Assembly: GCA_019241645.1 (NCBI GenBank)
Contig: JAFAWQ010000029.1
Span: forward strand, 124,001 to 188,000
Length of the DNA stretch: 64,000 nt
Reading direction: 5' to 3'
Source: Alphaproteobacteria bacterium
Lineage (GTDB): Bacteria > Pseudomonadota > Alphaproteobacteria > Micropepsales > Micropepsaceae
Part shown: positions 1 through 64,000 of the stretch, piece by piece
Layout: every line of letters begins with the position of its first letter
Position numbering within the stretch: the stretch's first letter is position 1
Program-made: the position numbers and the translations under genes
The notes under the pieces: generated by a model
Databases searched by the model: none
The model's input: the letters and a program-made list of their open reading frames with translations, nothing else
Told to the model about the DNA's origin: nothing

Positions 1-1
1 C

Positions 2-376
2 GAGTTCGCCGTGCTCGCCTTTCTCGAACGTGTGCCATACCTCGATGCGATCGGCATGCCGGAGCAACAGTCGCTCGCCTATGCGGCGCTGCGCATTTAC
101 GGCGCGGGTTTCAACATCGGTTTCCTTTTCCTGGGGCTGGGATCCGCCCTGTTCAGCTACCTCTGGCTGAAGTCCGGATACGTCCCAAAGGTCATCGCGG
201 TATGGGGAATACTCGCTTCGCTCTTGATGGCGGTTTGCATGGCCGTCGTGATGATTTTTCCCGCGCTCACGGCCTCCCTGTCCATTGTCTATCTGGCGCC
301 GATGGGAATCTACGAGATCGGCTTCGGCCTGTGGCTGCTGATCCGCGGAATCAGACCGCCAGCGGAAGCGATCTAA
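2..376 (+). CDS. DUF4386 family membrane protein (5' end outside window)
   Basis: The frame is open from base 2, so the true start lies upstream of the window; about 124 C-terminal residues are visible. They form three hydrophobic helices, with a conserved IYGAGFNIGFLF stretch followed by YLWLKSGYVPK and a final helix ending LWLLIRGI. The same pattern recurs in the next two genes, so this is the first visible member of a tandem trio. DUF4386 proteins are integral membrane proteins of unknown function. The next gene starts 10 nt after this stop, which suggests co-transcription. Confidence 0.75.
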   Translation, partial: EFAVLAFLERVPYLDAIGMPEQQSLAYAALRIYGAGFNIGFLFLGLGSALFSYLWLKSGYVPKVIAVWGILASLLMAVCMAVVMIFPALTASLSIVYLAPMGIYEIGFGLWLLIRGIRPPAEAI

Positions 377-386
377 GAGGCATTCC

Positions 387-1094
387 ATGCGCAAAGAATT
401 ATCGTTGCACTTCTACGCACGGCTGGCGGGTTTTTTATATCTCTTCATCATCGCGATCTTCGACGCCGCCGACTACTTCATCCTCACGCCCGCTATCGTG
501 CCGGGAAATTTTGCCGCTTCGGCACAAAATGTCATGGCGTCGGAAACGCTCTATCGTTTTGGTCTGGCATGCCAGTTCGCCGCCAGCTGGCTGACAATCG
601 GGCTGGCCGGATCTCTCTATGTGGTGGTCAGAGCGGTCGATCCCAGCGTCGCAATGTTTGCGCTGGCGTTCCGGATCGTCGAAGCGGCGCTGGGCAGCAT
701 CTGCACCCTCAGCAGTTTCGTCGCCTTGCGGCTCTACACCGGAGCTTCCACGGCCTTCGGCGAGGATCAGTCGCAAGTCCTGGTGCAGCTGCTGGGGCGT
801 TTCTACGGCGCCTGCTTTCAGATGACGGTGATCTTCTTCTCCGTCGGCTCAATCCTGTTCTTCTACCTGTTTCTGAAGTCACGCCTTATTCCCCGCCTGA
901 TTTCGGGTTTCGGGATTTTCGCTTCCATTCTTGTGACGCTGCTTGGTTTCTCCAATCTCGTCGTGCCGCGCTATTCGGAGGCGTTATCACCGGGCTGGAT
1001 CGCGATCCTGGTAGCTGAAGTGGCGGCAGGTTTATGGCTTCTCATCAAAGGCGTCGATTTGAGCTTTTGGAAAACGCGAGAGGCGCTCTCATGA
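387..1094 (+). CDS. DUF4386 family membrane protein
   Basis: A 235-residue hydrophobic protein with about six predicted membrane helices. It shares the family landmarks with its neighbours: an early ARLAGFLYL helix, a middle RFYGACFQM segment, a YLFLKSRLIPR loop, and a last helix ending GLWLLIKG. An AAGAGG ribosome site lies just upstream of the ATG. Its TGA overlaps the ATG of the next paralogue (ATGA), which points to translational coupling. The family's biochemical function is not known; inner-membrane location is inferred from the helices. Confidence 0.8.
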   Translation: MRKELSLHFYARLAGFLYLFIIAIFDAADYFILTPAIVPGNFAASAQNVMASETLYRFGLACQFAASWLTIGLAGSLYVVVRAVDPSVAMFALAFRIVEAALGSICTLSSFVALRLYTGASTAFGEDQSQVLVQLLGRFYGACFQMTVIFFSVGSILFFYLFLKSRLIPRLISGFGIFASILVTLLGFSNLVVPRYSEALSPGWIAILVAEVAAGLWLLIKGVDLSFWKTREALS

Positions 1095-1807
1095 TGGAAC
1101 GTCCGGCCGCGCAGGCGCGTATTGCCGGCGCCTGCTATCTGGTCACGATTTTCGCCGGCGCTTTCGCAGAATTTTTTTCCCGCGACAGCCTGACCGTCTC
1201 CGGCAATGCCGCCGCCACCGCGCACAACATCATCGTGCACGAAACCTTGTTTCGCTTTGGCCTGGCTGCCGATCTGGTGATGTTGGCGGCCTATCTTGGC
1301 GTGACGTGGCTGCTCTTCGTGCTGTTGAAACCGGTGAGCAAGAATATCTCCGGCCTTGCAGCGCTTTTCAGTCTGCTGGGAATCGCGGTTGTGGCGGCAA
1401 ACTCCATCAATCACGCCGCGGTTCTTGTCTTCCTGAAGGCGCAGACGCCGGCGCTGCAGCTGGATCAACTCAATGCGCTCGCCTACAGCTTCCTGCGGTT
1501 GCACGGCCAGGGTTACAACATCGCCAGCGTATTCTTCGGTTTTTATTGCGCGCTGATTGGTGGGCTCATTCTGCGATCCACGTTTCTGCCGCGGCTGGTC
1601 GGTGGGCTGATGCTGCTGGCGGGAATTTGTTTCCTGGTGGATTCCTTCGCCATCATTCTATCCCCGCAGTTTGCCAGGCTCCTTTATGTCTACACATCGA
1701 TTGCCAGTCTGGTGGGCGAAGGGTCGCTGACACTGTGGCTGCTGCTGTTCGGCGTGAATGAGACGCGCTGGCGCGAACAGGCAGGCTGTCACGGCATGAT
1801 GGCGTAA
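1091..1807 (+). CDS. DUF4386 family membrane protein
   Basis: Third tandem DUF4386 paralogue, 238 residues from the ATG that overlaps the previous stop codon. A longer frame from 1034 would overlap the upstream gene by about 60 nt and add a charged, non-conserved leader, so 1091 is preferred. It has the family signature ARIAGACYLV near the N terminus, RLHGQGYNIASVFFG in the middle, a short RSTFLPR loop and a terminal LWLLLFGV helix. Probably an inner-membrane protein of unknown function; the tandem copies suggest local duplication followed by divergence. Confidence 0.78.
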   Translation: MMERPAAQARIAGACYLVTIFAGAFAEFFSRDSLTVSGNAAATAHNIIVHETLFRFGLAADLVMLAAYLGVTWLLFVLLKPVSKNISGLAALFSLLGIAVVAANSINHAAVLVFLKAQTPALQLDQLNALAYSFLRLHGQGYNIASVFFGFYCALIGGLILRSTFLPRLVGGLMLLAGICFLVDSFAIILSPQFARLLYVYTSIASLVGEGSLTLWLLLFGVNETRWREQAGCHGMMA

Positions 1808-1834
1808 GTGAGCGAACTGCTGCAAAATCGCTGA

Positions 1835-2767
1835 ATGACGTTGCGTCTTGCTTTCATGGGTACGCCCGATTTTGCGGTGCCGACGCTTATTGAGCTGATC
1901 GGGCAGGGGCACGAGATTGCCGCCGTGTATACGCAACCGGCGCGGCCGAAGGGACGCGGACTGTCGGCGGAGCCGTCGCCGGTGGCGAAGGCCGCCCGGG
2001 CGCATAGCCTCGAGGTACGCACGCCTGTCACGTTGAAGAATGCAGAAGCGCAGGCGGAGTTCGCAGCGCTGGGTCTCGATGCGGCGGTGGTTGTCGCCTA
2101 CGGCCTGCTGCTGCCGAAGCCGATACTCGAGGCGCCGACGCTCGGTTGCTTCAATCTGCACGGTTCGCTGCTGCCGCGCTGGCGCGGCGCGGCGCCGATC
2201 CAGCGCGCAATCATGGCGTGCGATGCCGAAACCGGCGTCATGGCGATGCGGATGGAAGAGGGGCTCGACACCGGGCCGGTGCTGATGGCGGAGCGCGTCG
2301 CGGTTCGCCGCAAGACATACGGCGAATTGCATGATGAGCTGGCGCGCCTTGGCGCCGATCTGATGGTGCGGGCGCTGGCGGCGCTGGAGCGCGGCACCGC
2401 AACCGAATGCCCGCAAGCCGAGGAGGGTGTCACCTACGCGAAGAAGATTGCGAAAGAGGAAGCGCGCATCGACTGGACGAAATCGGCGCGCGAACTCGAT
2501 TGCCTGATCCGCGCGCTTTCCCCCTCACCGGGCGCGTGGTGCGAGGCGCGGGGCGAGCGTCTGAAGATTCTCTATGCCGAACCGGTAGCTGGCAACGGCG
2601 CGCCGGGCGAAATTCTCGACGACGAACTGACCGTCGCCTGCGGCGATGGCGCATTGCGCCTCACGCGCCTGCAGCGCGCCGGAAAGTCGGCAATGACCAC
2701 ATCGGAACTGTTGCGGGGATTCCCGCTGAAAAAGGGCGAATTACTGGATCACCATCGGGACGTTTAG
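1835..2767 (+). CDS. fmt: Methionyl-tRNA formyltransferase
   Basis: A 310-residue protein of normal family length. It transfers a formyl group from 10-formyl-tetrahydrofolate to initiator Met-tRNA in the cytoplasm. The N-terminal formyltransferase fold begins [12 protein letters not shown]. The catalytic residues are visible as N107 and H109 in [13 protein letters not shown] and D145 in [10 protein letters not shown]. The C-terminal OB-like domain covers roughly residues 205-300. The peptide deformylase gene def, often its partner, is not adjacent here. The last 27 nt overlap convergently with the next gene on the opposite strand. Confidence 0.96.
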
Positions 2768-3223
2768 TGCGTGCCTGTTCGATCCATACTTGATCATGCC
2801 CGAAAGCGTTGCTGGGCCGGGCGAGTTTGGGATCGTGATCGCCTCGTCGCGGCCGTAAATGATACCAGGACCGCATGTGCCGTTCACGACGCTGTATTTC
2901 GCTAGAACCACCTTCTTGCCGGCCTGCTCCTGTGCGAGTTCCAAACTACCTTTGCATGGTCCGCTATAGCTGTTGTCGTTGATCAGTGTTTCGATGTTGT
3001 AGCTCTTGCCTATCTTGAGCACGCCGGTCGGAAAGGCGATGTCCCAATTATTGGTGCCGGCCCCGGGTACGCCGTTGAATGTCGGTACAACGCCGTTAGG
3101 ATCGACTTCGCCAGCTGTAACGATGGTTACGACCATTCCAGAATCATGCACAGGACGTGTCGCTGCGCCGGACGGATTCGGGAACGCAAACGCCGTTCCG
3201 GCCAAAAATAATACTGCAAGCAT
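2741..3223 (-). CDS. Small secreted protein of unknown function
   Basis: 160 residues beginning with a clear signal peptide ([13 protein letters not shown], hydrophobic, small residues at the cleavage site). A GGGGAG ribosome site lies about 9 nt upstream of the ATG. The mature part is polar, rich in Gly, Asn and Pro, with two cysteines (GPCKG and GTCGPG) that could form a disulfide. No family was recognised. Its C-terminal codons overlap the 3' end of fmt on the other strand by 27 nt. The gene stands alone next to the palindrome-rich block. Periplasmic or extracellular location is inferred. Confidence 0.65.
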
Positions 3224-3538
3224 TTCGCTACTCCCCGTCAGACATTCGTACAGAGAACCTTACTCATAGCCATAGGAGGAGGGCTAGCCGGGCATGCCTT
3301 GCGAAGCCACAATCGTGCTCCGAACTGGTGAGAACAATTGTAGAACTTTCGTTGACTTTGGCCCGTGCAGCTGTTATTTTTTTTGGTCCGCTTCAGGAGG
3401 GCGGAACGGCACCTATGATGAGCGAGAACAGCCGCCAAAACTTCGACATTCACCGTTGCGTCGGGACAACCGCTGGCGCGGGTGCGGGTGCTGTTGTGTC
3501 GATGGGCGACCCCAGCCCAGGGGGGAGGGGGATAGAGG

Positions 3539-3801
3539 CCTTCGTGAAAACGAAGATCAAGATATTGCGGTTTTTTCGCACCAGGCCGACGAGATGTAGC
3601 TGGTGGGTTCCTCCCTCGCCGAGCGGGAGGGGGACCACGCGAAGCGTGGTGGAGGGGGCATTTACCGGCACGTCGCCCCCCTCCCCGCCTGCGGCGGTAC
3701 TCCCCTGCTGCGCGGGTGGAGAGCCAAATCGGTCCGACCGGCAACCCGCTGACCGCATGTCTGCCGGCAGGGGAGAGGGGGGCGATCCTTCGTGAAAACG
3801 A
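3539..3801. repeat. Palindrome-rich block bounded by a 15-bp direct repeat
   Basis: The 606-nt gap 3224-3829 has no convincing gene. Its right part is made of G/C-rich inverted repeats. The 15-mer CCTTCGTGAAAACGA occurs at 3539-3553 and again at 3787-3801. Both copies follow a G-tract module (GGGGGGAGGGGG and GGGGAGAGGGGGG), so the two ends look like copies of one repeat type. Inside are a hairpin at 3634-3650 (ACCACGC/GCGTGGT, 3-nt loop) and an inverted-repeat-bounded unit at 3674-3784. These resemble alphaproteobacterial intergenic palindromic repeats. Confidence 0.7.
3674..3784. repeat. Palindromic repeat unit with imperfect terminal inverted repeats
   Basis: A 111-nt unit starting CGCCCCCCTCCCCGCC (3674-3689) and ending GGCAGGGGAGAGGGGGGCG (3766-3784). 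The ends are imperfect inverted repeats of each other. It lies inside the larger block 3539-3801, directly upstream of nrdJ. It has no transposase and is far too small to be autonomous. The likeliest reading is a REP-like or MITE-like element; a transcription-terminating role is also possible. Confidence 0.55.
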
Positions 3802-3829
3802 CCACACTCTGTCTTGTGGGCAGTAGGCC

Positions 3830-6172
3830 GTGACCCACCAGAACTTGCCGCGTCAAATCTGGGACCTGAAATACCGCTTCAAGGCGGCGGACGGCACCCC
3901 GATCGACAACGAGCCGGAGGACACCTTGGGGCGCGTCGCGGTCGCCGCAGCGCAGGCGGAAGCATTTGAGCATCGCGAGCGATGGGCGGCGGAATTCGCC
4001 GGCGCGCTGAAGGGCCATCGTTTTCTTCCCGCCGGCCGCATTCTCGCGGGTGCTGGCACGGGCCGCAGCGTCACGCTCTTCAACTGCTTCGTCATGGGCA
4101 CGATTCCCGATTCGATGGATGGCATCTTCTCGCATCTGCGGGAAGCCGCGCTCACGCTGCAGCAAGGTGGCGGCATCGGCTACGACTTTTCCAGCTTGCG
4201 CCCGCGCGGCGCGGAAGTGCGCGGCGTCGGCGCCGACGCCTCCGGTCCCGTCTCCTTCATGGAAGTGTGGGACGCAATGTGCCGCACCATCATGAGTGCG
4301 GGCTCTCGCCGCGGCGCCATGATGGCGACCTTGGCCTGCGATCATCCGGATATCGAGGCGTTCGTTGAAGCCAAGCGCACGCATGGCCGCCTTACCATGT
4401 TCAATCTGTCGGTGCTGGTAAGCGACGCGTTCACGGCGGCGGTGAAAGCCGATTCCGAGTGGCCGCTGCAATTCGCGAGGCGCGTTTTCAAGACGGTTCG
4501 GGCCCGCGATTTGTGGGAGCGCATCATGCGCGCCACCTACGAAACCGCGGAGCCGGGCGTCATCTTCATCGACCGGGTCAACGCGGAAAACAATCTCTCA
4601 TATTGCGAAACCATTCGCGCCACCAATCCGTGCGGCGAACAGCCGTTGCCGCCGTATGGCGCCTGCCTACTCGGCTCGATCAATCTGGCGAAACTGGTGC
4701 GCAATCCTTTCGACGACGATGCGGCGCTCGATGAAGACGAGCTGGAACGGCTGACGCGTACGGCGGTGCGCTTTCTCGACGACGTCATCGACATTTCGCG
4801 CTTTCCGCTGCCGGAGCAGCGCGCGGAAGCGCTGTCCAAGCGCCGCATCGGCCTTGGTGTCACAGGACTCGCGAATGCGTTGATCCTCTGCCGCGCGCGC
4901 TATGGTTCGCCGGAAAGCATCGCGCTCATCGAGCGCTGGCTGTCAGGCTTGCGTAACGCCGCCTATCGCGCATCGGTGGAACTGGCAAGTGAGAAGGGCG
5001 CTTTTCCGCTGTTCGATCGAGAGGAGTATCTGGCGCGGCCGAACATCCAGCGCCTCCCGCAAGACATCCGCGATGGCATCGCGGCGCATGGCATCCGCAA
5101 CGGATTGCTGACCTCCATCGCGCCGACCGGCACGATTTCGCTGTTCGCCGGCAACGTTTCGAGCGGCATCGAGCCGGTGTTTGCCTATCGCCACACGCGC
5201 AAAGTGTTGAAGCCCGACGGCACCAGCAGCAGCGAAGAGGTGGAAGACTTCGCTTTGCATGTTTTTCGCGAGAAGTTCGGCGAAGATGCCGCGTTGCCGG
5301 ATTATTTCGTCAGCGCGCAGACGCTTTCGCCGGACGATCATCTTGCCATGCAGGCGGCGGCGCAGAAATACATCGACAGCTCCATCTCCAAAACCATCAA
5401 CGTGCCGGCAGATATGTCCTTCGAGGCTTTCGAGGACATTTACCGCAGGGCCTATGAGCTGGGCTGTAAAGGCTGCACCACATACCGCCCGAGCGCCGTG
5501 CGCGGCGCGGTGCTGGAGGTGCGGCGCGATGATTCGCGCGACCAAGCGGCTGAGTACGGCCCGGTAATGCCCGCCCCGATCGAAAATCCGGACGAGCCGT
5601 CCTTGCCGCTGCCCTTGCCGCCGCCAAAGCGACATGAAGGCGGCGTGGTGTACATGACGCAGCCGCTGGATCGCCCGGAGGTGCTGCTGGGCCAGACCTA
5701 CAAGATCAAATGGGCCGATTCCGATCACGCCTTCTACATCACCATCAACGACATCCAGTCCGATGGCCGCAGGCGTCCGTTCGAGATCTTCATCAACTCC
5801 AAGAACATGGAGGCCTATGCCTGGACGCTTGGCCTCACCCGCATGATCAGCGCCGTGTTCCGCCGTGGCGGCGATGTCTCCTTTGTGGTCGATGAGCTGA
5901 AGGCGGTGTTCGATCCGCGCGGCGGCCAATGGATGAGCGGCCGCTACGTGCCGTCATTGCTCGCTGCCATCGGCGAGGTGATCGAGCGTCACATGATCGC
6001 CACCGGCTTCATGACGCCGCGGGAAACGGTTATGCCCGCTGAGGTGCGCGCCATGGCCGTGGGCGCGGAAGGTGTGCCTGCCAAGCCGTGTCCCCGCTGC
6101 GGTTCGCCCAGCTTCGTGAAGATCGAGGCCTGCGACACCTGCCTCACCTGCGGCTATTCGCGTTGCGTTTGA
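3830..6172 (+). CDS. nrdJ: Adenosylcobalamin-dependent (class II) ribonucleotide reductase
   Basis: 780 residues from a GTG start. The enzyme reduces ribonucleotides to deoxyribonucleotides using adenosylcobalamin, so it does not need oxygen. Visible marks are the redox cysteine C86 (LFNCFVMG), the active-site segment NPCGEQPLPP with C268 and E270, and the following GACLLGSINL. A TSCPD-type domain covers roughly residues 620-730. The C terminus is a CPRCG...CLTCGYSRC cysteine cluster expected to shuttle electrons from thioredoxin or bind metal. No B12 riboswitch was recognised in the repeat-filled upstream region. Confidence 0.95.
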   Translation: MTHQNLPRQIWDLKYRFKAADGTPIDNEPEDTLGRVAVAAAQAEAFEHRERWAAEFAGALKGHRFLPAGRILAGAGTGRSVTLFNCFVMGTIPDSMDGIFSHLREAALTLQQGGGIGYDFSSLRPRGAEVRGVGADASGPVSFMEVWDAMCRTIMSAGSRRGAMMATLACDHPDIEAFVEAKRTHGRLTMFNLSVLVSDAFTAAVKADSEWPLQFARRVFKTVRARDLWERIMRATYETAEPGVIFIDRVNAENNLSYCETIRATNPCGEQPLPPYGACLLGSINLAKLVRNPFDDDAALDEDELERLTRTAVRFLDDVIDISRFPLPEQRAEALSKRRIGLGVTGLANALILCRARYGSPESIALIERWLSGLRNAAYRASVELASEKGAFPLFDREEYLARPNIQRLPQDIRDGIAAHGIRNGLLTSIAPTGTISLFAGNVSSGIEPVFAYRHTRKVLKPDGTSSSEEVEDFALHVFREKFGEDAALPDYFVSAQTLSPDDHLAMQAAAQKYIDSSISKTINVPADMSFEAFEDIYRRAYELGCKGCTTYRPSAVRGAVLEVRRDDSRDQAAEYGPVMPAPIENPDEPSLPLPLPPPKRHEGGVVYMTQPLDRPEVLLGQTYKIKWADSDHAFYITINDIQSDGRRRPFEIFINSKNMEAYAWTLGLTRMISAVFRRGGDVSFVVDELKAVFDPRGGQWMSGRYVPSLLAAIGEVIERHMIATGFMTPRETVMPAEVRAMAVGAEGVPAKPCPRCGSPSFVKIEACDTCLTCGYSRCV

Positions 6173-6182
6173 AGACGCGGCC

Positions 6183-7378
6183 ATGACCGCGCCGTTCGTC
6201 ATCTCCAACGAGCAGGCGCGCGCACTCATTCTGGCGCGAACGCATTTGTCCGAGACGCGCGCGCAGTCCGGCAGCGCCGCAATCCCGCCGCTGATCGAGA
6301 AGCTGGGCTACGTGCAGCTCGATCCCATACGCGTGGTGGAGCGCGCGCACCATCACATCCTGTTCGCGCGCAACAGCGCCTACAAACCGAAACAGCTGGC
6401 GACCCTGCAATCGCGCGAGCCGTTGTTTTTCGAGAACTGGACGCACGACTCGTCACTCATTCCAATACAGTTCTACCCCTGGTGGCGGCATCGCTTCTCG
6501 GCTGTGAAGCAGCGCATCGAGCATTGGCGCGAGCGCTTCGGCGACGAACGGAACCTGAAGATCGTCCGCGAGCATATCGAAAAGCATGGTGCTGCCCGGG
6601 CGCGCGATTTCCTCCACCTTGGCGGTCGCACCGGTCCGTGGTGGGGCTGGGGCCGGCGAAGGCCGCGCTGGAATTTCTATGGCGCTCGGGCGAATTGGCG
6701 GTCGTGCGCCGCAACGGCTTCGAGAAGATCTACGATATGCCCGAGCGGGTCATTCCAAAAGCGTTGTGCGCGGCACGCCCCTCACATCGCCAAATGTTGG
6801 AATGGAGTTGCGATCACGCACTGCAACGGCTCGGTGCGGCGACGCCAAAAATGCTGGCCGATTTCTGGGGCCACATTTCCATCGACGAGGCGAAATCCTG
6901 GATTGCGGCGGAGAAGAAGCGCGGACAGTTGCTCGATGCCGTCCTTGAAGGCGCCAGTGGTCAGCGTGACTTCGCGGCCGTGACGCGACCGGATATCGAG
7001 GCCCAGATTGCATCCTTGCCTGTGTCATCGTCGCGGATTCGCGCCCTTGCTCCCTTCGATCCGCTGCTTCGAGATCGCGATCGTGCCGAGCGACTCTTCG
7101 GTTTCGCCTACCGCATCGAAGTCTATGTGCCGCAGCACAAGCGCAAGCACGGGTACTACATCTTCCCTTTGCTGGAGAGCGACCGGCTGGTGGGGCGCAT
7201 CGACCTGAAGGCGGAGCGCGAGCAGGACAGGCTCGCGGTTCGTGGCCTGTGGCTGGAGCCGGGCCTCTCGCTCAGCAAGCTGCGCCGCGCGAAACTTGAA
7301 CAGGAACTCGCGCGCCAGGCGCGGCTGGCCCAGGTGCGCGACATCATATTCCCGGCATCCGCGCTCAAGACCGGCTAA
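6183..7378 (+). pseudogene. YcaQ-like winged-helix (HTH_42) protein interrupted by a frameshift
   Basis: Two overlapping frames together make one YcaQ-family protein of about 398 residues. This family includes the E. coli interstrand-crosslink DNA glycosylase YcaQ. The first frame runs from 6183 through GGRTGPWWGWG, then becomes nonsense. The family sequence resumes one base out of phase as GPAKAALEFLWRSGELAV and continues to 7378. The break lies in the run GGGGCC at 6649-6654, consistent with loss of one base. It could be a real inactivating mutation, a phase-variable tract or an assembly error; the rest shows no other damage. Confidence 0.75.
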
Positions 7379-7386
7379 ACGGACGC

Positions 7387-8259
7387 ATGCGCTATTCCAG
7401 CCGCTTCTTTCTGTACGGCCCTTTCGCCGGTCTGCTCATTCTGACCGGGCTGGTGTCGGTTCACTGGTGGTCGGTGGCGAACGCGTGGGCCGAGCGGCTC
7501 GACCGGGCGAACGGTCACGAAATCGCGCCTGGTGTCCGCATGCGCTTTTCGGAAAAGCGGCTCGCAGGATTCCCTTTCCGCCTGGATGTGGTGCTGAAAA
7601 ACCTGCGGATGGAAGTTGCCGAATCTGGCGGCCCAATCATCTGGACCACGGAAGAATTTGCCGCGCACGCGCTCTCCTATGGCCGGGTGCAGATGATCTT
7701 TGAATCGGCAGGCAGGCAGACGATTTCCTGGGTTGCCCCGCAAGGCATCACGCATCGTTTTTCGTTTCTGCCGGGCACCTTCCGAGCCAGTGCGATGCTC
7801 GAGCAGAGCAAGCTCGTCCGCTTCGATTCCGAGATCGTTGACCTCGATGGCGGCGAATTTCGCGCCCGCGATCTTCAACTCCATGCCCGCCAATCGCGCG
7901 ATGGCCTGGATCTGTATCTGAAACTGGACGGGGCACAGGTGACAGCCGGTTATGCAGCAGCGCTGGGCCCTGACATCACTGTGTTGCTCGCGCGCGGGCG
8001 CTTGAATCGCAGCGACATGTTCGCGCCGGTGCTTGCCGGGCAGGCGTCGCAGCAGCAAGTCTTCGAGAGATGGCGACAGTCCGGCGGCAAGCTTGGCATC
8101 AGTGAACTGACGGTTACCCGCGGAAAGGAACGGCTCACTTTCGCCGGAGAGCTGATGCTGGACGAGAGGCACGATCTGGCCGGCACGCTACGCGCGCAGA
8201 ATGGCACGACCTTACAGTTTGCCGGGAACCATATTTCCCGCCTCGACCTGTTGCCGTAA
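7387..8259 (+). CDS. DUF2125 domain-containing protein
   Basis: 290 residues. The N-terminal hydrophobic stretch (FFLYGPFAGLLILTGLVSVHWW, residues 7-28) looks like an uncleaved signal anchor, so the rest should face the periplasm. The family segment RFSEKRLAGFPFRLD follows. DUF2125 proteins are common in alphaproteobacteria and often sit beside tyrC and metX, exactly as here; their function is unknown. The gene starts 8 nt after the frameshifted YcaQ-like gene and ends 11 nt from the convergent tyrC. Confidence 0.8.
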   Translation: MRYSSRFFLYGPFAGLLILTGLVSVHWWSVANAWAERLDRANGHEIAPGVRMRFSEKRLAGFPFRLDVVLKNLRMEVAESGGPIIWTTEEFAAHALSYGRVQMIFESAGRQTISWVAPQGITHRFSFLPGTFRASAMLEQSKLVRFDSEIVDLDGGEFRARDLQLHARQSRDGLDLYLKLDGAQVTAGYAAALGPDITVLLARGRLNRSDMFAPVLAGQASQQQVFERWRQSGGKLGISELTVTRGKERLTFAGELMLDERHDLAGTLRAQNGTTLQFAGNHISRLDLLP

Positions 8260-8270
8260 CGCTCCTGGCC

Positions 8271-9197
8271 TCAGGTTTTCTTCCGTAACCGGCCGAAGTT
8301 TGGCGCCGCCGTATCCTGGCCCGCCTCGACGATGCTTCGACGGATCGCGCGCGTGCGGGTGAACAGGTTGAACAGCGCTTCGCCATCGTCCCACCGAATG
8401 GCGCGCTGAAGCGCTGTCAAATCTTCGCTGAACCGCCCAAGCATCTCCAGCACGGCTTCCCGGTTGTTCAGGAACACGTCGCGCCACATCGTAGGATCGG
8501 ACGCGGCGATGCGGGTGAAGTCGCGAAAGCCGCCGGCGGAATATTTGATGACCTCGCCTTGTGTCACGGTTTCGAGGTCGGCGGCGGTCCCGACAATGTT
8601 ATAGGCGATCAGATGCGGCACGTGGCTGGTGATGGCGAGCACCAGATCGTGGTGCCTCGCGTCCATGATTTCCACTTCGCTACCGCAGCGCCGCCAGAAG
8701 GTCTTCACCGTTTCCACCGCCTGCGCATCGGTGTCCGGTGTCGGCGTCAGCACGCACCAGCGGCCATCGAACAGCTCTGCGAAGCCGGCCTCGGGACCGG
8801 ATTGCTCCGTGCCGGCAATGGGGTGGGCCGGCACGAAATGAGTTCCCTCCGGAACATGCGGAGCCACATCGCGAATGACAGCAGCCTTGACCGAACCGAC
8901 ATCGCTCACAATTGCGCCCGGCTTCAGATGAGGCGCCATCTGCCGCATCAGATCGCCGAAGGCACCTACAGGCGCCGCTAGCACCACGAAATCGGCGTCG
9001 CGCACAGCGGGTTGGAGTGTGTCATGGAGGCTGTCAGCGAAGCCGATTCGCTTCGCTTTCTCCAGCGTTTCGGCATGCGGCGCGAAGCCGGCAATGTGCG
9101 CTGCAAGGCCCGCCCGCCGCATGGCGTGTGCCATCGAGGAGCCGATGAGTCCTATGCCCAACAGGGCCACTTTGGCGAAGAGCGGGTTCGAATCCAT
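8271..9197 (-). CDS. tyrC: Prephenate (cyclohexadienyl) dehydrogenase
   Basis: 308 residues from MDSNPLFAKV; an upstream in-frame start at 9257 only adds a charged tail. It catalyses NAD(P)-dependent oxidative decarboxylation in tyrosine synthesis, acting on prephenate or arogenate. The Rossmann fold starts VALLGIGLIGSS. Further marks are VGSVKAAV, the HFVPAHPIAG substrate segment and the helix TSHVPHLIAYN with the expected catalytic histidine. The C-terminal dimerisation domain ends in arginine-rich RTRAIRRSI. It is divergent from metX, a common alphaproteobacterial arrangement. Preference for prephenate versus arogenate cannot be read from the sequence. Confidence 0.92.
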   Translation of the reverse strand: MDSNPLFAKVALLGIGLIGSSMAHAMRRAGLAAHIAGFAPHAETLEKAKRIGFADSLHDTLQPAVRDADFVVLAAPVGAFGDLMRQMAPHLKPGAIVSDVGSVKAAVIRDVAPHVPEGTHFVPAHPIAGTEQSGPEAGFAELFDGRWCVLTPTPDTDAQAVETVKTFWRRCGSEVEIMDARHHDLVLAITSHVPHLIAYNIVGTAADLETVTQGEVIKYSAGGFRDFTRIAASDPTMWRDVFLNNREAVLEMLGRFSEDLTALQRAIRWDDGEALFNLFTRTRAIRRSIVEAGQDTAAPNFGRLRKKT

Positions 9198-9300
9198 CGC
9201 GTGGCCATCGCCTGTCTGCTGCACGGCCTTTTTGCGGGTTCGCAAAGCCAAAGGCAAAACTTCGATTGACTGCCCTTGAGTGCCCGCCTAACCGCCGCTC

Positions 9301-10476
9301 ATGCCACAGGCTGTTCCGCCCGAATTCCCCCGGCGCTTATCCGCCCCCGATGTACCGCGGGGATACGCGTTCCGGTTCGACGAAGGGGAAAGGTTGCCGC
9401 TGGATTGCGGCCGTACCCTGGCGCCGTTCGACGTCGCTTATATGACCTACGGAAAACTGAACGCCTCCCGCTCCAATGCGGTTCTTGTCTGTCACGCGCT
9501 TAGCGGCGATCAGTTTGCCGCCGGTACGCATCCGATGACCGGCCGCGCCGGCTGGTGGGAAACCATGGTGGGGCCGGGCAAACCCATCGATACAGACCGG
9601 TTCTACGTCATCTGTCCTAATGTGATTGGCGGCTGCATGGGCAGCACCGGTCCTGCCTCTTGCAACCCGACGGCAGGTAAGCCCTACGCACTCGATTTTC
9701 CGGTGGTGACGATTGCCGACATGGTGCGCGCGCAAATCCGCCTGATCGATGTGTTGGGGATAGAGAAGATACTCTGCGTCACCGGAGGATCGATGGGCGG
9801 GATGCAGGCGCTTGAATGGGCCGCGCGATTTCCGGAGCGCGTGGTCTCCGCCATTCCGATTGCGACATCCGCGCGGCATACCGCGCAAAATATCGCGCTG
9901 CATGAAGTCGGCCGGCAGGCGATCATGGCAGATCCGGACTGGCGCGGCGGCAATTATCTGAACGACAGCGTGCGGCCAGCTCGCGGTCTTGCCGTGGCAC
10001 GAATGATCGGTCACATCAGCTATCTGTCGGAGGCCGCACTGACGCAAAAATTCGGCCGGACGCTGCAAGACCGGACCGCGTATTCCTTCGGCTTCGGCGC
10101 GGATTTCCAGGTGGAAAGTTACCTGCGCCATCAAGGCAGCACCTTTGTCGGGCGCTTCGATGCCAATTCCTATCTCTACATCACCCGCGCCATGGACTAT
10201 TTTGACCTGGCGGCGGAACAGGGGAGCGATCTGGCGAACCTGTTTCGCAATACCGCGATACGATTTCTGGTGCTCTCCTTCACCAGCGACTGGCTCTTTC
10301 CAACAAATGAAAATCGCGCCATAGCGCAAGCGCTGAGCAACGCCGGCGCAAAAGCGCAATTTCGTGAGATTGAAAGCATTCGCGGGCACGATGCATTTCT
10401 GCTCAATGAGCCGGAATTTGCCGCCGCCATGGGCGAATTTCTAAATTCTGTTGCGCATGAGCGCGGCATCGACTGA
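9301..10476 (+). CDS. metX: Homoserine O-acetyltransferase
   Basis: 391 residues, normal for MetX. It acylates homoserine with acetyl-CoA (or in some members succinyl-CoA) in the first committed step of methionine synthesis. The alpha/beta-hydrolase triad is visible: nucleophile S164 in GGSMGGMQ, D330 in FTSDWLFP and H363 in IRGHDAFLL. The family segment [12 protein letters not shown] is intact. metW, the usual downstream partner, is missing; a bidirectional hairpin follows immediately. I looked for a SAM-II type riboswitch in the 103-nt divergent spacer and did not recognise one. Confidence 0.95.
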
Positions 10477-10478
10477 CT

Positions 10479-10512
10479 CGGAGGGTTGCGCGAGGATTCG
10501 CGCAACCCTCCG
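10479..10512. terminator. Bidirectional hairpin between metX and the small secreted gene
   Basis: A perfect 14-bp stem, CGGAGGGTTGCGCG against CGCGCAACCCTCCG, with a 6-nt loop, 2 nt after the metX stop and 6 nt before the convergent gene's stop. There is no long T-run on either strand, so it may act mainly as an mRNA 3'-end stabiliser or a weak terminator serving both convergent transcripts. Confidence 0.7.
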
Positions 10513-10518
10513 TCAACG

Positions 10519-10785
10519 TCAGGTCTTTGCGTTGAGCAGCTTGAGCGCCTGCTCGAAATGGTCCATTCCGACCCTGTAGAAGCCATGATTGCAGAAGTTT
10601 CGTCCCGTGTTTTGTTCCTTTTGCGCGGCTTCGCGGTCGCCGGCCTGGCTGGATGTGAGGGCGGAGCGTACCTGCACTTCCATGTCACGACACGTTGAGG
10701 CCGAGACTTCCTGTGCCACGGCAACGGATGCGCCGCCGATCAATGTGAGTGAAAGAATCGATGCGGTAATCAGGGATCTACGCAT
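10519..10785 (-). CDS. Small secreted protein of unknown function
   Basis: 88 residues from MRRSLITAS; an AAGGAG ribosome site 8 nt upstream supports this start over the longer frame reaching 10929. The signal peptide ends near ASVAVAQ. The mature domain (about 65 residues) is polar and helical, with two cysteines (STCRD and NFCNHG) that may form a disulfide. A segment AAQKEQNTGRNFCNHGFYR precedes a final helix MDHFEQALKLL. No family name can be given. Periplasmic location is inferred. Confidence 0.7.
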   Translation of the reverse strand: MRRSLITASILSLTLIGGASVAVAQEVSASTCRDMEVQVRSALTSSQAGDREAAQKEQNTGRNFCNHGFYRVGMDHFEQALKLLNAKT

Positions 10786-11004
10786 GCGAACATCTCCTTG
10801 CTGAGGCCGGCTGCGCCGCCGGCCCAACTCACATAGGAAGCGTGCGACGGAGGAGAAGTGCGGTGCGCGAATTACAAACGCGTTAGCGCCAGCATGCAGC
10901 CGCGATTTGCGGAACAGAGCAGGGAACACAACGCTAAATCTCTCTTATGCAGTTCGCGCATAGCGTGCTCCCGCATGGCGAATTCCTCTGCGCACCTTAG
11001 CCCG

Positions 11005-11715
11005 TCAGGCGCGCGCGGGCGCGAGCATCGTTTTCAGTTTGCGGGCCTTCTTCACCGGCGCCAGCGCGTACAGGGATTTTGTGGCGTCCACGACATGCAC
11101 GCCGGCCAGCTGCGGCCACAGCATCCGGCCGGTGCGCTCCCAGGCATTGCCGCTTCGTATCAGCCGCCGGGATTTCAGGGGCGGCGTGAGCAACGCCATC
11201 TCCCAGCGTTCCGGCACAAACATCGCGTCCTTCAGCAGCCGGTCGAGCTGACCGCGGCTGAAAGGGCGGCCGTGCGCGAAAGGGGAGCGGTCGACCTGAG
11301 CCCAGAGGCTGGTGCGATTTGGCGCGATGACAATCAGGCGTCCAGCCGGCGCCAACACGCGCCAGATCTGACGCATCAATGGCCGAGCTGCATCGGCGGT
11401 TTCCAGACCGTGAATCATCAGCACACGGTCAAACAGCGCGTCGGGGAAGGGTAGGTCGTCGTCTTCGGACAGGACGCTAAGAGACCGCTTCGAAGGCCAG
11501 CTGTACGGACCGAGGTCCTCTGGAAGCAGCGCCACCACGCGCTCGGCTTCCAACGCGAAGGTCCGAAGATAGGGTATGGCGAAGCCGAAACCGAGCACAC
11601 GCGTGCCGCGCAAGTCCGGCCAGGCGGCTTTCAGGTGTCGTAGAATCAGGCGGCGCGTGACCTGCCCCAATTGTGAATCATAAAATTCGGCCAGGCCCTG
11701 CGAATCGAACTGCAT
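11005..11715 (-). CDS. SAM-dependent class I methyltransferase
   Basis: 236 residues with a methyltransferase fold. A motif-I-like GTRVLGFGFAIPY stands near residues 38-50, an acidic segment DDLPFPDALFDRVLM (motif II/III region) near residues 85-99, and RVLAPAGRLIVIAPN (motif IV/V) near residues 118-132. The substrate is unknown. The gene is divergent from gloB across a 79-nt spacer, a pairing often seen in alphaproteobacteria. Its C-terminal tail is basic (KKARKLKTM). It belongs to the Methyltransf_11-like group by pattern only. Confidence 0.8.
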   Translation of the reverse strand: MQFDSQGLAEFYDSQLGQVTRRLILRHLKAAWPDLRGTRVLGFGFAIPYLRTFALEAERVVALLPEDLGPYSWPSKRSLSVLSEDDDLPFPDALFDRVLMIHGLETADAARPLMRQIWRVLAPAGRLIVIAPNRTSLWAQVDRSPFAHGRPFSRGQLDRLLKDAMFVPERWEMALLTPPLKSRRLIRSGNAWERTGRMLWPQLAGVHVVDATKSLYALAPVKKARKLKTMLAPARA

Positions 11716-11794
11716 CGCCCTTTTTGGTAGACCTCGGCAGCGGCGGCTTCAATGATGGTATCCGGATTGCTAGGTTTGTTCCAAGAGGTGCTCC

Positions 11795-12562
11795 ATGCCG
11801 CTGACTGTCGAGTTGATCCCCTGCCTGACCGACAACTATGCCTATCTGCTGCACGATCCGGCAGACGGCTTATGCGCGGTGGTCGATCCGTCCGAAGCAG
11901 CACCGGTAAAGCGGGCGCTGGAGGCCCGGGGGCTGAAGTTGACGCACATCCTCAACACCCACCACCATTTCGATCACACGGGCGGCAACATCCCGCTCAA
12001 GCAGGAATTCGGTGCGGTCGTGGTGGGACCGGAGAAAGACCGCGAGCGTATTCCGGCCCTTGACATTGGAGTGGACGAATCGGCGCCGTGGCAATTCGGT
12101 TCGCACATGGCGCGCATTCTGGAAATTCCGGCGCACACGCGCGCGCATATTGCATTTGTATTCGAGGGTGAAAGTATTGCGTTTACCGGCGACACATTGT
12201 TCGCCATGGGATGCGGGAGACTGTTCGAAGGAACGCCGGAGATGATGTGGTCGAGCCTCTCCAAACTGATGGCATTGCCCGATGAAACGCGCGTCTATTG
12301 CGGCCATGAATATACGCAGAGCAACGGGCGTTTTGCGCTGACCGTTGAGCCGAACAATTCGGAGTTGCAGGCGCGCATGCGCGAAGTGGACACAAGGCGG
12401 TCGCAAAGTGCGCCAACCATTCCCTGCACCATGGAACTGGAAAAGAAAACCAATCCGTTTCTGCGGCCCGACTCGCCGGAAATCCGCCGCACGCTCGGAA
12501 TGGACGATGCCGACAATGTCACCGTGTTTGCAGAACTCCGGCGCAGGAAAGACAATTTCTAG
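11795..12562 (+). CDS. gloB: Hydroxyacylglutathione hydrolase (glyoxalase II)
   Basis: 255 residues, normal for GloB. It hydrolyses S-lactoylglutathione to lactate and glutathione, the second step of methylglyoxal detoxification. The metallo-beta-lactamase signature THHHFDHTGGN gives metal ligands H56, H58, D60 and H61. The further ligands lie in PAHTRAH, FTGDTLF and YCGHEYT. The C-terminal glutathione-binding part includes the basic KKTNPFLR segment. It is divergent from a methyltransferase gene and upstream of the DNA-repair set, with which it shares no obvious role. Confidence 0.95.
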   Translation: MPLTVELIPCLTDNYAYLLHDPADGLCAVVDPSEAAPVKRALEARGLKLTHILNTHHHFDHTGGNIPLKQEFGAVVVGPEKDRERIPALDIGVDESAPWQFGSHMARILEIPAHTRAHIAFVFEGESIAFTGDTLFAMGCGRLFEGTPEMMWSSLSKLMALPDETRVYCGHEYTQSNGRFALTVEPNNSELQARMREVDTRRSQSAPTIPCTMELEKKTNPFLRPDSPEIRRTLGMDDADNVTVFAELRRRKDNF

Positions 12563-12618
12563 CGGGCATCCTGTGGCTACCCCTTGCACCAGAACGTTTA
12601 GAGAACTAAGTTGGGAGG

Positions 12619-13860
12619 ATGGCGCTTAGTCTGTTGCAAAAGCTGGAGATTTTGGCCGACGCAGCCAAATACGACGCCTCTTGCGCTTCTTCCGGCGGCA
12701 CCCGCCGAAATGCCCGGAGCGGTGGGATCGGTTCGGTCACGGGAGCGGGCATCTGTCATTCGTTCACGCCGGATGGCCGCTGCGTATCGCTGCTAAAAAT
12801 TTTGCTGACGAACTTCTGCATCTACGACTGCGCCTATTGCGTCAGCCGCCGCTCCAGCAACGTCAAACGCGCGCGGTTTACCGTGGACGAAGTGGTGACG
12901 CTCACGCTGGACCTTTACCGCCGCAACTGCATCGAGGGGCTGTTCCTTTCCTCGGGCATCGCGCGTAGCGAAGACGCCACGATGGAGGACATGGTGCGCG
13001 TGGCACGCATCCTGCGCGAGGAGCACGGCTTCCGCGGCTACATCCATCTGAAAACGATCCCGGGTTCGAGCCCGGAACTGATCGAATTGGCGGGACTATA
13101 CGCCGACCGGCTCTCCATGAATGTGGAACTGCCGTCCGAGCGCTCGCTGGCCACGTTTGCGCCGGAGAAATCGGCCGTCAGCATTAAACGCGGCATGGCG
13201 CAGACGCGGGCGCGCATCGCGGCAGCGGCGCCCTTGAAAAAGGGCCGAGGCAATATCGCAAAGGCGAGACAGCCCAAATTCGCGCCGGCGGGTCAATCGA
13301 CGCAAATGATCGTGGGAGCCGATGGCGCCACCGATGCCGAGATCATCGGCGCCAGCGCCAATTTCTACGCCTCATATGCGCTGAAACGCGTTTACTATTC
13401 GGCTTTCAGCCCCACCGGGCATCCTTCTGCTGCCTTGCCGCATGTCGCAACGCCGCTGCTGCGCGAGCACCGGCTCTATCAAACAGATTGGCTGCTGCGC
13501 TTCTACGGTTTTTCACTTGCAGACGTAGAGGAGGCAATGGATTGCGGCATGCTCGATCTCGCCATCGATCCGAAGCTTGCCTGGGCGTTGCGGCATCGCG
13601 AGCAATTTCCGCTCGATGTAAATGTGGCCAGCCGCGAAATGCTGCTGAGGGTGCCCGGTCTGGGTGTCCGCGCGGTGGACAGAATTATTGAATCGCGGCG
13701 AAGCGGACGCTTGCGCTTCGGCGAGGTTGCGCGACTGAGCAGAGGCATGCGCCGGGCGCGCGAGTTTCTCATCGCCGCGGATTGGAGTCCGCGAAAGTTG
13801 GATAGCCTGCATTTGAAATCTTGGCTTTCGCCGGCGCCGGAACAGATGGCGCTGCTATGA
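12619..13860 (+). CDS. Radical SAM protein, putative DNA modification/repair family
   Basis: 413 residues. The radical SAM cluster motif CIYDCAYC gives C67, C71 and C74 as 4Fe-4S ligands. The C-terminal part (about residues 335-385) is a helix-hairpin-helix DNA-binding motif around REMLLRVPGLGVRAVDRII. This architecture matches the family described as putative DNA modification/repair radical SAM proteins, usually encoded beside a UdgX-type gene. That is the case here: its stop overlaps the start of the next gene (ATGA). The actual reaction is unknown; a role in DNA lesion processing is inferred from the HhH motif and the partner. Confidence 0.9.
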   Translation: MALSLLQKLEILADAAKYDASCASSGGTRRNARSGGIGSVTGAGICHSFTPDGRCVSLLKILLTNFCIYDCAYCVSRRSSNVKRARFTVDEVVTLTLDLYRRNCIEGLFLSSGIARSEDATMEDMVRVARILREEHGFRGYIHLKTIPGSSPELIELAGLYADRLSMNVELPSERSLATFAPEKSAVSIKRGMAQTRARIAAAAPLKKGRGNIAKARQPKFAPAGQSTQMIVGADGATDAEIIGASANFYASYALKRVYYSAFSPTGHPSAALPHVATPLLREHRLYQTDWLLRFYGFSLADVEEAMDCGMLDLAIDPKLAWALRHREQFPLDVNVASREMLLRVPGLGVRAVDRIIESRRSGRLRFGEVARLSRGMRRAREFLIAADWSPRKLDSLHLKSWLSPAPEQMALL

Positions 13861-15305
13861 TGTATGGCGTGCATTTTACCGATGACGCAGACGGCGAAGC
13901 CTTTCGGAGCATGGCGCGGTGCGCGCTTTCACACGCGATTTCGCCGCAGGAGTTGACGTTTGTAGTAGGACGAAGCCCAAGTCTGTTCGCGCCTCTTCCG
14001 GCCCCGGAACCTGGTTATGCCATGACGGCGCCGCGCGCTTATCTCGAATTGCTGCAGGATGTCATCTGTCACCGTGCCGAAGATCGCTTTCCCCTGCTCT
14101 ACGACGTGCTCTGGCGATTAAAGCATGGCGAGCCGGAATTGCTGTCGCGCGCCAGCGATCCAGCGGTGTCCAAACTTTCTTCGTACGCAGGCGCGGTGCA
14201 TCGCGACATTCACAAGATGCATGCCTTTGTGCGGTTTCATCGCCGGCAATCGGGCAGCGGCGATCTCTACTTCGCGTGGTTCGAACCGCAACATTTCGTC
14301 TTGCGTCGCGCCGCCCCGTTCTTTGTTGACCGCTTCGCTTCCATGAACTGGATCATCGCCACTCCCGACGGGACGGCATCCTGGGATGGAAGGGAGCTCG
14401 CTTTTGGGCCTGCGCTGCCGAAGCCGGAAAAACTGGAAGACGAGGTCTTGGGCGAAGTGTGGCAGACCTACTACCGAACAATTTTCAATCCCGCCCGCGT
14501 GAACCCGCAAATGATGACCCGTGAGATGCCGAAGAAATACTGGCGCAACTTGCCGGAGGCGGCGCTCATTCCCGGGTTGGTCGCAAAGGCGCAGCGGCGG
14601 ATTGAAACCATGGACGACATGCCTGACGTCCCGCCGCGGTTCGCGGAAAAAATCGCCCTGCAAAGGAAGCCGGAAATGGCTCCTGCCGACGCCTTGGCGG
14701 CGCTGCGAGCAGAAGCTGCGCGATGCAGGGCCTGTCCGCTGCATCGGCCCGCGACGCAAACCGTGTTCGGAGAGGGCCCGGTCGACGCACGGCTGGTATT
14801 TGTGGGCGAGCAGCCGGGCGATTCCGAAGATATCGCCGGCCGGCCATTCGTCGGTCCTGCCGGTCAGGTATTCGATCGCGCGCTATCGGATGCCGGGATC
14901 GATCGCGCGGGGGTTTATGTCACCAACGCGGTCAAGCACTTCAAATTCGAGCCGCGGGGCAAACGCCGCATTCATTCCAAGCCCGACATTTCCGAAGTGC
15001 GCATCTGCGGAAGCTGGTTGACGCAGGAACTGGATTTGCTCAACCCCGACCTGGTTGTGGCACTCGGTGCGACAGCGGCACATGCCCTTTCGGGGAGGAA
15101 CATGGCCGTCACGAAGACGCGGGGCGCCGAATTGAAATGGCCGGATGGGCGCAGAGGGCTTGTCACTGTGCATCCCTCCTTTCTGCTCAGACTTCCCGAC
15201 AAAGGCGCCCAGGAAACGGAATACGCGAAATTTGTGCACGATCTGAAACTTGCCGCGTTTCTTATTGGGAGCAAGCGAGAGAGTGTACATGCGAAAGCGG
15301 CTTAA
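13857..15305 (+). CDS. DUF4130-UdgX fusion: uracil-DNA binding protein
   Basis: 482 residues made of two parts. Residues 1 to about 255 form a DUF4130 domain of unknown function. Residues about 265-480 form a UdgX-type uracil-DNA glycosylase fold with 4Fe-4S cysteines starting CRACPL. It has the motifs VGEQPGDSED and TVHPSFLLRL and the diagnostic loop KRRIH. The histidine of that loop (H373) corresponds to the residue through which mycobacterial UdgX becomes covalently bound to uracil-DNA. Start chosen at the ATG overlapping the upstream stop. Location is cytoplasmic, on DNA. Confidence 0.93.
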   Translation: MMYGVHFTDDADGEAFRSMARCALSHAISPQELTFVVGRSPSLFAPLPAPEPGYAMTAPRAYLELLQDVICHRAEDRFPLLYDVLWRLKHGEPELLSRASDPAVSKLSSYAGAVHRDIHKMHAFVRFHRRQSGSGDLYFAWFEPQHFVLRRAAPFFVDRFASMNWIIATPDGTASWDGRELAFGPALPKPEKLEDEVLGEVWQTYYRTIFNPARVNPQMMTREMPKKYWRNLPEAALIPGLVAKAQRRIETMDDMPDVPPRFAEKIALQRKPEMAPADALAALRAEAARCRACPLHRPATQTVFGEGPVDARLVFVGEQPGDSEDIAGRPFVGPAGQVFDRALSDAGIDRAGVYVTNAVKHFKFEPRGKRRIHSKPDISEVRICGSWLTQELDLLNPDLVVALGATAAHALSGRNMAVTKTRGAELKWPDGRRGLVTVHPSFLLRLPDKGAQETEYAKFVHDLKLAAFLIGSKRESVHAKAA

Positions 15306-15498
15306 GGCCGGCGACAAGGTCAGCTGGAAAACCAGCCAAGGTCGCACCACGGGCCATGTGGTGAAAAAGCAAAGGAGCAAAACAAAGGTTGAGAATCACG
15401 AAGTGGCGGCTTCTCCCGCGAATCCACAATTCATCGTGAGAAGCGATAAGAGCGGCAAGCGCGCCGCGCACAAATCGAGTTCGCTCAGAAGAGTCTGA
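15289..15498 (+). CDS. DUF2945 (Tudor-like, HVA1 family) small basic protein
   Basis: 69 residues from MRKRLKAGDKV, rich in Lys and Arg. The segment KAGDKVSWKTSQGRTTGHVVKK matches the small SH3/Tudor-like DUF2945 fold often annotated as hypervirulence-associated protein. It starts inside the last codons of the UdgX gene (17-nt overlap), so it is probably translated from the same mRNA. Nucleic-acid or chromatin-like binding is a guess based on charge and fold; the family's role in bacteria is unknown. Confidence 0.75.
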   Translation: MRKRLKAGDKVSWKTSQGRTTGHVVKKQRSKTKVENHEVAASPANPQFIVRSDKSGKRAAHKSSSLRRV

Positions 15499-15520
15499 AA
15501 AGGCAGATCGTTCACAAGAA

Positions 15521-15552
15521 ATGGGCGGGAAGCATTTCAGCTCCCCGCCCAT
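15521..15552 (-). terminator. Hairpin downstream of the first S53 peptidase
   Basis: ATGGGCGGGA (15521-15530) pairs with TCCCCGCCCAT (15542-15552), leaving a loop of about 11 nt. It lies 20 nt beyond the stop codon of the minus-strand peptidase gene and 22 nt beyond the plus-strand DUF2945 gene, so it may serve both converging transcripts. A clear T-run is lacking. Confidence 0.55.
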
Positions 15553-15571
15553 CGAACTGCTCGCAAAGAAA

Positions 15572-16762
15572 CTAGTGGAGGCTGCCGAAGGCCTTGATGC
15601 CATTCGGCGTGCCGTTACCGGTGGGGCCGTCATAGCCCTTTTCGCCGGTGCACCAATACTCCGGATCGCATTGGCCGTTGAAGCCCGTCGTCACATCGAA
15701 CAGGTTCTTCGTGTGCGAGTAGATGGTGCTGGCAGCATCAACCGCTCCACCCTTGTTGCCGAAGATGCCGCCGATCAGCGGCGCCGAAACACTTGTGCCG
15801 CCGAAGACTAGCCAGTTCGAGGTGTCCTCACCCGTGGGGCCATATACCGCCACGCCGGTTCCGGGAGATGCAACGGCGGAGACATCGCCGATCATGCGCT
15901 TGGAACATCCGGCGTCCTGCTGCCAGCTCGGCTTTTCAAAGACCTTGCTGCAGCCGCTGCCGGCGCCGCCCCAAACCACTTCCGCCCAGCCGCGCTTGGT
16001 GGTGCCGTCGACGCGAAGGGCCGTACCGCCCACGGCAATCACCTGAGGCATATCCGCCGGTGCCTGTACGCCATAACCGCTATCGCCGGTGCTTGCGGTC
16101 ACGGCCACGCCCGGATGATCGTAGTAGTGCACAAAATCCTTCACCCGCTGCGATTCGCCGCCGCCGTAACTGTTGCTGATGACATGCGCGCCCAACGAAG
16201 CCGCCGTATCAACCGCGATGCCCAAATTCTTGAAGCTGTTGCTCCGCGATTGCATCATATAGATCGTGCAGTTCGGGCACATGGCGCTCACCATGTCCAT
16301 ATCGAGCGCCGATTCCTTCGCCCAACCCAGATCGAATTTCGGGTAATGTCCCTGGACGCCGTTCTGATTCAGTTTCTTGAAGCAGCCATTGTCGGTGGTG
16401 CATGCCGGCAAGCCGAAGTTCGCGCGGTAGACGCCGAGATCCCTTTCGGCGTTCGGATAGCCAAAGGCATCCACGATGGCCACGATGATTGAAGAACTGC
16501 CATTTGTCTTGATGTTATAGGCATCGCGCAATTGGTCCGGGCCGAACCCGGAGACCGGTGCGCCTGCGCTTACAAGTGCCCGGCCTGCCTTGTCCGTAAC
16601 GACATGCGCGTGACAGTGCGCATAGAGGCCAACAATATTGGGACAAACCCTGACATGATAGGTATTGCCGTCCTTAAGAACTGTGGGCTTGGCGCTGGCG
16701 GCCGAAGAAAGGCCGAGAGCAACCGCGGCAGTTAGCAAACCGCCCGCTAAAATCCGCATCAT
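15572..16762 (-). CDS. Secreted S53 (sedolisin-family) serine-carboxyl peptidase
   Basis: 396 residues with a signal peptide ending near SSAASA. The sedolisin residues are visible: E150 and D154 in KESALDMD, the oxyanion aspartate D227 in STGDSGYG, and nucleophile S324 in GGTSVSAP. The calcium-site region is GYDGPTGNGTPNG near the C terminus. Only about 60 residues separate the signal peptide from the catalytic fold, so the usual large pro-kumamolisin activation domain is absent or strongly reduced. Several paired cysteines suggest disulfides. GGAGGAG precedes ATGATG; either Met may start. It is a paralogue of the next gene upstream. Confidence 0.9.
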   Translation of the reverse strand: MMRILAGGLLTAAVALGLSSAASAKPTVLKDGNTYHVRVCPNIVGLYAHCHAHVVTDKAGRALVSAGAPVSGFGPDQLRDAYNIKTNGSSSIIVAIVDAFGYPNAERDLGVYRANFGLPACTTDNGCFKKLNQNGVQGHYPKFDLGWAKESALDMDMVSAMCPNCTIYMMQSRSNSFKNLGIAVDTAASLGAHVISNSYGGGESQRVKDFVHYYDHPGVAVTASTGDSGYGVQAPADMPQVIAVGGTALRVDGTTKRGWAEVVWGGAGSGCSKVFEKPSWQQDAGCSKRMIGDVSAVASPGTGVAVYGPTGEDTSNWLVFGGTSVSAPLIGGIFGNKGGAVDAASTIYSHTKNLFDVTTGFNGQCDPEYWCTGEKGYDGPTGNGTPNGIKAFGSLH

Positions 16763-16880
16763 CTCCTCCGGTGTTCGTGCGAGACAGAAACTTTACTGCG
16801 AATGACATGCAAATTCATCGTCTGGTGAGCAGATGCGGCGCGGCGGAAGGACGCACGGAGAATTTGATGGGTGTCTAAGC

Positions 16881-16911
16881 AAAAGGGCGGGGACTGAGCC
16901 CCGCCCTTTTT
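16881..16911 (-). terminator. Rho-independent terminator downstream of the second S53 peptidase
   Basis: AAAAGGGCGGGG (16881-16892) and CCCCGCCCTTTT (16899-16910) form a perfect 12-bp stem with a 6-nt ACTGAG loop. There are U-rich ends on both strands (TTTTT on plus, TTTT on minus). It starts 17 nt after the minus-strand stop at 16928 and separates the two peptidase genes into different transcripts. Confidence 0.9.
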
Positions 16912-16927
16912 ACAAACGATACCAGAA

Positions 16928-18103
16928 TTAGAACGCGCTTGAGCCGTTCGGCGTGCCCAAGCCTGTCGGGCCGTCATAACCGACGACGCCCGTGCACAGG
17001 TACGAACCGCCGCAGCTGCCATTGCTGCCGGAGGTCACGTCAAACAGCGCGCCGACGTTGTTATAGGGATCCTGGCCGTAGTTCACCGCTCCCCCATTCA
17101 CGCCGTAGACGCCGGCAATCAGCGGTGCTGCCACGCTGGTCCCGCCAAACACCAGCCAGCCGGACCGGCGAGAACTCACGGGTCCATAAACCGCGACGCC
17201 GGTGTTCGGATCGGCTACCGCGGAAACATCCGCGACCGTGCGCCGGGAACAACTGGCGTCGTGTTGCCACGATGGCTTCGCGTACACGCTGCTGCAGCCG
17301 CTGCCGGCACCCGACCACACCGTTTCCGTCCAACCGCGGCTGTTGCTCGCGGTTACGAGGTGTGTCCCGCCGACGGCGGTCACGTGCGGCGAGGACGCTG
17401 GGAATTCCACGCCGTAGCCGGAGTCGCCCGAACTCACGGTGACCGCGATGCCCGGATGGTTGTAGGCGGACTCATACGCCGTCGTACCGGATTCGCCGCC
17501 GCCATAGGAGTTACTGATGGCGTGCGCGCCAACATTTGCCGCTGTGTTCACCGCGGTCGCGAGATTGGAATAGGAGTTCGTGTTGGCTTCGACCAGGTAG
17601 ATCTTGCAGCCGGTGCACATCGCGCTTGCCATATCGAGGTCAAGCGCCGATTCCTGGGCCCAACCGGTATTCTGTGCCGGATAGCTTCCCTGCTGGCCAT
17701 TCTGGTTCAGCTTCTTGAAGCAGCCATTGGCCGTCGTGCATGCAGGCAGGCCGAAGTTCGAGCGATAGACGCCAAGATCAGATTCCGCATTCGTGTAGCC
17801 ATAGGCATCCACGATCGCGACGATGGTCGAAGAACTGCCCGTTCCGGTGACCTTGTAAGCACTGCGCAGACTGGCAGGACTGTAGCCCGACACCGGCGGA
17901 TGCTTGCTTGCGATCGCGAGGCCGCTCGCGTCGGTCACCACATGAGCATGACAGTGGGCAACGTGCCCTACGACCGGCGCGCAGGCCGCGCGGTGAAACG
18001 TGTTGCCGGATTTTAGAACCGGACCAGAAAGCGCGTTCGCGCCGGAAGCAATTCCGAAAACGGTCAGCGCGGACACCAGTCCACCTGTAAGCAGATGACG
18101 CAT
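16928..18103 (-). CDS. Secreted S53 (sedolisin-family) serine-carboxyl peptidase, paralogue
   Basis: 391 residues from MRHLLTGGL; an AAGGAGG site 6-8 nt upstream supports this ATG rather than the one at 18145. The signal peptide ends near GANALSG. Catalytic residues are E151 and D155 (QESALDLD), D227 (SSGDSGYG) and S323 (GGTSVAAP). It aligns end to end with the neighbouring peptidase, sharing for example GVYRxNFGLPACTTxNGCFKK and SNSYGGGES, so the pair arose by tandem duplication. As in its partner, no large pro-domain is seen. A secreted, probably acid-active protease is expected from the family. Confidence 0.9.
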   Translation of the reverse strand: MRHLLTGGLVSALTVFGIASGANALSGPVLKSGNTFHRAACAPVVGHVAHCHAHVVTDASGLAIASKHPPVSGYSPASLRSAYKVTGTGSSSTIVAIVDAYGYTNAESDLGVYRSNFGLPACTTANGCFKKLNQNGQQGSYPAQNTGWAQESALDLDMASAMCTGCKIYLVEANTNSYSNLATAVNTAANVGAHAISNSYGGGESGTTAYESAYNHPGIAVTVSSGDSGYGVEFPASSPHVTAVGGTHLVTASNSRGWTETVWSGAGSGCSSVYAKPSWQHDASCSRRTVADVSAVADPNTGVAVYGPVSSRRSGWLVFGGTSVAAPLIAGVYGVNGGAVNYGQDPYNNVGALFDVTSGSNGSCGGSYLCTGVVGYDGPTGLGTPNGSSAF

Positions 18104-18302
18104 CAACTTCCTCCTTTGAACGGCATTGAAACTCCCCAACGACATGAAGGGAGAACTCTCTCCACGAGTCGGGCCTAACAGAAAAGTTTTATATCGGGTA
18201 GGAACAGAACAATATTGATCTATGAGGTCTTAATGCAGAGCATGAAAATGTCCGCGTCAAGAACTGTCCGGACGCGGTGGGATGTATAAACTAAATTTTT
18301 TG

Positions 18303-19457
18303 TCAGAATTGTTCGAGCGCAGACAGCGCGGCATCCACTTTGGCCGGATCAACAGAAAACCACTCCCGATGATCGCCCCGTTCTCCGATCACAGAAGCGT
18401 AATGCTGTCCCAGCGATATGGTGAGGAGGAAGTACACGGACTTCACGCGCTCCAGATTGCTGATCTCCAGAACCCTGGCGCCGGACGGCGCAAACAGCAG
18501 ATTGGAGAATCCGGCACCATGCGGACCAGCCACCATTTCGGCCTCCGAGAACAGCGCCACCTGGTCGCGAAACGACAGCGTGCCGGGTGAAATATCTTCA
18601 AAACCCCGCCGCGCCAGGCTCGGCCAGATCTCCGCCTCATTTTTGATGTTGCGCTTTTGCGCATCCCTGCGGTTGATGAAAAGCCGCCGATAGGGAGCCG
18701 CGGGGCTCAGGCCATAGCCTTCGATCACCAGCTTCCGCAAAAAACCTACAGCGTCAGGCGGCAAAAACGTGCGGCGCACCGGTTGCATGTCGTCAATCGC
18801 GTACAGGGTCGGTAAGCGCCAGCGCTCGCGCTGGGGAATTGGTCTGAAGGTCAGATTTGGGAATTGGTTTGCAAGAAAGCCGAAAATGTCCTGCTGAAAC
18901 CGCGGCAGGTTTTCGTTGGTGAGAACGACGAACGGCGTATCTGCCATCTCGAAGCGCGATAGCAGATAGAATATGCGCGGCAAGCGATCGAACAGGAAAT
19001 GGAAGAAATGCCGGTGGCCGCGGTATTCATCCACCATGCTGAAATAGTTAGCTTCCGGTTGGCGCACCGGCGTTGACGGCATGCCGGTGAAGTCATGATA
19101 GGTCGCGGCAGGACCGTAGCGATCGACGATATAGCGCGAATGCAGGAGAAGGCCGCGATCTTCGTTGATGATCGCGCCGGTGTTTCCCAGCACCGTCGCG
19201 TTACGAAGCTTCACCAGCGCGATCGATCGCTCCACGACGTCCGGTAGGGGCGGTTCAAATCGCTTGGCGTATTCGGCTTCCCGCGGCGTGAGGCGAAGAG
19301 GCTGTGTTTCGCGAACGATTGCCGCCTCGCCGGCATCGATGAGCGGCACGACGGTTTCATAGAACGGATATCTGTTTTTGAGGGAGGGACGAAGGCGCGT
19401 TGCCCATTTCAGGGCGTGCCAGCGGAAATTGCGCGAACCGAATGTTCGGGCGGCCAA
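18303..19457 (-). CDS. Glycosyltransferase family 61 (DUF563) protein
   Basis: 384 residues. The GT61 core is visible as RRLFINRRDAQKRNIKNE near residue 265 and as VAGPHGAGFSNLLFAPSG near residue 320. The latter is the conserved G-x-H-G-A segment of this family. GT61 enzymes transfer sugars onto glycans in many bacteria and eukaryotes; donor and acceptor are unknown here. There is no signal peptide, so a cytoplasmic or membrane-peripheral role in surface polysaccharide synthesis is inferred. Its ATG lies 12 nt after the regA stop on the same strand, so it may be the last gene of the reg transcript. Confidence 0.85.
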   Translation of the reverse strand: MAARTFGSRNFRWHALKWATRLRPSLKNRYPFYETVVPLIDAGEAAIVRETQPLRLTPREAEYAKRFEPPLPDVVERSIALVKLRNATVLGNTGAIINEDRGLLLHSRYIVDRYGPAATYHDFTGMPSTPVRQPEANYFSMVDEYRGHRHFFHFLFDRLPRIFYLLSRFEMADTPFVVLTNENLPRFQQDIFGFLANQFPNLTFRPIPQRERWRLPTLYAIDDMQPVRRTFLPPDAVGFLRKLVIEGYGLSPAAPYRRLFINRRDAQKRNIKNEAEIWPSLARRGFEDISPGTLSFRDQVALFSEAEMVAGPHGAGFSNLLFAPSGARVLEISNLERVKSVYFLLTISLGQHYASVIGERGDHREWFSVDPAKVDAALSALEQF

Positions 19458-19469
19458 GCGCGCCGGCCC

Positions 19470-20012
19470 CTAGCGCGGACTACGTTTTGCCAGAATGCGC
19501 TGCAGCGTGCGGCGATGCATATTCAGGCGCCGCGCCGTCTCCGAAACATTGTGGCCGCAGAGCTCATAGACGCGCTGGATATGCTCCCAACGGACGCGGT
19601 CCGCGGACATGGGATTCTCAGGCGGCCTCGGTTTGGCGCCGGGTGCCGCCATCAGTGCCGTTAGGATATCGTCGGCATCCGCCGGCTTCGGGATATAGTC
19701 GATCGCCCCGTATTTTACGGCAGCCACCGCGGTCGCAATGTTGCCGAAGCCGGTGAGCACGACAACACGCGCGTCCGGGCGCACGTTGTGCAAGGTCTCC
19801 ACCACGTCGAGGCCGTTGCCGTCCTCGAGCTTGAGATCGACGACGGCGAAAGCCGGCGGCATTTCCTTCGCGCGCACATTCGCCTCCGCGACGGTCTCCG
19901 CAATCGTGACGTCGAAACCGCGCGCCTCCATGGCGCGGGCGAGCCGCTCGCGAAACGGGCGGTCATCTTCGACGATGAGAAGCGTGCGCTCCCCGGACAT
20001 TTCGTTGGACAT
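19470..20012 (-). CDS. regA: Redox response regulator RegA/ActR/PrrA
   Basis: 180 residues from MSNEMSGERT. The receiver domain has D16/D17, phospho-acceptor D59 in VVDLKLEDG, T87 and K109 in YIPKPAD. A proline-rich linker (KPRPPENP) leads to a Fis-type helix-turn-helix at residues 153-176 containing ETARRLNMHRRTLQRIL. This segment is nearly invariant in RegA/ActR/PrrA proteins. It is the global activator or repressor of respiration, photosynthesis and carbon/nitrogen fixation genes in many alphaproteobacteria. It lies directly downstream of regB, whereas in Rhodobacter regA follows senC on the opposite strand. Confidence 0.95.
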   Translation of the reverse strand: MSNEMSGERTLLIVEDDRPFRERLARAMEARGFDVTIAETVAEANVRAKEMPPAFAVVDLKLEDGNGLDVVETLHNVRPDARVVVLTGFGNIATAVAAVKYGAIDYIPKPADADDILTALMAAPGAKPRPPENPMSADRVRWEHIQRVYELCGHNVSETARRLNMHRRTLQRILAKRSPR

Positions 20013-20094
20013 GGCGGATTTCCTCGCGCGCGGGCGTATAGAGTTCCGGCGCATCAGACAAGACGATAGAAGGCGAATGGCGGAACTCGCCCGG

Positions 20095-21516
20095 CTAGAG
20101 CACGCCCATCGTGCCCGGCGGCACCTCACCGTCAACCGCACCGCGCGGCCACCGCGCGACGACCCGGGCGCCGGCCCCATTGCAGTTAGAGGCGCTAAGG
20201 CTGCCATGCGTCTGTTCGATCAGCGTCTTCGCGATAAAAAAGCCAAGCCCCATTCCTTGCTGCCCGCCATAGGTGGAAGCGGGTTCGATTTCAGTATCGG
20301 AGACGGCGTAGCTTCCCGGCCGGGAGGTGACGTACGGCTCGCCGATCCGCTCCAGAATGTCCGGCGCGAAGCCCGAGCCGTCATCTTCGACCACGATCCA
20401 GAGTTCCCGCGCGTTCCATTCCGCTTTGATGCGCACCATGGACTGTGCGAAGTCAGCGGCATTGTCGATGATGTTGCCCAATCCGTGCAGCAGAGCCGGC
20501 GCGCGCCACACTTTTGGTTCCGGATTGCCGGGCGGAGGCTTCGGCACTTCTATCCGGATGCTGATTTCACCGCCGCGATATTCGCCCGCGAGGTCGTCGA
20601 GCAACGCGCCCAGCGGCAGGCGTTCCAGGGCACCGATCACACTTTCTTCCGGTCGCGCCAGCGTCGTGAGAATGCCACGGCACCGTTCCGCCTCCGCACG
20701 CAACAGCCTGGCATCCTCGGCTTCGGCAGAGCCCGGCGGCAGGGCCCGCTCCAGCTCGCGCGCCACAACGGCAATCGTCCCGAGCGGAGTTCCCAGTTCG
20801 TGGGCTGCGGCGGTGGCGAGCGCGCCGATGGAGGCCATGCGGTGCTCGCGCGCCAACGCCAGTTGTGTCGCGGCAAGTCCGGCCGAACGTCGCGCCGCTT
20901 CGCTGGCAATCCGCCAGGCATAGATCGATGTGAACCCGATGCCGATCACGAGCGAGGCCCAGATGCCAACCTGATAGAGGGGCGGCAAAGCCAGCGGATT
21001 GCCGGGTTCCCACGGCAGGGGTTTGTGCATCAGGGCAATCACGCTCACGGAAATAAATGCGAGCAGCACCAGCGCCACCGTGTTCCCGAAATTCAGCGTA
21101 GCGGCCCCGATCACCACGGGCGCGAGGAAGATCAGAGCAAAAGGATTCTGGATGCCTCCGGTGAAATACAGTAGGGCCGCGAGCTGCAACACGTCGTAGG
21201 CGAGGTACAACGTCGCTTCGCGATTGGTGAGGCGGTGGGCCGCAGGGTAGCGGAAGGCGAGCCCCAGATTGAGGGCAACGCTCAATCCGACCGCCATCGC
21301 GCAACCGAGCAGCGGCAGCGGATAGTTCAACGCAAAATAGACGATGAAAAGCGCCACGGACTGCCCAGCCACAGCCATCCAGCGAAGGTTGTTCAGCGTG
21401 CGCAGGCGGACGCGGCCGCGCGCGGAGGGCGAAAGCCCGACGGCGAGGCGGGGCCAGCGCCCGGGCCTTTCCACATCCAGTTCCGGCAATGCACGGTCGT
21501 TCACGTCCGGGACCAT
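20095..21516 (-). CDS. regB: Redox sensor histidine kinase RegB/ActS/PrrB
   Basis: 473 residues. About six membrane helices occupy residues 45-200, with the family's quinone-sensing box GGIQNPF at 120-126. The H-box AAHELGTPLGT has phosphorylation site H239. Cysteine C279 (AERCRGIL) lies exactly 40 residues later, the same spacing as H225 and redox-active C265 in Rhodobacter capsulatus RegB. The ATPase domain has N and G boxes (IIDNAADFAQ, VEDDGSGFAPD, GMGLGFFIAKTL). It phosphorylates the downstream RegA. It is divergent from senC with only 43 nt between start codons. Confidence 0.95.
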   Translation of the reverse strand: MVPDVNDRALPELDVERPGRWPRLAVGLSPSARGRVRLRTLNNLRWMAVAGQSVALFIVYFALNYPLPLLGCAMAVGLSVALNLGLAFRYPAAHRLTNREATLYLAYDVLQLAALLYFTGGIQNPFALIFLAPVVIGAATLNFGNTVALVLLAFISVSVIALMHKPLPWEPGNPLALPPLYQVGIWASLVIGIGFTSIYAWRIASEAARRSAGLAATQLALAREHRMASIGALATAAAHELGTPLGTIAVVARELERALPPGSAEAEDARLLRAEAERCRGILTTLARPEESVIGALERLPLGALLDDLAGEYRGGEISIRIEVPKPPPGNPEPKVWRAPALLHGLGNIIDNAADFAQSMVRIKAEWNARELWIVVEDDGSGFAPDILERIGEPYVTSRPGSYAVSDTEIEPASTYGGQQGMGLGFFIAKTLIEQTHGSLSASNCNGAGARVVARWPRGAVDGEVPPGTMGVL

Positions 21517-21559
21517 ACGCCTGTTTCGCGTGTAGAGCCCGCCAGTCTATCAGTGTGCC

Positions 21560-22159
21560 ATGATCCGCACACCACAAGCGCTCATCCCCTACGCGCTGGC
21601 GCTGGCCTGTATCGCCGCTGGATCGCTGTGGCACCTGGCGGGGCAGGCATCTCCCGACCGGCGCGTGGTGAGCGCCGGTATCGCGCAGGTCGGCGGTCCC
21701 TTCTCGCTCACGGACCAGAACGGCGCAGCGCGTACCGATGCCGACTTTCGCGGGCGCTGGATGCTGATCTATTTCGGTTACACCAATTGCCCGGATGTCT
21801 GTCCCGTCACTCTGGCCTTGATGAGCGAGGCGCTGAAGCAGCTGGGGAGCGCTGCCGACCGGGTCGTTCCGGTCTTCATCACGCTCGATCCGCGGCACGA
21901 CACGCCAAAGGTCATGAAGTTCTATCTGGCGTCCTTCGATCGGCGTTTTGTAGGGCTGACGGGCAGCAGCGGCGCCATCGCAAAAGTGGCGTCGGAATAT
22001 CGCGTCTATTCCGTCAGGCGCCCTCTGTCAGGCGGCGCCTATGCCATCGACCATTCGAGCGTCATTTGTCTGATGGGGCCGGATGGAAAATTTGTCACGG
22101 CGTATGACGGCGCAGGCGCGCCTGAAACCATCGCGGCTGATATGCGACGACGGTTGTGA
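21560..22159 (+). CDS. senC: SCO1/SenC family copper chaperone
   Basis: 199 residues with an N-terminal membrane anchor (residues 9-28). The thioredoxin-like domain carries copper-binding C77 and C81 in YTNCPDVCPVTL and the third ligand H165 in AIDHSSVI. SenC/PrrC/SCO proteins deliver copper to the CuA or CuB site of cytochrome oxidase in the periplasm. The divergent position next to regB is typical of the reg locus and links it to terminal-oxidase maturation and redox signalling. Confidence 0.95.
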   Translation: MIRTPQALIPYALALACIAAGSLWHLAGQASPDRRVVSAGIAQVGGPFSLTDQNGAARTDADFRGRWMLIYFGYTNCPDVCPVTLALMSEALKQLGSAADRVVPVFITLDPRHDTPKVMKFYLASFDRRFVGLTGSSGAIAKVASEYRVYSVRRPLSGGAYAIDHSSVICLMGPDGKFVTAYDGAGAPETIAADMRRRL

Positions 22160-22298
22160 AGCTCAGGCCTGCCACAGCTTCGGCCAAATTCCTAATTTGC
22201 GATCAGTTCATCGCGATGTTTTTGCTTAAACAGCGATCAAGCACCGTAATTGCCGCGCAATTTCTGACGCGCATCGTTGGCTTGCCGGAGGGCAGGTC

Positions 22299-22568
22299 AT
22301 GATCGCAACCATACGCCGGAGCCTTTGTCAGAACTTTCACGCGGAATGCGGGCGCTGCGGTTTTGCCGTCGACGCCGAAATCCGCAATGGGCTCGGAGGT
22401 TGGAAGGACTACACCTGGGAGGAATTCAGCAGGCAATGCAGCTACCGCACACCGACAGGCAAGCTCACGCTGGTTTGTCCCCATCTTCGTGCCGCGAAAC
22501 TGAATTCACACCCTGTCATCGTTCCGAGCGGCGACTCTTCCGTCCTTCAAAGTGCCACTCTCGGCTGA
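22299..22568 (+). CDS. Small cysteine-rich hypothetical protein
   Basis: 89 residues with a good ribosome site (GGAGGG, 8 nt before the ATG). Cysteines C17 and C20 (ECGRCG), C47 and C60, with H62 in VCPHL, could bind zinc. No known family was recognised. It sits between senC (gap 139 nt) and the convergent folD. The composition is less biased than that of the neighbouring genes, and there is no signal peptide. It could be a real small protein or a chance frame; the RBS and cysteine spacing favour a gene. Confidence 0.5.
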   Translation: MIATIRRSLCQNFHAECGRCGFAVDAEIRNGLGGWKDYTWEEFSRQCSYRTPTGKLTLVCPHLRAAKLNSHPVIVPSGDSSVLQSATLG

Positions 22569-22577
22569 AGGCGACGC

Positions 22578-23465
22578 TCACGATGCGCTGGAGAGGGGAA
22601 TTCCGGCAATTGCCGAAGCCGCGATCAGCGTGTTGCGCATGAGGCAGGCAATGGTCATGGCACCGACACCGCCCGGCACCGGCGTGATGGCGCCGGCGCG
22701 CTCAGCCGCCGTGGCATAGTCGACATCGCCGACCAGTTTGGTTTTTCCGTCGCCTGCCTCGACCCGGTTGATGCCGACATCGATAACAGTGGCGCCAAGC
22801 TTCACCCAATCGCCTTGCACGAATTCCGGCCGGCCGATGGCGGCGACGAGAATGTCCGCGCCGCGACAATGGTCGGCAAGGTCGCGTGTCTTCGAATGCG
22901 CCATGGTGACGGTGGCGTTGGCAGCAAGCAGCAACTGCGCCGCCGGCTTGCCGAACAGCAGCGACCGTCCGATTACCAGTGCATTGGCAGCGGCGACCTC
23001 GACGCCATATTCCTTCAGCAACAGCATCACGCCCATCGGCGTGCAGGAGACAAGCGTGGCGCGCCCGCTCAGCAGCAACCCTGCATTGGTGGGGGTGAGC
23101 GCGTCCACATCCTTGCGTGGATCGAGCGCGTCGAGCACCGCTTCCTCGCGCACCTGCTTGGGCAGCGGCATCTGCACCAGAATGCCGTGCACCTTCGGAT
23201 CGTCGTTCAATAAGCGGACTTGCGCGAGCGCATTGGCTTCGCTGGCTTCGGCCGGCAGATGGAAGCTCACCGAATGGAAGCCAAGCTGTTCGGCGGTTTT
23301 GTTCTTGTTGCGCACATAGACGTCGCTGGCCGGATCGTTGCCCACCAATACGGTGGCCAATCCAGGAACCACTCCGTGCTCGCCCTTCAGGCGCGTTGCT
23401 TCCGCCGCAATCTTATCTTTCAGGCGCGCCGCAACTGTCTTGCCGTCGATGATGCGCGCGCTCAC
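22578..23465 (-). CDS. folD: Bifunctional methylenetetrahydrofolate dehydrogenase/cyclohydrolase
   Basis: 295 residues. It interconverts 5,10-methylene-, methenyl- and 10-formyl-tetrahydrofolate with NADP. Active-site residues Y50 and K56 are present in YVRNKNKTAEQLG. The family segments VQMPLPKQV, LTPTNAGLLL, VIGRSLLFGKPAAQ and PVPGGVGAMTIACL are all intact. The GRSLLFGKP nucleotide loop differs slightly from the usual GRSxIVGKP. Its product supplies the formyl donor used by Fmt, encoded at the start of this window. It lies 3 nt downstream of yggT on the same strand. Confidence 0.96.
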   Translation of the reverse strand: MSARIIDGKTVAARLKDKIAAEATRLKGEHGVVPGLATVLVGNDPASDVYVRNKNKTAEQLGFHSVSFHLPAEASEANALAQVRLLNDDPKVHGILVQMPLPKQVREEAVLDALDPRKDVDALTPTNAGLLLSGRATLVSCTPMGVMLLLKEYGVEVAAANALVIGRSLLFGKPAAQLLLAANATVTMAHSKTRDLADHCRGADILVAAIGRPEFVQGDWVKLGATVIDVGINRVEAGDGKTKLVGDVDYATAAERAGAITPVPGGVGAMTIACLMRNTLIAASAIAGIPLSSAS

Positions 23466-23468
23466 TGC

Positions 23469-23783
23469 TCACACCGGCTGGTAAAGATACCTGGCCTCCG
23501 CCCACACCAGCACATATTCCAGGAACCAGATGGCGATCAGCACGATGAGCGGCGACAGATCGAGCCCGCCCAGCGAAGGCAGGATGCGGCGGATCGGCCG
23601 GAACACCGGCTCGGTGAGCGCATCGAGCGCGCGAATGATCGAGCGCGCAAGATGATTGTAGGTGTTGAGCACGCCAAAGGCGACGAGCCAGCTGACCACC
23701 ACCGCGATCACCACCACCCACCAATAGAGGTCGAGCAGCAGAAGCAGCAGCGCGACGATTGGGTGGTGTCCGAGGGCGATCAC
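23469..23783 (-). CDS. YggT family integral membrane protein
   Basis: 104 residues with two membrane helices. The first lies near residues 8-37 (IVALLLLLLDLYWWVVVIAVVVSW, part of it). The second lies near residues 75-96. The family segment ALTEPVFRPIRRILPSLGGLDLSPLIVL connects them. YggT proteins are inner-membrane proteins linked in some bacteria to osmotic tolerance, cell division or chromosome segregation; the role here is unknown. It is immediately upstream of folD, a frequent pairing, and downstream of tRNA-Ala. Confidence 0.85.
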   Translation of the reverse strand: MIALGHHPIVALLLLLLDLYWWVVVIAVVVSWLVAFGVLNTYNHLARSIIRALDALTEPVFRPIRRILPSLGGLDLSPLIVLIAIWFLEYVLVWAEARYLYQPV

Positions 23784-23821
23784 GCGGAATCCTTTGGTTG
23801 CTCAACCGCTCCGGCCGAGAG

Positions 23822-23897
23822 TGGTGGAGCTGAGCGGGATCGAACCGCTGACCTCCTCATTGCGAACGAGGCGCTCTCCCAACTGAGCTACAGCCCC
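23822..23897 (-). tRNA. tRNA-Ala (anticodon CGC)
   Basis: On the minus strand the 76-nt sequence begins GGGGCTGTAGCTCAG and ends CAGCTCCACCA. Cloverleaf: acceptor GGGGCTG with CAGCTCC (one G-U pair), D arm GCTC...GAGC, anticodon loop TTCGCAA giving CGC, and T arm with GGTTCGATCC. The 3' CCA is encoded. CGC decodes the alanine codon GCG, which is frequent in this GC-rich genome. Confidence 0.95.
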
Positions 23898-23987
23898 AAG
23901 CCTTAGCCTGGCACCCGCAGCTGCGGGCCGGGCGTATGTAGGAAGCACCGCCGAAGGGTGTCAAGGCAAAGGACCGCAGTTGAACCG

Positions 23988-24305
23988 CTAGTCACAGACG
24001 ATCCTGCACCTTTTAGCTATCCCGGGCCCGGGTTCGCCTTCTTTGGTGATAATCCGCTCGAATTCGATTGGATTGGTTTCAGCGGCGGAGCCGGATTGCA
24101 CTTCCACCGCACCGAGGATTTTCAAAATTTCTCCTATCTGAGTGCGGTGGCGCGCTTCCCAACTCTCGTCGGGTTTGACCATACCGATAGCCTTTGCCAG
24201 TTCTCCGTAAGTCATTTTTGAATCAGCTACTTGAAGCGCGCGTAGTACTGCAACTGTTGCGCGGGCCATCTCCAATCGTGTTTCGAGGTTCAGAAACTTC
24301 ACCAT
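23988..24305 (-). CDS. Small winged-helix-like hypothetical protein
   Basis: 105 residues with a GGAGGG ribosome site before the ATG. It is mainly helical at the N terminus. The segment MTYGELAKAIGM followed by ARHRTQIGEILKILG looks like a helix-turn-helix plus recognition helix, as in small DNA-binding domains. The C-terminal part (IEFERIITKEGEPGPGIAKRC) may be a beta wing. It lies 12 nt downstream of the sorbosone-dehydrogenase-like gene and so is probably in the same transcript. A regulatory function is inferred only from the fold guess. Confidence 0.6.
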   Translation of the reverse strand: MVKFLNLETRLEMARATVAVLRALQVADSKMTYGELAKAIGMVKPDESWEARHRTQIGEILKILGAVEVQSGSAAETNPIEFERIITKEGEPGPGIAKRCRIVCD

Positions 24306-24317
24306 TCCCTCCGCTTT

Positions 24318-25526
24318 TCACTTTGCCGCATAACTCACCCGCCAGACGGTTTTGCCGGCATCGTCCGCGATGAGCACGCTTCCGTCTTTCGCCACCAGCA
24401 ATCCTGCGGGGCGTCCGTAGACATGCGCGGGGCTTGTCTTGCCGTCCCAGAAGCCGGTGATGAAATCCTCGTAGCCCCCAACCGGCTTACCGCCCGCGAA
24501 ATGAATGCGCACCACCTTGTAGCCGTGCGGATTGCCGGAATTCCAGGAGCCGTGAAGCGCCACGAACGCGTCGCCCTTGTAGTCCGCCGGAAATTGCGCG
24601 CCGTCGTAGAACACAAGACCCAGCGGCGCGGAGTGCGCCTGGAACAATACGTCCGGCGCTTTCGTTTTCGCCACCAGATCGGGACGCTTGGCGCCATTGG
24701 TGGGATCGGGATGCGGGCCGATGTAAGCGTAGGGCCAGCCGTAGAACGCGCCCGCTTCGACATGCGTCGCATAATCCGGGGGAAGATTGTCGCCGAGGCC
24801 GTCGCGCTCGTTCACCGTCACCCACATCTGGTTTGACGGCGAGAACACGATCGCCACAGGATTGCGCAAGCCGTTGGCATAAGTCGTCAGCGTTCCGTCA
24901 GCCTTGACGCGCTGCACGCTGGCCCGCGTGGGCGGATCGTTCGTCTCAATGTTGCCGGCGCTGCCGATGGCGACGTAGAGCGCGCCGTCCGCATCAAAGG
25001 CGATGTTGCGCGTTCCGTGACCGCCTTTGCCGCCGAAGTCCTGTTTGGTGACACGTGTGCGCGCGCCGGCCTGCGTGGCTCCGTCGCGATACTCCAGCTT
25101 CCACACCGCATTAAGATCGCCGACATAAAGCGCGCCATTGTGAAAGGCGAGGCCGTGCGGCCTGTCGAAGCCGCTTGCGAACATGAACTTCTTCTCCGCG
25201 CGGCCGTTGTGGTCGGCATCGCGCAGCAAGACGATCTGGTTGGAATCCGGTTCGGCCAGGAACACGTCGCCGTTCGGCGCCAGCGCCATCCAGCGCGGAT
25301 CCGACAAGTGGTCCGCAAAAATCGAAATTGTAAAACCCTTCGGCACTTGCGGAAGCCACCCGTTCGGCCGCGCCACGGTCTGCGAACTATTGTCGGCCGC
25401 CGGCGTGGCATAGGGCTTCGGCAGATCCGGAATGCGGATTTCGTGTTTCATGCCCGGCGCATCGGCGTGCGCCGCACCGGCAATCAGGACTGCAGCCAAG
25501 CCAATGACACCGTTCGTCTTCTTCAT
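24318..25526 (-). CDS. PQQ-dependent sugar dehydrogenase / L-sorbosone dehydrogenase-like protein
   Basis: 402 residues with a signal peptide ending AGAAHADA. It is a six-bladed beta-propeller of the glucose/sorbosone dehydrogenase type. Repeated motifs include DPRWMALAPNGDVFLAE, GFDRPHGLAFHNGALYVGD, GLRNPVAIVFSP and VALHGSWNSGNPHGYKV. Members oxidise sugars or aldehydes in the periplasm with PQQ, but many homologues are uncharacterised, so the substrate is uncertain. Its ATG overlaps the stop of the upstream alpha/beta hydrolase (4 nt), which implies a shared operon. Confidence 0.87.
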   Translation of the reverse strand: MKKTNGVIGLAAVLIAGAAHADAPGMKHEIRIPDLPKPYATPAADNSSQTVARPNGWLPQVPKGFTISIFADHLSDPRWMALAPNGDVFLAEPDSNQIVLLRDADHNGRAEKKFMFASGFDRPHGLAFHNGALYVGDLNAVWKLEYRDGATQAGARTRVTKQDFGGKGGHGTRNIAFDADGALYVAIGSAGNIETNDPPTRASVQRVKADGTLTTYANGLRNPVAIVFSPSNQMWVTVNERDGLGDNLPPDYATHVEAGAFYGWPYAYIGPHPDPTNGAKRPDLVAKTKAPDVLFQAHSAPLGLVFYDGAQFPADYKGDAFVALHGSWNSGNPHGYKVVRIHFAGGKPVGGYEDFITGFWDGKTSPAHVYGRPAGLLVAKDGSVLIADDAGKTVWRVSYAAK

Positions 25527-26275
25527 GGCCCATCCTTTTTCTTTTTCGCCACCGCCACTCTTGCGATTTCGCGGACGATCAGCGCCTGCGCTTCCGGATT
25601 GAAGCCCATGGCGCTATGCGCGCCGGAGACCTCCAGATTCACGCAGTGGGCAGTCTCATCCTGCAGACAACTTTGCCAATCGATGATTCCGTCTTCTCTG
25701 GAATAAAGAGCCGTCACCGGCACTTCCGGCGTTCGCCCAATTTCCTCGACCAAGGCAGCGAGATCCGGCGCGTGAAATGGCGACAGCCACCGCACGATGG
25801 CCTCCAGCGGCGTGGTGACCGGAAAGCGAATGGGACTGCCCAGAGTAATCACCTGCGCGATCTTCTCAGGGTGCCGGTGCGCAAGCGCGCGCGCGAAGGC
25901 ACCACCCAGGCTTTGCCCGATAACGATCAGCGGCTGGCCAGCTTCGCCGAACAGGCGCTCCACGGCCTGCTCCAGATGCGGCATCAGACCCGCGGTTGGG
26001 CCAAGGTTAAAGGCGATGCCGGAGAATTCGACGCGATAATTGTGATGCCGCAAAAAGTCCCGCAGTGGATGCATCGTCCAGTCGCCGGCGAGAAAGCCCG
26101 GGATAAGCAGCACCGTTTCGCCGTTGCCGCGCGGCAGATCGTCCGGATAGTCCGGCCTCGTCAGGGTGGCGCGCGCCGCTTCCGTGATTTCCCGGACCCA
26201 GCTTGCGAAGCCCAGGTTGGATTCCGGCGAGGGCGGGATGGCGGCAGTGAAGGGCGATTCATCCATGGCTGTCAC
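25523..26275 (-). CDS. Alpha/beta hydrolase
   Basis: 250 residues with an alpha/beta-hydrolase fold. There is an early VLLIPGFLAGDW strand-loop (oxyanion region), the nucleophile elbow GQSLGG with S122, an acid candidate in YSREDGIIDW and a histidine candidate in VSGAHSAMGF. There is no signal peptide. The GFLAGDWTMHPLRDFL pattern resembles PGAP1/lipase-like esterases. The substrate is unknown. It is the first gene of a probable three-gene operon with the PQQ-type dehydrogenase and the small wHTH-like protein. M4 could also be the start. Confidence 0.83.
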   Translation of the reverse strand: MTAMDESPFTAAIPPSPESNLGFASWVREITEAARATLTRPDYPDDLPRGNGETVLLIPGFLAGDWTMHPLRDFLRHHNYRVEFSGIAFNLGPTAGLMPHLEQAVERLFGEAGQPLIVIGQSLGGAFARALAHRHPEKIAQVITLGSPIRFPVTTPLEAIVRWLSPFHAPDLAALVEEIGRTPEVPVTALYSREDGIIDWQSCLQDETAHCVNLEVSGAHSAMGFNPEAQALIVREIARVAVAKKKKDGP

Positions 26276-26788
26276 TTAAATGGCCACGCTGGGAACTTGC
26301 GCAACAGAGTTGTTCGTTTTGTTCGGCGAAAATTGCACACCGACGATGTTCGCGAGGAGCCGTTACCAAAGTTCCTAAAGTTCCCATTCGAACCTTTGAA
26401 AATTGGAGGGCGTGTGCCAGGTCGCCCTGTTCTCCACGACACCAGATGTTGTGGAGCGCGAGTGGCCAGCGCATTTGAAGTCACCGATTCGTGCCTCTTG
26501 TTCGCCAACCGCAATCCATCGACCCCCAGAGCCAGGACCAAGGCGGCAAGGCACTCTCAACGCGCGAGCGGCGTGTGCCCGCGGCGGTACCTTTTCGAAC
26601 GGCGTTCTCATCCCATTCATGCACATATTATACGTCAGGAAAGCCTGTGGTGACTGCTGGGACCGCAAATTTTCTTCAACCCGTTGATCGCGAAGCACAA
26701 GTTTGCTCCGTCTGCGGATCACTTTGGAGAATACTCAGGCACGAGACGGAAGTGGATGTTCTCCTTCCCTCGTTGCGCTTGTTCGGCA
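26276..26788. other. Gene-poor spacer upstream of the alpha/beta hydrolase and downstream of pheT
   Basis: About 510 nt with several short overlapping frames in all phases. None has a recognisable family, a good ribosome site or coding-like composition. Base composition is less GC-rich than in the surrounding genes. It must hold the promoter of the hydrolase operon near 26280-26400. Decayed coding sequence is possible but nothing identifiable is left. The segment ends in the palindrome at 26789. Confidence 0.5.
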
Positions 26789-26810
26789 CCTCCCCCGTAA
26801 ACGGGGGAGG
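26789..26810. repeat. Short G/C-rich palindrome beside pheT
   Basis: CCTCCCCCGTAAACGGGGGAGG: a perfect 9-bp stem with a 4-nt loop, 12 nt after the pheT stop. The arms match the core palindrome inside trmB (32031-32051), so it appears to belong to the same repeat family. It may also act as a terminator or 3'-end stabiliser for pheST, although no U-run follows on the minus strand. Confidence 0.6.
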
Positions 26811-26822
26811 ATAAAAGCAGCC

Positions 26823-29219
26823 TCAACCTCGCAGCGTGCCGCCGGTGGCTTTGGTGACCGCGGTGACGATCTTCTGCGCGATGGCCTCGATCTCCGCATC
26901 AGTCAGTGTGCGGTCCTTCGGCTGCAGGCGCACCGCAATGGCGAGCGACTTCTTGCCTTCCGGAATGCCTTTGCCTTCGTAAAGATCAAACACGTCCACC
27001 CGCTCGATGAGCGCACGCTCGGCAGATTTCGCTGCCTTGATCACCTCGTCGGCGGAGACTTTCGCATCCAGCAGGAACGCGAAATCACGCTCGACCGGCT
27101 GGAATGGCGATGGCGCAAACGGCGGGCGCGCTTTGCCCTTGCTCTTTTGTTCCGGGATCGCGTCTAGAAAGACTTCGAACGCTGCGGCCGGACCTTTGAG
27201 ATCGAACGCGGCAATCACCTTCGGATGCAGTTCGCCGAAATATGCGAGCACCTTCGGCCCAAGCGCGAGGGTGCCGGAGCGGCCGGGGTGATACCAGGCC
27301 GCGGCACCCACTTTCAGCGGCGCCGTCATGGCGCCGCCCATGGCGGTTTCAACGGCCGCGAGTATGTCGGCTTTGACATCGAAGGCGTCCGGCGCATGCG
27401 CGGATTTCGTCCAGCTGCGCTGCGGCTCGCCGATGCGCACTCCCGCAGCAACCGTTTGCTGCGCGCCCGGCATGCCGCTCTCAAACTGCGCGCCAATCTC
27501 GAACAGCATCAGATCGTTGAACCCCCGCGCCTGATTGCGCTGCGACGCCGCCAGCAGCGACGGCAGGAGGCTGGGCCGCAGCGAATCGAGATCGGCAGCG
27601 ATGGGGTTCTCGAGCTGCCGCGCATCGTCGCCGCCGCCGAACAGTGCCGCATGCGCGCGCGTAATAAAGGAGAAGTTGATCGCCTCGTTGAAGCCGCGGC
27701 TCGCGATAGCCCGGCGCACGAGCTTCGCGCGGCGTTGCGCCGATGTCAGCGTCGGGCGCGCGATGGCCGAACTGCGCTGCATCGGCTGCGATGGCACATT
27801 TTCCAGTCCGTAAATGCGTACGACCTCTTCCACGAGATCGGCGGTGCCTTCGATATCGCTGCGCCAGGACGGCGGCTGCACGGAAAGTGGCTCGTCCCCG
27901 TTCACGACAAACCCGAGTCTCGTCAAAATGCGTACGATTTCGGCTTTCGGCACTTCGATCCCGGCCAGTCGCTTCACGGCATTGGACGAGAACGCAATGG
28001 TGCGCGTCCACTGCGGCACCGCACCCGCGACCACGATCTCCGATGGTTCACCGCCGCAGAATTCGAGAATGAGTTTCGTAGCGAGTTCCAGCCCCGGAAC
28101 CACGAATTCCGGATCGACGCCGCGCTCGAAGCGGTAGCGCGCGTCCGAGACAATGCCGAGCTTGCGGCCAGTCTGCGCGATGCGCACCGGATCGAAGTAG
28201 GCAGACTCGACGAACACATTGGTGGTGGCTTCGGTGCAAGCCGTATCCTCGCCGCCCATGACGCCGGCGATGCCGCGCGCCGCTTTCTCGTCGGCAATCA
28301 CGCACATGGCGGAACCGAGCGTGTAGCTCTTGCCGTCCAGTGCTGTGATCTGCTCGCCGTCTTGCGCCAGCCGTGCCTGCATGTCTCCGACGAGCTTATC
28401 GGCATCGAACACGTGTAATGGACGCCCGCGATCGAGCGAGATCAGATTCGTCACATCCACCAACGCGGAGATCGGACGCAAACCGACGGCCTTGAGCCGC
28501 TCCTGAACCCATTTGGGCGAAGGGCCGTTCTTCACGTTGCGAATCAGGCGCCCGGCGAATATTGGGCATGCGTTGGAGGTTTCCGGCGTGAAGTTCAGCT
28601 GGATCTTCTTGGGGCAGGGGAATGTGCCTGGCACCGCCTTTACCGATCCATCCTTCAACGAACCGAAATCGGCAGCAGCGAGATCCCGCGCGATCCCATA
28701 AACGCTGGTGGCATCGCCACGATTGGGGGTGATCGACACGTCGATGTCGGGATCGTTCAAGCCCAACGCGTGCGACGCCGGTTCGCCCACTTTTGCATCG
28801 GCCGGCAATTCGATGATGCCGTCGTGGTCGTCGCCCAGCTGCAGCTCCCGCGCCGAGCACAGCATGCCGCGCGATTCCACCCCGCGAATGGTGCCGATCT
28901 TCAGCACGTCGCCGCTTGCCGGAATGGTCACGCCTGGTTTCGCGAACACAGCCTTCATGCCGGTATGCGCGTTCGGCGCGCCGCACACCACCTGCACTGG
29001 TTGATCCTCACCCGTGTCGACCATGCACAGTTTCAGCTTGTCGGCATTGGGATGCTTCTCGGCGGAGATGACCTGGGCGACGGTGAAATCCTTGAGCCGC
29101 GCGCCCGCGTCTTCGATGGATTCAACCTCCAGCCCTATGGAGGTGAGCTTGTCGCCCACCATTTGTGCATCGGCATCGGTTTCCAGATGATCCTTCAGCC
29201 AGGAGAGCGTGATCTTCAC
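26823..29219 (-). CDS. pheT: Phenylalanine--tRNA ligase beta subunit
   Basis: 798 residues from a GTG that overlaps the pheS stop (GTGA); the longer frame upstream runs through pheS and is not real. It forms the alpha2-beta2 enzyme that charges tRNA-Phe. Domain order: tRNA-binding OB domain (about residues 39-150, [20 protein letters not shown]), B3/B4 editing domain, B5 domain, catalytic-like core, and a C-terminal FDX-ACB anticodon domain (about residues 705-798, [13 protein letters not shown]). Length is normal for bacterial PheT. Translationally coupled to pheS. Confidence 0.96.
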
Positions 29220-30295
29220 CGCGACAGCCCTCCATCCAAAGTCGGGATGTCGAGCGGCGCGAAGCCAAAATGCCTCAGCCAGCGGATGTCGGATTCGAAG
29301 AACGGGCGGATGTCCGGGATGCCGTATTTCAGCATGGCAAGCCGATCGATCCCGCCGCCGAAGGCATAGCCCTGGTATTTCTCCGGATCGATGCCGCACA
29401 TGGACAGCACTTTCGGATGCACCATGCCGGACCCAGCCAGCTCCAGCCAATCGTTGCCGTGACCGAAAGTGATCTTGCCCGGAACGGAGCGGTCGCAGCG
29501 CAGATCCCATTCCACGCTCGGTTCGGTGAAGGGAAAGAACGACGGCCGCGCGCGCAGCTCCACCTTCTCCACTTCGAAGAAGGCCTTGCAGAACTCTTCC
29601 AGCACCCATTTCAGATGCCCGAGGTTGGTCATCTCGTCGATCACCAGCCCTTCGATCTGGTGGAACATGGGCGAGTGCGTGGCGTCGGAATCCACGCGGT
29701 ACGCCCGGCCCGGCGAAATGATGCGGACCGGCGGCTGTTGGGACAGCATGGTGCGCACCTGCACCGGAGAAGTGTGCGTGCGTAGGACGTGGCGAGAACC
29801 GTCCTTCTGCGGCGACACATAAAACGTGTCGTGCATCTGCCGCGCTGGATGATCGGGCGGGATGTTCAGCTTGGTGAAGTTGTAGTCATCGAATTCCACA
29901 TCAGGCCCTTCGGCCACAGAGAATCCGATGTCGGCGAAGATGGCTGTGATTTCATCCAGCACCTGAGACACCGGATGGATGGTACCCAGCGGCTCGGGTC
30001 GCACGGGCAACGTGACATCCACCCGTTCCGAAGCAAGCCGCGCGTTCAACGCCTGCTCCTGCAAGGCCGTCTTGCGCTCAGCAATCGCCTCGCTCACACG
30101 GTCGCGAAGCGTATTGAATTGCGGACCTTTCTCCTTGCGCTCCTCCGGCGACATGTTGCCAAGCGTCTTGAGCAGCTCGCTGATGCTGCCCTTCTTGCCA
30201 AGCGCGGATACACGCAACTGCTCCAGCGTGGCTTCGTCCGCCGCGGCCGCAACCGCGCTCACGAGACCCCGTTCGAGATCGTCAACTCCGGACAT
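29216..30295 (-). CDS. pheS: Phenylalanine--tRNA ligase alpha subunit
   Basis: 359 residues. It has an N-terminal coiled coil (residues 1-95) for tRNA contact, then the class II synthetase core. Motif 2 region [10 protein letters not shown], the phenylalanine-specificity segment EPSVEWDL, and motif 3 near [13 protein letters not shown] are visible. [11 protein letters not shown] is a further signature. It is the first gene of the pheS-pheT pair and divergent from metK across about 167 nt. The usual alphaproteobacterial neighbours infC, rpmI and rplT are not here. No leader peptide or attenuator was recognised. Confidence 0.96.
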
Positions 30296-30462
30296 TCAAA
30301 CTCCAGTCAGGCAGCAATGCTCACGCCGCCACGGGCTTCGCTTAGAGGAAAACCCGCGGTTTCGTCGAGGGCTCTCGCTCTGGCTGGCTCGTGGGCGTTG
30401 CTGTTGACCCCCGGCCACGTTCTTGCAAGAAGGCACGCCTTCCAGGCAAGCGAGGCGCCGGC

Positions 30463-31650
30463 ATGCGCGGCAACTATTTGTTCACCAGCGAGAGCGTGTC
30501 CGAAGGCCACCCCGACAAGGTCTGCGACCGCATTTCCGACGAGGTCGTCGATCTCTTCTTCCGGGAAGGCCCCAAGAGCGGACTCTCGCCCTGGGATATC
30601 CGCGCCGCCTGCGAGACCTTGGCTACCACCAACCGGGTCGTCATTGCGGGCGAAACGCGCGGCCCGAAACACCTGAGCAAGGAAGCCATTGTCGACGTCG
30701 CCCGAAATGCCATCCGCGCCATCGGCTACGAGCAGGATGGTTTTCACTGGCGAACCGCCGAGGTGGAGGTTCTCCTGCATGCGCAGTCGCCGCATATCGC
30801 GCAAGGGGTCGATGCGCGGGGCAACAAGGATGAAGGCGCTGGCGACCAAGGCATCATGTTCGGTTATGCCTGCCGCGAAACGCCGGAGCTGATGCCGGCG
30901 CCGATCTTCTACAGTCACAAGATTCTGAAGCTGATGGCCGACGCGCGACACGCGGGCGCCGCACCGAAACTTGGACCCGATGCGAAATCCCAGGTGACCG
31001 TGCGCTATGAAAACGGCCAGCCCGTGGAAGCCACGCAGATCGTGGTCTCGACGCAACATCTCGATGAGGCGATGACGTCCGAGGATGTGCGCGCCGTCAT
31101 CGAACCCTACGTCCATGAAGCGCTGCCGAAAGACTGGATCAACGGCCTCACCAGCTGGCATGTGAATCCGACCGGCGCCTTTGTCGTCGGCGGACCGGAC
31201 GGCGATTGTGGGCTCACCGGCCGCAAGATCATCGTCGACACCTATGGCGGCGCGGCCCCGCATGGCGGGGGCGCGTTTTCTGGGAAGGATCCGACCAAGG
31301 TCGACCGCTCGGCGGCCTATGCCGCGCGTTACTTGGCGAAGAACGTGGTCGCGGCAGGGCTCGCCGGCCGTTGCACCATCCAGATTTCCTATGCCATCGG
31401 CGTGTCTGATCCGCTTTCGGTCTACGTCAATCTGCACGGTACGGGCGAAGTCGACGAAGCGAAACTGGAAGCCGTGCTGCCGGAGATGATGAGTCTCAAG
31501 CCGCGTGGCATTCGCGAGCATTTGAAGCTGAATCAGCCCATTTATGCGCGCACGGCCGCCTATGGCCACTTCGGTCGCGCACCAGAATCGGACGGCGGCT
31601 TCAGCTGGGAAAAGACCGATCTCGCGGACGCGCTCAAGCGCTGCTTCTGA
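30463..31650 (+). CDS. metK: S-adenosylmethionine synthetase
   Basis: 395 residues from [12 protein letters not shown]; the longer frame from 30391 adds a non-conserved leader. It makes SAM from methionine and ATP. Signatures: [27 protein letters not shown] and the phosphate loop [19 protein letters not shown] feeds TrmB immediately downstream and the several methyltransferase and radical SAM proteins of the window. I looked for a SAM or SAM/SAH riboswitch in the 167-nt leader and could not match one with confidence. Divergent from pheS. Confidence 0.96.
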
Positions 31651-31651
31651 T

Positions 31652-32461
31652 GTGAGAGGCGGACACGCCGAACGCACGCGCCGCATGCTCTACGGCCGCC
31701 GCAAGGGGCCGAGACTTTCTGCGCATCAACAATCCCTGCTTGATTGCCTGCTGCCTGAATTCGAACTGAACCTCCGCCCGAATGCCGATCCGCGCAGCGA
31801 TTTTTCCGAATCCGCCGAAGAGGTCTGGCTCGAAGTCGGTTTCGGCGGCGGCGAGCATCTGATCTGGCAAGCCCGACACAACCCAGATATCGGACTCATC
31901 GGCGCCGAGCCGTACGTCAACGGTGTGGTAAAACTGTTGTCGCATATCGAAGCATTGACCCCCACCCGCCCGCTTTCGGCTCGCGACCTCCACCTTTCAG
32001 GGAGAGATGAGGAGGATCGCGTTACGCTTTCCTCCCCCTGCAAGGGGGAGGACGGTCCGCGCAGCGGATCGGGTGGGGGTCATTGGTCGAATATACGCAT
32101 CTATGCGGGCGATGCGCGGGACATTCTCGAGGCTTTGCCGGATGCCAGCCTGGGCCGCGTCTTCATCCTGTTCCCCGATCCTTGGCCAAAGATGCGGCAT
32201 CACAAGCGGCGCTTCATCCAGACGGCCATATTGGACGAACTCGCGCGGGTCATGAAGCCAGGCGCCGAACTGCGCTTCGCCAGCGACAATGCCGGATATG
32301 TGGAATGGACGCTGGAGCGATTAATGGCGCATGAAGCTTTTGCGTGGACGGCCACGCGCGCTTCGGATTGGCAAACCCGCCCGGATGATTGGCCCCCCAC
32401 GCGATACGAAGCGAAAGAGCTGCATGGTAAGCCAACCTTCTTAAGGTTCGTGCGGCGCTGA
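31652..32461 (+). CDS. trmB: tRNA (guanine-N7-)-methyltransferase with an in-frame palindromic insertion
   Basis: 269 residues from a GTG one nt after the metK stop; an internal ATG at 31685 is an alternative. It methylates G46 of tRNA using SAM. SAM motif I is WLEVGFGGGEHL, and the catalytic region is RVFILFPDPWPKMRHHKRR with DARDILEALP before it. Between these, residues about 102-144 (TPTRPLSAR...SGGGH) match nothing in the family. They are encoded by a 127-bp palindromic element (31956-32082). Removing about 42 residues restores the normal TrmB length of about 227. The frame stays open throughout, so the gene is probably expressed. Confidence 0.92.
   Translation: MRGGHAERTRRMLYGRRKGPRLSAHQQSLLDCLLPEFELNLRPNADPRSDFSESAEEVWLEVGFGGGEHLIWQARHNPDIGLIGAEPYVNGVVKLLSHIEALTPTRPLSARDLHLSGRDEEDRVTLSSPCKGEDGPRSGSGGGHWSNIRIYAGDARDILEALPDASLGRVFILFPDPWPKMRHHKRRFIQTAILDELARVMKPGAELRFASDNAGYVEWTLERLMAHEAFAWTATRASDWQTRPDDWPPTRYEAKELHGKPTFLRFVRR
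31956..32082. repeat. Palindromic element with 12-bp perfect terminal inverted repeats, inside trmB
   Basis: TGACCCCCACCC at 31956-31967 is exactly inverted as GGGTGGGGGTCA at 32071-32082. Inside is the perfect palindrome CCTCCCCC-TGCAA-GGGGGAGG (32031-32051), the same core as the palindrome beside pheT. The element encodes no protein of its own but reads through in the trmB frame without a stop. It resembles intergenic alphaproteobacterial repeats that normally lie outside genes. A target-site duplication is not clear. Confidence 0.85.
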
Positions 32462-32490
32462 CTTGCTTTTCCCGGCCCCCGCGCCTATAT
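32462..32490 (+). promoter_or_regulatory. Predicted housekeeping promoter of the rimP-pnp operon
   Basis: CTTGCT at 32462-32467 and CTATAT at 32485-32490 are separated by 17 nt. This closely resembles the alphaproteobacterial housekeeping-sigma pattern CTTGAC-N17-CTATAT. It starts right after the trmB stop and leaves a leader of about 90 nt before rimP. Prediction by eye only. Confidence 0.6.
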
Positions 32491-32525
32491 CGGGGCCATT
32501 CCCATGCAACGAAATGTCGTTGTGT

Positions 32526-32545
32526 GGCGGTTCGATAGAGCCGCC
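32526..32545 (+). promoter_or_regulatory. Hairpin in the rimP mRNA leader
   Basis: GGCGGTTC (32526-32533) pairs with GAGCCGCC (32538-32545) around a GATA tetraloop, with one G-U pair. It lies in the leader between the predicted promoter and the rimP ATG at 32589. It could be an RNA-processing or autoregulatory structure; no function can be assigned. Confidence 0.35.
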
Positions 32546-32588
32546 GCGGGGAGAAACCTTTGCTTGGAGTTTGGCGATCCTCACCGCC

Positions 32589-33101
32589 ATGTCGCAGCTC
32601 GAGACTGTTATCGCCCCTGTCGTGGAAGCGACGGGATATCGGCTTGTGCGGCTGCGTCTGATTGGCGGTAAGACCAAAACCCTTCAGATCATGGCTGAAC
32701 GGGCTGACGGGCAGATGGACGTGGAAGACTGCGCGCGTCTGAGCCGGGAATTATCCGAATTCCTCGACCGCGAAGACCCCATCGAAGGAGACTACGTGCT
32801 GGAAGTCTCTTCGCCTGGCATCGACCGTCCCCTGACGCGTCTCGTCGATTTCTCGCGCTGGTCCGGACACGAAGCCAGGCTGGAGTTGAATTCGCCCGAT
32901 GCCAACGGCCGCAAGCGGTTCAAGGGTTTACTGCTCGGCCTGGACGGCAATGATGTCGTCATCGATGTCGATCGTCAGCGGCTCAAATTTCCGTTTCGCA
33001 GCATCGCGGAGGCCAAGCTTGTGCTGACCGATAGGTTGATCGCGGAAGATCTGAAAGCGCGCAAGAACCGTCCAGCGGCAGGCAGCGGAGAAACGAATTA
33101 G
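32589..33101 (+). CDS. rimP: Ribosome maturation factor RimP
   Basis: 170 residues from MSQLETVIAPVVEATG; the longer frame from 32463 includes leader RNA and is not conserved. RimP assists late 30S subunit assembly. Its N-terminal domain shows VEDCARLSRELSEFLDREDPI and the signature YVLEVSSPGIDRPL. The C-terminal SH3-like domain follows (GRKRFKGLLLGLDGNDVVI). It is the first gene of the nusA-infB operon, as in most bacteria. Confidence 0.94.
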   Translation: MSQLETVIAPVVEATGYRLVRLRLIGGKTKTLQIMAERADGQMDVEDCARLSRELSEFLDREDPIEGDYVLEVSSPGIDRPLTRLVDFSRWSGHEARLELNSPDANGRKRFKGLLLGLDGNDVVIDVDRQRLKFPFRSIAEAKLVLTDRLIAEDLKARKNRPAAGSGETN

Positions 33102-33151
33102 GAATTTCGGGTGGCCAACGGCCGCCAACATTTAGGGCTTGGAGAAAACAT

Positions 33152-34765
33152 ATGACCACTGGCGTTGCCGCAAACCGGCTCGAACTTCTGCAGATCGCGG
33201 ATGCAGTCGCGCGCGACAAATCGATCGACAAGGCGGTCGTGATCGGCGCGATGGAAGAGGCGATGCAGCGTGCCGCCAAGGCGCGCTATGGCAGCGAAAA
33301 CGAGATCCGCGTCGATATCGACCCAAAATCGGGCGAGACGCACGTTTCACGCTATCTGCACGTCGTGGAACTGGTCGAGAACGACAAGATCGAGATCAGC
33401 CTCGAGGATGCCCGCGCGCGCAATCCTGCGGCCCAGGTGGGGGACATCATCGCCGAAACCTTGCCGCCGGTGGATTTCAGCCGCATCGCGGCGCAGGCCG
33501 CGAAGCAGGTCATCGTGCAGAAGGTGCGCGACGCCGAGCGCGACCGCCAGTACGAGGAATACAAGGACCGCATCGGCGAAGTCATCCACGGCATCGTGAA
33601 GCGGGTGGAGTTCGGTTCCGTCGTGGTCGATCTCGGCCGCGCGGAAGGCGTGGTGCGCCGCGATGAAATGATCCCGCGCGAGAACTTCCGCACCGGTGAC
33701 CGCATTCGCGCCTATATCTACGACGTGCGGCGGGAAGTCCGAGGGCCGCAGATCTTTTTGTCGCGCAGCCATCCCCAATTCATGGTGCGGCTGTTCGCGC
33801 AGGAAGTGCCGGAGATTTACGACGGTATCATCGAAATCCGCGCCGTGGCGCGCGATCCCGGTTCCCGCGCCAAGATCGCTGTGATCAGCAAGGATTCCAG
33901 CATCGATCCCGTAGGTGCTTGCGTCGGCATGCGCGGTGTGCGTGTGCAGGCCGTGGTTCAAGAGCTCCAGGGTGAGCGGATCGATATCATTCCGTGGAAT
34001 CCCGATCCGGCGACCTTCATCGTCAATGCACTGGCGCCAGCGGAGGTCACCAAGGTTGTGCTCGACGAGGATACCCACCGGGTTGAGGTGGTGGTGCCCG
34101 ATGAGCAGCTCTCGCTTGCCATCGGCCGGCGTGGACAGAACGTCCGGTTGGCTTCCCAGCTGACCGGCTGGCAAATCGATATTCTTACCGAAGCCGAAGA
34201 GTCGGAACGGCGGCAGAAGGAATTCGCCGAGCGGACGCAACTGTTCATGGATTCGCTGGACGTCGACGAGACGGTGGCACAGCTTTTGGCGTCGGAAGGT
34301 TTCGCCAGCATCGAGGACGTTGCCTATGTAGCCCTCAATGAACTTTCGGCTGTCGAGGGATTCGACGAGGAAACCGCGCAGGAGCTGCAAGCACGAGCTC
34401 AGGAATACATCGAATCCCAGAACCGGGAGATGGATGAAAAGCGGCGCCAGCTTGGCGTCGCGGATGACGTGCTGGAGGTTGAGGGAATTACGGCTGCCAT
34501 GGCTGTGGCTCTCGGCGAGCACGAGATCAAGACATTGGAAGATCTGGCTGGTTGCGCCACCGACGATATTCTCGGCTATTACGAAACAAACAAGGACAAG
34601 GAACGTGTGCGCGTGGAGGGCGCGTTGGAAGGATTCGGTCTGACGTCCGAGGACGCGAATGCGATCGTCATGAACGCTCGCGTAAAGGCCGGTTGGATCG
34701 AAGCCCCGGCCGAAGGCGCGGAGGAAGCGGGCGAAGACATACAGTCGGAGGAAGCGGACGGTTGA
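33152..34765 (+). CDS. nusA: Transcription termination/antitermination protein NusA
   Basis: 537 residues. It binds RNA polymerase and nascent RNA to modulate pausing, termination and antitermination. Domains in order: N-terminal RNAP-binding domain (1 to about 125), S1 (about 136-200), KH1 with [15 protein letters not shown] and KH2 with [16 protein letters not shown], then two C-terminal helical acidic repeats (about 365-510). A TTGGAGAAAAC ribosome site precedes the ATG. The stop overlaps the next start by 1 nt. Confidence 0.96.
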
Positions 34766-35421
34766 TGCTGATCGCCGAAGCATCCGCTGAACAGGAACCT
34801 TCCGTGCGCGAGCGCCGCTGTATCGTCACACGGGAAGTTCTTCCGGAGTCGCGTTTGATGCGCTTCGTGGTTGGACCGGAAAACGACATCGTTCCCGATC
34901 TGGCGGCGAAGTTGCCCGGCCGCGGGATTTGGGTCGGTGCGGACCGGGCCGTTCTGCAACGCGCGGTGGACAAGAATTTGTTCACCAAAGCCGCCAAGAC
35001 AGCCGTGCGCGCCTCTGCCGAATTACCGCAGCGGGTCGAGGCGCTTCTCGTCAAGCGGATGCAGGAGCATCTTGGTTTGGCGCGGCGCGCCGGCATTATG
35101 GTGGCCGGCTTCGATACAGTCGTGCGGGCATTCTCTGAGCGGCGCAAACCCGCAATACTTGTGGAGGCCTCCGACGGCGCGGAAGACGGCCGTCGAAAAG
35201 TTCTCGCGGCCGCGCGCGCGCACTGCCTCGATTTGCAGGTCATTGACTGTCTGACCGCTGCTGAATTGAGCATGGCCCTGGGGCGGGAGAATGTGATACA
35301 CGCAGCCCTCTTTCCGGGGCCGCTTGCGGATCGGTTGGCGCTCGATGCCGAAAGGCTTCGAGGCTTCCGGCCGCGCGATTCGATGAGAACGGGTCCGACT
35401 CCCGTTCCGGATGAAAGGTAA
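34765..35421 (+). CDS. YlxR (DUF448) - L7Ae-like RNA-binding protein
   Basis: 218 residues from the ATG overlapping the nusA stop (TGATG). The N-terminal YlxR/DUF448 domain (about residues 12-85) shows [21 protein letters not shown] and [12 protein letters not shown]. The C-terminal part (about 95-190) has an L7Ae/L30e-like helix [17 protein letters not shown]. This fusion is usual in alphaproteobacterial nusA-infB operons and is thought to bind RNA. Its exact role is unresolved; YlxR in other bacteria is linked to RNase P or nucleoid-associated functions. Confidence 0.88.
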
Positions 35422-35423
35422 GT

Positions 35424-37949
35424 ATGAGCGAGACCAACGACGCATCGCGTACGGCCCGCCCGGCGGGCAAGACGCTGTCGCTGAAAAAGACCGAAACATC
35501 CACGGTCAAGCAAAGCTTCAGCCACGGGCGCAGCAAGGCCGTGGTGGTGGAAAAGAAACGCGCCCGCGTCACACCCTCGCCCGCCCCAAAGCCTGCTTCA
35601 GAAAGACACCCCCCTCCGGAATTGGAAACCCGCGCGCCCGAGCCGGTTGCTCAAGCGCGGGATCCTCACCGCGCCGGCGTCGTGCTCCGGCAGCTTACGG
35701 ATGAAGAAAAGGAGGCACGCTCCCGGGCCATTGCCGACGCACGCGTGCACGAAGAGGAAGCCCGCAAGAGAGCTGAGGAAGACGCCAAGCACCGCGCAGT
35801 CGAGGAGGTGCGTCTCGCCAAGGAGCGCGTCGCTGCAGAGAAGCGCAAGGCGGAGGAAGATGCCCGCAAGGCAGCGGATGAACAGGCGCGCCGGCATGCG
35901 GAAGAGGAGGCCAGCCGCCGTCTCGAGAAGAAGGAAGAACCGGCTGCAACACCGGTCGAGGGCCTGCGCCGCGCCCGGCCGCCGATAGAGGAAGAGGAAG
36001 AGGCGCCCAAAAAAGGCGCCAAGGCGCCGGTCAAAACGCCAGCGCGCAAGGGCGCCGACATCCGGCGGCGCGGCAAACTCACTGTAACGGCAGCCCTGTC
36101 CGACAAGGACGAGCGCATGCGCTCGGTCGCCTCGTTCCGGCGGCATTTGCAGCGTGTGAAAGGCGCGCCACAACCTCCAGCGGGCCCGGCGGGCCCCCGC
36201 GAAGTGACGATTCCCGAAACGCTCACCGTGGCGGAACTTGCCAACCGCATGGCGCGGCGCTCAGTCGACGTGATCAAGGTGCTGATGAAGAACGGCATCA
36301 TGGCCACGGTGAACGATGTCATAGACGCCGATACGGCCGAGCTGGTCGCAACAGAATACGGTCACACTGTGAAGCGGGTGGCGGAATCGGACGTTCTCGA
36401 AGGTCTGAAAGGCGCCCAGGATGACGCCGGAAATCTGCTGCCTCGCCCGCCCATCGTTACGGTCATGGGGCACGTGGACCATGGCAAGACCTCGCTGCTC
36501 GACGCGCTGCGCGCGACGGATGTCGTTTCAGGCGAAGCCGGCGGCATCACGCAACACATCGGCGCCTACCAGGTGCAGATGCACAACGGCGCGCGGATCA
36601 CGTTTCTGGATACGCCGGGTCACGCGGCGTTCACGGCGATGCGCGCGCGCGGCGCCAAGGTGACCGATATTGTCATTCTGGTGGTCGCAGCCGACGACGG
36701 CGTCATGCCGCAGACGGTCGAAGCGATCAGTCACGCGCGCGCGGCCGGCGTGCCGATCATCGTCGCCGTCAACAAGATCGACAAAGCTGACGCAAATCCA
36801 ATGCGCGTCAAAACCGAATTGCTGCAGCAGGAGATCCAAGTCGAGGACCTAGGTGGCGAGACTTTATGTATCGAGGTCTCCGCGACGAAGGGAACGAATC
36901 TCGACAAGCTGGAAGAGGCGATCCTGCTGCAGGCGGAAGTTCTCGATCTCAAGGCAAACCCGGACCGCTCCGCCGAAGGCGCGGTGGTCGAGGCGAAGCT
37001 GGACAAAGGGCGCGGCCCGGTGGCGACCGTGCTTATTCAGCGGGGCACGCTGAAGGTCGGCGATATCGTCGTGGCGGGCTCGGAATGGGGACGCGTCCGT
37101 GTTCTCGTGAACGATCGCGGTGAAACCGTCCAGAACGCCGGGCCTGCCGCTCCGGTCGAGGTCTTGGGTCTTTCCGGCGTTCCCGAAGCGGGCGACGAAT
37201 TCGTCGTGGTTGGCGACGAGGCGCGCGCCCGCGAAGTCACGGAATACCGCACGCGCAAACGGCGCGAAACGCGCCAGACAAATCTGGCGCGGCAATCGAT
37301 GGACCAGCTGCTGAAGACGCAGAAGGACGGCGAGAAGCGGCTGCTCCCGCTGGTGATCAAGGCCGATGTTCAAGGTTCGTCGGAAGCGATTCAGGGGGCG
37401 CTTGCGAAACTTGGCACCGATGAGGTGGCCGTGCAGGTTCTGCAATCCGGCGTAGGCGGGATTACTGAGTCCGACGTGATTCTCGCGCATGCCTCCGGTG
37501 CAGCGATCATCGGCTTCAATGTGCGGGCCAACGCGCAGGCGCGCGAGCGCGCCAAGCGCGACGGCGTCGAGATCCGCTATTACAACATCATCTACAACGT
37601 GGTGGATGACGTGAAGGCCGCGCTCTCCGGCATGCTCACGCCGGAATTGCGGGAGAAATTCCTCGGCAATGCCGAAGTGCTGGAGGTTTTCGCCATCACC
37701 AAGATCGGCAAGGTTGCGGGCTGCCGCGTCACCGAAGGCGTGGTCCGCCGAGGCGCGCGCGTGCGCCTCATTCGAGATCAGGTGGTGATACACGAAGGCG
37801 AATTGTCCACGCTGAAGCGCTTCAAGGACGATGCGCGCGAGGTCGTCGCCGGCCAGGAGTGCGGCATGTCGTTCGCCAACTATCAGGATCTTCAGAAGGG
37901 CGATGTGATCGAAGCCTTCGAGGTGGAGACGATCAAGCGCGCCCTCTAG
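35424..37949 (+). CDS. infB: Translation initiation factor IF-2
   Basis: 841 residues. It is a GTPase that delivers fMet-tRNA to the 30S subunit. A long charged, Lys/Glu/Arg/Ala-rich N-terminal region (about 90-190) is followed by the IF2_N domain ([27 protein letters not shown]). The G domain then shows [12 protein letters not shown] (about 348-359), [15 protein letters not shown] and NKIDKAD. Domains II, III and IV complete the protein. Together with Fmt and FolD, also in this window, it serves formyl-methionine initiation. The next gene starts 17 nt downstream. Confidence 0.97.
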
Positions 37950-37966
37950 CGGCGTGATCGCGTCAA

Positions 37967-39613
37967 ATGCTTCGACCTAACGTTCCTTTGGATTTGGCGC
38001 GCTACGTGCAAGCCGCCCAGACAGCGCTCCGGCAGGGCGACCTGCAGCGCGCCTGCGATGTCGCGCAGCAGGCGATCGCGATCGGGATTGAAGAACCACA
38101 GCTCCTGACGCTTTCGGCATATCGAAACCTGGAGCAGAACGACTATGAGAGCGCTTTGAGGCTCGCCGCGCGGGCTTGCGAACTTGCGCCGCGCAACATC
38201 GATGCCCTGAATGCAGCAGGCACCGCGCTCCACCAGCTTGGACGGTCCGACGAGGCCGTTCCATATCTGGAAAAGGCGCTGGCGCTCGCGCCTGACGATG
38301 TCGACCTGCTGGTGACAACTTCTGGCGTTTTCGAGCAACTGAGGCAAACGCAACGCGCATGTTCCTTGCTGGAGCGCGCTTTCGAACGCGATCCCCGCCG
38401 CGCCGATGCGGCGGCGCGCCTGGCATTCATCTCTGCGAATCGCGGCGAGATGGACAAGGCGCGAAAATTCGGTGCGATGGCTCTGTCGCTGGATCGCACG
38501 CAGGCTTTTGCGAGCTTTGCCATAGCCGCTGCCGACATTGACGAAGGAAAATACCAAGACGCTCACGACCGGCTGAGGGCGGTCATGGCAATTCCAAAGA
38601 TCGGCAGAATTATTGAAGCAATAGGGGAGCGAATGCTGGGTGACGCGCTCGATGGCCTGGGACGATATTCTGAAGCCTTTGCGGCGTATTCGAAGGGCGG
38701 AGAAGAACTGCGGGTGCTGTACGCGCCACCAGCCGGTACCGAGGTCGAAACGGCGCTTGACCGCTCCCGGCGCATCGCCGCCTACGTTTCCGGTGCGCCC
38801 GCCGAAAGCTGGATGTCCAAAAAGGGCAACTCGTCAGTCCGCTCGCACGTCTTTCTGCTGGGCTTCCCGCGGTCGGGCACGACACTCCTTACGCATGTGC
38901 TGAATGCGCACCCGGATGTCACCGCGCTGGATGAACCGCAAACACTGACTGAGTCGGGCGAACTGGTGGCGAGCGATGCCGGCCTGGAAAAGCTGGCAGC
39001 ACTCGCGGACCCGGAACTCGCACCTTATCGTGAGGCTTATTGGCGCCGCGCGGCGGCGGCGGGTTTCGCCGGTGACACAGGCGTACTCGTCGAAAAGATG
39101 CCGCTCTATTCCGAAATTCTTTGTCTGATTGCAAAGCTGTTCCCTGATGCGAAAATTCTGGTCGCGTTGCGCGATCCGCGCGATGTCGTGCTTTCCTGTT
39201 TTCGCCGGCGGTTCGCTTTCACGCGCCAGATGTATGAGCTTCTGACACTTGAGGGCGCCACCAATTATTATGATGCGACCATGCGGTTGCTCGAACTCTA
39301 CCGGACAAAGATCGCCCTACCTTTCCGCGAAATCCGGCATGAGGATCTTGTCCTGGATTTCGAAGGGCAGACTCGCGCGCTGTGCGGGTTCATGGGCGTC
39401 GATCCGAATGTCGCGCTGACCGGTTATGCCGAGCGCGTCCGGCACAGCGATATGGCGACCCCTAACGCGGCTCAGATTTCGCGCGGTATCAGGCGGGAGA
39501 GCATGGCGCAGTGGCGGCCCTACGCCGAACAGATGAAACCGGTCATGCCGCTGCTTGAGCCGTGGATCGCCAGGTTCGGGTACGAAGGAACGGCAGATGC
39601 CACGTCGTCCTGA
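37967..39613 (+). CDS. TPR-sulfotransferase fusion protein
   Basis: 548 residues. Residues 1 to about 260 are tetratricopeptide repeats, for example NAAGTALHQLGRSDEAVPYLEKALALAPDD. From about 295 a PAPS-dependent sulfotransferase domain begins with the 5'-phosphosulfate loop FPRSGTT (residues 300-306), followed by HPDVTALDEPQTL and later LVALRDPRDVVLSCFRRRF (3'-phosphate binding). The acceptor is unknown. No signal peptide or membrane helix is seen, so it is probably cytoplasmic. It lies between infB and rbfA, overlaps rbfA by 17 nt and lacks a strong ribosome site. Its role in a translation operon is unexplained. Confidence 0.9.
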   Translation: MLRPNVPLDLARYVQAAQTALRQGDLQRACDVAQQAIAIGIEEPQLLTLSAYRNLEQNDYESALRLAARACELAPRNIDALNAAGTALHQLGRSDEAVPYLEKALALAPDDVDLLVTTSGVFEQLRQTQRACSLLERAFERDPRRADAAARLAFISANRGEMDKARKFGAMALSLDRTQAFASFAIAAADIDEGKYQDAHDRLRAVMAIPKIGRIIEAIGERMLGDALDGLGRYSEAFAAYSKGGEELRVLYAPPAGTEVETALDRSRRIAAYVSGAPAESWMSKKGNSSVRSHVFLLGFPRSGTTLLTHVLNAHPDVTALDEPQTLTESGELVASDAGLEKLAALADPELAPYREAYWRRAAAAGFAGDTGVLVEKMPLYSEILCLIAKLFPDAKILVALRDPRDVVLSCFRRRFAFTRQMYELLTLEGATNYYDATMRLLELYRTKIALPFREIRHEDLVLDFEGQTRALCGFMGVDPNVALTGYAERVRHSDMATPNAAQISRGIRRESMAQWRPYAEQMKPVMPLLEPWIARFGYEGTADATSS

Positions 39614-40016
39614 CCGGAGTGGGGCTGGTCCCTCGCAACGGCAGCTGCGTGTCGGCGAGCTGCTGCGCCATTCCCTTTCTGAGATCCTCACCAAGGGAGA
39701 GGTGCGCGATCCGGACCTCGATGGCGTCTCGGTGACGGTCACGCAGGTCAAGCCATCCGGCGACATGCGGCATGCGAGCGTGTTTGTCGAACCGCTTGGC
39801 GGCCGGAACGCAAAGGCCATTGTGGATGCGCTGAACCGTCACCGGAGTTTCATTCGCGGCATGATGGGCAAGACGATCACCCTCAAATTCACGCCCGAAC
39901 TGCGCTTTCTCGAAGATACTTCCTTCGCGGAAGCGGAAAAGATCGAGACGCTTCTGAAATCGTCCCGCGTGCAGCGTGACCTGCAGGAACATTCGGACGA
40001 CAACGATGAGCCGTAG
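39597..40016 (+). CDS. rbfA: 30S ribosome-binding factor RbfA
   Basis: 139 residues from MPRRPDRSGAG, with GAAGGA upstream; the frame from 39555 would extend further into the sulfotransferase. RbfA binds 16S rRNA helix 1 during late 30S maturation and cold adaptation. Signatures: RVGELLRHSLSEIL, DPDLDGVSVTVTQVKPSGDMRHASVFV and LKFTPELRFLEDTSF. It overlaps the sulfotransferase by 17 nt and truB by 11 nt, so translation is probably coupled on both sides. Confidence 0.95.
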   Translation: MPRRPDRSGAGPSQRQLRVGELLRHSLSEILTKGEVRDPDLDGVSVTVTQVKPSGDMRHASVFVEPLGGRNAKAIVDALNRHRSFIRGMMGKTITLKFTPELRFLEDTSFAEAEKIETLLKSSRVQRDLQEHSDDNDEP

Positions 40017-40956
40017 GCGCAAAGGCTCTGCCGTGCATGGTTGGGTGATCGTGGACAAGCCGCAAGGTTTGACTTCGACCCAAGTGGTAACCGCGGTTCG
40101 CCGGGTATTCGATGCGCAGAAAGCCGGTCACGCGGGAACGCTCGATCCCATGGCGACCGGGGTGCTGGCGGTGGCGCTTGGCGAGGCCACGAAAACGGTT
40201 CCGTTCGCTATGGAAGCCGAGAAAACTTACCGGTTTACGGCGCGCTGGGGCGAGGCGCGTGACAGCGACGATGCGGAGGGCCGCCTGACCGCTGAATCCG
40301 GCATCCGGCCCCGCCGCGAGCAGATCGAAGCCCTGCTGCCCCGGTTTATCGGCGAGATTGCCCAGGTTCCCCCCGCTTACTCCGCCATCAAGGTGCACGG
40401 GGAGCGTGCCTATGATCTTGCTCGGGAAGGCGAGGCGGTGGCCCTCGAACCGCGAAGCGTCGCCATTCACGAAGCCCGCGTTACCGGCACCCCCGATGCA
40501 GACCACACGGACTTCGAAATGCGTTGTGGTAAAGGGGCTTACGTGCGCGCCTGGGTCCGCGACCTGGCCCGGGCGCTTGGAACCGTTGGTCATGTCTCCC
40601 GGCTCCGGCGCACGGCCATTGGCGGCTTTTCAGAAAAAGACGCCGTGCCACTGGAAACCCTGCAGCGTTCTATGCATAGTCCCGCCGCTTTTGAGTACTT
40701 GAGGCCTATTTCGACCGCGCTGGACGGCATCCCGGCGCTGGCCGTTACAGGTCCAGATGCGGTCCGGCTGCGCAGCGGGAATCCGATATTGATGCGGGCA
40801 AATTTGTTCGCACGTCTTTCGGAAGAGGCTGACAACGACGATCTGCAAGGGCTCACGGTCTATCTCTCCACCGGCGATGGCGAGCCTGTTGCGCTCGCCG
40901 CCTTGCAGGCTGGAGAGCTGAGACCATTCCGTGTCTTCAACTTTGGAACTGGATGA
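40006..40956 (+). CDS. truB: tRNA pseudouridine(55) synthase
   Basis: 316 residues from [13 protein letters not shown]. It makes pseudouridine 55 in the T loop of tRNAs. Catalytic D47 lies in [14 protein letters not shown], with the conserved VDKPQGLTS upstream and the [16 protein letters not shown] substrate segment. The C-terminal PUA-like part is present. It overlaps rbfA by 11 nt; rpsO begins 4 nt after its stop, so the genes are co-transcribed. Confidence 0.96.
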
Positions 40957-40960
40957 CCGA

Positions 40961-41230
40961 ATGTCGATTACTGCCGAACGCAAACACGAATTGATTTCCG
41001 AATACGGCGCGAAGGAGGGCGACACAGGCTCCCCCGACGTTCAGGTCGCCGTGCTCTCGGAGCGCATCGCGAATCTGACCGAGCACTTCAAGACGCACAT
41101 GAAGGACAATCACTCGCGCCGCGGGCTGATTAAGCTCGTGTCTCAGCGCCGCCGTTTGCTCGACTACATCAAGTCCACCGACGGAAAGCGATACGAATCG
41201 CTGATCTCCCGCCTGGGTCTGCGGCGCTGA
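40961..41230 (+). CDS. rpsO: 30S ribosomal protein S15
   Basis: 89 residues from [12 protein letters not shown], exactly the family length. It binds 16S rRNA helices 20-22 early in 30S assembly. Signature features are [40 protein letters not shown] and [13 protein letters not shown]. It follows truB by 4 nt and precedes pnp by 137 nt, the classic truB-rpsO-pnp arrangement. Confidence 0.98.
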
Positions 41231-41327
41231 AAGTCGGCGCCTTCCGTCTCTCGCAAAGCTTCGCGCTGGCCTGCGATGTCGCGAGCCGGCGCACAATCAT
41301 TTCTTTGAGATGATCTCGAAGGAAGGC

Positions 41328-41349
41328 CCTTGGGCAATCCGGCCCAAGG
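41328..41349 (+). promoter_or_regulatory. Hairpin in the rpsO-pnp spacer
   Basis: CCTTGGGC (41328-41335) pairs with GCCCAAGG (41342-41349) around a 6-nt loop, about 19 nt before the pnp start. In E. coli, pnp mRNA is autoregulated through RNase III cleavage of a leader hairpin. A similar role here is inferred by position only; a weak terminator after rpsO is the alternative. Confidence 0.4.
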
Positions 41350-41367
41350 AAAGGAAGGATCAGAACG

Positions 41368-43524
41368 ATGTTCCATATTGCAAAAGAGGAAATTGATTGG
41401 GGCGGCCGCAAGCTCGTCCTCGAAACAGGCAAGGTCGCAAGACAAGCGGACGGTTCGGTGCTTGCCACTTATGGCGAGACTGTTGTGCTGGCGACCGTGG
41501 TCGGCGCGCATAGTCCGCGGCCCGGTATCGATTTCTTTCCTCTCACGGTGAATTACCAGGAGAAGTATTTCGCGGCCGGCAAGATTCCAGGCGGCTATTT
41601 CAAGCGCGAAGGCCGTCCCACCGAGCGCGAGACATTGGTCTCGCGCCTGATCGATCGCCCGATTCGTCCGCTGTTTGCCGAGGGCTATCGCAACGAGACG
41701 CAGGTTATCGTCACCGTTCTTAGTCACGATATGGAGAACGACCCCGATATCGTGGCCTTGGTTGCCACATCTGCCGCGCTGACGCTGTCCGGCATTCCGT
41801 TCATGGGGCCGATCGGCGCGGCGCGCGTGGGCTACATCAACGGCGAATACGTCCTGAACACGCCGGTGGACGAGATGCCCAATTCGCAACTCGATCTGGT
41901 GGTTGCCGGCACCGCCGATGCTGTGTTGATGGTGGAATCGGAAGCACAGGAACTGAGCGAGCAGGTGATGCTCGGAGCAGTCATGTTCGGTCATCGCGGC
42001 ATGCAGCCCGTGATCGACGCCATCATCCGGCTGGCCGAGAAGGCGGCCAAGGAACCGCGCGACATTCCCGCAAACGAGACCAAAGTGGCCGTCGAGAAAA
42101 TCAAGTCGTGGGCCAGCGTGGAGCTCGCCAGTGCATTCCAGATTCCGGAGAAGCATGCCCGGCGCGACAGGATAGCGGAGATTCGCGCGCGTACCGCGCT
42201 GGAATTTGTCGGCGAGGGCGAGGGAAAGCTTCCCGAGAACAAATTCAACGGTCTGTTTCACGAGGTCGAAGCGCAGGTCATGCGCCACGCGCTGCTCGAT
42301 ACGGGCCGCCGCATCGACGGACGGGATACCAAGACCGTTCGCCAGATCACCGCCGAGGTCGGGATCTTGCCGCGCACGCACGGCTCGGCGTTGTTCACGC
42401 GCGGTGAAACACAGGCGCTCGCAGTGGCGACGCTTGGCACCGGAGAGGACGAGCAATTCGTCGACTCGCTGGAAGGCACGTACAAGCAGCACTTCATGCT
42501 TCACTACAATTTTCCGCCCTATTCCGTGGGTGAAACCGGCCGCATGAATGCGCCGGGCAGACGCGAGATCGGGCACGGCAAGCTGGCGTGGCGCGCCGTG
42601 CATCCCATGCTGCCGAAGAAGGACGAGTTCCCGTACACGCTGCGGGTGGTCTCCGAGATCACCGAATCCAATGGCTCGTCCTCGATGGCGACCGTCTGCG
42701 GCACCTCGCTGGCGCTAATGGATGCCGGCGTGCCGTTGAAACGTCCCATCGCCGGAATCGCCATGGGTTTGATCAAGGAGGGCGATCGCTTTGCGGTGCT
42801 CTCCGACATTCTCGGCGATGAGGATCATCTGGGCGACATGGATTTCAAGGTGGCGGGCACCGACCAGGGCGTCACCTCTTTGCAGATGGACATCAAGATC
42901 AGCGGCATCACCGAGGAGATCATGCGCGTGGCGCTCGATCAGGCGCACCACGGGCGCATCCATATCCTTGGCGAGATGGCGAAAGCCATCAGCCGCTCCC
43001 GCGAGCAACTGGGCGAACATGCCCCGCGCATCGAAACCATCAAGATTCCGACGGACAAGATCCGCGAAGTGATCGGCTCAGGCGGCAAGGTGATCCGCGA
43101 AATCGTCGAGAAGACCGGCGCCAAGATCAATATCGAGGACGACGGCACGGTAAAGATCGCTAGCGCGGACGGCGAATCCATCCGGGCCGCGTTAAAGTGG
43201 ATCAAGGGCATCGTGGCCGAGCCCGAGATTGGCGAGATCTACGACGGCAGGGTCGTGAAGGTGATGGATTTCGGCGCCTTCGTGAACTTTTTCGGGCCGA
43301 AGGACGGCCTCGTTCACATCTCCGAGCTTGCGCCGCGGCGCGTGGCAAAAACATCCGACGTGGTGAAGGAGGGCGATACGGTGAAAGTGAAGCTGCTTGG
43401 CTTTGACGATCGCGGCAAGGTCCGCCTGTCCATGAAGGTGGTCGATCAGGAGACCGGCGAAGATCTCACCAAGAAGCAGCAGGTCGAGGCGCAGCCGGAA
43501 CCATCGCAGACGCAGGCGGGCTGA
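41368..43524 (+). CDS. pnp: Polyribonucleotide nucleotidyltransferase (PNPase)
   Basis: 718 residues. It is a trimeric phosphorolytic 3'-5' exoribonuclease and degradosome component. Two RNase PH domains (about 10-230 and 310-540) are joined by a helical linker. The second contains the catalytic-region segment [20 protein letters not shown] domain ([19 protein letters not shown], about 560-615) and an S1 domain ([18 protein letters not shown], about 624-690) complete the protein. GGAAGGA lies upstream of the ATG. It is the last gene of the operon, followed at once by a strong terminator. Confidence 0.97.
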
Positions 43525-43531
43525 TGTGAAT

Positions 43532-43567
43532 GAAAAAAGGGGCCACGCGATACGTGGCCCCTTTTTC
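43532..43567 (+). terminator. Rho-independent terminator after pnp
   Basis: AAAAAGGGGCCACG pairs perfectly with CGTGGCCCCTTTTT around a 5-nt loop (CGATA), starting about 8 nt beyond the pnp stop, with U-rich ends on both strands. It ends the rimP-pnp transcript and may also serve the convergent HAF-repeat gene that stops at 43614. Confidence 0.92.
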
Positions 43568-43613
43568 TGCCAAATGGCTGCGCCGGGCGAGTCGCCAGCA
43601 GCCATCAGTCACC

Positions 43614-44594
43614 CTATGGCATATTGAACGCGCCTTTCACGGGGTGGAGCGGGTTCGAATGCGATACCGGCGCACTCGCCCCTTTCGGGCAATCCTTCTT
43701 TTTCAGCGGGCAATAGAGGAAGGGAAATGTGCCGCTTCCGGTGTCGCCGACAATCAAGCCGGCGTTGTTGATGCCCCAGGCTTCCTGCGCGCTTGACCCA
43801 TCGCCCGGATCGATCGCGGTAAAGTCGCCACTGGAAACATCATACAGGAAGCCATGCCGGTTGCCGCTTGAGTCCTGATAGAGCCCGACAACTTGTCCGT
43901 CATCGTTGATGCCCTCCGCCACGGTCACGCCGACGGCATCGGGATGATCGAACGACTTCAGTTTCTTGCCGTCGAGCACAAAGCCATGCTGCACGCCGTC
44001 CGAGCCGATGTAGCCGCCGGCCACAACGCCCTTGTTGTTGATCTGGCGCGGGTTGGTCGAGGTTACGCCCTTGACCTTCGGCAGAACGAGGTCCGCTTTG
44101 TATTTCGCCGCCTTTCCTTCGAATCCGAGCCGGGTGGTTCCATCGGCGTCGAGATAATCGCCGACATAAAGCCCCGAATCGTTGCCTCCCTGAACCACGC
44201 CGTCCTGAACCTTCTTGTTGTGCTTCAGCAGCTTGATCGAGCCGCCCTTAAAGCGAAAGAATTCCTTGCCGAAGGTGAAGCCGCTGGCCAAGGCGAGGCC
44301 GGTAATGCTTCCGTCATTGCGGATGCCCCGCGCCTCGATGCCCGTCACTCCGCCGCCGCTGAGGTCGAAGGTGGTGTAGTCGCTGCCGTCAGGCGGGCCG
44401 TAGAACCCGTGCAGGACGCCGGCTGAATCGGTGTAACCGCCGGCAATGATGTTATGGTCGTTGATCCCGAACGGAAGCGTGGTCACTGCCCCGCTGGGCG
44501 GCGCTATGGGTATGTATGTCGCTGCTTCTACTGCCGTATTCGCCAGCAGCGCAGCACTCACAAGGGCGCTCGCGCCCAACAAGATTTTTCGCAT
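43614..44594 (-). CDS. Secreted HAF-repeat protein
   Basis: 326 residues with a signal peptide ending AVEAA. The mature protein consists of tandem repeats of about 40 residues with pattern GINDxGxxxGxYxDxxGxxHGFLYD. Examples are FGINDHNIIAGGYTDSAGVLHGF, EGINDDGQVVGLYQDSSGN, and WGINNAGLIVGDTGSGTF. These are the HAF extracellular repeats, probably forming a beta-propeller. Function is unknown. GGGAGG precedes the ATG. A related protein is encoded at 57897-58913. Two cysteines in CPLKKKDCPKG near the C terminus may form a disulfide loop. Confidence 0.82.
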   Translation of the reverse strand: MRKILLGASALVSAALLANTAVEAATYIPIAPPSGAVTTLPFGINDHNIIAGGYTDSAGVLHGFYGPPDGSDYTTFDLSGGGVTGIEARGIRNDGSITGLALASGFTFGKEFFRFKGGSIKLLKHNKKVQDGVVQGGNDSGLYVGDYLDADGTTRLGFEGKAAKYKADLVLPKVKGVTSTNPRQINNKGVVAGGYIGSDGVQHGFVLDGKKLKSFDHPDAVGVTVAEGINDDGQVVGLYQDSSGNRHGFLYDVSSGDFTAIDPGDGSSAQEAWGINNAGLIVGDTGSGTFPFLYCPLKKKDCPKGASAPVSHSNPLHPVKGAFNMP

Positions 44595-44738
44595 GGAAAC
44601 CTCCCACCGTTGATTGAGCGGCCACTATAGGCGAAAAAAATTGGATTGCGCCAGCGAAAGACGCACCTCGCGGGATCTTGCAATTGCAGCGCGATATTGC
44701 GGAGCACCACCCGCCGGCCAATGCCCTACCTGGCCGGA

Positions 44739-45539
44739 CTACCCGGCGAGCAACGCCATGGCGGCTTCATGAATGCGAGGATCTCCGGCGATCAGGACCT
44801 GGCCGCCCGATTCGCATGATCTGCCCTGCCAGTTGGTGATAAGGCCGCCGGCCCCTTCGACAATGGGAATAAGAGCAGCAATATCCCAGCGTTTAAGAGT
44901 GGATTCGACAATCAGGTCGACAAAGCCCAGCGCCAGCGCCACGATGAGATAGCAATCGCCGCCGAAGCGAGTCATCCGGACGCGCCGTTCAACCCGCACA
45001 AAGGCGCGGCTCTCCTCCTCGGTAAAGTAGGCGCTGGGATGGGTGGCGCAGAGAATGGCTTCGGCAAGATTCGGACACGACCGAACCTGGAGGCGCAGGC
45101 TTTCGTCCCCCTTCAGCATGCGGGCCTCGCCGTTCACGCCAATAAAGCGTTCACCCAAGACCGGCTGGTCGATCAAACCGAGGATTGGCGAACCATTATC
45201 CTCCAGCGCAATGAGCGAGGCCCATTCGTGGCGTCCGGTAATGAAAGCGCGTGTGCCATCGACCGGGTCGAGCACCCAGCGGCGTCCGTTGGAGGAAGGC
45301 TTCTCGCCGAATTCCTCGCCCAGAATGCCATCGTTGGGACGCTCCCGTTCGATGACGGCCCGCATGGCCAGTTCCGCTTCGCGGTCGGCGACCGTCACAG
45401 GATCGAAGGGGGTGCTGACACCAGCCTTGTCGGTGACGTCGATACGGCGACGAAAATAAGGCCGGATGGCTGCTCCGGCGGCATTCGCCAGCCGATGGGC
45501 AAACGCAACTGTTTCGTCGTCGGCTCCGCCCCGCCTCAT
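44739..45539 (-). CDS. hisN: Histidinol-phosphatase, inositol monophosphatase family
   Basis: 266 residues. Metal-binding motifs of the inositol monophosphatase superfamily: EE at 75-76, DPVDGTRAF at 91-99 (D91, D94) and the final KRWDIAALIPIVEGAGG. The FITGRHEWASLIAL segment matches bacterial HisN-type histidinol-phosphate phosphatases, which complete histidine synthesis in alphaproteobacteria. A general inositol or 3'-phosphoadenosine phosphatase (CysQ) activity cannot be excluded. That alternative is of interest because a PAPS-using sulfotransferase is encoded in this window. It lies 49 nt downstream of the serine hydrolase gene. Confidence 0.82.
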   Translation of the reverse strand: MRRGGADDETVAFAHRLANAAGAAIRPYFRRRIDVTDKAGVSTPFDPVTVADREAELAMRAVIERERPNDGILGEEFGEKPSSNGRRWVLDPVDGTRAFITGRHEWASLIALEDNGSPILGLIDQPVLGERFIGVNGEARMLKGDESLRLQVRSCPNLAEAILCATHPSAYFTEEESRAFVRVERRVRMTRFGGDCYLIVALALGFVDLIVESTLKRWDIAALIPIVEGAGGLITNWQGRSCESGGQVLIAGDPRIHEAAMALLAG

Positions 45540-45588
45540 CCATCAATCCGCATCGTCATCGCGTACCGGCGAGGGTGACGGCCGGCAA

Positions 45589-46707
45589 CTACTTCTTCTG
45601 CGGCTGCAGCATATCCGGGGTAATGCCGGCGACCTCGTACGCAGAGTGCAATACCTTCTGGATGACGGATCTCACATTGTCCATGCCATTGTTGCCGACC
45701 ACATAGATGAAGACATCCTGCTGCGGCAGCCATCCGAAATAGGTCATGAAAACCTCGTCCGATCCGGCAAAGCCGATGCGATAGGGTTTGCTGTTCTTGT
45801 CGAGACGGACAGCGAATCCATAGGCTTCCCAAGCCTCTCCTTCGATTGGGTCTTGCGGCTTGATCATTAACGCCGCGACATCCGGTGGAATTCCGGCCAT
45901 CTTGCCGCTTAGGGCTTGGTAAAAGCGCTCCATATCGGTAACGGTTGATTGAACCCCGCCATTGCCGCGCAAATTCCAGTCGGCACCGCCCAGCTTGGCG
46001 ATGGAATCCGAGATCACATCATCCCGCGGCCTGCCCGGCGGATATCCATAAGCGAACCGCTCAGGTTTCGCGTCGCGGAATTGCGCGAACTCGGTGCTCG
46101 CCATGCCGAGAGGCTTCCACAGATGCTCCCGCTCATAGTCTTCCCAGCTTTCGCCGGAAACCTGCTCCACCACAGCCGCGAGGATGGAGTAGCCCATGTT
46201 GGAGTAATGATCCTCACCCGGTTTGAATTCGAGCGGCCTGGCCATGCAGGCGTGAAGCTCGGTTTCCTTCGTGAGGCGGTCGAAATCCTCGCCGCAATGA
46301 TCGGTGAGCCCGGCGTGATGCGTGAGAAGCTGATGGATGGTGGCCGAGGCCGCGGGCTCGGCCGCGCCCGGCAAGTAGGTCTTCACCGGTTTTTCAATGT
46401 CGATTTTGCCCTCGCGCGCCAGCATGAGAATCGCAAATGCCGTCATGGATTTCGTGATCGAGCCGATCTGCGCGATGGTGTCGATACGGAACGGAATTCT
46501 CTTCTCGCGGTCAGCATACCCATAGCCTTTGCTGAAGATTGGTTTGCCGCGAACTTCAACCAGAACATAACCGCCGAAACCCTGCTTCTGCACCGCATCA
46601 TGCAAGGCGCCGTCGATCAACGACAATGCACGAGTTTGCGTGTCGGCAATGGCCGGCGTGACGATGGACACTGCTCCCAGAACGATACCGGCCGGCAGAA
46701 ACCTCAT
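45589..46707 (-). CDS. Secreted serine hydrolase (beta-lactamase / PBP class C-like)
   Basis: 372 residues with a signal peptide ending TPAIAD. Catalytic S83 and K86 lie in SITK, and Y168 with N170 in HYSNMGYS. The fold starts with the long GALHDAVQKQGFGGYVLVEV region typical of esterase- or DD-peptidase-like class C proteins. A clear KTG-type third motif is not obvious. The substrate is unknown; location is periplasmic. Its ATG overlaps the typA stop by 4 nt (ATGA), an odd partner for a ribosomal GTPase. Confidence 0.85.
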   Translation of the reverse strand: MRFLPAGIVLGAVSIVTPAIADTQTRALSLIDGALHDAVQKQGFGGYVLVEVRGKPIFSKGYGYADREKRIPFRIDTIAQIGSITKSMTAFAILMLAREGKIDIEKPVKTYLPGAAEPAASATIHQLLTHHAGLTDHCGEDFDRLTKETELHACMARPLEFKPGEDHYSNMGYSILAAVVEQVSGESWEDYEREHLWKPLGMASTEFAQFRDAKPERFAYGYPPGRPRDDVISDSIAKLGGADWNLRGNGGVQSTVTDMERFYQALSGKMAGIPPDVAALMIKPQDPIEGEAWEAYGFAVRLDKNSKPYRIGFAGSDEVFMTYFGWLPQQDVFIYVVGNNGMDNVRSVIQKVLHSAYEVAGITPDMLQPQKK

Positions 46708-48533
46708 GGCGTCGCCTCCGCCTTGGCGCGCTTGCGAAGATGCGGAACCAGTACCCGTTTGCGCAGACGGATGGATTGGGGCGTCACTTCGACAAGCTCC
46801 TCGTCCTCGATGTAGGCGATCGCCTGTTCCAGTGTCATGGGCACGATCGGCGTGAGCCGGACCGCCTCGTCCTTGCTGGTGGTGCGGATGTTGGTCAGCT
46901 GCTTCGATTTCAGGGGGTTGACGTCAAGATCGTTGTCTCTGGAGTGCTCGCCGATGATCATGCCCTGATACACCTTGGTGCCGGGCACGATGAACAGCTT
47001 GCCGCGCTCCTCCAGATACCAAAGCGCGTAGGCCACGGCTTCGCCGTTGTCGGTCGAGATCAGCACGCCGTTGCGGCGGCCCTCGACTGCGCCTTTGAAA
47101 GGCGCGTAGCCATGAAACATCCGGTTGATGACGCCGGTGCCGCGCGTGTCCGTGAGGAACTCGCCGTGGTAACCGATCAGGCCGCGGGATGGCGCGAAGA
47201 ACAGCAAGCGCGTCTTGCCCGCGCCGGTGGGACGCATGTCCTGCAACTCGCCTTTGCGCTGCGAGACCTTTTCAATGACGATGCCCGTATAAGGATCGTC
47301 GACATCGATGGTGACTTCCTCGATCGGTTCCAGCCGCTCGCCGGTGCTTTCGCCCTTCTGGAACAGCACGCGGGGACGCGAAATGGAAAGCTCGAAGCCC
47401 TCCCGCCGCATGGTTTCCACAAGGACGCCGAGCTGCAACTCGCCGCGGCCTGCGACTTCGTAGGCGCCTTCGCCCGTCTCCTGCACCTTGATGGCGACGT
47501 TGCCTTCCGATTCCCGCAACAGCCGTTCGCGGATGACGCGGCTCTGCACCTTGCTGCCCTCGCGGCCCGCAAGCGGCGAGTCGTTCACCGAAAGGGTGAC
47601 TGCTAGCGTTGGCGGATCGATCGGATTGGCGGCAATCGGCTGATCGACATTCACATCGCAAAGCGTGTCCGCGACCGTCGCGTTTTGCAGCCCTGCGATG
47701 GCCACGATATCTCCCGCCTCGGCGCGGGAGATGGGAATGCGCGCAAGGCCGCGGAAAGCCAGCAGCTTCGTCACGCGCGTGCGCTCGATTTCCGAGCCGT
47801 CGCGGTTGAGCGCCTTGATGACGCGATTGACGTTTATGGCGCCGGATTCGATCCGGCCGGTCAGGATCCGGCCGAGATAGGGGTCGGCTTCCAGGGTCGT
47901 GACCAGCATGGTGAACGGAAAGTCATCTCCCCCGCGGGCAAGCGGCTTCGGCTTGGGAACATCTGCGACAATTCGGGCAAACAAGGGCGACAGGTTCACG
48001 CGATCATCGGAGAGGTCGACAACCGCCCAGCCGTTGCGTCCCGATGCGTAGAGCACATGAAAGTCCAGTTGATCGTCATTGGCCTCGAGCGCGAGGAACA
48101 AGTCGAAGATGCTTTCCAGCGTCTCCTTCGGCTGCGCGTCCTGCCGATCGATCTTGTTGATGACGACAATCGGCTTCAGACCGAGCTTCAGCGCCTTCGA
48201 CAGCACGAATTTGGTCTGCGGCATGACAGACTCCGCCGCATCCACCAGCAGCACCACGCCGTCGACCATGGAAAGGATGCGCTCCACCTCGCCGCCGAAA
48301 TCGGCGTGGCCCGGCGTGTCCACGATGTTGATCCGCGTGCCTTCCCATTCCACGCTGGTGCACTTCGCCAAAATGGTGATGCCGCGCTCGCGCTCCAGAT
48401 CGTTGGAGTCGAGCGCGCGCTCCTCCATGTGCTGATTGTCGCGCACCGAGCCCGATTGCTTCAACAATTGGTCGACCAGCGTCGTTTTCCCATGGTCGAC
48501 ATGGGCAATAATGGCGATATTCCGGATATCCAT
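46704..48533 (-). CDS. typA: Ribosome-associated translational GTPase TypA/BipA
   Basis: 609 residues. It is a translational GTPase that acts on 50S assembly and stress adaptation. G motifs: [38 protein letters not shown] and NKIDRQDA. The EF-G-like domains II, III and V and the BipA-specific C-terminal domain follow (for example [19 protein letters not shown]). Length is normal. It is preceded by a predicted promoter and divergent from the RND efflux genes. Confidence 0.96.
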
Positions 48534-48560
48534 GTGTCGCGCGGTGTGGGAAGGCTGGCG

Positions 48561-48589
48561 CTTATATATGGGGCTCCCGGAAGGAGCAA
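48561..48589 (-). promoter_or_regulatory. Predicted typA promoter
   Basis: On the minus strand, TTGCTC (48584-48589) and TATAAG (48561-48566) are separated by 17 nt, a reasonable match to the housekeeping sigma pattern, 28 nt upstream of the typA ATG. Prediction by eye only. Confidence 0.45.
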
Positions 48590-48802
48590 TCGCGGCAGGA
48601 GCGCCCGCGCGCGCGCTTTTTCAACCCATTGTGTCGGCATAAGGTATGGGAACCCGGCCGGCGGACGGGATTTACAAGTTCCAAAGCGCCGGCCCAGCTG
48701 GAAACGGCCGCGCGCTGGCAATGTCCGGGGTGGCGCGGCCCCTGCGTATATTCAGCGAGAGATTGTGACCCGCCAGTTGCGCTCGCTGGTCAGGATTATT
48801 TG

Positions 48803-50023
48803 ATGGATATTCGCCTGCCTTACTCAGAACGACCACCAGAGCCGTTGGAAGATCGCCGCCTTTCGCGCCGCAGCGCGCATGTCCGCTGGCGCATCGCCGC
48901 GGGAATTGCCGGCGTGCTGTTGGTGGCGCTCGTCCTGTGGCGGCTGTTCGCGCCTGCCGGTGAGGACCGGCAGAGAGAGCCGTCTCCCCCGCCAGTCCGG
49001 GTCGGCGTGGCGCAGCTCCAGGATGTCACGGTGCAGGAACATACCATCGGCACCATCGTCGCCAATGCGACGGTGCAGGTGACCTCCCGCGTCGAAGGTC
49101 AGATGGTGGCGGCGCATTTCAAGGAAGGCGAATTCGTCCGCAAGGGCGACCTCCTATTCCAGCTCGATCCCCGCCTGTTCCAGGCAGCGCTGGCGCAAGC
49201 CGAGGCCATGCAGGCTCGCGATCAGGCCTCGCTTGCCAGCGCGCGCAACGATGCGGCGCGCTACGCTGCGTTGGCCTCGCAAGGCGCTGCCTCGCGCAGC
49301 CAGACCGACCAGTTCACCGCGCAGGCGAAAGCGCTTGCCGCAACTGTCGCCGCCGACCGCGCCAATGTGGAAACGGCGCGGCTGAATGTGATGTATGCGC
49401 AAATCCGCTCACCGATAAACGGCAAGACCGGACCGATCTTGATCCAGCCCGGCAATGTCGTGCCCGCGAATGGCACGAATCCGCTGGTGGTCATCACGCA
49501 AATCCAGCCAGTGAAGGTGTCGTTCTTTCTGCCGCAGGCCGATCTGCCGCGCATCCAGGAGCAGATGCAAAAGCATCAGCTGGTTGCAAGTTTGCAGGTG
49601 CACGATGCACATACCGGCCTTAGCGCGCCCGTCGATTTCATTGGCAACGCCGTCGACAACACCACCGGCACGGTTGAGCTGCGCGCCACGTTCAACAATG
49701 AAGACCTGAGGCTGGTGCCGGGACAGCTGCTCGATGTTTCCGTTTCGCTGGCGCATCTGCCGAAAGTGATTGTGGTGCCGCGCGAAGCGGTGAACCTCGG
49801 CCCGCAAAACCGCTACGTGTTTGTCGTCACGCCGCAGCGGATCGCACGGATGGTTCCGGTCACGGTGCTGAATGACGACGGCAAGCTGGCGGCCATCTCG
49901 GGCAATGTGCGGCCCGGTGACCGCGTGATCACCGACGGCCAGCTGCGCGTGGTGCCTGGCAAGGCCGTTGCCGCTCAAGCGGAGCACGGGACTGGGACAA
50001 GGCGGTCCGCGCGGGCGCCATGA
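48803..50023 (+). CDS. RND efflux periplasmic adaptor (membrane fusion) protein
   Basis: 406 residues from MDIRLPYSER; the longer frame has no conserved leader. An N-terminal membrane anchor covers about residues 33-51. The lipoyl halves are DVTVQEHTIGTIVANATVQVTSRVEG and later ARLNVMYAQIRSPI. Between them lies an alpha-hairpin (about 125-190), followed by beta-barrel and membrane-proximal domains. It most resembles MdtA/MexA-type adaptors bridging an RND pump to an outer-membrane channel. The stop overlaps the permease start (ATGA). Substrate unknown. Confidence 0.9.
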   Translation: MDIRLPYSERPPEPLEDRRLSRRSAHVRWRIAAGIAGVLLVALVLWRLFAPAGEDRQREPSPPPVRVGVAQLQDVTVQEHTIGTIVANATVQVTSRVEGQMVAAHFKEGEFVRKGDLLFQLDPRLFQAALAQAEAMQARDQASLASARNDAARYAALASQGAASRSQTDQFTAQAKALAATVAADRANVETARLNVMYAQIRSPINGKTGPILIQPGNVVPANGTNPLVVITQIQPVKVSFFLPQADLPRIQEQMQKHQLVASLQVHDAHTGLSAPVDFIGNAVDNTTGTVELRATFNNEDLRLVPGQLLDVSVSLAHLPKVIVVPREAVNLGPQNRYVFVVTPQRIARMVPVTVLNDDGKLAAISGNVRPGDRVITDGQLRVVPGKAVAAQAEHGTGTRRSARAP

Positions 50024-53000
50024 ACATTTCCGAGCCGTTCATTCGACGTCCGGTGATGACGATCCTGCTGATGGCAGCGCTCGTCATCTTCGGGCTGTTT
50101 GGCTACGTCACCTTGCCGGTCAGCGAACTGCCAAACGTCGATTTTCCCACCATCCAGGTTTCGGCGAGCCTGCCCGGCGCCGATCCGGAAACCATGGCGT
50201 CTTCGGTCGCGACGCCGTTGGAAAATCAATTCTCCACCATTGCCGGCATCAGCAACATGAGCTCGTCGAGCTCGCAGGGTTCGACGCAGATCACTGTCCA
50301 GTTCGATCTCGACCGCGATCTCGATGGCGCCGCGCAGGACGTACAGGCGGCGATTTCAGCGGCGGGGCGGCAGCTTCCAAACAACATGCCGTCGCCGCCA
50401 ACCATGCGAAAAGTGAATCCGTCGGATTCGCCGATCATCTACATCACGATGGGCTCGCAATCGCTTCCCCTGCAGGAGGTGGATAAGTACGCCGAAACCC
50501 TGCTCGCCCGGCAGCTCTCCACTCTGGACGGCGTGGCGCAGGTGAATGTTTACGGCTCGCAGAAATTCGCCGTGCGAATCCAGGCCGACCCCGCCGCGCT
50601 GGCGGCGCGCGGCATCGGCATCGATCAGGTGGCCTCGATCGCGAGTGCCGCCAACACGAACATTCCCACCGGTTCGCTGAACGGTCCGAGGCAGACCGTG
50701 CTCATCCACGCCACCGGTCAGCTGATGGACGCGGCACAGTTCGAGAGCCAGGTTGTCGCCTACCGCAACGGCGCGCCGGTTCGGGTGAAAGATGTCGCGC
50801 GTGTGCTCGACAGTGTGGAGAACAAATATCAGGCGAGCTGGTATGACGGGCGTCGCGCCATCATCCTCGCTATCCAGCGACAGCCGGGCTCCAACACCAT
50901 CAAGGTCGTAGATGAGATCCGGAACATCCTGCCGCACTTCACCCAACAGCTTCCCGCCAGCGTAGAGCTGAAAATCCTCTACGACCGCAGCCAGTCCATC
51001 CGCGCATCGGTGGCGGATGTGCAGACCACATTGCTACTCGCCGCCATTCTGGTGGTGGGGGTTATCTTCATCTTCCTGCGCACTCTGGTGGGTACGCTCA
51101 TTCCATCGCTGGCGCTCCCCATTGCGGTGATCGGCACCTTCGCCGGCATGTCGCTGCTCGATTACAGTCTCGACAATCTCTCGCTACTCGCGCTGACCCT
51201 TTCCGTTGGGTTCGTGGTCGATGACGCCATCGTGATGCTGGAGAACATCGTGCGCCATGTGGAAGCGGGCGAGCGACCCATGGACGCGGCGCTGCGCGGT
51301 GCTCGCGAAATAGGCTTTACCATCATCTCCATGACCGCATCGCTCGCGGCCGTTTTCATCCCGCTCGTGTTCATGGGCGGGATCATCGGACGACTGCTGC
51401 ACGAATTTGCTGTCACTATCGTGCTTGCCATCCTGTTCTCCGGCATCGTGTCCGTAACGCTTACGCCGATGCTGTGCGCCCGCCTGCTGAAACCGGAAGG
51501 TGAGCGGCGGCACAACCGGCTCTACGAATGGTCCGAGCGGACCTTCGAGCGGCTGCGCGAAGGCTATGAGCGCTCGCTGCACTGGAGCGTCGATCACCGG
51601 CCGACGGTATTTCTGGTGTTTATCGGGACGTTGCTCGCGACAGTGTTTCTGTTCAAGGTCATGCCGCAGGATTTCCTGCCCAGCGAAGACACCGGCCAGA
51701 TTTTCGCGCTGACGGAGGGGGCGAATGGCACCTCGTTCGAGCAGATGTCCCGCTATCAATGGCAGGCAGCCGAGATCGTGGCGCGCAATCCGAATATCTC
51801 GGGATTCATGTCCGCCGTGGGAAGCGGGGGCTCGAGCACCGGCGTGAACAGCGGCCGGATCTTCATGACCTTGAAGCCGGTGTCGCAACGCGAGCGGCGT
51901 TGCTCGTTGCTGGGCCTGTGGTGCCACCGTGTGTCGTCGGATGAGATCATCCGCGAGATGCGCCCGAAATTGGGGCGCATTCCGGGGATCAATGTCTTCA
52001 TGCAGAATCCGCCTGCCATCCGGCTGGGCGGAAGGCTCACAAAGTCACAATACCAGTACACGCTGCAGAGTCTGGACCTGAACGAGCTGCAAACGAGCGC
52101 CACGAAGCTGATGGACGCGCTGTCCAAAACCGCAGGTTTCGTGGATGTGACGAGCGACCTCCAGCTGACCACGCCTTCGCTCACCGTGACGATCGATCGG
52201 GACCGGGCCGCTTCGCTGGGGGTCACGCCGCAGGCGGTGGAAACAGCGCTCGGCGCCGCCTTTGGCGGGCAACAGATTTCCAACATCTATGCGTCATCCG
52301 ACACCTACCAGGTGATCCTCGAAGTGTTGCCGCGCGATCAGCTCGATCCAACCGCGTTGTCTCGCATCTATGTGACGTCCAGCTTGCCCGTCACGTCTTC
52401 TTCCAGCGGCACGGCCACGCAGGGCACGCTCGTGCCGCTCACCGCCGTCACCCGCGCGGTGCAGAGCACGATGCCGCTCAGCATCAATCATCAGGGTCAA
52501 TTGCCGTCGGCAACCATCTCCTTCGATCTGGCGGCCGGTTACGCCATGAGCGACGCCACGGCCACGATCCCGCGCATCCAGCGTCAGATCGGCATTCCGC
52601 CCACCGTGCAGGGTGGCTTCCAGGGCAATGCGCAGGCCTTCCAGAGCTCGACCAGCAGCATGGGGCTGTTGCTCGCGATTGCGCTGGTTACTGTCTACAT
52701 CGTGCTCGGCATTCTCTATGAGAGTTTCATTCATCCGCTGACGATTCTGTCCGGCTTGCCCTCTGCGGCCGTCGGCGCATTGATCACGCTGTGGCTGTTC
52801 GGCGTGCCGCTCAGTCTTTATGCCTTTGTCGGCATGATCATGCTGATCGGCATCGTGAAGAAGAACGCCATCATGATGATCGACTTCGCGCTCACGCGCG
52901 AGCGGGGCGAAGGCATCAGCGCGCACGATGCCATCGTGGAAGCCGCTCTCATCCGCTTCCGTCCCATCATGATGACGACCATGGCAGCGCTGATGGGCAC

Positions 53001-53205
53001 TTTGCCCATTGCTATCGGCTTAGGTCAGGGCGGCGAGACCCGGCGTCCGCTGGGTTTGGCGGTGGTCGGCGGTCTCGTATTGTCGCAGCTGCTGACGCTC
53101 TACATTACGCCGGTGCTCTACATTTATCTAGATCGCGCCGGCGACTATGTGCGGCAATGGCGCGGCCAGCCCCGGCGCAGTCCGCGAGCGTATCCAGCGG
53201 AATAG
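50020..53205 (+). CDS. RND (HAE1/AcrB-type) efflux permease
   Basis: 1061 residues, a normal HAE1 length. It is a proton-driven inner-membrane drug or metabolite exporter with 12 membrane helices and two large periplasmic loops. The N terminus ISEPFIRRPVMTILLMAAL and the TM4 segment SVGFVVDDAIVMLENIVRH with the proton-relay Asp pair are visible. So is the C-terminal MIMLIGIVKKNAIMMIDFAL. It resembles MdtB/MdtC proteins. Only one permease is present and no TolC-like channel gene follows, so an external channel must be borrowed. A short CSLLGLWC insertion lies in the second half of loop 1. Confidence 0.92.
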   Translation: MNISEPFIRRPVMTILLMAALVIFGLFGYVTLPVSELPNVDFPTIQVSASLPGADPETMASSVATPLENQFSTIAGISNMSSSSSQGSTQITVQFDLDRDLDGAAQDVQAAISAAGRQLPNNMPSPPTMRKVNPSDSPIIYITMGSQSLPLQEVDKYAETLLARQLSTLDGVAQVNVYGSQKFAVRIQADPAALAARGIGIDQVASIASAANTNIPTGSLNGPRQTVLIHATGQLMDAAQFESQVVAYRNGAPVRVKDVARVLDSVENKYQASWYDGRRAIILAIQRQPGSNTIKVVDEIRNILPHFTQQLPASVELKILYDRSQSIRASVADVQTTLLLAAILVVGVIFIFLRTLVGTLIPSLALPIAVIGTFAGMSLLDYSLDNLSLLALTLSVGFVVDDAIVMLENIVRHVEAGERPMDAALRGAREIGFTIISMTASLAAVFIPLVFMGGIIGRLLHEFAVTIVLAILFSGIVSVTLTPMLCARLLKPEGERRHNRLYEWSERTFERLREGYERSLHWSVDHRPTVFLVFIGTLLATVFLFKVMPQDFLPSEDTGQIFALTEGANGTSFEQMSRYQWQAAEIVARNPNISGFMSAVGSGGSSTGVNSGRIFMTLKPVSQRERRCSLLGLWCHRVSSDEIIREMRPKLGRIPGINVFMQNPPAIRLGGRLTKSQYQYTLQSLDLNELQTSATKLMDALSKTAGFVDVTSDLQLTTPSLTVTIDRDRAASLGVTPQAVETALGAAFGGQQISNIYASSDTYQVILEVLPRDQLDPTALSRIYVTSSLPVTSSSSGTATQGTLVPLTAVTRAVQSTMPLSINHQGQLPSATISFDLAAGYAMSDATATIPRIQRQIGIPPTVQGGFQGNAQAFQSSTSSMGLLLAIALVTVYIVLGILYESFIHPLTILSGLPSAAVGALITLWLFGVPLSLYAFVGMIMLIGIVKKNAIMMIDFALTRERGEGISAHDAIVEAALIRFRPIMMTTMAALMGTLPIAIGLGQGGETRRPLGLAVVGGLVLSQLLTLYITPVLYIYLDRAGDYVRQWRGQPRRSPRAYPAE

Positions 53206-54381
53206 TTACGCGCGAAGTGCGTCGGCCAGCCGCTCGTAATCGGACAGCTGGCTGTAGATCTGCACCGAAATCCGCAGGCACAGTTGCGACTGGAACGGGT
53301 TGGCCCAGACCACAAAGCCGCGGTCTCGCAAGCGATGTCTCAAGCGCGTGGCATCGTCCATAGTGGCGCTTCCGGGCAAGCAGATGGATGCCATGGCGCC
53401 GCGCATCGCTTCCGGTGCCGTGAGTGTGCCGCCGGTGCGCGCAGCAAGAAGAGTACCGGCTTCCGCAGCAAGCGCGCGGTTTCGCGACATCAGCGCTGGT
53501 CCGCCGAAATCCGCATGCGCATTCACGGCTTCCGGCAATGTCAGCCAGGGCGAGACGTCGCGCGTGCCGACCCAATCGAACGCTGCCGTGTAACCAGCGT
53601 CTGTGCCGTGGGAGAGAACCGCGGGGCGGGTGATGTCCTGCCATTTCGGTGCCGTCCACAAAAGGCCACAGCCTCGCGGCGCGAACAGCCATTTGTGCGC
53701 GTTGCCGGTGTACCAGTCCGCGCCGATCTGGCGGACATCGAGCGGCAGGTGGCCCGGTACATGCGCCCCATCCACCAGCACGGGAATACCGGCATTGTGC
53801 GCATGTTCGACAATCTCGCGCGCGGGAAAGATCGCGGCTGTCGGCGAGGTGATATGATCGATGACCAAAAGACGCGTTGCGGCAGTGAAGGCCTTCGCGA
53901 CGGCCTCGATAACTTGCGCATCGCTTTCGACGACCGTGGGGATCTCCGCGACTTTGGTGCGCGCCGATCTTCTCTCCGCCCACAGGCGCATCGCTTTGAG
54001 AACCGCGCCATAAGCGTGGGACGTCGTCAGAATTTCATCGCCCGCGCGAAACGGCAGCGAGGCGAGAACGGAATTCACAGCGGCTGTGGCGTTTTCGCAA
54101 AACACCCAATCCTCCGCGGCGCCGCCGAAGCATCGTGCCGCAACCGCCGCGGCCTCGCGAACACGCTGCGGATACCTGTTCTGAAAGAAACCTGTTGGAT
54201 CGCTCTCGATTTCGCGACCCACGCTGTCCTGCGCCGCGAGCACACGCTTCGGCACCGCGCCGTAGGAACCGTGGTTCAGATGAAGCAGCTCCCGCACCAG
54301 CGCGAAGGCGTCGAGCGCCGCCGCGCCGTACTCAGGCCTGCGCGCTGCCGGGGAATCGTCCAATGGGGAAGGGTTGCTCAT
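53206..54381 (-). CDS. PLP-dependent aminotransferase class V-fold enzyme (isopenicillin-N-epimerase-like)
   Basis: 391 residues. The fold-type I core shows HLNHGSYGAVP at residues 35-45, D204 and H207 in VLVDGAHVPG (cofactor contacts) and the Schiff-base lysine K230 in TGNAHKWLFAP. This set is typical of the CsdA/isopenicillin-N-epimerase group, whose members include cysteine desulfurases, epimerases and lyases; the reaction here is not known. Its stop abuts the RND permease stop, convergently. The 5' end overlaps the DUF4389 gene by about 50 nt. Confidence 0.86.
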   Translation of the reverse strand: MSNPSPLDDSPAARRPEYGAAALDAFALVRELLHLNHGSYGAVPKRVLAAQDSVGREIESDPTGFFQNRYPQRVREAAAVAARCFGGAAEDWVFCENATAAVNSVLASLPFRAGDEILTTSHAYGAVLKAMRLWAERRSARTKVAEIPTVVESDAQVIEAVAKAFTAATRLLVIDHITSPTAAIFPAREIVEHAHNAGIPVLVDGAHVPGHLPLDVRQIGADWYTGNAHKWLFAPRGCGLLWTAPKWQDITRPAVLSHGTDAGYTAAFDWVGTRDVSPWLTLPEAVNAHADFGGPALMSRNRALAAEAGTLLAARTGGTLTAPEAMRGAMASICLPGSATMDDATRLRHRLRDRGFVVWANPFQSQLCLRISVQIYSQLSDYERLADALRA

Positions 54382-54646
54382 CGCGCATGAACGTTATGTA
54401 GGCCAGCAATTCCACAAGATATTGCACGAGATTGGCTGAGAAGTGGCGCAATTCCTGATTGATGCGGCTGCTCAATGCCAGCATCACGACCTGCACAAGC
54501 GCGAGAAGCAGGATGAACCAGAAAACAAACCACGCCGCGAAAGCAAACACGATGGCATAGAGCAGCCGCGCGATGGGAAAGGCCGGGCGGGTTTCCTGCC
54601 CGGTGGGGATTGCCTGCGCGCCACTGATGCCCTGGTCGTCTGCCAT
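54332..54646 (-). CDS. DUF4389 family membrane protein
   Basis: 104 residues from MADDQGISG, with GGAGGG 5 nt upstream; a start 12 nt earlier is possible. One long hydrophobic segment (about residues 28-56, ARLLYAIVFAFAAWFVFWFI) is followed by an amphipathic region and EQPFPIGRFPG at the end. DUF4389 proteins are small inner-membrane proteins of unknown function. Its last 50 nt overlap the start of the aminotransferase gene in another frame, so translational coupling is likely. Confidence 0.72.
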   Translation of the reverse strand: MADDQGISGAQAIPTGQETRPAFPIARLLYAIVFAFAAWFVFWFILLLALVQVVMLALSSRINQELRHFSANLVQYLVELLAYITFMRDEQPFPIGRFPGSAQA

Positions 54647-54694
54647 CGCGCCCTCCATGCTGGAGTACTGTATGTATGGCGTGTCCGCGCCCCT

Positions 54695-55405
54695 TCAACG
54701 GGCAAGATCCGGCATCAGGCGCGATCTTCGCCACAAGCTGTCGAACGCTCCGGCCAGCAGAAGGCCGGCAAAATAGCCGCCCATATGCGCTTCCCACGCC
54801 ACCATATGCACGCCCGGCCCTGCGCCGATTCCCGTTATGCCGGCGACCGCGTTGATGCCGGTCCAGACGATCGACAATAGCAGCACGCGTTTTGAGAACA
54901 GTGGTTGGAGAGGGCCCTGGGGGCCATTGGGCAGAAGGCGAAAGGAGGCGGCCATTAGACCCGAAATCGCTGCCGAGGCCCCGATCACCGGCGAGGTAGA
55001 TCCCCAGTTCAGCGCCAGATGAAACGCCGCTCCTAGAACGCCGCAGATCAGAAAGAAAAGCAAAAAGGGAAAGCTGCCGTATCGCTGGGCAACCATGGCG
55101 CCAAAGGGCAGGAGCCAGATGCAGTTGATGATCAGATGAGTCCAGTCGACATGCAGAAACATGTAGCTGACGAAGGGGATCGATCGTTCGAGGATACTGC
55201 CGCCATTGATGAAGTGTTCTGTCAGAAAGGAAGCCGAGTAACGGGCCGGCACAAATCCGAAGCGGTAGAGCAACTGCGCCGTCTCGTCCCGGAAAAAGAG
55301 CACCCGCGCCGCGTGTGCGCCGATGAGGACGGCGACGAGAACCGTGACGGCGCCGGGAATGCGCAAAAACGGTTGCGGGGCTTTCGGTTCGTAGAAGTGA
55401 GCCAT
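54695..55405 (-). CDS. Rhomboid family intramembrane serine protease
   Basis: 236 residues with about six membrane helices. The catalytic dyad is visible: S144 in IGASAAISG and H207 in AHMGGYFAG. The oxyanion-side motif FLHVDWTHLIINCIWL (H85, H90, N94) is also intact. Rhomboids cleave membrane proteins within or near their membrane segments; the bacterial substrate is unknown. Position beside DUF4389 on the same strand and divergent from the holdfast-anchor genes suggests, weakly, a role in cell-surface protein processing. Confidence 0.92.
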   Translation of the reverse strand: MAHFYEPKAPQPFLRIPGAVTVLVAVLIGAHAARVLFFRDETAQLLYRFGFVPARYSASFLTEHFINGGSILERSIPFVSYMFLHVDWTHLIINCIWLLPFGAMVAQRYGSFPFLLFFLICGVLGAAFHLALNWGSTSPVIGASAAISGLMAASFRLLPNGPQGPLQPLFSKRVLLLSIVWTGINAVAGITGIGAGPGVHMVAWEAHMGGYFAGLLLAGAFDSLWRRSRLMPDLAR

Positions 55406-55586
55406 GCTCTTCGATCCAGGGTACTCCCGCCTCGCGGCCGGAAACCAAGCGCCTTCCTGGCGCTTCAGCTGGTCATCTCACAATGGCACGGGTCCCGCCA
55501 CCCCGGATACAAGGGGCTTCCCATCGCGCGTCTCCCCGGCTTTCCCACCAGGCCAACCTGGCGTCCCGCTTTGACGCATCGAATGG

Positions 55587-55602
55587 TTAAGCGGCTGGTA
55601 AC
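55587..55602 (+). promoter_or_regulatory. CtrA-like site upstream of hfaA
   Basis: TTAA-N7-GTAAC, one mismatch from the TTAA-N7-TTAAC pattern bound by the cell-cycle regulator CtrA, ends 51 nt before the hfaA ATG. It is also a small inverted repeat (GGTTA...TAACC). In Caulobacter crescentus the hfa genes are cell-cycle controlled with CtrA involvement. Assignment here is by pattern only. Confidence 0.4.
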
Positions 55603-55653
55603 CGATGGCACGGGCATTGCTGAACTCCCTTCGCGATCAGGAGATATGGGGCC

Positions 55654-56097
55654 ATGGCAGCTTTCGGGAGGCTTTCGCTCGTCGTCCTTTGCTTTTCGGC
55701 GGCGTTTGCGGCAATCGGCGCGGCTTCGGCGGGGGACTACGGAAGCGCCAGCGACTACAACAGCCCCTATGGGATGACAGCCGGCCAGGAAAACCAGGCC
55801 ATCGAACCCTCTCTGCGGGACGCCAACGGCAATCTCACCGTGGTCAACGGCGTCTTCACCAGCTCGAACATGGGCTCCGGCAGCGTTCAGCAGATGAGTT
55901 CGCTGGGCGCCTATAGCAGCGGCACGACCTTGATGAGCGGTGGCGTGGGCTTCGGCGGAGGCAACGTCATGCAGGCGCAGGCCATCGGCAATCAGCTCAA
56001 CGTGGTGACGGTCGGCACCGGAAACACGGTCATCGTCAACTCCCACCAAACGAACGACGGCGACCAGACCGCCACCGTCAACAACGGCGGCGATTAA
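55654..56097 (+). CDS. hfaA: Holdfast anchoring protein HfaA
   Basis: 147 residues with a signal peptide ending GAASAG. The mature part is rich in Gly, Ser, Asn and Gln. It contains a curlin-like segment GGNVMQAQAIGNQLNVVTVG and the tail NSHQTNDGDQTATVNNGGD. In Caulobacter, HfaA is an outer-membrane-associated, amyloid-like component that helps anchor the polysaccharide holdfast. The identification rests on composition and on the order hfaA-hfaB-hfaD with HfaB being a CsgG-type protein. hfaB follows 29 nt later. Confidence 0.82.
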   Translation: MAAFGRLSLVVLCFSAAFAAIGAASAGDYGSASDYNSPYGMTAGQENQAIEPSLRDANGNLTVVNGVFTSSNMGSGSVQQMSSLGAYSSGTTLMSGGVGFGGGNVMQAQAIGNQLNVVTVGTGNTVIVNSHQTNDGDQTATVNNGGD

Positions 56098-56126
56098 GCC
56101 GGTAATACAGGGAAGGAAGCCCCTCC

Positions 56127-57236
56127 ATGACCTTGCGCGGACGTCAACACCTTGCAAAGCCGCTTGGCTTCGTGATCGCCATGATCGCGCTGTCGGGCTG
56201 CGTCAGCACCGAACCCGATGAAACGGGACGGTACACGACGCCTATCGGCGGTGCCCCGGTTATCGCCAACGAAACCCCGTATTCGGAAGCGTTGCGCTGC
56301 ATGATCAACTATACAGCGCGCCGGCCAATCCGCGTCGCCGTCGGGCAGATCGCCGATTACACTGGCAAGGTCGAGTCCGACAGCAGCGGCCGCAAAATCA
56401 CACAGGGCGGAGCGCTCATGGCGATGTCGGCGCTGGCCAAGGCCGGCGTGCCGCTGGTCGAGCGCTTCGACACCTCCGTGGCTGAACTGGAACTAAAATA
56501 CGCCAACAACAAGCTGATCGGCGCGGAGAAAGCAGCACCCGGCGGACCGGGCGAATACCGGAAGATTTTCGCCGGTTCGATTCCGGGATCCGACTACTAC
56601 CTCGTTGGCGGCATCACGGAACTGAACTTCAACATCCGCTCCGAGGGTGCCAGCGCCGATGGCGGCCAGACGGCCACGGATGGTGTCAAAGGCCTCGCGG
56701 GCATCAGCGCCTTCGTCATGAACATCGGCCTCGATTTGCGTCTTGTCGACACCAACACGCTCGAAGTCGCCGATGTGATCTCGTATCAGAAGCAGATCGT
56801 CGGCCGTCAGGTGCAGGCCGGCGTCTTCGATTTCATGGGCCACAGCTTCCTGGACATCAGCGCCGGTGACAGCGCGCTCGAACCGATCCAGCTTGCGGTG
56901 CGCTCCACCATAGAGCGCGCGGTGCTGGAGATGACATCGCGCCTTTACAAGGTGCCCGGCGGCGGTTGCGCCTCCGCCATCGGCACCTCGGCCGATCCGC
57001 TGGCAGGGCCCGGCGATGCGCGGCGCCCGGTCCGAACCGCAAGCGTCACCACCTCGGCCGCAATAGCCTCGGCGCCCGTAGCGGCCGAAGTAACCGCACC
57101 AACACCCTCACCAACGCCAGCACGAGCACCAACACGACGGGAGCAACGCTATGACACGTACAACGCAGATCCTTATCGCTTCTACAGCTCTAGCGATCCT
57201 GCCTCTGAGCCTCGCCTGCGCCGACGGCTCGACTGA
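56127..57236 (+). CDS. hfaB: Holdfast anchoring protein HfaB, CsgG-type outer-membrane lipoprotein
   Basis: 369 residues. The lipoprotein signal ends in the lipobox ALSGC, giving lipid-modified C25. A CsgG/HfaB domain follows (about 50-285) with RPIRVAVGQIADYTGK, ALAKAGVPLVERFDTSV, YYLVGGITELNFNI, VMNIGLDLRLVDTNTLEV and RAVLEMTSRLYKVPGGGC. CsgG forms the outer-membrane pore for curli subunits; HfaB does the like for HfaA and HfaD. The C-terminal tail (about 290-369) is Pro/Thr/Ala-rich and its last 86 nt overlap hfaD in another frame. Confidence 0.92.
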   Translation: MTLRGRQHLAKPLGFVIAMIALSGCVSTEPDETGRYTTPIGGAPVIANETPYSEALRCMINYTARRPIRVAVGQIADYTGKVESDSSGRKITQGGALMAMSALAKAGVPLVERFDTSVAELELKYANNKLIGAEKAAPGGPGEYRKIFAGSIPGSDYYLVGGITELNFNIRSEGASADGGQTATDGVKGLAGISAFVMNIGLDLRLVDTNTLEVADVISYQKQIVGRQVQAGVFDFMGHSFLDISAGDSALEPIQLAVRSTIERAVLEMTSRLYKVPGGGCASAIGTSADPLAGPGDARRPVRTASVTTSAAIASAPVAAEVTAPTPSPTPARAPTRREQRYDTYNADPYRFYSSSDPASEPRLRRRLD

Positions 57237-57816
57237 CGGCGGCAGCGACATCGTCAACAACCAGGTCACGTTTTCCGATTCGATTTCACACGTGAATATC
57301 GACATCGGCAACATGTGGGGCGACTACAGCGCGCAGTCGGTGGCCGGCGGTAACTCGCTGGACGTGACGACGATGCAGGACACCAGCGTGACCAACACGC
57401 AGTACACCCAGGCCGGCTCGATTGCCGCCGACCTCAACGCCAATGCGCGGCAGGTGAGCGGCGACGTCGACCTTTCCGCGCAGGCCTTCTGCAACAACGC
57501 CAGCATCTCGACGGACCCCACGTCGACGCAGGTCTACAGCTCGCAGGAATGCCATGCCTCCGATCCGTCCACGCTCGTCAATGCGACGGTGCAGGACGTG
57601 GGCGGCAACGTGAACATTTCCGCCAGCAGCATCGGCAACAGCTTCGAGGAAGACACCAACGCGCCGAACGCGCCGGTGCAGAACTACCAGCTCAACGATT
57701 CCAACCTGGCGGCCACGGTGAATTCCAGCGTCTGGAACGTGAAGGGCAGCGTGAGCGTTGCGGGCGCGGCGATCGGGAACTCCGCGCAGATCATTCACTA
57801 CAACACCGGAAATTGA
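57151..57816 (+). CDS. hfaD: Holdfast anchoring protein HfaD, four-repeat secreted protein
   Basis: 221 residues with a signal peptide ending LACADG; GGGAG precedes the ATG. The mature protein is made of four repeats starting at residues 49, 96, 144 and 191, a period of 47-48 residues. Each has the pattern N-x2-[VIA]-x-[ND]-[VM]-x-G-[DNS]-[VY] and ends in a GNS-like turn, e.g. NATVQDVGGNVNISASSIG. This suggests stacked beta-strands. Caulobacter HfaD is an outer-membrane protein needed to tether holdfast. The start lies 86 nt inside hfaB. A double hairpin follows the stop. Confidence 0.85.
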   Translation: MTRTTQILIASTALAILPLSLACADGSTDGGSDIVNNQVTFSDSISHVNIDIGNMWGDYSAQSVAGGNSLDVTTMQDTSVTNTQYTQAGSIAADLNANARQVSGDVDLSAQAFCNNASISTDPTSTQVYSSQECHASDPSTLVNATVQDVGGNVNISASSIGNSFEEDTNAPNAPVQNYQLNDSNLAATVNSSVWNVKGSVSVAGAAIGNSAQIIHYNTGN

Positions 57817-57822
57817 ACCGCG

Positions 57823-57890
57823 CCGGCATCTTCCGGGGCACAAGGAAGATGCCGGAAAGAGGGAGGGCCCGCGCCCTCCCTCTTTTTTTC
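57823..57890 (+). terminator. Double hairpin with U-run after hfaD
   Basis: First stem CCGGCATCTTCC / GGAAGATGCCGG (57823-57834, 57844-57855). Second stem AAAGAGGGAGGGC / GCCCTCCCTCTTT (57856-57868, 57873-57885) with a run of T after it. The second is a textbook intrinsic terminator 40 nt after hfaD; the first may protect the mRNA end. It also lies just beyond the stop of the convergent HAF-like gene. Confidence 0.9.
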
Positions 57891-57896
57891 CGCCCA

Positions 57897-58913
57897 TTAC
57901 GGCGTTCTGACGAAACCCAATTCTTTTTCGCCGAATGAGCCATAGCGCACATAGCCGGCAACCTGGCCCGCTTCGTTGATGCTTTGCGCACACATGGCCT
58001 CGCTCTGGCCCCAGGGAAGGCCAAAGCCGATCATTTTTCCGCCGGCCTTTCGGATGAATCCGTAGTTGCGAAAGTTTCTTGCATAGCAGCCGGTGACGTC
58101 ACCCTCGTTGTTCATCGCTGTGATCGCGATAAAGGCGCCCGGCGGATAAAACGTCTCTGCTTCGCCATTGCGTTTGCGCACAAAGCCTTGCAGAGCGCCA
58201 TGATTCGAAAAGAAGCCCGCCGTCCAGCCTTTGTCATTTATGGCGTAGACGCTGATCCCCTTGCCTTCAGGGGCATCGAACGTGGTGGTGCTGCCATCCC
58301 TTTGGCGCAAGAAGGCGTGCGAAACGAAACTTGAATCTGTGTAATACCCGGCAATTTCGCCCTTCCGGTTGATTCCGGCGATCCGTAGCGTGCCGGGATA
58401 CGCTTCGTCGATCCGGAACGAAGTGAAAGCTCCATCTTGGTGGCGGATGAAGCCGCCGAGATTCTGATTCTCATCGATGAAATACGTACCCGCGATATCG
58501 TTGCCGGCGTTCATGCCGGCGATCTCGGCGGCGCCAAGTCCTGGTCCGTCGAAGGCGGTCAGAGTGCCGGAGGAATCACGGAAAAAGCCGTGTATGCTGT
58601 CGTCGGGAAGATCGTAGCGGCCCCCGACCGCGCCGGCGTCGGTCAGCCCTCGCGGGATCGTGACCACGGCGCCGTCAACCGCAAAATCCACCACGCGGCC
58701 GTCCGGGGCCTTGATGAAGGCACGGGTATCGATGCCGGTTACGTCAAATCGGCCTGCGACGGTGCCGCCATTGTTGATCCGCTCCACCTGCGTGTTCGCG
58801 CGGTGCGCCCATATTTTCTCGTAGGTTGCCTTCGCGCCCGCCTGCAAAGGCGGAAGCAGCGCCACGCATGCTCCCCAAATTGCGTAGCGGCCCAGTGCCG
58901 CAACCGATTGCAT
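57897..58913 (-). CDS. Secreted HAF-like repeat protein
   Basis: 338 residues from MQSVAALGRYA; an AAAGGA site 7 nt upstream fits this ATG better than the upstream ones at 58919 or 58967. The signal peptide ends near LQAGAKA. The mature protein has about seven repeats of roughly 40 residues. Examples are AGINRKGEIAGYYTDSSFVSHAFLRQ, YAINDKGWTAGFFSNHGALQGFV and SINEAGQVAGYVRYGSFGEK. The pattern matches the protein at 43614-44594 but it is diverged. A beta-propeller-like extracellular protein of unknown function is inferred. Confidence 0.78.
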   Translation of the reverse strand: MQSVAALGRYAIWGACVALLPPLQAGAKATYEKIWAHRANTQVERINNGGTVAGRFDVTGIDTRAFIKAPDGRVVDFAVDGAVVTIPRGLTDAGAVGGRYDLPDDSIHGFFRDSSGTLTAFDGPGLGAAEIAGMNAGNDIAGTYFIDENQNLGGFIRHQDGAFTSFRIDEAYPGTLRIAGINRKGEIAGYYTDSSFVSHAFLRQRDGSTTTFDAPEGKGISVYAINDKGWTAGFFSNHGALQGFVRKRNGEAETFYPPGAFIAITAMNNEGDVTGCYARNFRNYGFIRKAGGKMIGFGLPWGQSEAMCAQSINEAGQVAGYVRYGSFGEKELGFVRTP

Positions 58914-59053
58914 CGCCATGTCCTTTCGCGAAGTTCCTTTTTCTCCGACGCGGGCGGCCGGAACCATATTCCTTCGCCTGCGGCGCGTGAAGATCGCCCT
59001 CTTTTTTTGTCCCCGTGTTCACGGCATGGTGCGCGGCTTTCGCGGAGGGGTGC

Positions 59054-61081
59054 ATGTCGGCCACGGCACAAACGGTCAAAGAAATTACCTTGCGCGGGCT
59101 GTTGCTCGGCATTGCCATCACGCTCGTCTTCACCGCCGCGAATGTGTATTTGGGGCTAAAGGTCGGGCTGACTTTCGCCACCTCCATTCCGGCCGCCGTG
59201 ATTTCGATGGCGGTGCTGTCCGCCTTCAGGGACTCCTCGATCCTCGAAAATAACATCGTGCAGACCGTGGCCTCAGCCGCTGGCACACTCTCGGCCATCA
59301 TCTTCGTGCTGCCGGGATTGCTGATCGTCGGCTGGTGGGTGGATTTCCCGTTCTGGACCTCGTTCTGGATCTGCGCCTCGGGCGGAATTCTCGGCGTCCT
59401 GTTCACGATTCCCTTGCGCCGCGCCATGGTGGTGAACACCGATCTTCCGTATCCGGAAGGTGTGGCGGCGGCCGAAGTGCTGGAGGTGGGAGAATCGGCG
59501 CGCAGCGAGGCGACCGCCGAGTCGCGCGAAGGCCTGCTGGCGGTGGTGTGGGGCGCCGTCGCTTCCGCCGGCCTTGCGATCTTTTCCGGTACCCGGATCG
59601 CTGCGGCCACATACACCACCTACTTCCGCGTCGGCGCGAGCGCCGCAAGCGGCATCGATATGGGCTACTCGCTGGCGCTGGTCGGCGCCGGATATCTCGT
59701 TGGTTTGAGCGTCGGCTTGGCGATGCTGTTCGGCCTGCTCATCGCCTGGGCCGCCGCCGTGCCGTACCTCGCGGCGCATCCCTTCCCGATACCGCACAAT
59801 CCGTTCACCATCGCGCAAGTCGCCGACTACGCCGATTTCATCTGGCGCAAGCAGGTGCGGTTCATCGGCGCGGGCGCCATCGCCGTGGCTTCTGTTTGGA
59901 CCCTGCTCAAGCTGATCGGCCCGGTGGTGAGCGGCGTGGTCTCGACCCTGTCGGCGCACCGCGCGCGCAAGAGCGGGATAGCGGAGCGTACTGACACGGA
60001 CCTTTCACCTACCGTTATCGGCGCTATTGCACTGGCATGCCTGATCGTGATCGGCGCACTGCTCTACCAATTCCTTGCGCCCACGCCGCTCGCGGGCAAC
60101 AACGGTGTGCTGATCGGCATCGCGGTGCCCTTCATCTTCATTGGCGGATTTCTCATTGCCGCGATCTGCGGCTACATGGCCGGATTGATCGGTGCCTCCA
60201 ATTCGCCGATCTCCGGCGTCGGCATCCTTGCCATCCTGTTCTGCTCCCTGGTGTTCGTCGCGTTCGTGCATCCGGGGGTGGGAGCGCAGAAGGCCCTTGT
60301 GGCCTTTGCACTGTTCGCGACTGCGATCGTGTTCGCCATCGCGACGATCTCCAACAACAATTTGCAGGATTTGAAGACCGGGCAGCTTGTCGGTGCCACG
60401 CCCAGCGCGCAGCAATGGGCGCTGATCATCGGCGTGATCGCGGGTGCGGCGGTGATTCCGCCGGTGTTGAATCTGCTCGCCAACACGATGGGCTTCCTCG
60501 GTGCGCCGAACACCCATGTCGTCGCCGGCACCACGCCATTGGCCGCGCCCCAGGCAACGCTGATCTCCGCGCTGGCGCAAGGAGTCATCGGCGGCGATCT
60601 GAACTGGAGCATGATTTACGTTGGGCTCGGGCTCGGCGTCGTGTTGATCGTCATCGATGAAGTGCTGGGCCTGGCAAAGCTTCTGCGCCTGCCGCCGCTG
60701 GCCGTCGGCATCGGCATCTATTTGCCGATGAGCGCCACCTTGCCCGTGGTGATCGGTGCCGTGATCGGGCATTGGTACGATGGTTGGACGAAGCGCACCA
60801 ACAATCCGGAATACGCCAAGCGCCTTGCCGTGCTGATCGCTTCCGGCATGATCGTGGGCGAGAGCCTGTGGGGCGTGATCAATGCCGGCCTCGTTTCGGC
60901 CACCAACAAGGATGCGCCGCTGGGCCTCGTTCCGGCCGATTTCGCGGCGGCGAATATCATTGGCGTGGCGTTGTTCGCGCTGCTGATTGCCGCACTCTAT
61001 GGCTGGATCATGCGCCGCGCCAAGGCGGCACCAGTGCCGAAGGTCGAGGCAGTCCAGCCGGAGATCGCCGGGCCGCGTTAG
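59054..61081 (+). CDS. Oligopeptide transporter, OPT family
   Basis: 675 residues from MSATAQTVKEITLRG; GGAGGGG upstream supports this start over 59015. It is an integral membrane protein with about 15 helices. The OPT signature is clear: an N-terminal ITLVFTAANVYLGLKVGLTFATSIPAAVIS, then NNIVQTVASAAGTLSAIIF and LPYPEGVAAAEVL, and later NNLQDLKTGQLVGATPSAQQ. Bacterial OPT proteins are proton-coupled peptide or metal-chelate importers; the substrate is unknown. It overlaps the convergent CitE-like gene by 4 nt. Confidence 0.92.
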   Translation: MSATAQTVKEITLRGLLLGIAITLVFTAANVYLGLKVGLTFATSIPAAVISMAVLSAFRDSSILENNIVQTVASAAGTLSAIIFVLPGLLIVGWWVDFPFWTSFWICASGGILGVLFTIPLRRAMVVNTDLPYPEGVAAAEVLEVGESARSEATAESREGLLAVVWGAVASAGLAIFSGTRIAAATYTTYFRVGASAASGIDMGYSLALVGAGYLVGLSVGLAMLFGLLIAWAAAVPYLAAHPFPIPHNPFTIAQVADYADFIWRKQVRFIGAGAIAVASVWTLLKLIGPVVSGVVSTLSAHRARKSGIAERTDTDLSPTVIGAIALACLIVIGALLYQFLAPTPLAGNNGVLIGIAVPFIFIGGFLIAAICGYMAGLIGASNSPISGVGILAILFCSLVFVAFVHPGVGAQKALVAFALFATAIVFAIATISNNNLQDLKTGQLVGATPSAQQWALIIGVIAGAAVIPPVLNLLANTMGFLGAPNTHVVAGTTPLAAPQATLISALAQGVIGGDLNWSMIYVGLGLGVVLIVIDEVLGLAKLLRLPPLAVGIGIYLPMSATLPVVIGAVIGHWYDGWTKRTNNPEYAKRLAVLIASGMIVGESLWGVINAGLVSATNKDAPLGLVPADFAAANIIGVALFALLIAALYGWIMRRAKAAPVPKVEAVQPEIAGPR

Positions 61082-61956
61082 GCGGGCGTCTTCTCTTGAA
61101 GATGTTCCGACAGCGCGAGGATGTGCTTCGCCTGCTTGAGATGCGGTTGATCCAGCATCTTTCCGTCCAGCGATGCCACGCCGGCGCCTGTGTCGAACGC
61201 CGCCACCACTTTGCGGGCCTGCTCAATATCCGCCTGTGAGGGGGTGAACGCCGCGTTGATGATTTCCACCTGGTCGGGATGGATGGCGAGCATGCCCGAA
61301 AACCCTTCGCGCTGTGCCGATCGCGCGGCGCGTTCGAGTTCCGCGATGTCGCGAAAGTTGGCATGCAGGGTTTCGATCGCTGCCACGCCCGCGGCTTTGG
61401 CGGCAAGCAAGCACAGCGTGCGCACGATCTTGAATGTCAGCAGGAATTCGCCGTTCTCGTCGCGGTTGGCGGCGGCGCCGAGTTCCGCCGCCAAATCCTC
61501 CGCGCCCCAGGTGAGCGCCGCCAGCCGCGGCGGCGGTGAGCGGTAATCCTGCAGCGAAAGCACCGCCGCCGGCGTCTCGGTGGCAACAGGCAGCAGCTTG
61601 ATGCCGCCGGCGGGCAATTCCGCCAGGCTTTCGCGCGTCAGAATATGCGCGTCGATCACGTTCAAGGCGTGCGGCCCGTCCGGCTTGGGAATCACCAGGC
61701 CGGCGGGAGCGCTTGCCACCACGGCCTCCACATCGCGAATGAAGTCCTCGCTGCCGAGCGGATTGATGCGCACCCAGATGGATTGGCGATGCTGGTCCTT
61801 GAGGAATTCGCGCACCAGTTCGCGCGCTTTAGGGCGGTTTTCGGCCGCAACCGAATCCTCCAGATCGAGGATCAGCGCATCGGCCGCCGAACCGCGCGCC
61901 TTCGCCAGCTTCTTCTCGCTGTCGGCGGGAACGAAGAGGAGCGAGCGAAGGATCAT
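61078..61956 (-). CDS. HpcH/HpaI aldolase / CitE-like CoA ester lyase
   Basis: 292 residues. The N terminus RSLLFVPADSEKKLAKARGSAADALILDLEDSV is the CitE-superfamily start, with metal-ligand acids later in AALTWGAEDLAAELGAA. Members cleave citryl-, malyl- or methylmalyl-CoA. The absence of citrate lyase subunits favours a stand-alone malyl-CoA-like or related lyase. A MaoC hydratase gene lies nearby on the same strand, separated only by vapBC, which supports a CoA-ester pathway. vapC ends 1 nt upstream of its ATG. Confidence 0.85.
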   Translation of the reverse strand: MILRSLLFVPADSEKKLAKARGSAADALILDLEDSVAAENRPKARELVREFLKDQHRQSIWVRINPLGSEDFIRDVEAVVASAPAGLVIPKPDGPHALNVIDAHILTRESLAELPAGGIKLLPVATETPAAVLSLQDYRSPPPRLAALTWGAEDLAAELGAAANRDENGEFLLTFKIVRTLCLLAAKAAGVAAIETLHANFRDIAELERAARSAQREGFSGMLAIHPDQVEIINAAFTPSQADIEQARKVVAAFDTGAGVASLDGKMLDQPHLKQAKHILALSEHLQEKTPA

Positions 61957-61957
61957 T

Positions 61958-62329
61958 TCATTCTGGCCTATCCGCTATCAAATTTAACCGAGTGGCTGCA
62001 GCTTTCAGACGTTTGTCTCTGGTGCATAGCTTTGCGCCATCCGTGAGAAACACCGAAGCTAGAAGATGAGCGTCCACGTAACCGATCCCCTGCCCAAATA
62101 GTCGGTTGCGCTCGACGAGAAACATGACCTCGTCATCTGATGCCACTTCAGCGGTTGGCAGCTTTCGGAGCTGGGCCAGAAAAAGATTACGGTCCCGAAA
62201 CTGCCCCATCCCCACTTCGCCGACAACGAAAGGGTGACAAAGCACTTCTTCCTGATCGAGTAATTTCGAAACGTTCCGGTCCGTCAAACGGATGTGATCG
62301 ATCCAAACTGAGGCATCCAGAAGGATCAC
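61958..62329 (-). CDS. vapC: VapC-type PIN-domain ribonuclease toxin
   Basis: About 123 residues from a GTG overlapping the vapB stop (GTGA); a GTG at 62344 is the alternative start. The PIN domain is evident from the N-terminal LLDASVWIDHI with its metal-binding Asp. Also seen are VVGEVGMGQF (conserved Glu) and the C-terminal YVDAHLLASVF...CTRDKRLKAAA acidic residues. VapC toxins cleave tRNA or rRNA and are neutralised by VapB. It is located between a MaoC hydratase and a CitE-like lyase gene. Confidence 0.88.
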   Translation of the reverse strand: MILLDASVWIDHIRLTDRNVSKLLDQEEVLCHPFVVGEVGMGQFRDRNLFLAQLRKLPTAEVASDDEVMFLVERNRLFGQGIGYVDAHLLASVFLTDGAKLCTRDKRLKAAATRLNLIADRPE

Positions 62330-62529
62330 CGCTGATCGGCCCACGGCCTCTTTCGGGGCGCGGCTTTCGCGTTCGGATCGCTCCCACCGAGCCTTGCCAG
62401 CCGCCGCGCAGCCTCACGTTCAACGAGCGCCTTCAGGCCGGCATTCACGAGCGCACTTCTCTCCTTTATCTTCGTGTACTCTTCGGCATCGGCCAACAAT
62501 TGATCGTCGATTTTTACGGTCGTGCGCAT
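62326..62529 (-). CDS. vapB: VapB-type antitoxin
   Basis: 67 residues. The ribbon-helix-helix N terminus MRTTVKIDDQLLADAEEYTKI is of the VapB/DUF2191 type. It is followed by a helix KERSALVNAGLKALVEREAARRLARLGG and a basic, toxin-binding tail. It precedes vapC with a 4-nt overlap and probably represses its own promoter, which must lie in the 54-nt space between it and the MaoC gene. Confidence 0.88.
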   Translation of the reverse strand: MRTTVKIDDQLLADAEEYTKIKERSALVNAGLKALVEREAARRLARLGGSDPNAKAAPRKRPWADQR

Positions 62530-62583
62530 TTTCCGGTCTCCTCAGCATCAAATATAGCACCATTTGATGATGATCTCAATGCC

Positions 62584-63039
62584 TCACCGGCTTGGTTTTC
62601 GCAGCATCAACGCGGTGCGCTTGCAGGCGGCGACCAGCTCGTCGCGCTGGTTGAAGGCGCGGTGCGCGAAGATGACGATGCCGTTTTGCGGGCGGGATTT
62701 GCTCTCTCGCAGTTCCAGCACTTCGCTTTCGATGCGCAAGGTGTCGCCGTGAAACACCGGCTTGGGGAAGCGCACCTCGTCCATGCCGAGATTGCCGACA
62801 GTGGTGCCCAGCGTCGTCTCGCCCACGGAGATTCCAACCACCAATCCGAGCGTGAACATCGAGTTGACGATGCGCGCACCGAATTCGGTGGTCTTGCCGT
62901 ATTCCTCGTCCAGATGCAGCCGCGCCGGGTTGTGCGTCATCGCGGTGAACAGCACGTTGTCGGTCTCCGTGATCGTGCGGCGGATCGGGTGCTGGAAAAT
63001 CTGCCCGACGGAAAATTCCTCGAAATACAATCCGGCCAT
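62584..63039 (-). CDS. MaoC family (R)-specific enoyl-CoA hydratase-like protein
   Basis: 151 residues with a hot-dog fold. The N terminus [21 protein letters not shown] and the hydratase segment [31 protein letters not shown] carry the Asp and His positions of the MaoC active site. [22 protein letters not shown] follows. The pairing with a CitE-like lyase on the same strand resembles mesaconyl- or methylmalyl-CoA-type modules, but the substrate cannot be assigned. It lies 23 nt downstream of the GNAT gene. Confidence 0.86.
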
Positions 63040-63062
63040 GTCTTGTCCTTGTGGTGTTCGCG

Positions 63063-63587
63063 CTACTGCGGTTCGCGATGAAATACGATGATGGGGTGTT
63101 CGCGATACAGCGTGTGCGCCACTTCGTGGTAGCCGGTTTTTTCGGCCACACGGATCGAAGCCTCATTCTCGGGGCTGATAATGCAGCAGGTGCGTACGCC
63201 GCTGAAGTTCGCGTCCCCCCAGGCATGGATGGCCCGCACCGCTTCGGTCGCCAGGCCTTTGCCATGGAGCGGTGAAGCCAGGATCCAGCCGATCTCCGGC
63301 ATGCCATTCAGCGATGGCTTGAGGGCCCGATGAAATTCCGCGAACCCCGCCTCGCCGGCGAGCTTTCCGGTGGCCTTGTCCTCCAGAACCCAGTAGCCAT
63401 AGCCGTTCACCGCCCAGTGGCCGCGCGCCATCAGCACCCGGCGCCACGATTCCTCCTCGGTCTGCGGCAATCCGGCCGTGTGCCGCACGACAACAGGGTC
63501 GGCCCACAAGGTGGCATAGTCGGGCAGGTCCTGCTTGCGATGCTCGCGCAGGAGAAGCCGTTCGGTCTCAAGGATAGGAACAAACAT
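63063..63587 (-). CDS. GNAT family N-acetyltransferase (RimJ/RimL-like)
   Basis: 174 residues. It begins [24 protein letters not shown], the usual start of RimJ/RimL-type acetyltransferases. The acetyl-CoA-binding motif A region is [22 protein letters not shown], and [22 protein letters not shown] follows. The acceptor (protein N terminus or small amine) is unknown. Cytoplasmic. It stands upstream of the MaoC gene on the same strand. Confidence 0.9.
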
Positions 63588-63662
63588 GAGAGGCCGTTGC
63601 TATGCCGGCGCGCACTGTAGCCGGTTGTCACGAAACCGCCACCTCCCCAGAAGGAATGGGAT

Positions 63663-64000
63663 TCAGCCGATCCCCTCGAACCGTCCAGTGCTGTTCAGCA
63701 CCTCCAGTTGCCCGTCAGCAATCCCGAAGCGGGCGCCGTGCAGCGCCAGCGTTCCTGCGCGCACGCGTTCGGCCACGAACGGAAACGTCATCAGCCGTTC
63801 GAGGGAAAGGCGCACGCCTTCGCGCTCCATCTCAGTGTGGCGCGCGGCATGATCGTGCACGTGGACCGTGCGCTGGCGCGCCGGCTCGAGCAGTTCGATC
63901 CAGCTGCTTAGAAACGGAATCTTTTCGGCGACGCGATTGTCCAGCGCCGCGGCAACGCCACCGCATTGCGCATGCCCCATCACCAGAATGCCGCGCAACG
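63663..64000 (-). CDS. Beta-class carbonic anhydrase (N-terminal part outside window)
   Basis: The frame is open to the window edge; about 112 C-terminal residues are visible. RGILVMGHAQCGGV holds the His and Cys zinc ligands (H-x2-C) of beta-carbonic anhydrases. The visible tail includes VRLSLERLMTFPFVAERVRAG and LALHGARFGIADGQLEVL, the conserved C-terminal strand. It interconverts CO2 and bicarbonate. The first zinc-ligand cysteine (CxDxR region) must lie beyond base 64000. Confidence 0.9.
   Translation of the reverse strand, partial: LRGILVMGHAQCGGVAAALDNRVAEKIPFLSSWIELLEPARQRTVHVHDHAARHTEMEREGVRLSLERLMTFPFVAERVRAGTLALHGARFGIADGQLEVLNSTGRFEGIG

Follow-up and report, generated by a model that had tools for sequence, protein, structure and literature searches.

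The trmB locus and its insert

The DNA analysed here is a stretch of 64,000 nucleotides (the window) in which the gene trmB, encoding a tRNA (guanine-N7-)-methyltransferase, carries a palindromic sequence in frame (Table 1). The gene lies between neighbours that we take, from their translations, to be metK and rimP-nusA. Its product matches the Pfam family Methyltransf_4 (E 1.3e-37) and E. coli TrmB in the PDB (3dxx, E 1.7e-17), and an AlphaFold model of the protein aligns with E. coli TrmB 3dxy at a TM score of 0.82 by target length.

Table 1. Features of the window discussed in the text (R1, covariance model of the palindromic unit)
Feature	Position	Strand	Remarks
trmB, tRNA (guanine-N7-)-methyltransferase, host gene of the insert	31685..32461	+	start ATG 31685, or GTG 31652 in the same frame
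TrmB loop 1, empty here	31802..31825 (approx.)	+	palindromic inserts or remnants in 12 relatives
In-frame palindromic insert	31956..32082		unit (-), 23-nt spacer, unit (+); residues ~90-132 counted from 31688
First palindromic unit, degenerate copy, TGACCC end outward	31956..32007	-	R1 39.6 bits, E 3.7e-8; outside the source set of R1
Spacer separating both units	32008..32030		coordinates from the R1 unit matches
Second palindromic unit	32031..32082	+	hairpin 1 CCTCCCCC/GGGGGAGG, hairpin 2, tail GGGTGGGGGTCA; R1 77.1 bits by construction (one of the seven source units of R1)
More distant copy of the palindromic unit	3610..3661	+	R1 24.3 bits, E 2.2e-4
GC-rich 22-nt palindrome directly after the pheT 3' end	26789..26810		matches hairpin 1 only, partially

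The insert ends in perfect 12-bp inverted repeats, as an earlier note on this DNA had described: TGACCCCCACCC stands exactly at both ends, and within the 64-kb window it occurs without mismatch at 31956-31967 (+) and 32071-32082 (-) only. Such a pair is not rare on its own, given seven 12-bp inverted pairs within 127 bp in the window against 0-6 in 20 Markov simulations, and the significance of the insert therefore comes from its repeat family. The folding energy of the strand is -79.3 kcal/mol (z -5.7), and none of 200 shuffles reached so low a value. The same note treated the 127 bp as one unit. The span is indeed palindromic but not a single unit, since a covariance model built from seven units of this genome, the (+) unit of trmB included (R1), marks two units of about 52 nt and a 23-nt spacer. 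Likewise, the inner palindrome that was said to recur beside pheT (a gene named from its translation) exists there as a partially matching 22-nt hairpin but not as a full unit. An Rfam search of the 64-kb window at gathering score returned one tRNA only and left the palindromic unit without a match.

Across the insert the trmB frame is the sole stop-free frame of the six. By hand count the net gain relative to G043, the nearest insert-free relative read, amounts to 123 nt or 41 codons, which bears out the proposal of about 42 added residues with neither a stop nor a change of frame. In the AlphaFold model of TrmB (run with 40 TrmBs; mean pLDDT 85.9, core mostly at least 90), insert residues 91-130 have block means of 51-66 and lie between the helix 77-90 and the strand 136-139. 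The structural modelling that had been suggested hence places the insert peptide in a predicted low-confidence loop on an intact TrmB fold. No indication of a gained function of the peptide was found in these data, and the element in trmB probably rides along as a passenger tolerated by the enzyme. When filled and empty trmB sites are compared by eye, a CATTG direct repeat is possible, overlapping the ends of the element. Neither transposition nor excision was observed, no clean pair of an empty and a filled site turned up, and a target-site duplication is not established at trmB.

Two further features of the window are recorded here. A GC-rich palindromic sequence is found near position 3520, beside the unit at 3610-3661, and the sequence of that unit also resembles stretches in a DUF559 locus (L365) and in two RsmB loci (L196 and L195). 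In addition, a direct repeat lies in 15587-17896; its two copies, about 1340 bp from each other, have diverged to 71-75% identity and are probably paralogous genes.

A dispersed family of two-hairpin units

With the 127 bp as query, BLAST found eight places in the whole genome at E <= 1.1e-6, that of the query included, the best non-self match in this genome having an E value of 2.9e-14. The covariance model extends this set. At E <= 1 the whole genome holds at least 60 R1 matches, and at E <= 0.0132 at least 42, of which 40 lie outside trmB and seven are the model's own units; these counts are lower bounds because 150 of 1170 candidates were scored. The scores of the seven source units are high by construction, and other palindrome families are under-counted by R1. 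The whole-genome search proposed in the earlier note thus reveals a multicopy repeat, by BLAST and by R1 alike. Among the 42 matches are at least 14 canonical pairs, in which a (+) unit is followed by a (-) unit with hairpin 1 outward. The pair in trmB has the reverse arrangement and is the only such pair among the R1 matches. Hairpin 2 could be compared in seven sequences only, where 98.2% of cells remain paired while the letters change. Nine cells are changed on both sides, a number that none of 500 shuffles equalled, and these changes fall on four pairs, a number reached by 98 of the 500.

Copies occur both between and within genes. Intergenic copies precede, for instance, der and a sucB-like E2 gene. 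In-frame elements were found in the gene of an RsmB/F methyltransferase (rsmB), with Pfam domains across the element or on both sides of it; in an RNase R-like gene, where the insert (about 396-436) falls within the RNB domain (257-622); in the linker of an E2 acyltransferase, between the lipoyl and E3-binding domains; and in an NlpC/P60-like gene, for which the Pfam match is weak (E 0.00023) and below the cut-off. One DUF559 gene has its C-terminus encoded by a unit. The insert is supported as a palindromic, mobile-type repeat lying in frame in trmB.

The NlpC/P60-like gene (L002:1328-2107, minus strand) seemingly contains two in-frame elements of different families, the second palindrome family standing near the N-terminus as judged by eye. 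A separate region, G000:C33:77359-88866 of this genome (L246 and L253-L257), packs five unit pairs into 12 kb near prohead-protease and NlpC/P60 matches, and is perhaps phage-like or gene-transfer-agent-like.

Recurrent inserts in the loops of TrmB and RsmB

TrmB was matched in 90 of the 96 genomes of the family. Six genomes gave no match and four proteins (G050, G057, G086 and G005) were left out, which gives 86 TrmBs; the 67 used in the following counts belong to the genera g1, that of this genome, and g2. At least one TrmB loop carries palindromic inserts or remnants in 16 of these 67, this genome included. Loop 2, the site of the insert described above, has palindromic inserts or hairpin remnants in seven (again including this genome), and loop 1 has inserts or remnants in 12. 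The inserts in loop 2 belong to at least two families as assigned by eye: family B in this genome and G062, and family C in G056, G024, G041 and G007, with a small hairpin in G023. Parsimony, taking gains and losses together, requires seven changes for loop 2 and ten for loop 1, so that the presence of inserts is patchy. G043, the nearest relative on the TrmB tree, has an ordinary short loop, and the alignment with relatives suggested in the earlier note finds the insert absent from it and from most of the TrmBs read. In keeping with that note, the repeat-free relatives read carry no homologous peptide, and the repeat is present elsewhere in the genome.

The picture at RsmB is similar in kind. 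Of 30 loci 22 are readable, and in three of these, belonging to G000 (this genome), G048 and G044, one RsmB loop is occupied by palindromic stretches that differ in kind. At the loop of the G000 insert, G048 has a different palindromic stretch of 126 nt, which folds at -87 kcal/mol, and G044 a 42-nt hairpin. A further RsmB gene, that of G024 (G024:C103:20975-22663), has an apparent in-frame insert of 132 nt between query residues 325 and 327. The earlier note had overlooked the DUF559 link set out below, the in-frame copies in genes other than trmB, the recurrence of inserts at two TrmB loops and the build of the insert from two units.

DUF559 genes between inverted units

The best matches to the unit often stand immediately beside genes of the DUF559 family (PF04480). 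Five genes of this genome match the DUF559 profile and have its conserved catalytic-type residues; across 60 sequences 13 columns are invariant, including D43, F44, E54, D56, G57, H60, D67 and R70. With an AlphaFold model of pLDDT 84.3 as query, Foldseek returned 3hrl (E 4.8e-7), I-Bth0305I (3r3p, 9.4e-6) and Vsr (1vsr, 7.2e-3). The DUF559 fold is hence like that of the Vsr / EDxHD homing endonucleases (I-Bth0305I), of E. coli Vsr and of 3HRL. These proteins are intron-homing or mismatch-repair enzymes, and none of them is known to lie between inverted palindromes.

Thirty DUF559 loci (96 kb) contain 62 unit matches, compared with six in 30 RsmB loci (117 kb), four of which belong to this genome's own locus. 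Reading the flanks by eye, we found most of these DUF559 loci enclosed by inverted units, which fall into several sequence families. A pattern-free test, in which the upstream flank was locally aligned to the reverse complement of the downstream flank, was calibrated on 29 RsmB loci. These gave a control maximum of 22.5, with L195, the locus of this genome that has the insert, left out; the control windows adjoin the matched stretch, whose limits do not always coincide with gene ends. Above this maximum were 72 of 85 high-scoring DUF559 genes and none of 23 low-scoring ones, which act as a built-in negative control. High-scoring means at least 80 bits, with our own profile in the flank, Mantel and tree tests and with Pfam in the co-occurrence analysis; the 85 are those of 87 with usable flanks, and L372, a duplicate of L302, was dropped. 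Some of the 13 genes not above the controls show units by eye, and L337, L358 and L373 do not. The five DUF559 genes of this genome score 22.0-27.5, four of them above 22.5, and R1 units flank the gene at C6:15644-15958 on either side.

Bracketing extends beyond the genus. In a sample of the class, DUF559 occurs in 63 of 192 genomes, and 16 of 29 new loci exceed the control maximum. A sample of the phylum has it in 112 of 299 genomes, and of its 28 new loci those above 22.5 are four of 13 from the same class and seven of 15 from other classes; the remaining 17 have no clear flanks. Distant window pairs at the same phylum-sample loci (28 pairs) scored at most 20.5. The loci of both samples come from among the highest-scoring DUF559 matches and are no random sample; together they indicate that bracketing is widespread, not universal.

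The low-scoring DUF559 group (L374-L396) has no inverted flanks (0 of 23), and its members are frequently the sole DUF559 match in a genome. The group may represent a resident host gene.

Palindrome families follow DUF559 clades

The similarity of near flanks between genomes increases with the identity of the DUF559 proteins (Mantel rho 0.31, the maximum of 300 permutations being 0.10), and flanks 320-520 nt away show no such tracking (rho 0.03). On the DUF559 tree, which is based on an alignment of 108 columns and has many open forks, the palindrome family changes nine times against a shuffled mean of 39.3, and none of 200 shuffles was as low. Taken singly, families A and C require one change each, D three, E four and B six; because of the last three the pairing of family with clade is imperfect. 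The families A-E were assigned by patterns written after the loci had been seen, and 14 of the 87 DUF559 rows fit no pattern and stand outside the label count; the Mantel test is independent of the patterns. The family is present on both flanks in 53 of the 73 classified rows.

Enzyme and repeat also go together across genomes. Over 69 related genomes the number of DUF559 copies correlates with that of units (rho 0.80; 91 copies in 35 genomes by Pfam at 80 bits or more, unit counts being lower bounds with 85 candidates scored per genome). After two units per DUF559 copy are subtracted, rho is 0.64. Units at E <= 1e-3 occur in all 35 genomes with high-scoring DUF559 versus eight of the 34 without. 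A phylogenetically independent test, with five pairs only and of low power, was not significant. The eight genomes that have units without a high-scoring DUF559 (e.g. G065 with 31 and G054 with 26) speak against a strict dependence, a pattern that loss of the enzyme would also give.

Relation to known palindromic repeats

Several known systems share part of this architecture. MITEs go back to known insertion sequences, which have TIRs and produce target duplications. Those of Coxiella burnetii, and the enterobacterial RU repeats, are, in the accessible part of their literature, short non-autonomous inverted-repeat elements sometimes found in coding regions, as are the elements here; target duplication is a feature of MITEs, and none is established here. 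REP/RAYT REPtrons and REPINs come closer, as there too a nuclease gene stands between inverted palindromes, dimers without the gene are scattered, and the palindrome family goes with the enzyme. Repeat-specific REPtrons are described in the available sections of PMC3733652. This genome has both a bracketed enzyme gene and gene-less dimers, with DUF559 replacing RAYT. The enzymes themselves differ, since RAYTs are HUH tyrosine transposases whereas DUF559 is a Vsr-like PD-(D/E)XK nuclease. GTAG REPs are different again: the units here are about 52 nt long with two hairpins and no GTAG tag, and neither GTAG nor CTAC occurs in the seven R1 units.

RPEs and CGTC REPs resemble the present elements as palindromes that lie in frame within essential-type genes, some of which serve RNA modification (PMC3733652, available sections). 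Here the in-frame copies are those in trmB, rsmB, the NlpC/P60-like and RNase R-like genes and the E2 linker. E. litoralis and S. alaskensis are free-living alphaproteobacteria. In-frame REPs from both are already in print in what is accessible of PMC3733652, so that a case outside Rickettsia is not as new as the earlier note supposed and the trmB insert alone is a further case of a known phenomenon. The same portion of that paper reports in-frame REPs in RNA-modification genes and near the same site in related species (Xanthomonas recB), and it describes CGTC REPs as mostly alphaproteobacterial and without a dedicated transposase. Our elements differ in that an associated gene family was found and the CGTC end tag is lacking. 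Neither this tag nor a CCA-like tail is present in the seven R1 units, which start with CCTC, as part of the stem, and end with GTCA, GTCC or GTCG; in the CGTC REP definition, as given in the available text of PMC3733652, CCTC is a variant tag ahead of an AT-led stem. The kinship with Rickettsia RPEs that had been suggested finds no support, as the unit ends bear neither a CGTC nor a GTAG tag. Membership of the RPEs is rejected on the end tag, CGTC being missing from the unit ends.

How the elements may spread

The DUF559 elements are, in our reading, autonomous and REPtron-like, with DUF559 the likely mover and the trmB insert a non-autonomous, REPIN/MITE-like derivative; we put the probability of this at roughly two in three. 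That DUF559 moves the palindromic elements, and by which chemistry, we infer. The family exists in two forms, gene-less dimers of unit, spacer and unit, and longer elements of unit, DUF559 gene and unit. The DUF559 nuclease would recognise the folded ends of its own palindrome family and cut or nick DNA, leading to the spread of its own element and of the gene-less dimers, and it might do so as a transposase, a copy-priming nickase or a homing-type nuclease. The best explanation for the copies kept in genes is a filter, through which an element that falls into a gene would survive only if it preserves the frame and the loop or linker it enters tolerates it.

An alternative that we consider unlikely is that DUF559 and the palindromes form a homing-type or a repair/addiction system, in which the nuclease would act at palindrome-like sites and the element would be copied in during break repair and not transposed. 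The place that Foldseek gives DUF559 beside I-Bth0305I and Vsr is consistent with homing, as are the repeated hits in the same TrmB and RsmB loops. The Caulobacter DUF559 protein VsrA, according to the available text of PMC12907096, is required for the SOS response when the methylase ScmA is absent and is interpreted by its authors as a mismatch-repair nuclease, which favours a repair or addiction role. Against homing stand the copies at many unrelated sites in one genome, and the different families in the same loop point to tolerance rather than to one recognised site.

A somewhat smaller chance still attaches to movement of the palindromes by a RAYT of the IS200/IS605 type, with the DUF559 genes as passengers or as users of the palindromes as landing sites. 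Y1_Tnp proteins do occur in 18 of the 69 genomes of the genus, including the nearest relative G043, and insertion sequences that target REPs are the subject of a paper cited in this literature. However, this genome has no Y1_Tnp match, and the presence of a RAYT is not clearly correlated with the number of units (rho 0.21, p 0.08). Of four Y1_Tnp loci in relatives one is cut by a contig end; the inverted-flank test gives the other three 15.5, 18.5 and 18.5, all less than the control maximum. In the four loci R1 has two weak matches only; they lie in L225, at a distance of more than 600 nt from the gene. Moreover, a passenger DUF559 would not be expected to keep a palindrome family tied to its own protein clade. 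A RAYT as the main mover is rejected on the absence of one from this genome, the unclear correlation and the lack of strong inverted flanks.

It is very improbable that the palindromes lack mobility and regulate DUF559 and other genes at the RNA or DNA level, as terminators for instance. The compensatory changes in hairpin 2 and the several intergenic copies, among them those upstream of the sucB-like E2 gene and of der, would suit this role, but the in-frame copies in five genes and their patchiness are hard to explain without movement. It is scarcely credible that TrmB has here a lineage-specific loop of the ordinary kind, or that the insert stems from an assembly error. While loop lengths vary somewhat among relatives, the DNA of the insert matches genome repeats elsewhere, and one error cannot yield other palindromic families at the same place in relatives.

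Implications

For many of the palindromic repeats of bacteria no mover is known. What makes the present finding interesting is the association of DUF559 with palindromes, which appears in no paper among the literature matches listed (titles and abstract openings, subscription journals being uncovered) nor in the available portions of PMC12907096, PMC5082802, PMC12306157 and PMC3733652. The loops of TrmB and RsmB form a natural experiment, in which different palindromes have entered the same loops in different species, and how mobile DNA turns into a segment of protein can be traced within one genus. Beyond the preferred reading of DUF559 as the mover of its own elements lies a broader one, on which we are evenly divided: DUF559 would represent an unrecognised class of mobilising nucleases. 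Small elements with a single Vsr-like PD-(D/E)XK gene flanked by inverted hairpins would, together with their gene-less dimers, be spread through the Alphaproteobacteria and further classes of the phylum, every DUF559 clade would serve one palindrome family of its own, and new peptides would repeatedly be written into the loops of essential-type proteins. For Vsr-like DUF559 proteins such as Caulobacter VsrA it offers an alternative beside that of a repair enzyme. If it is true, DUF559 may spread many of the REP-like palindromes of alphaproteobacteria that have no known transposase. Nuclease clades that track their flanking palindromes provide a concrete candidate mover for one large set of repeats.
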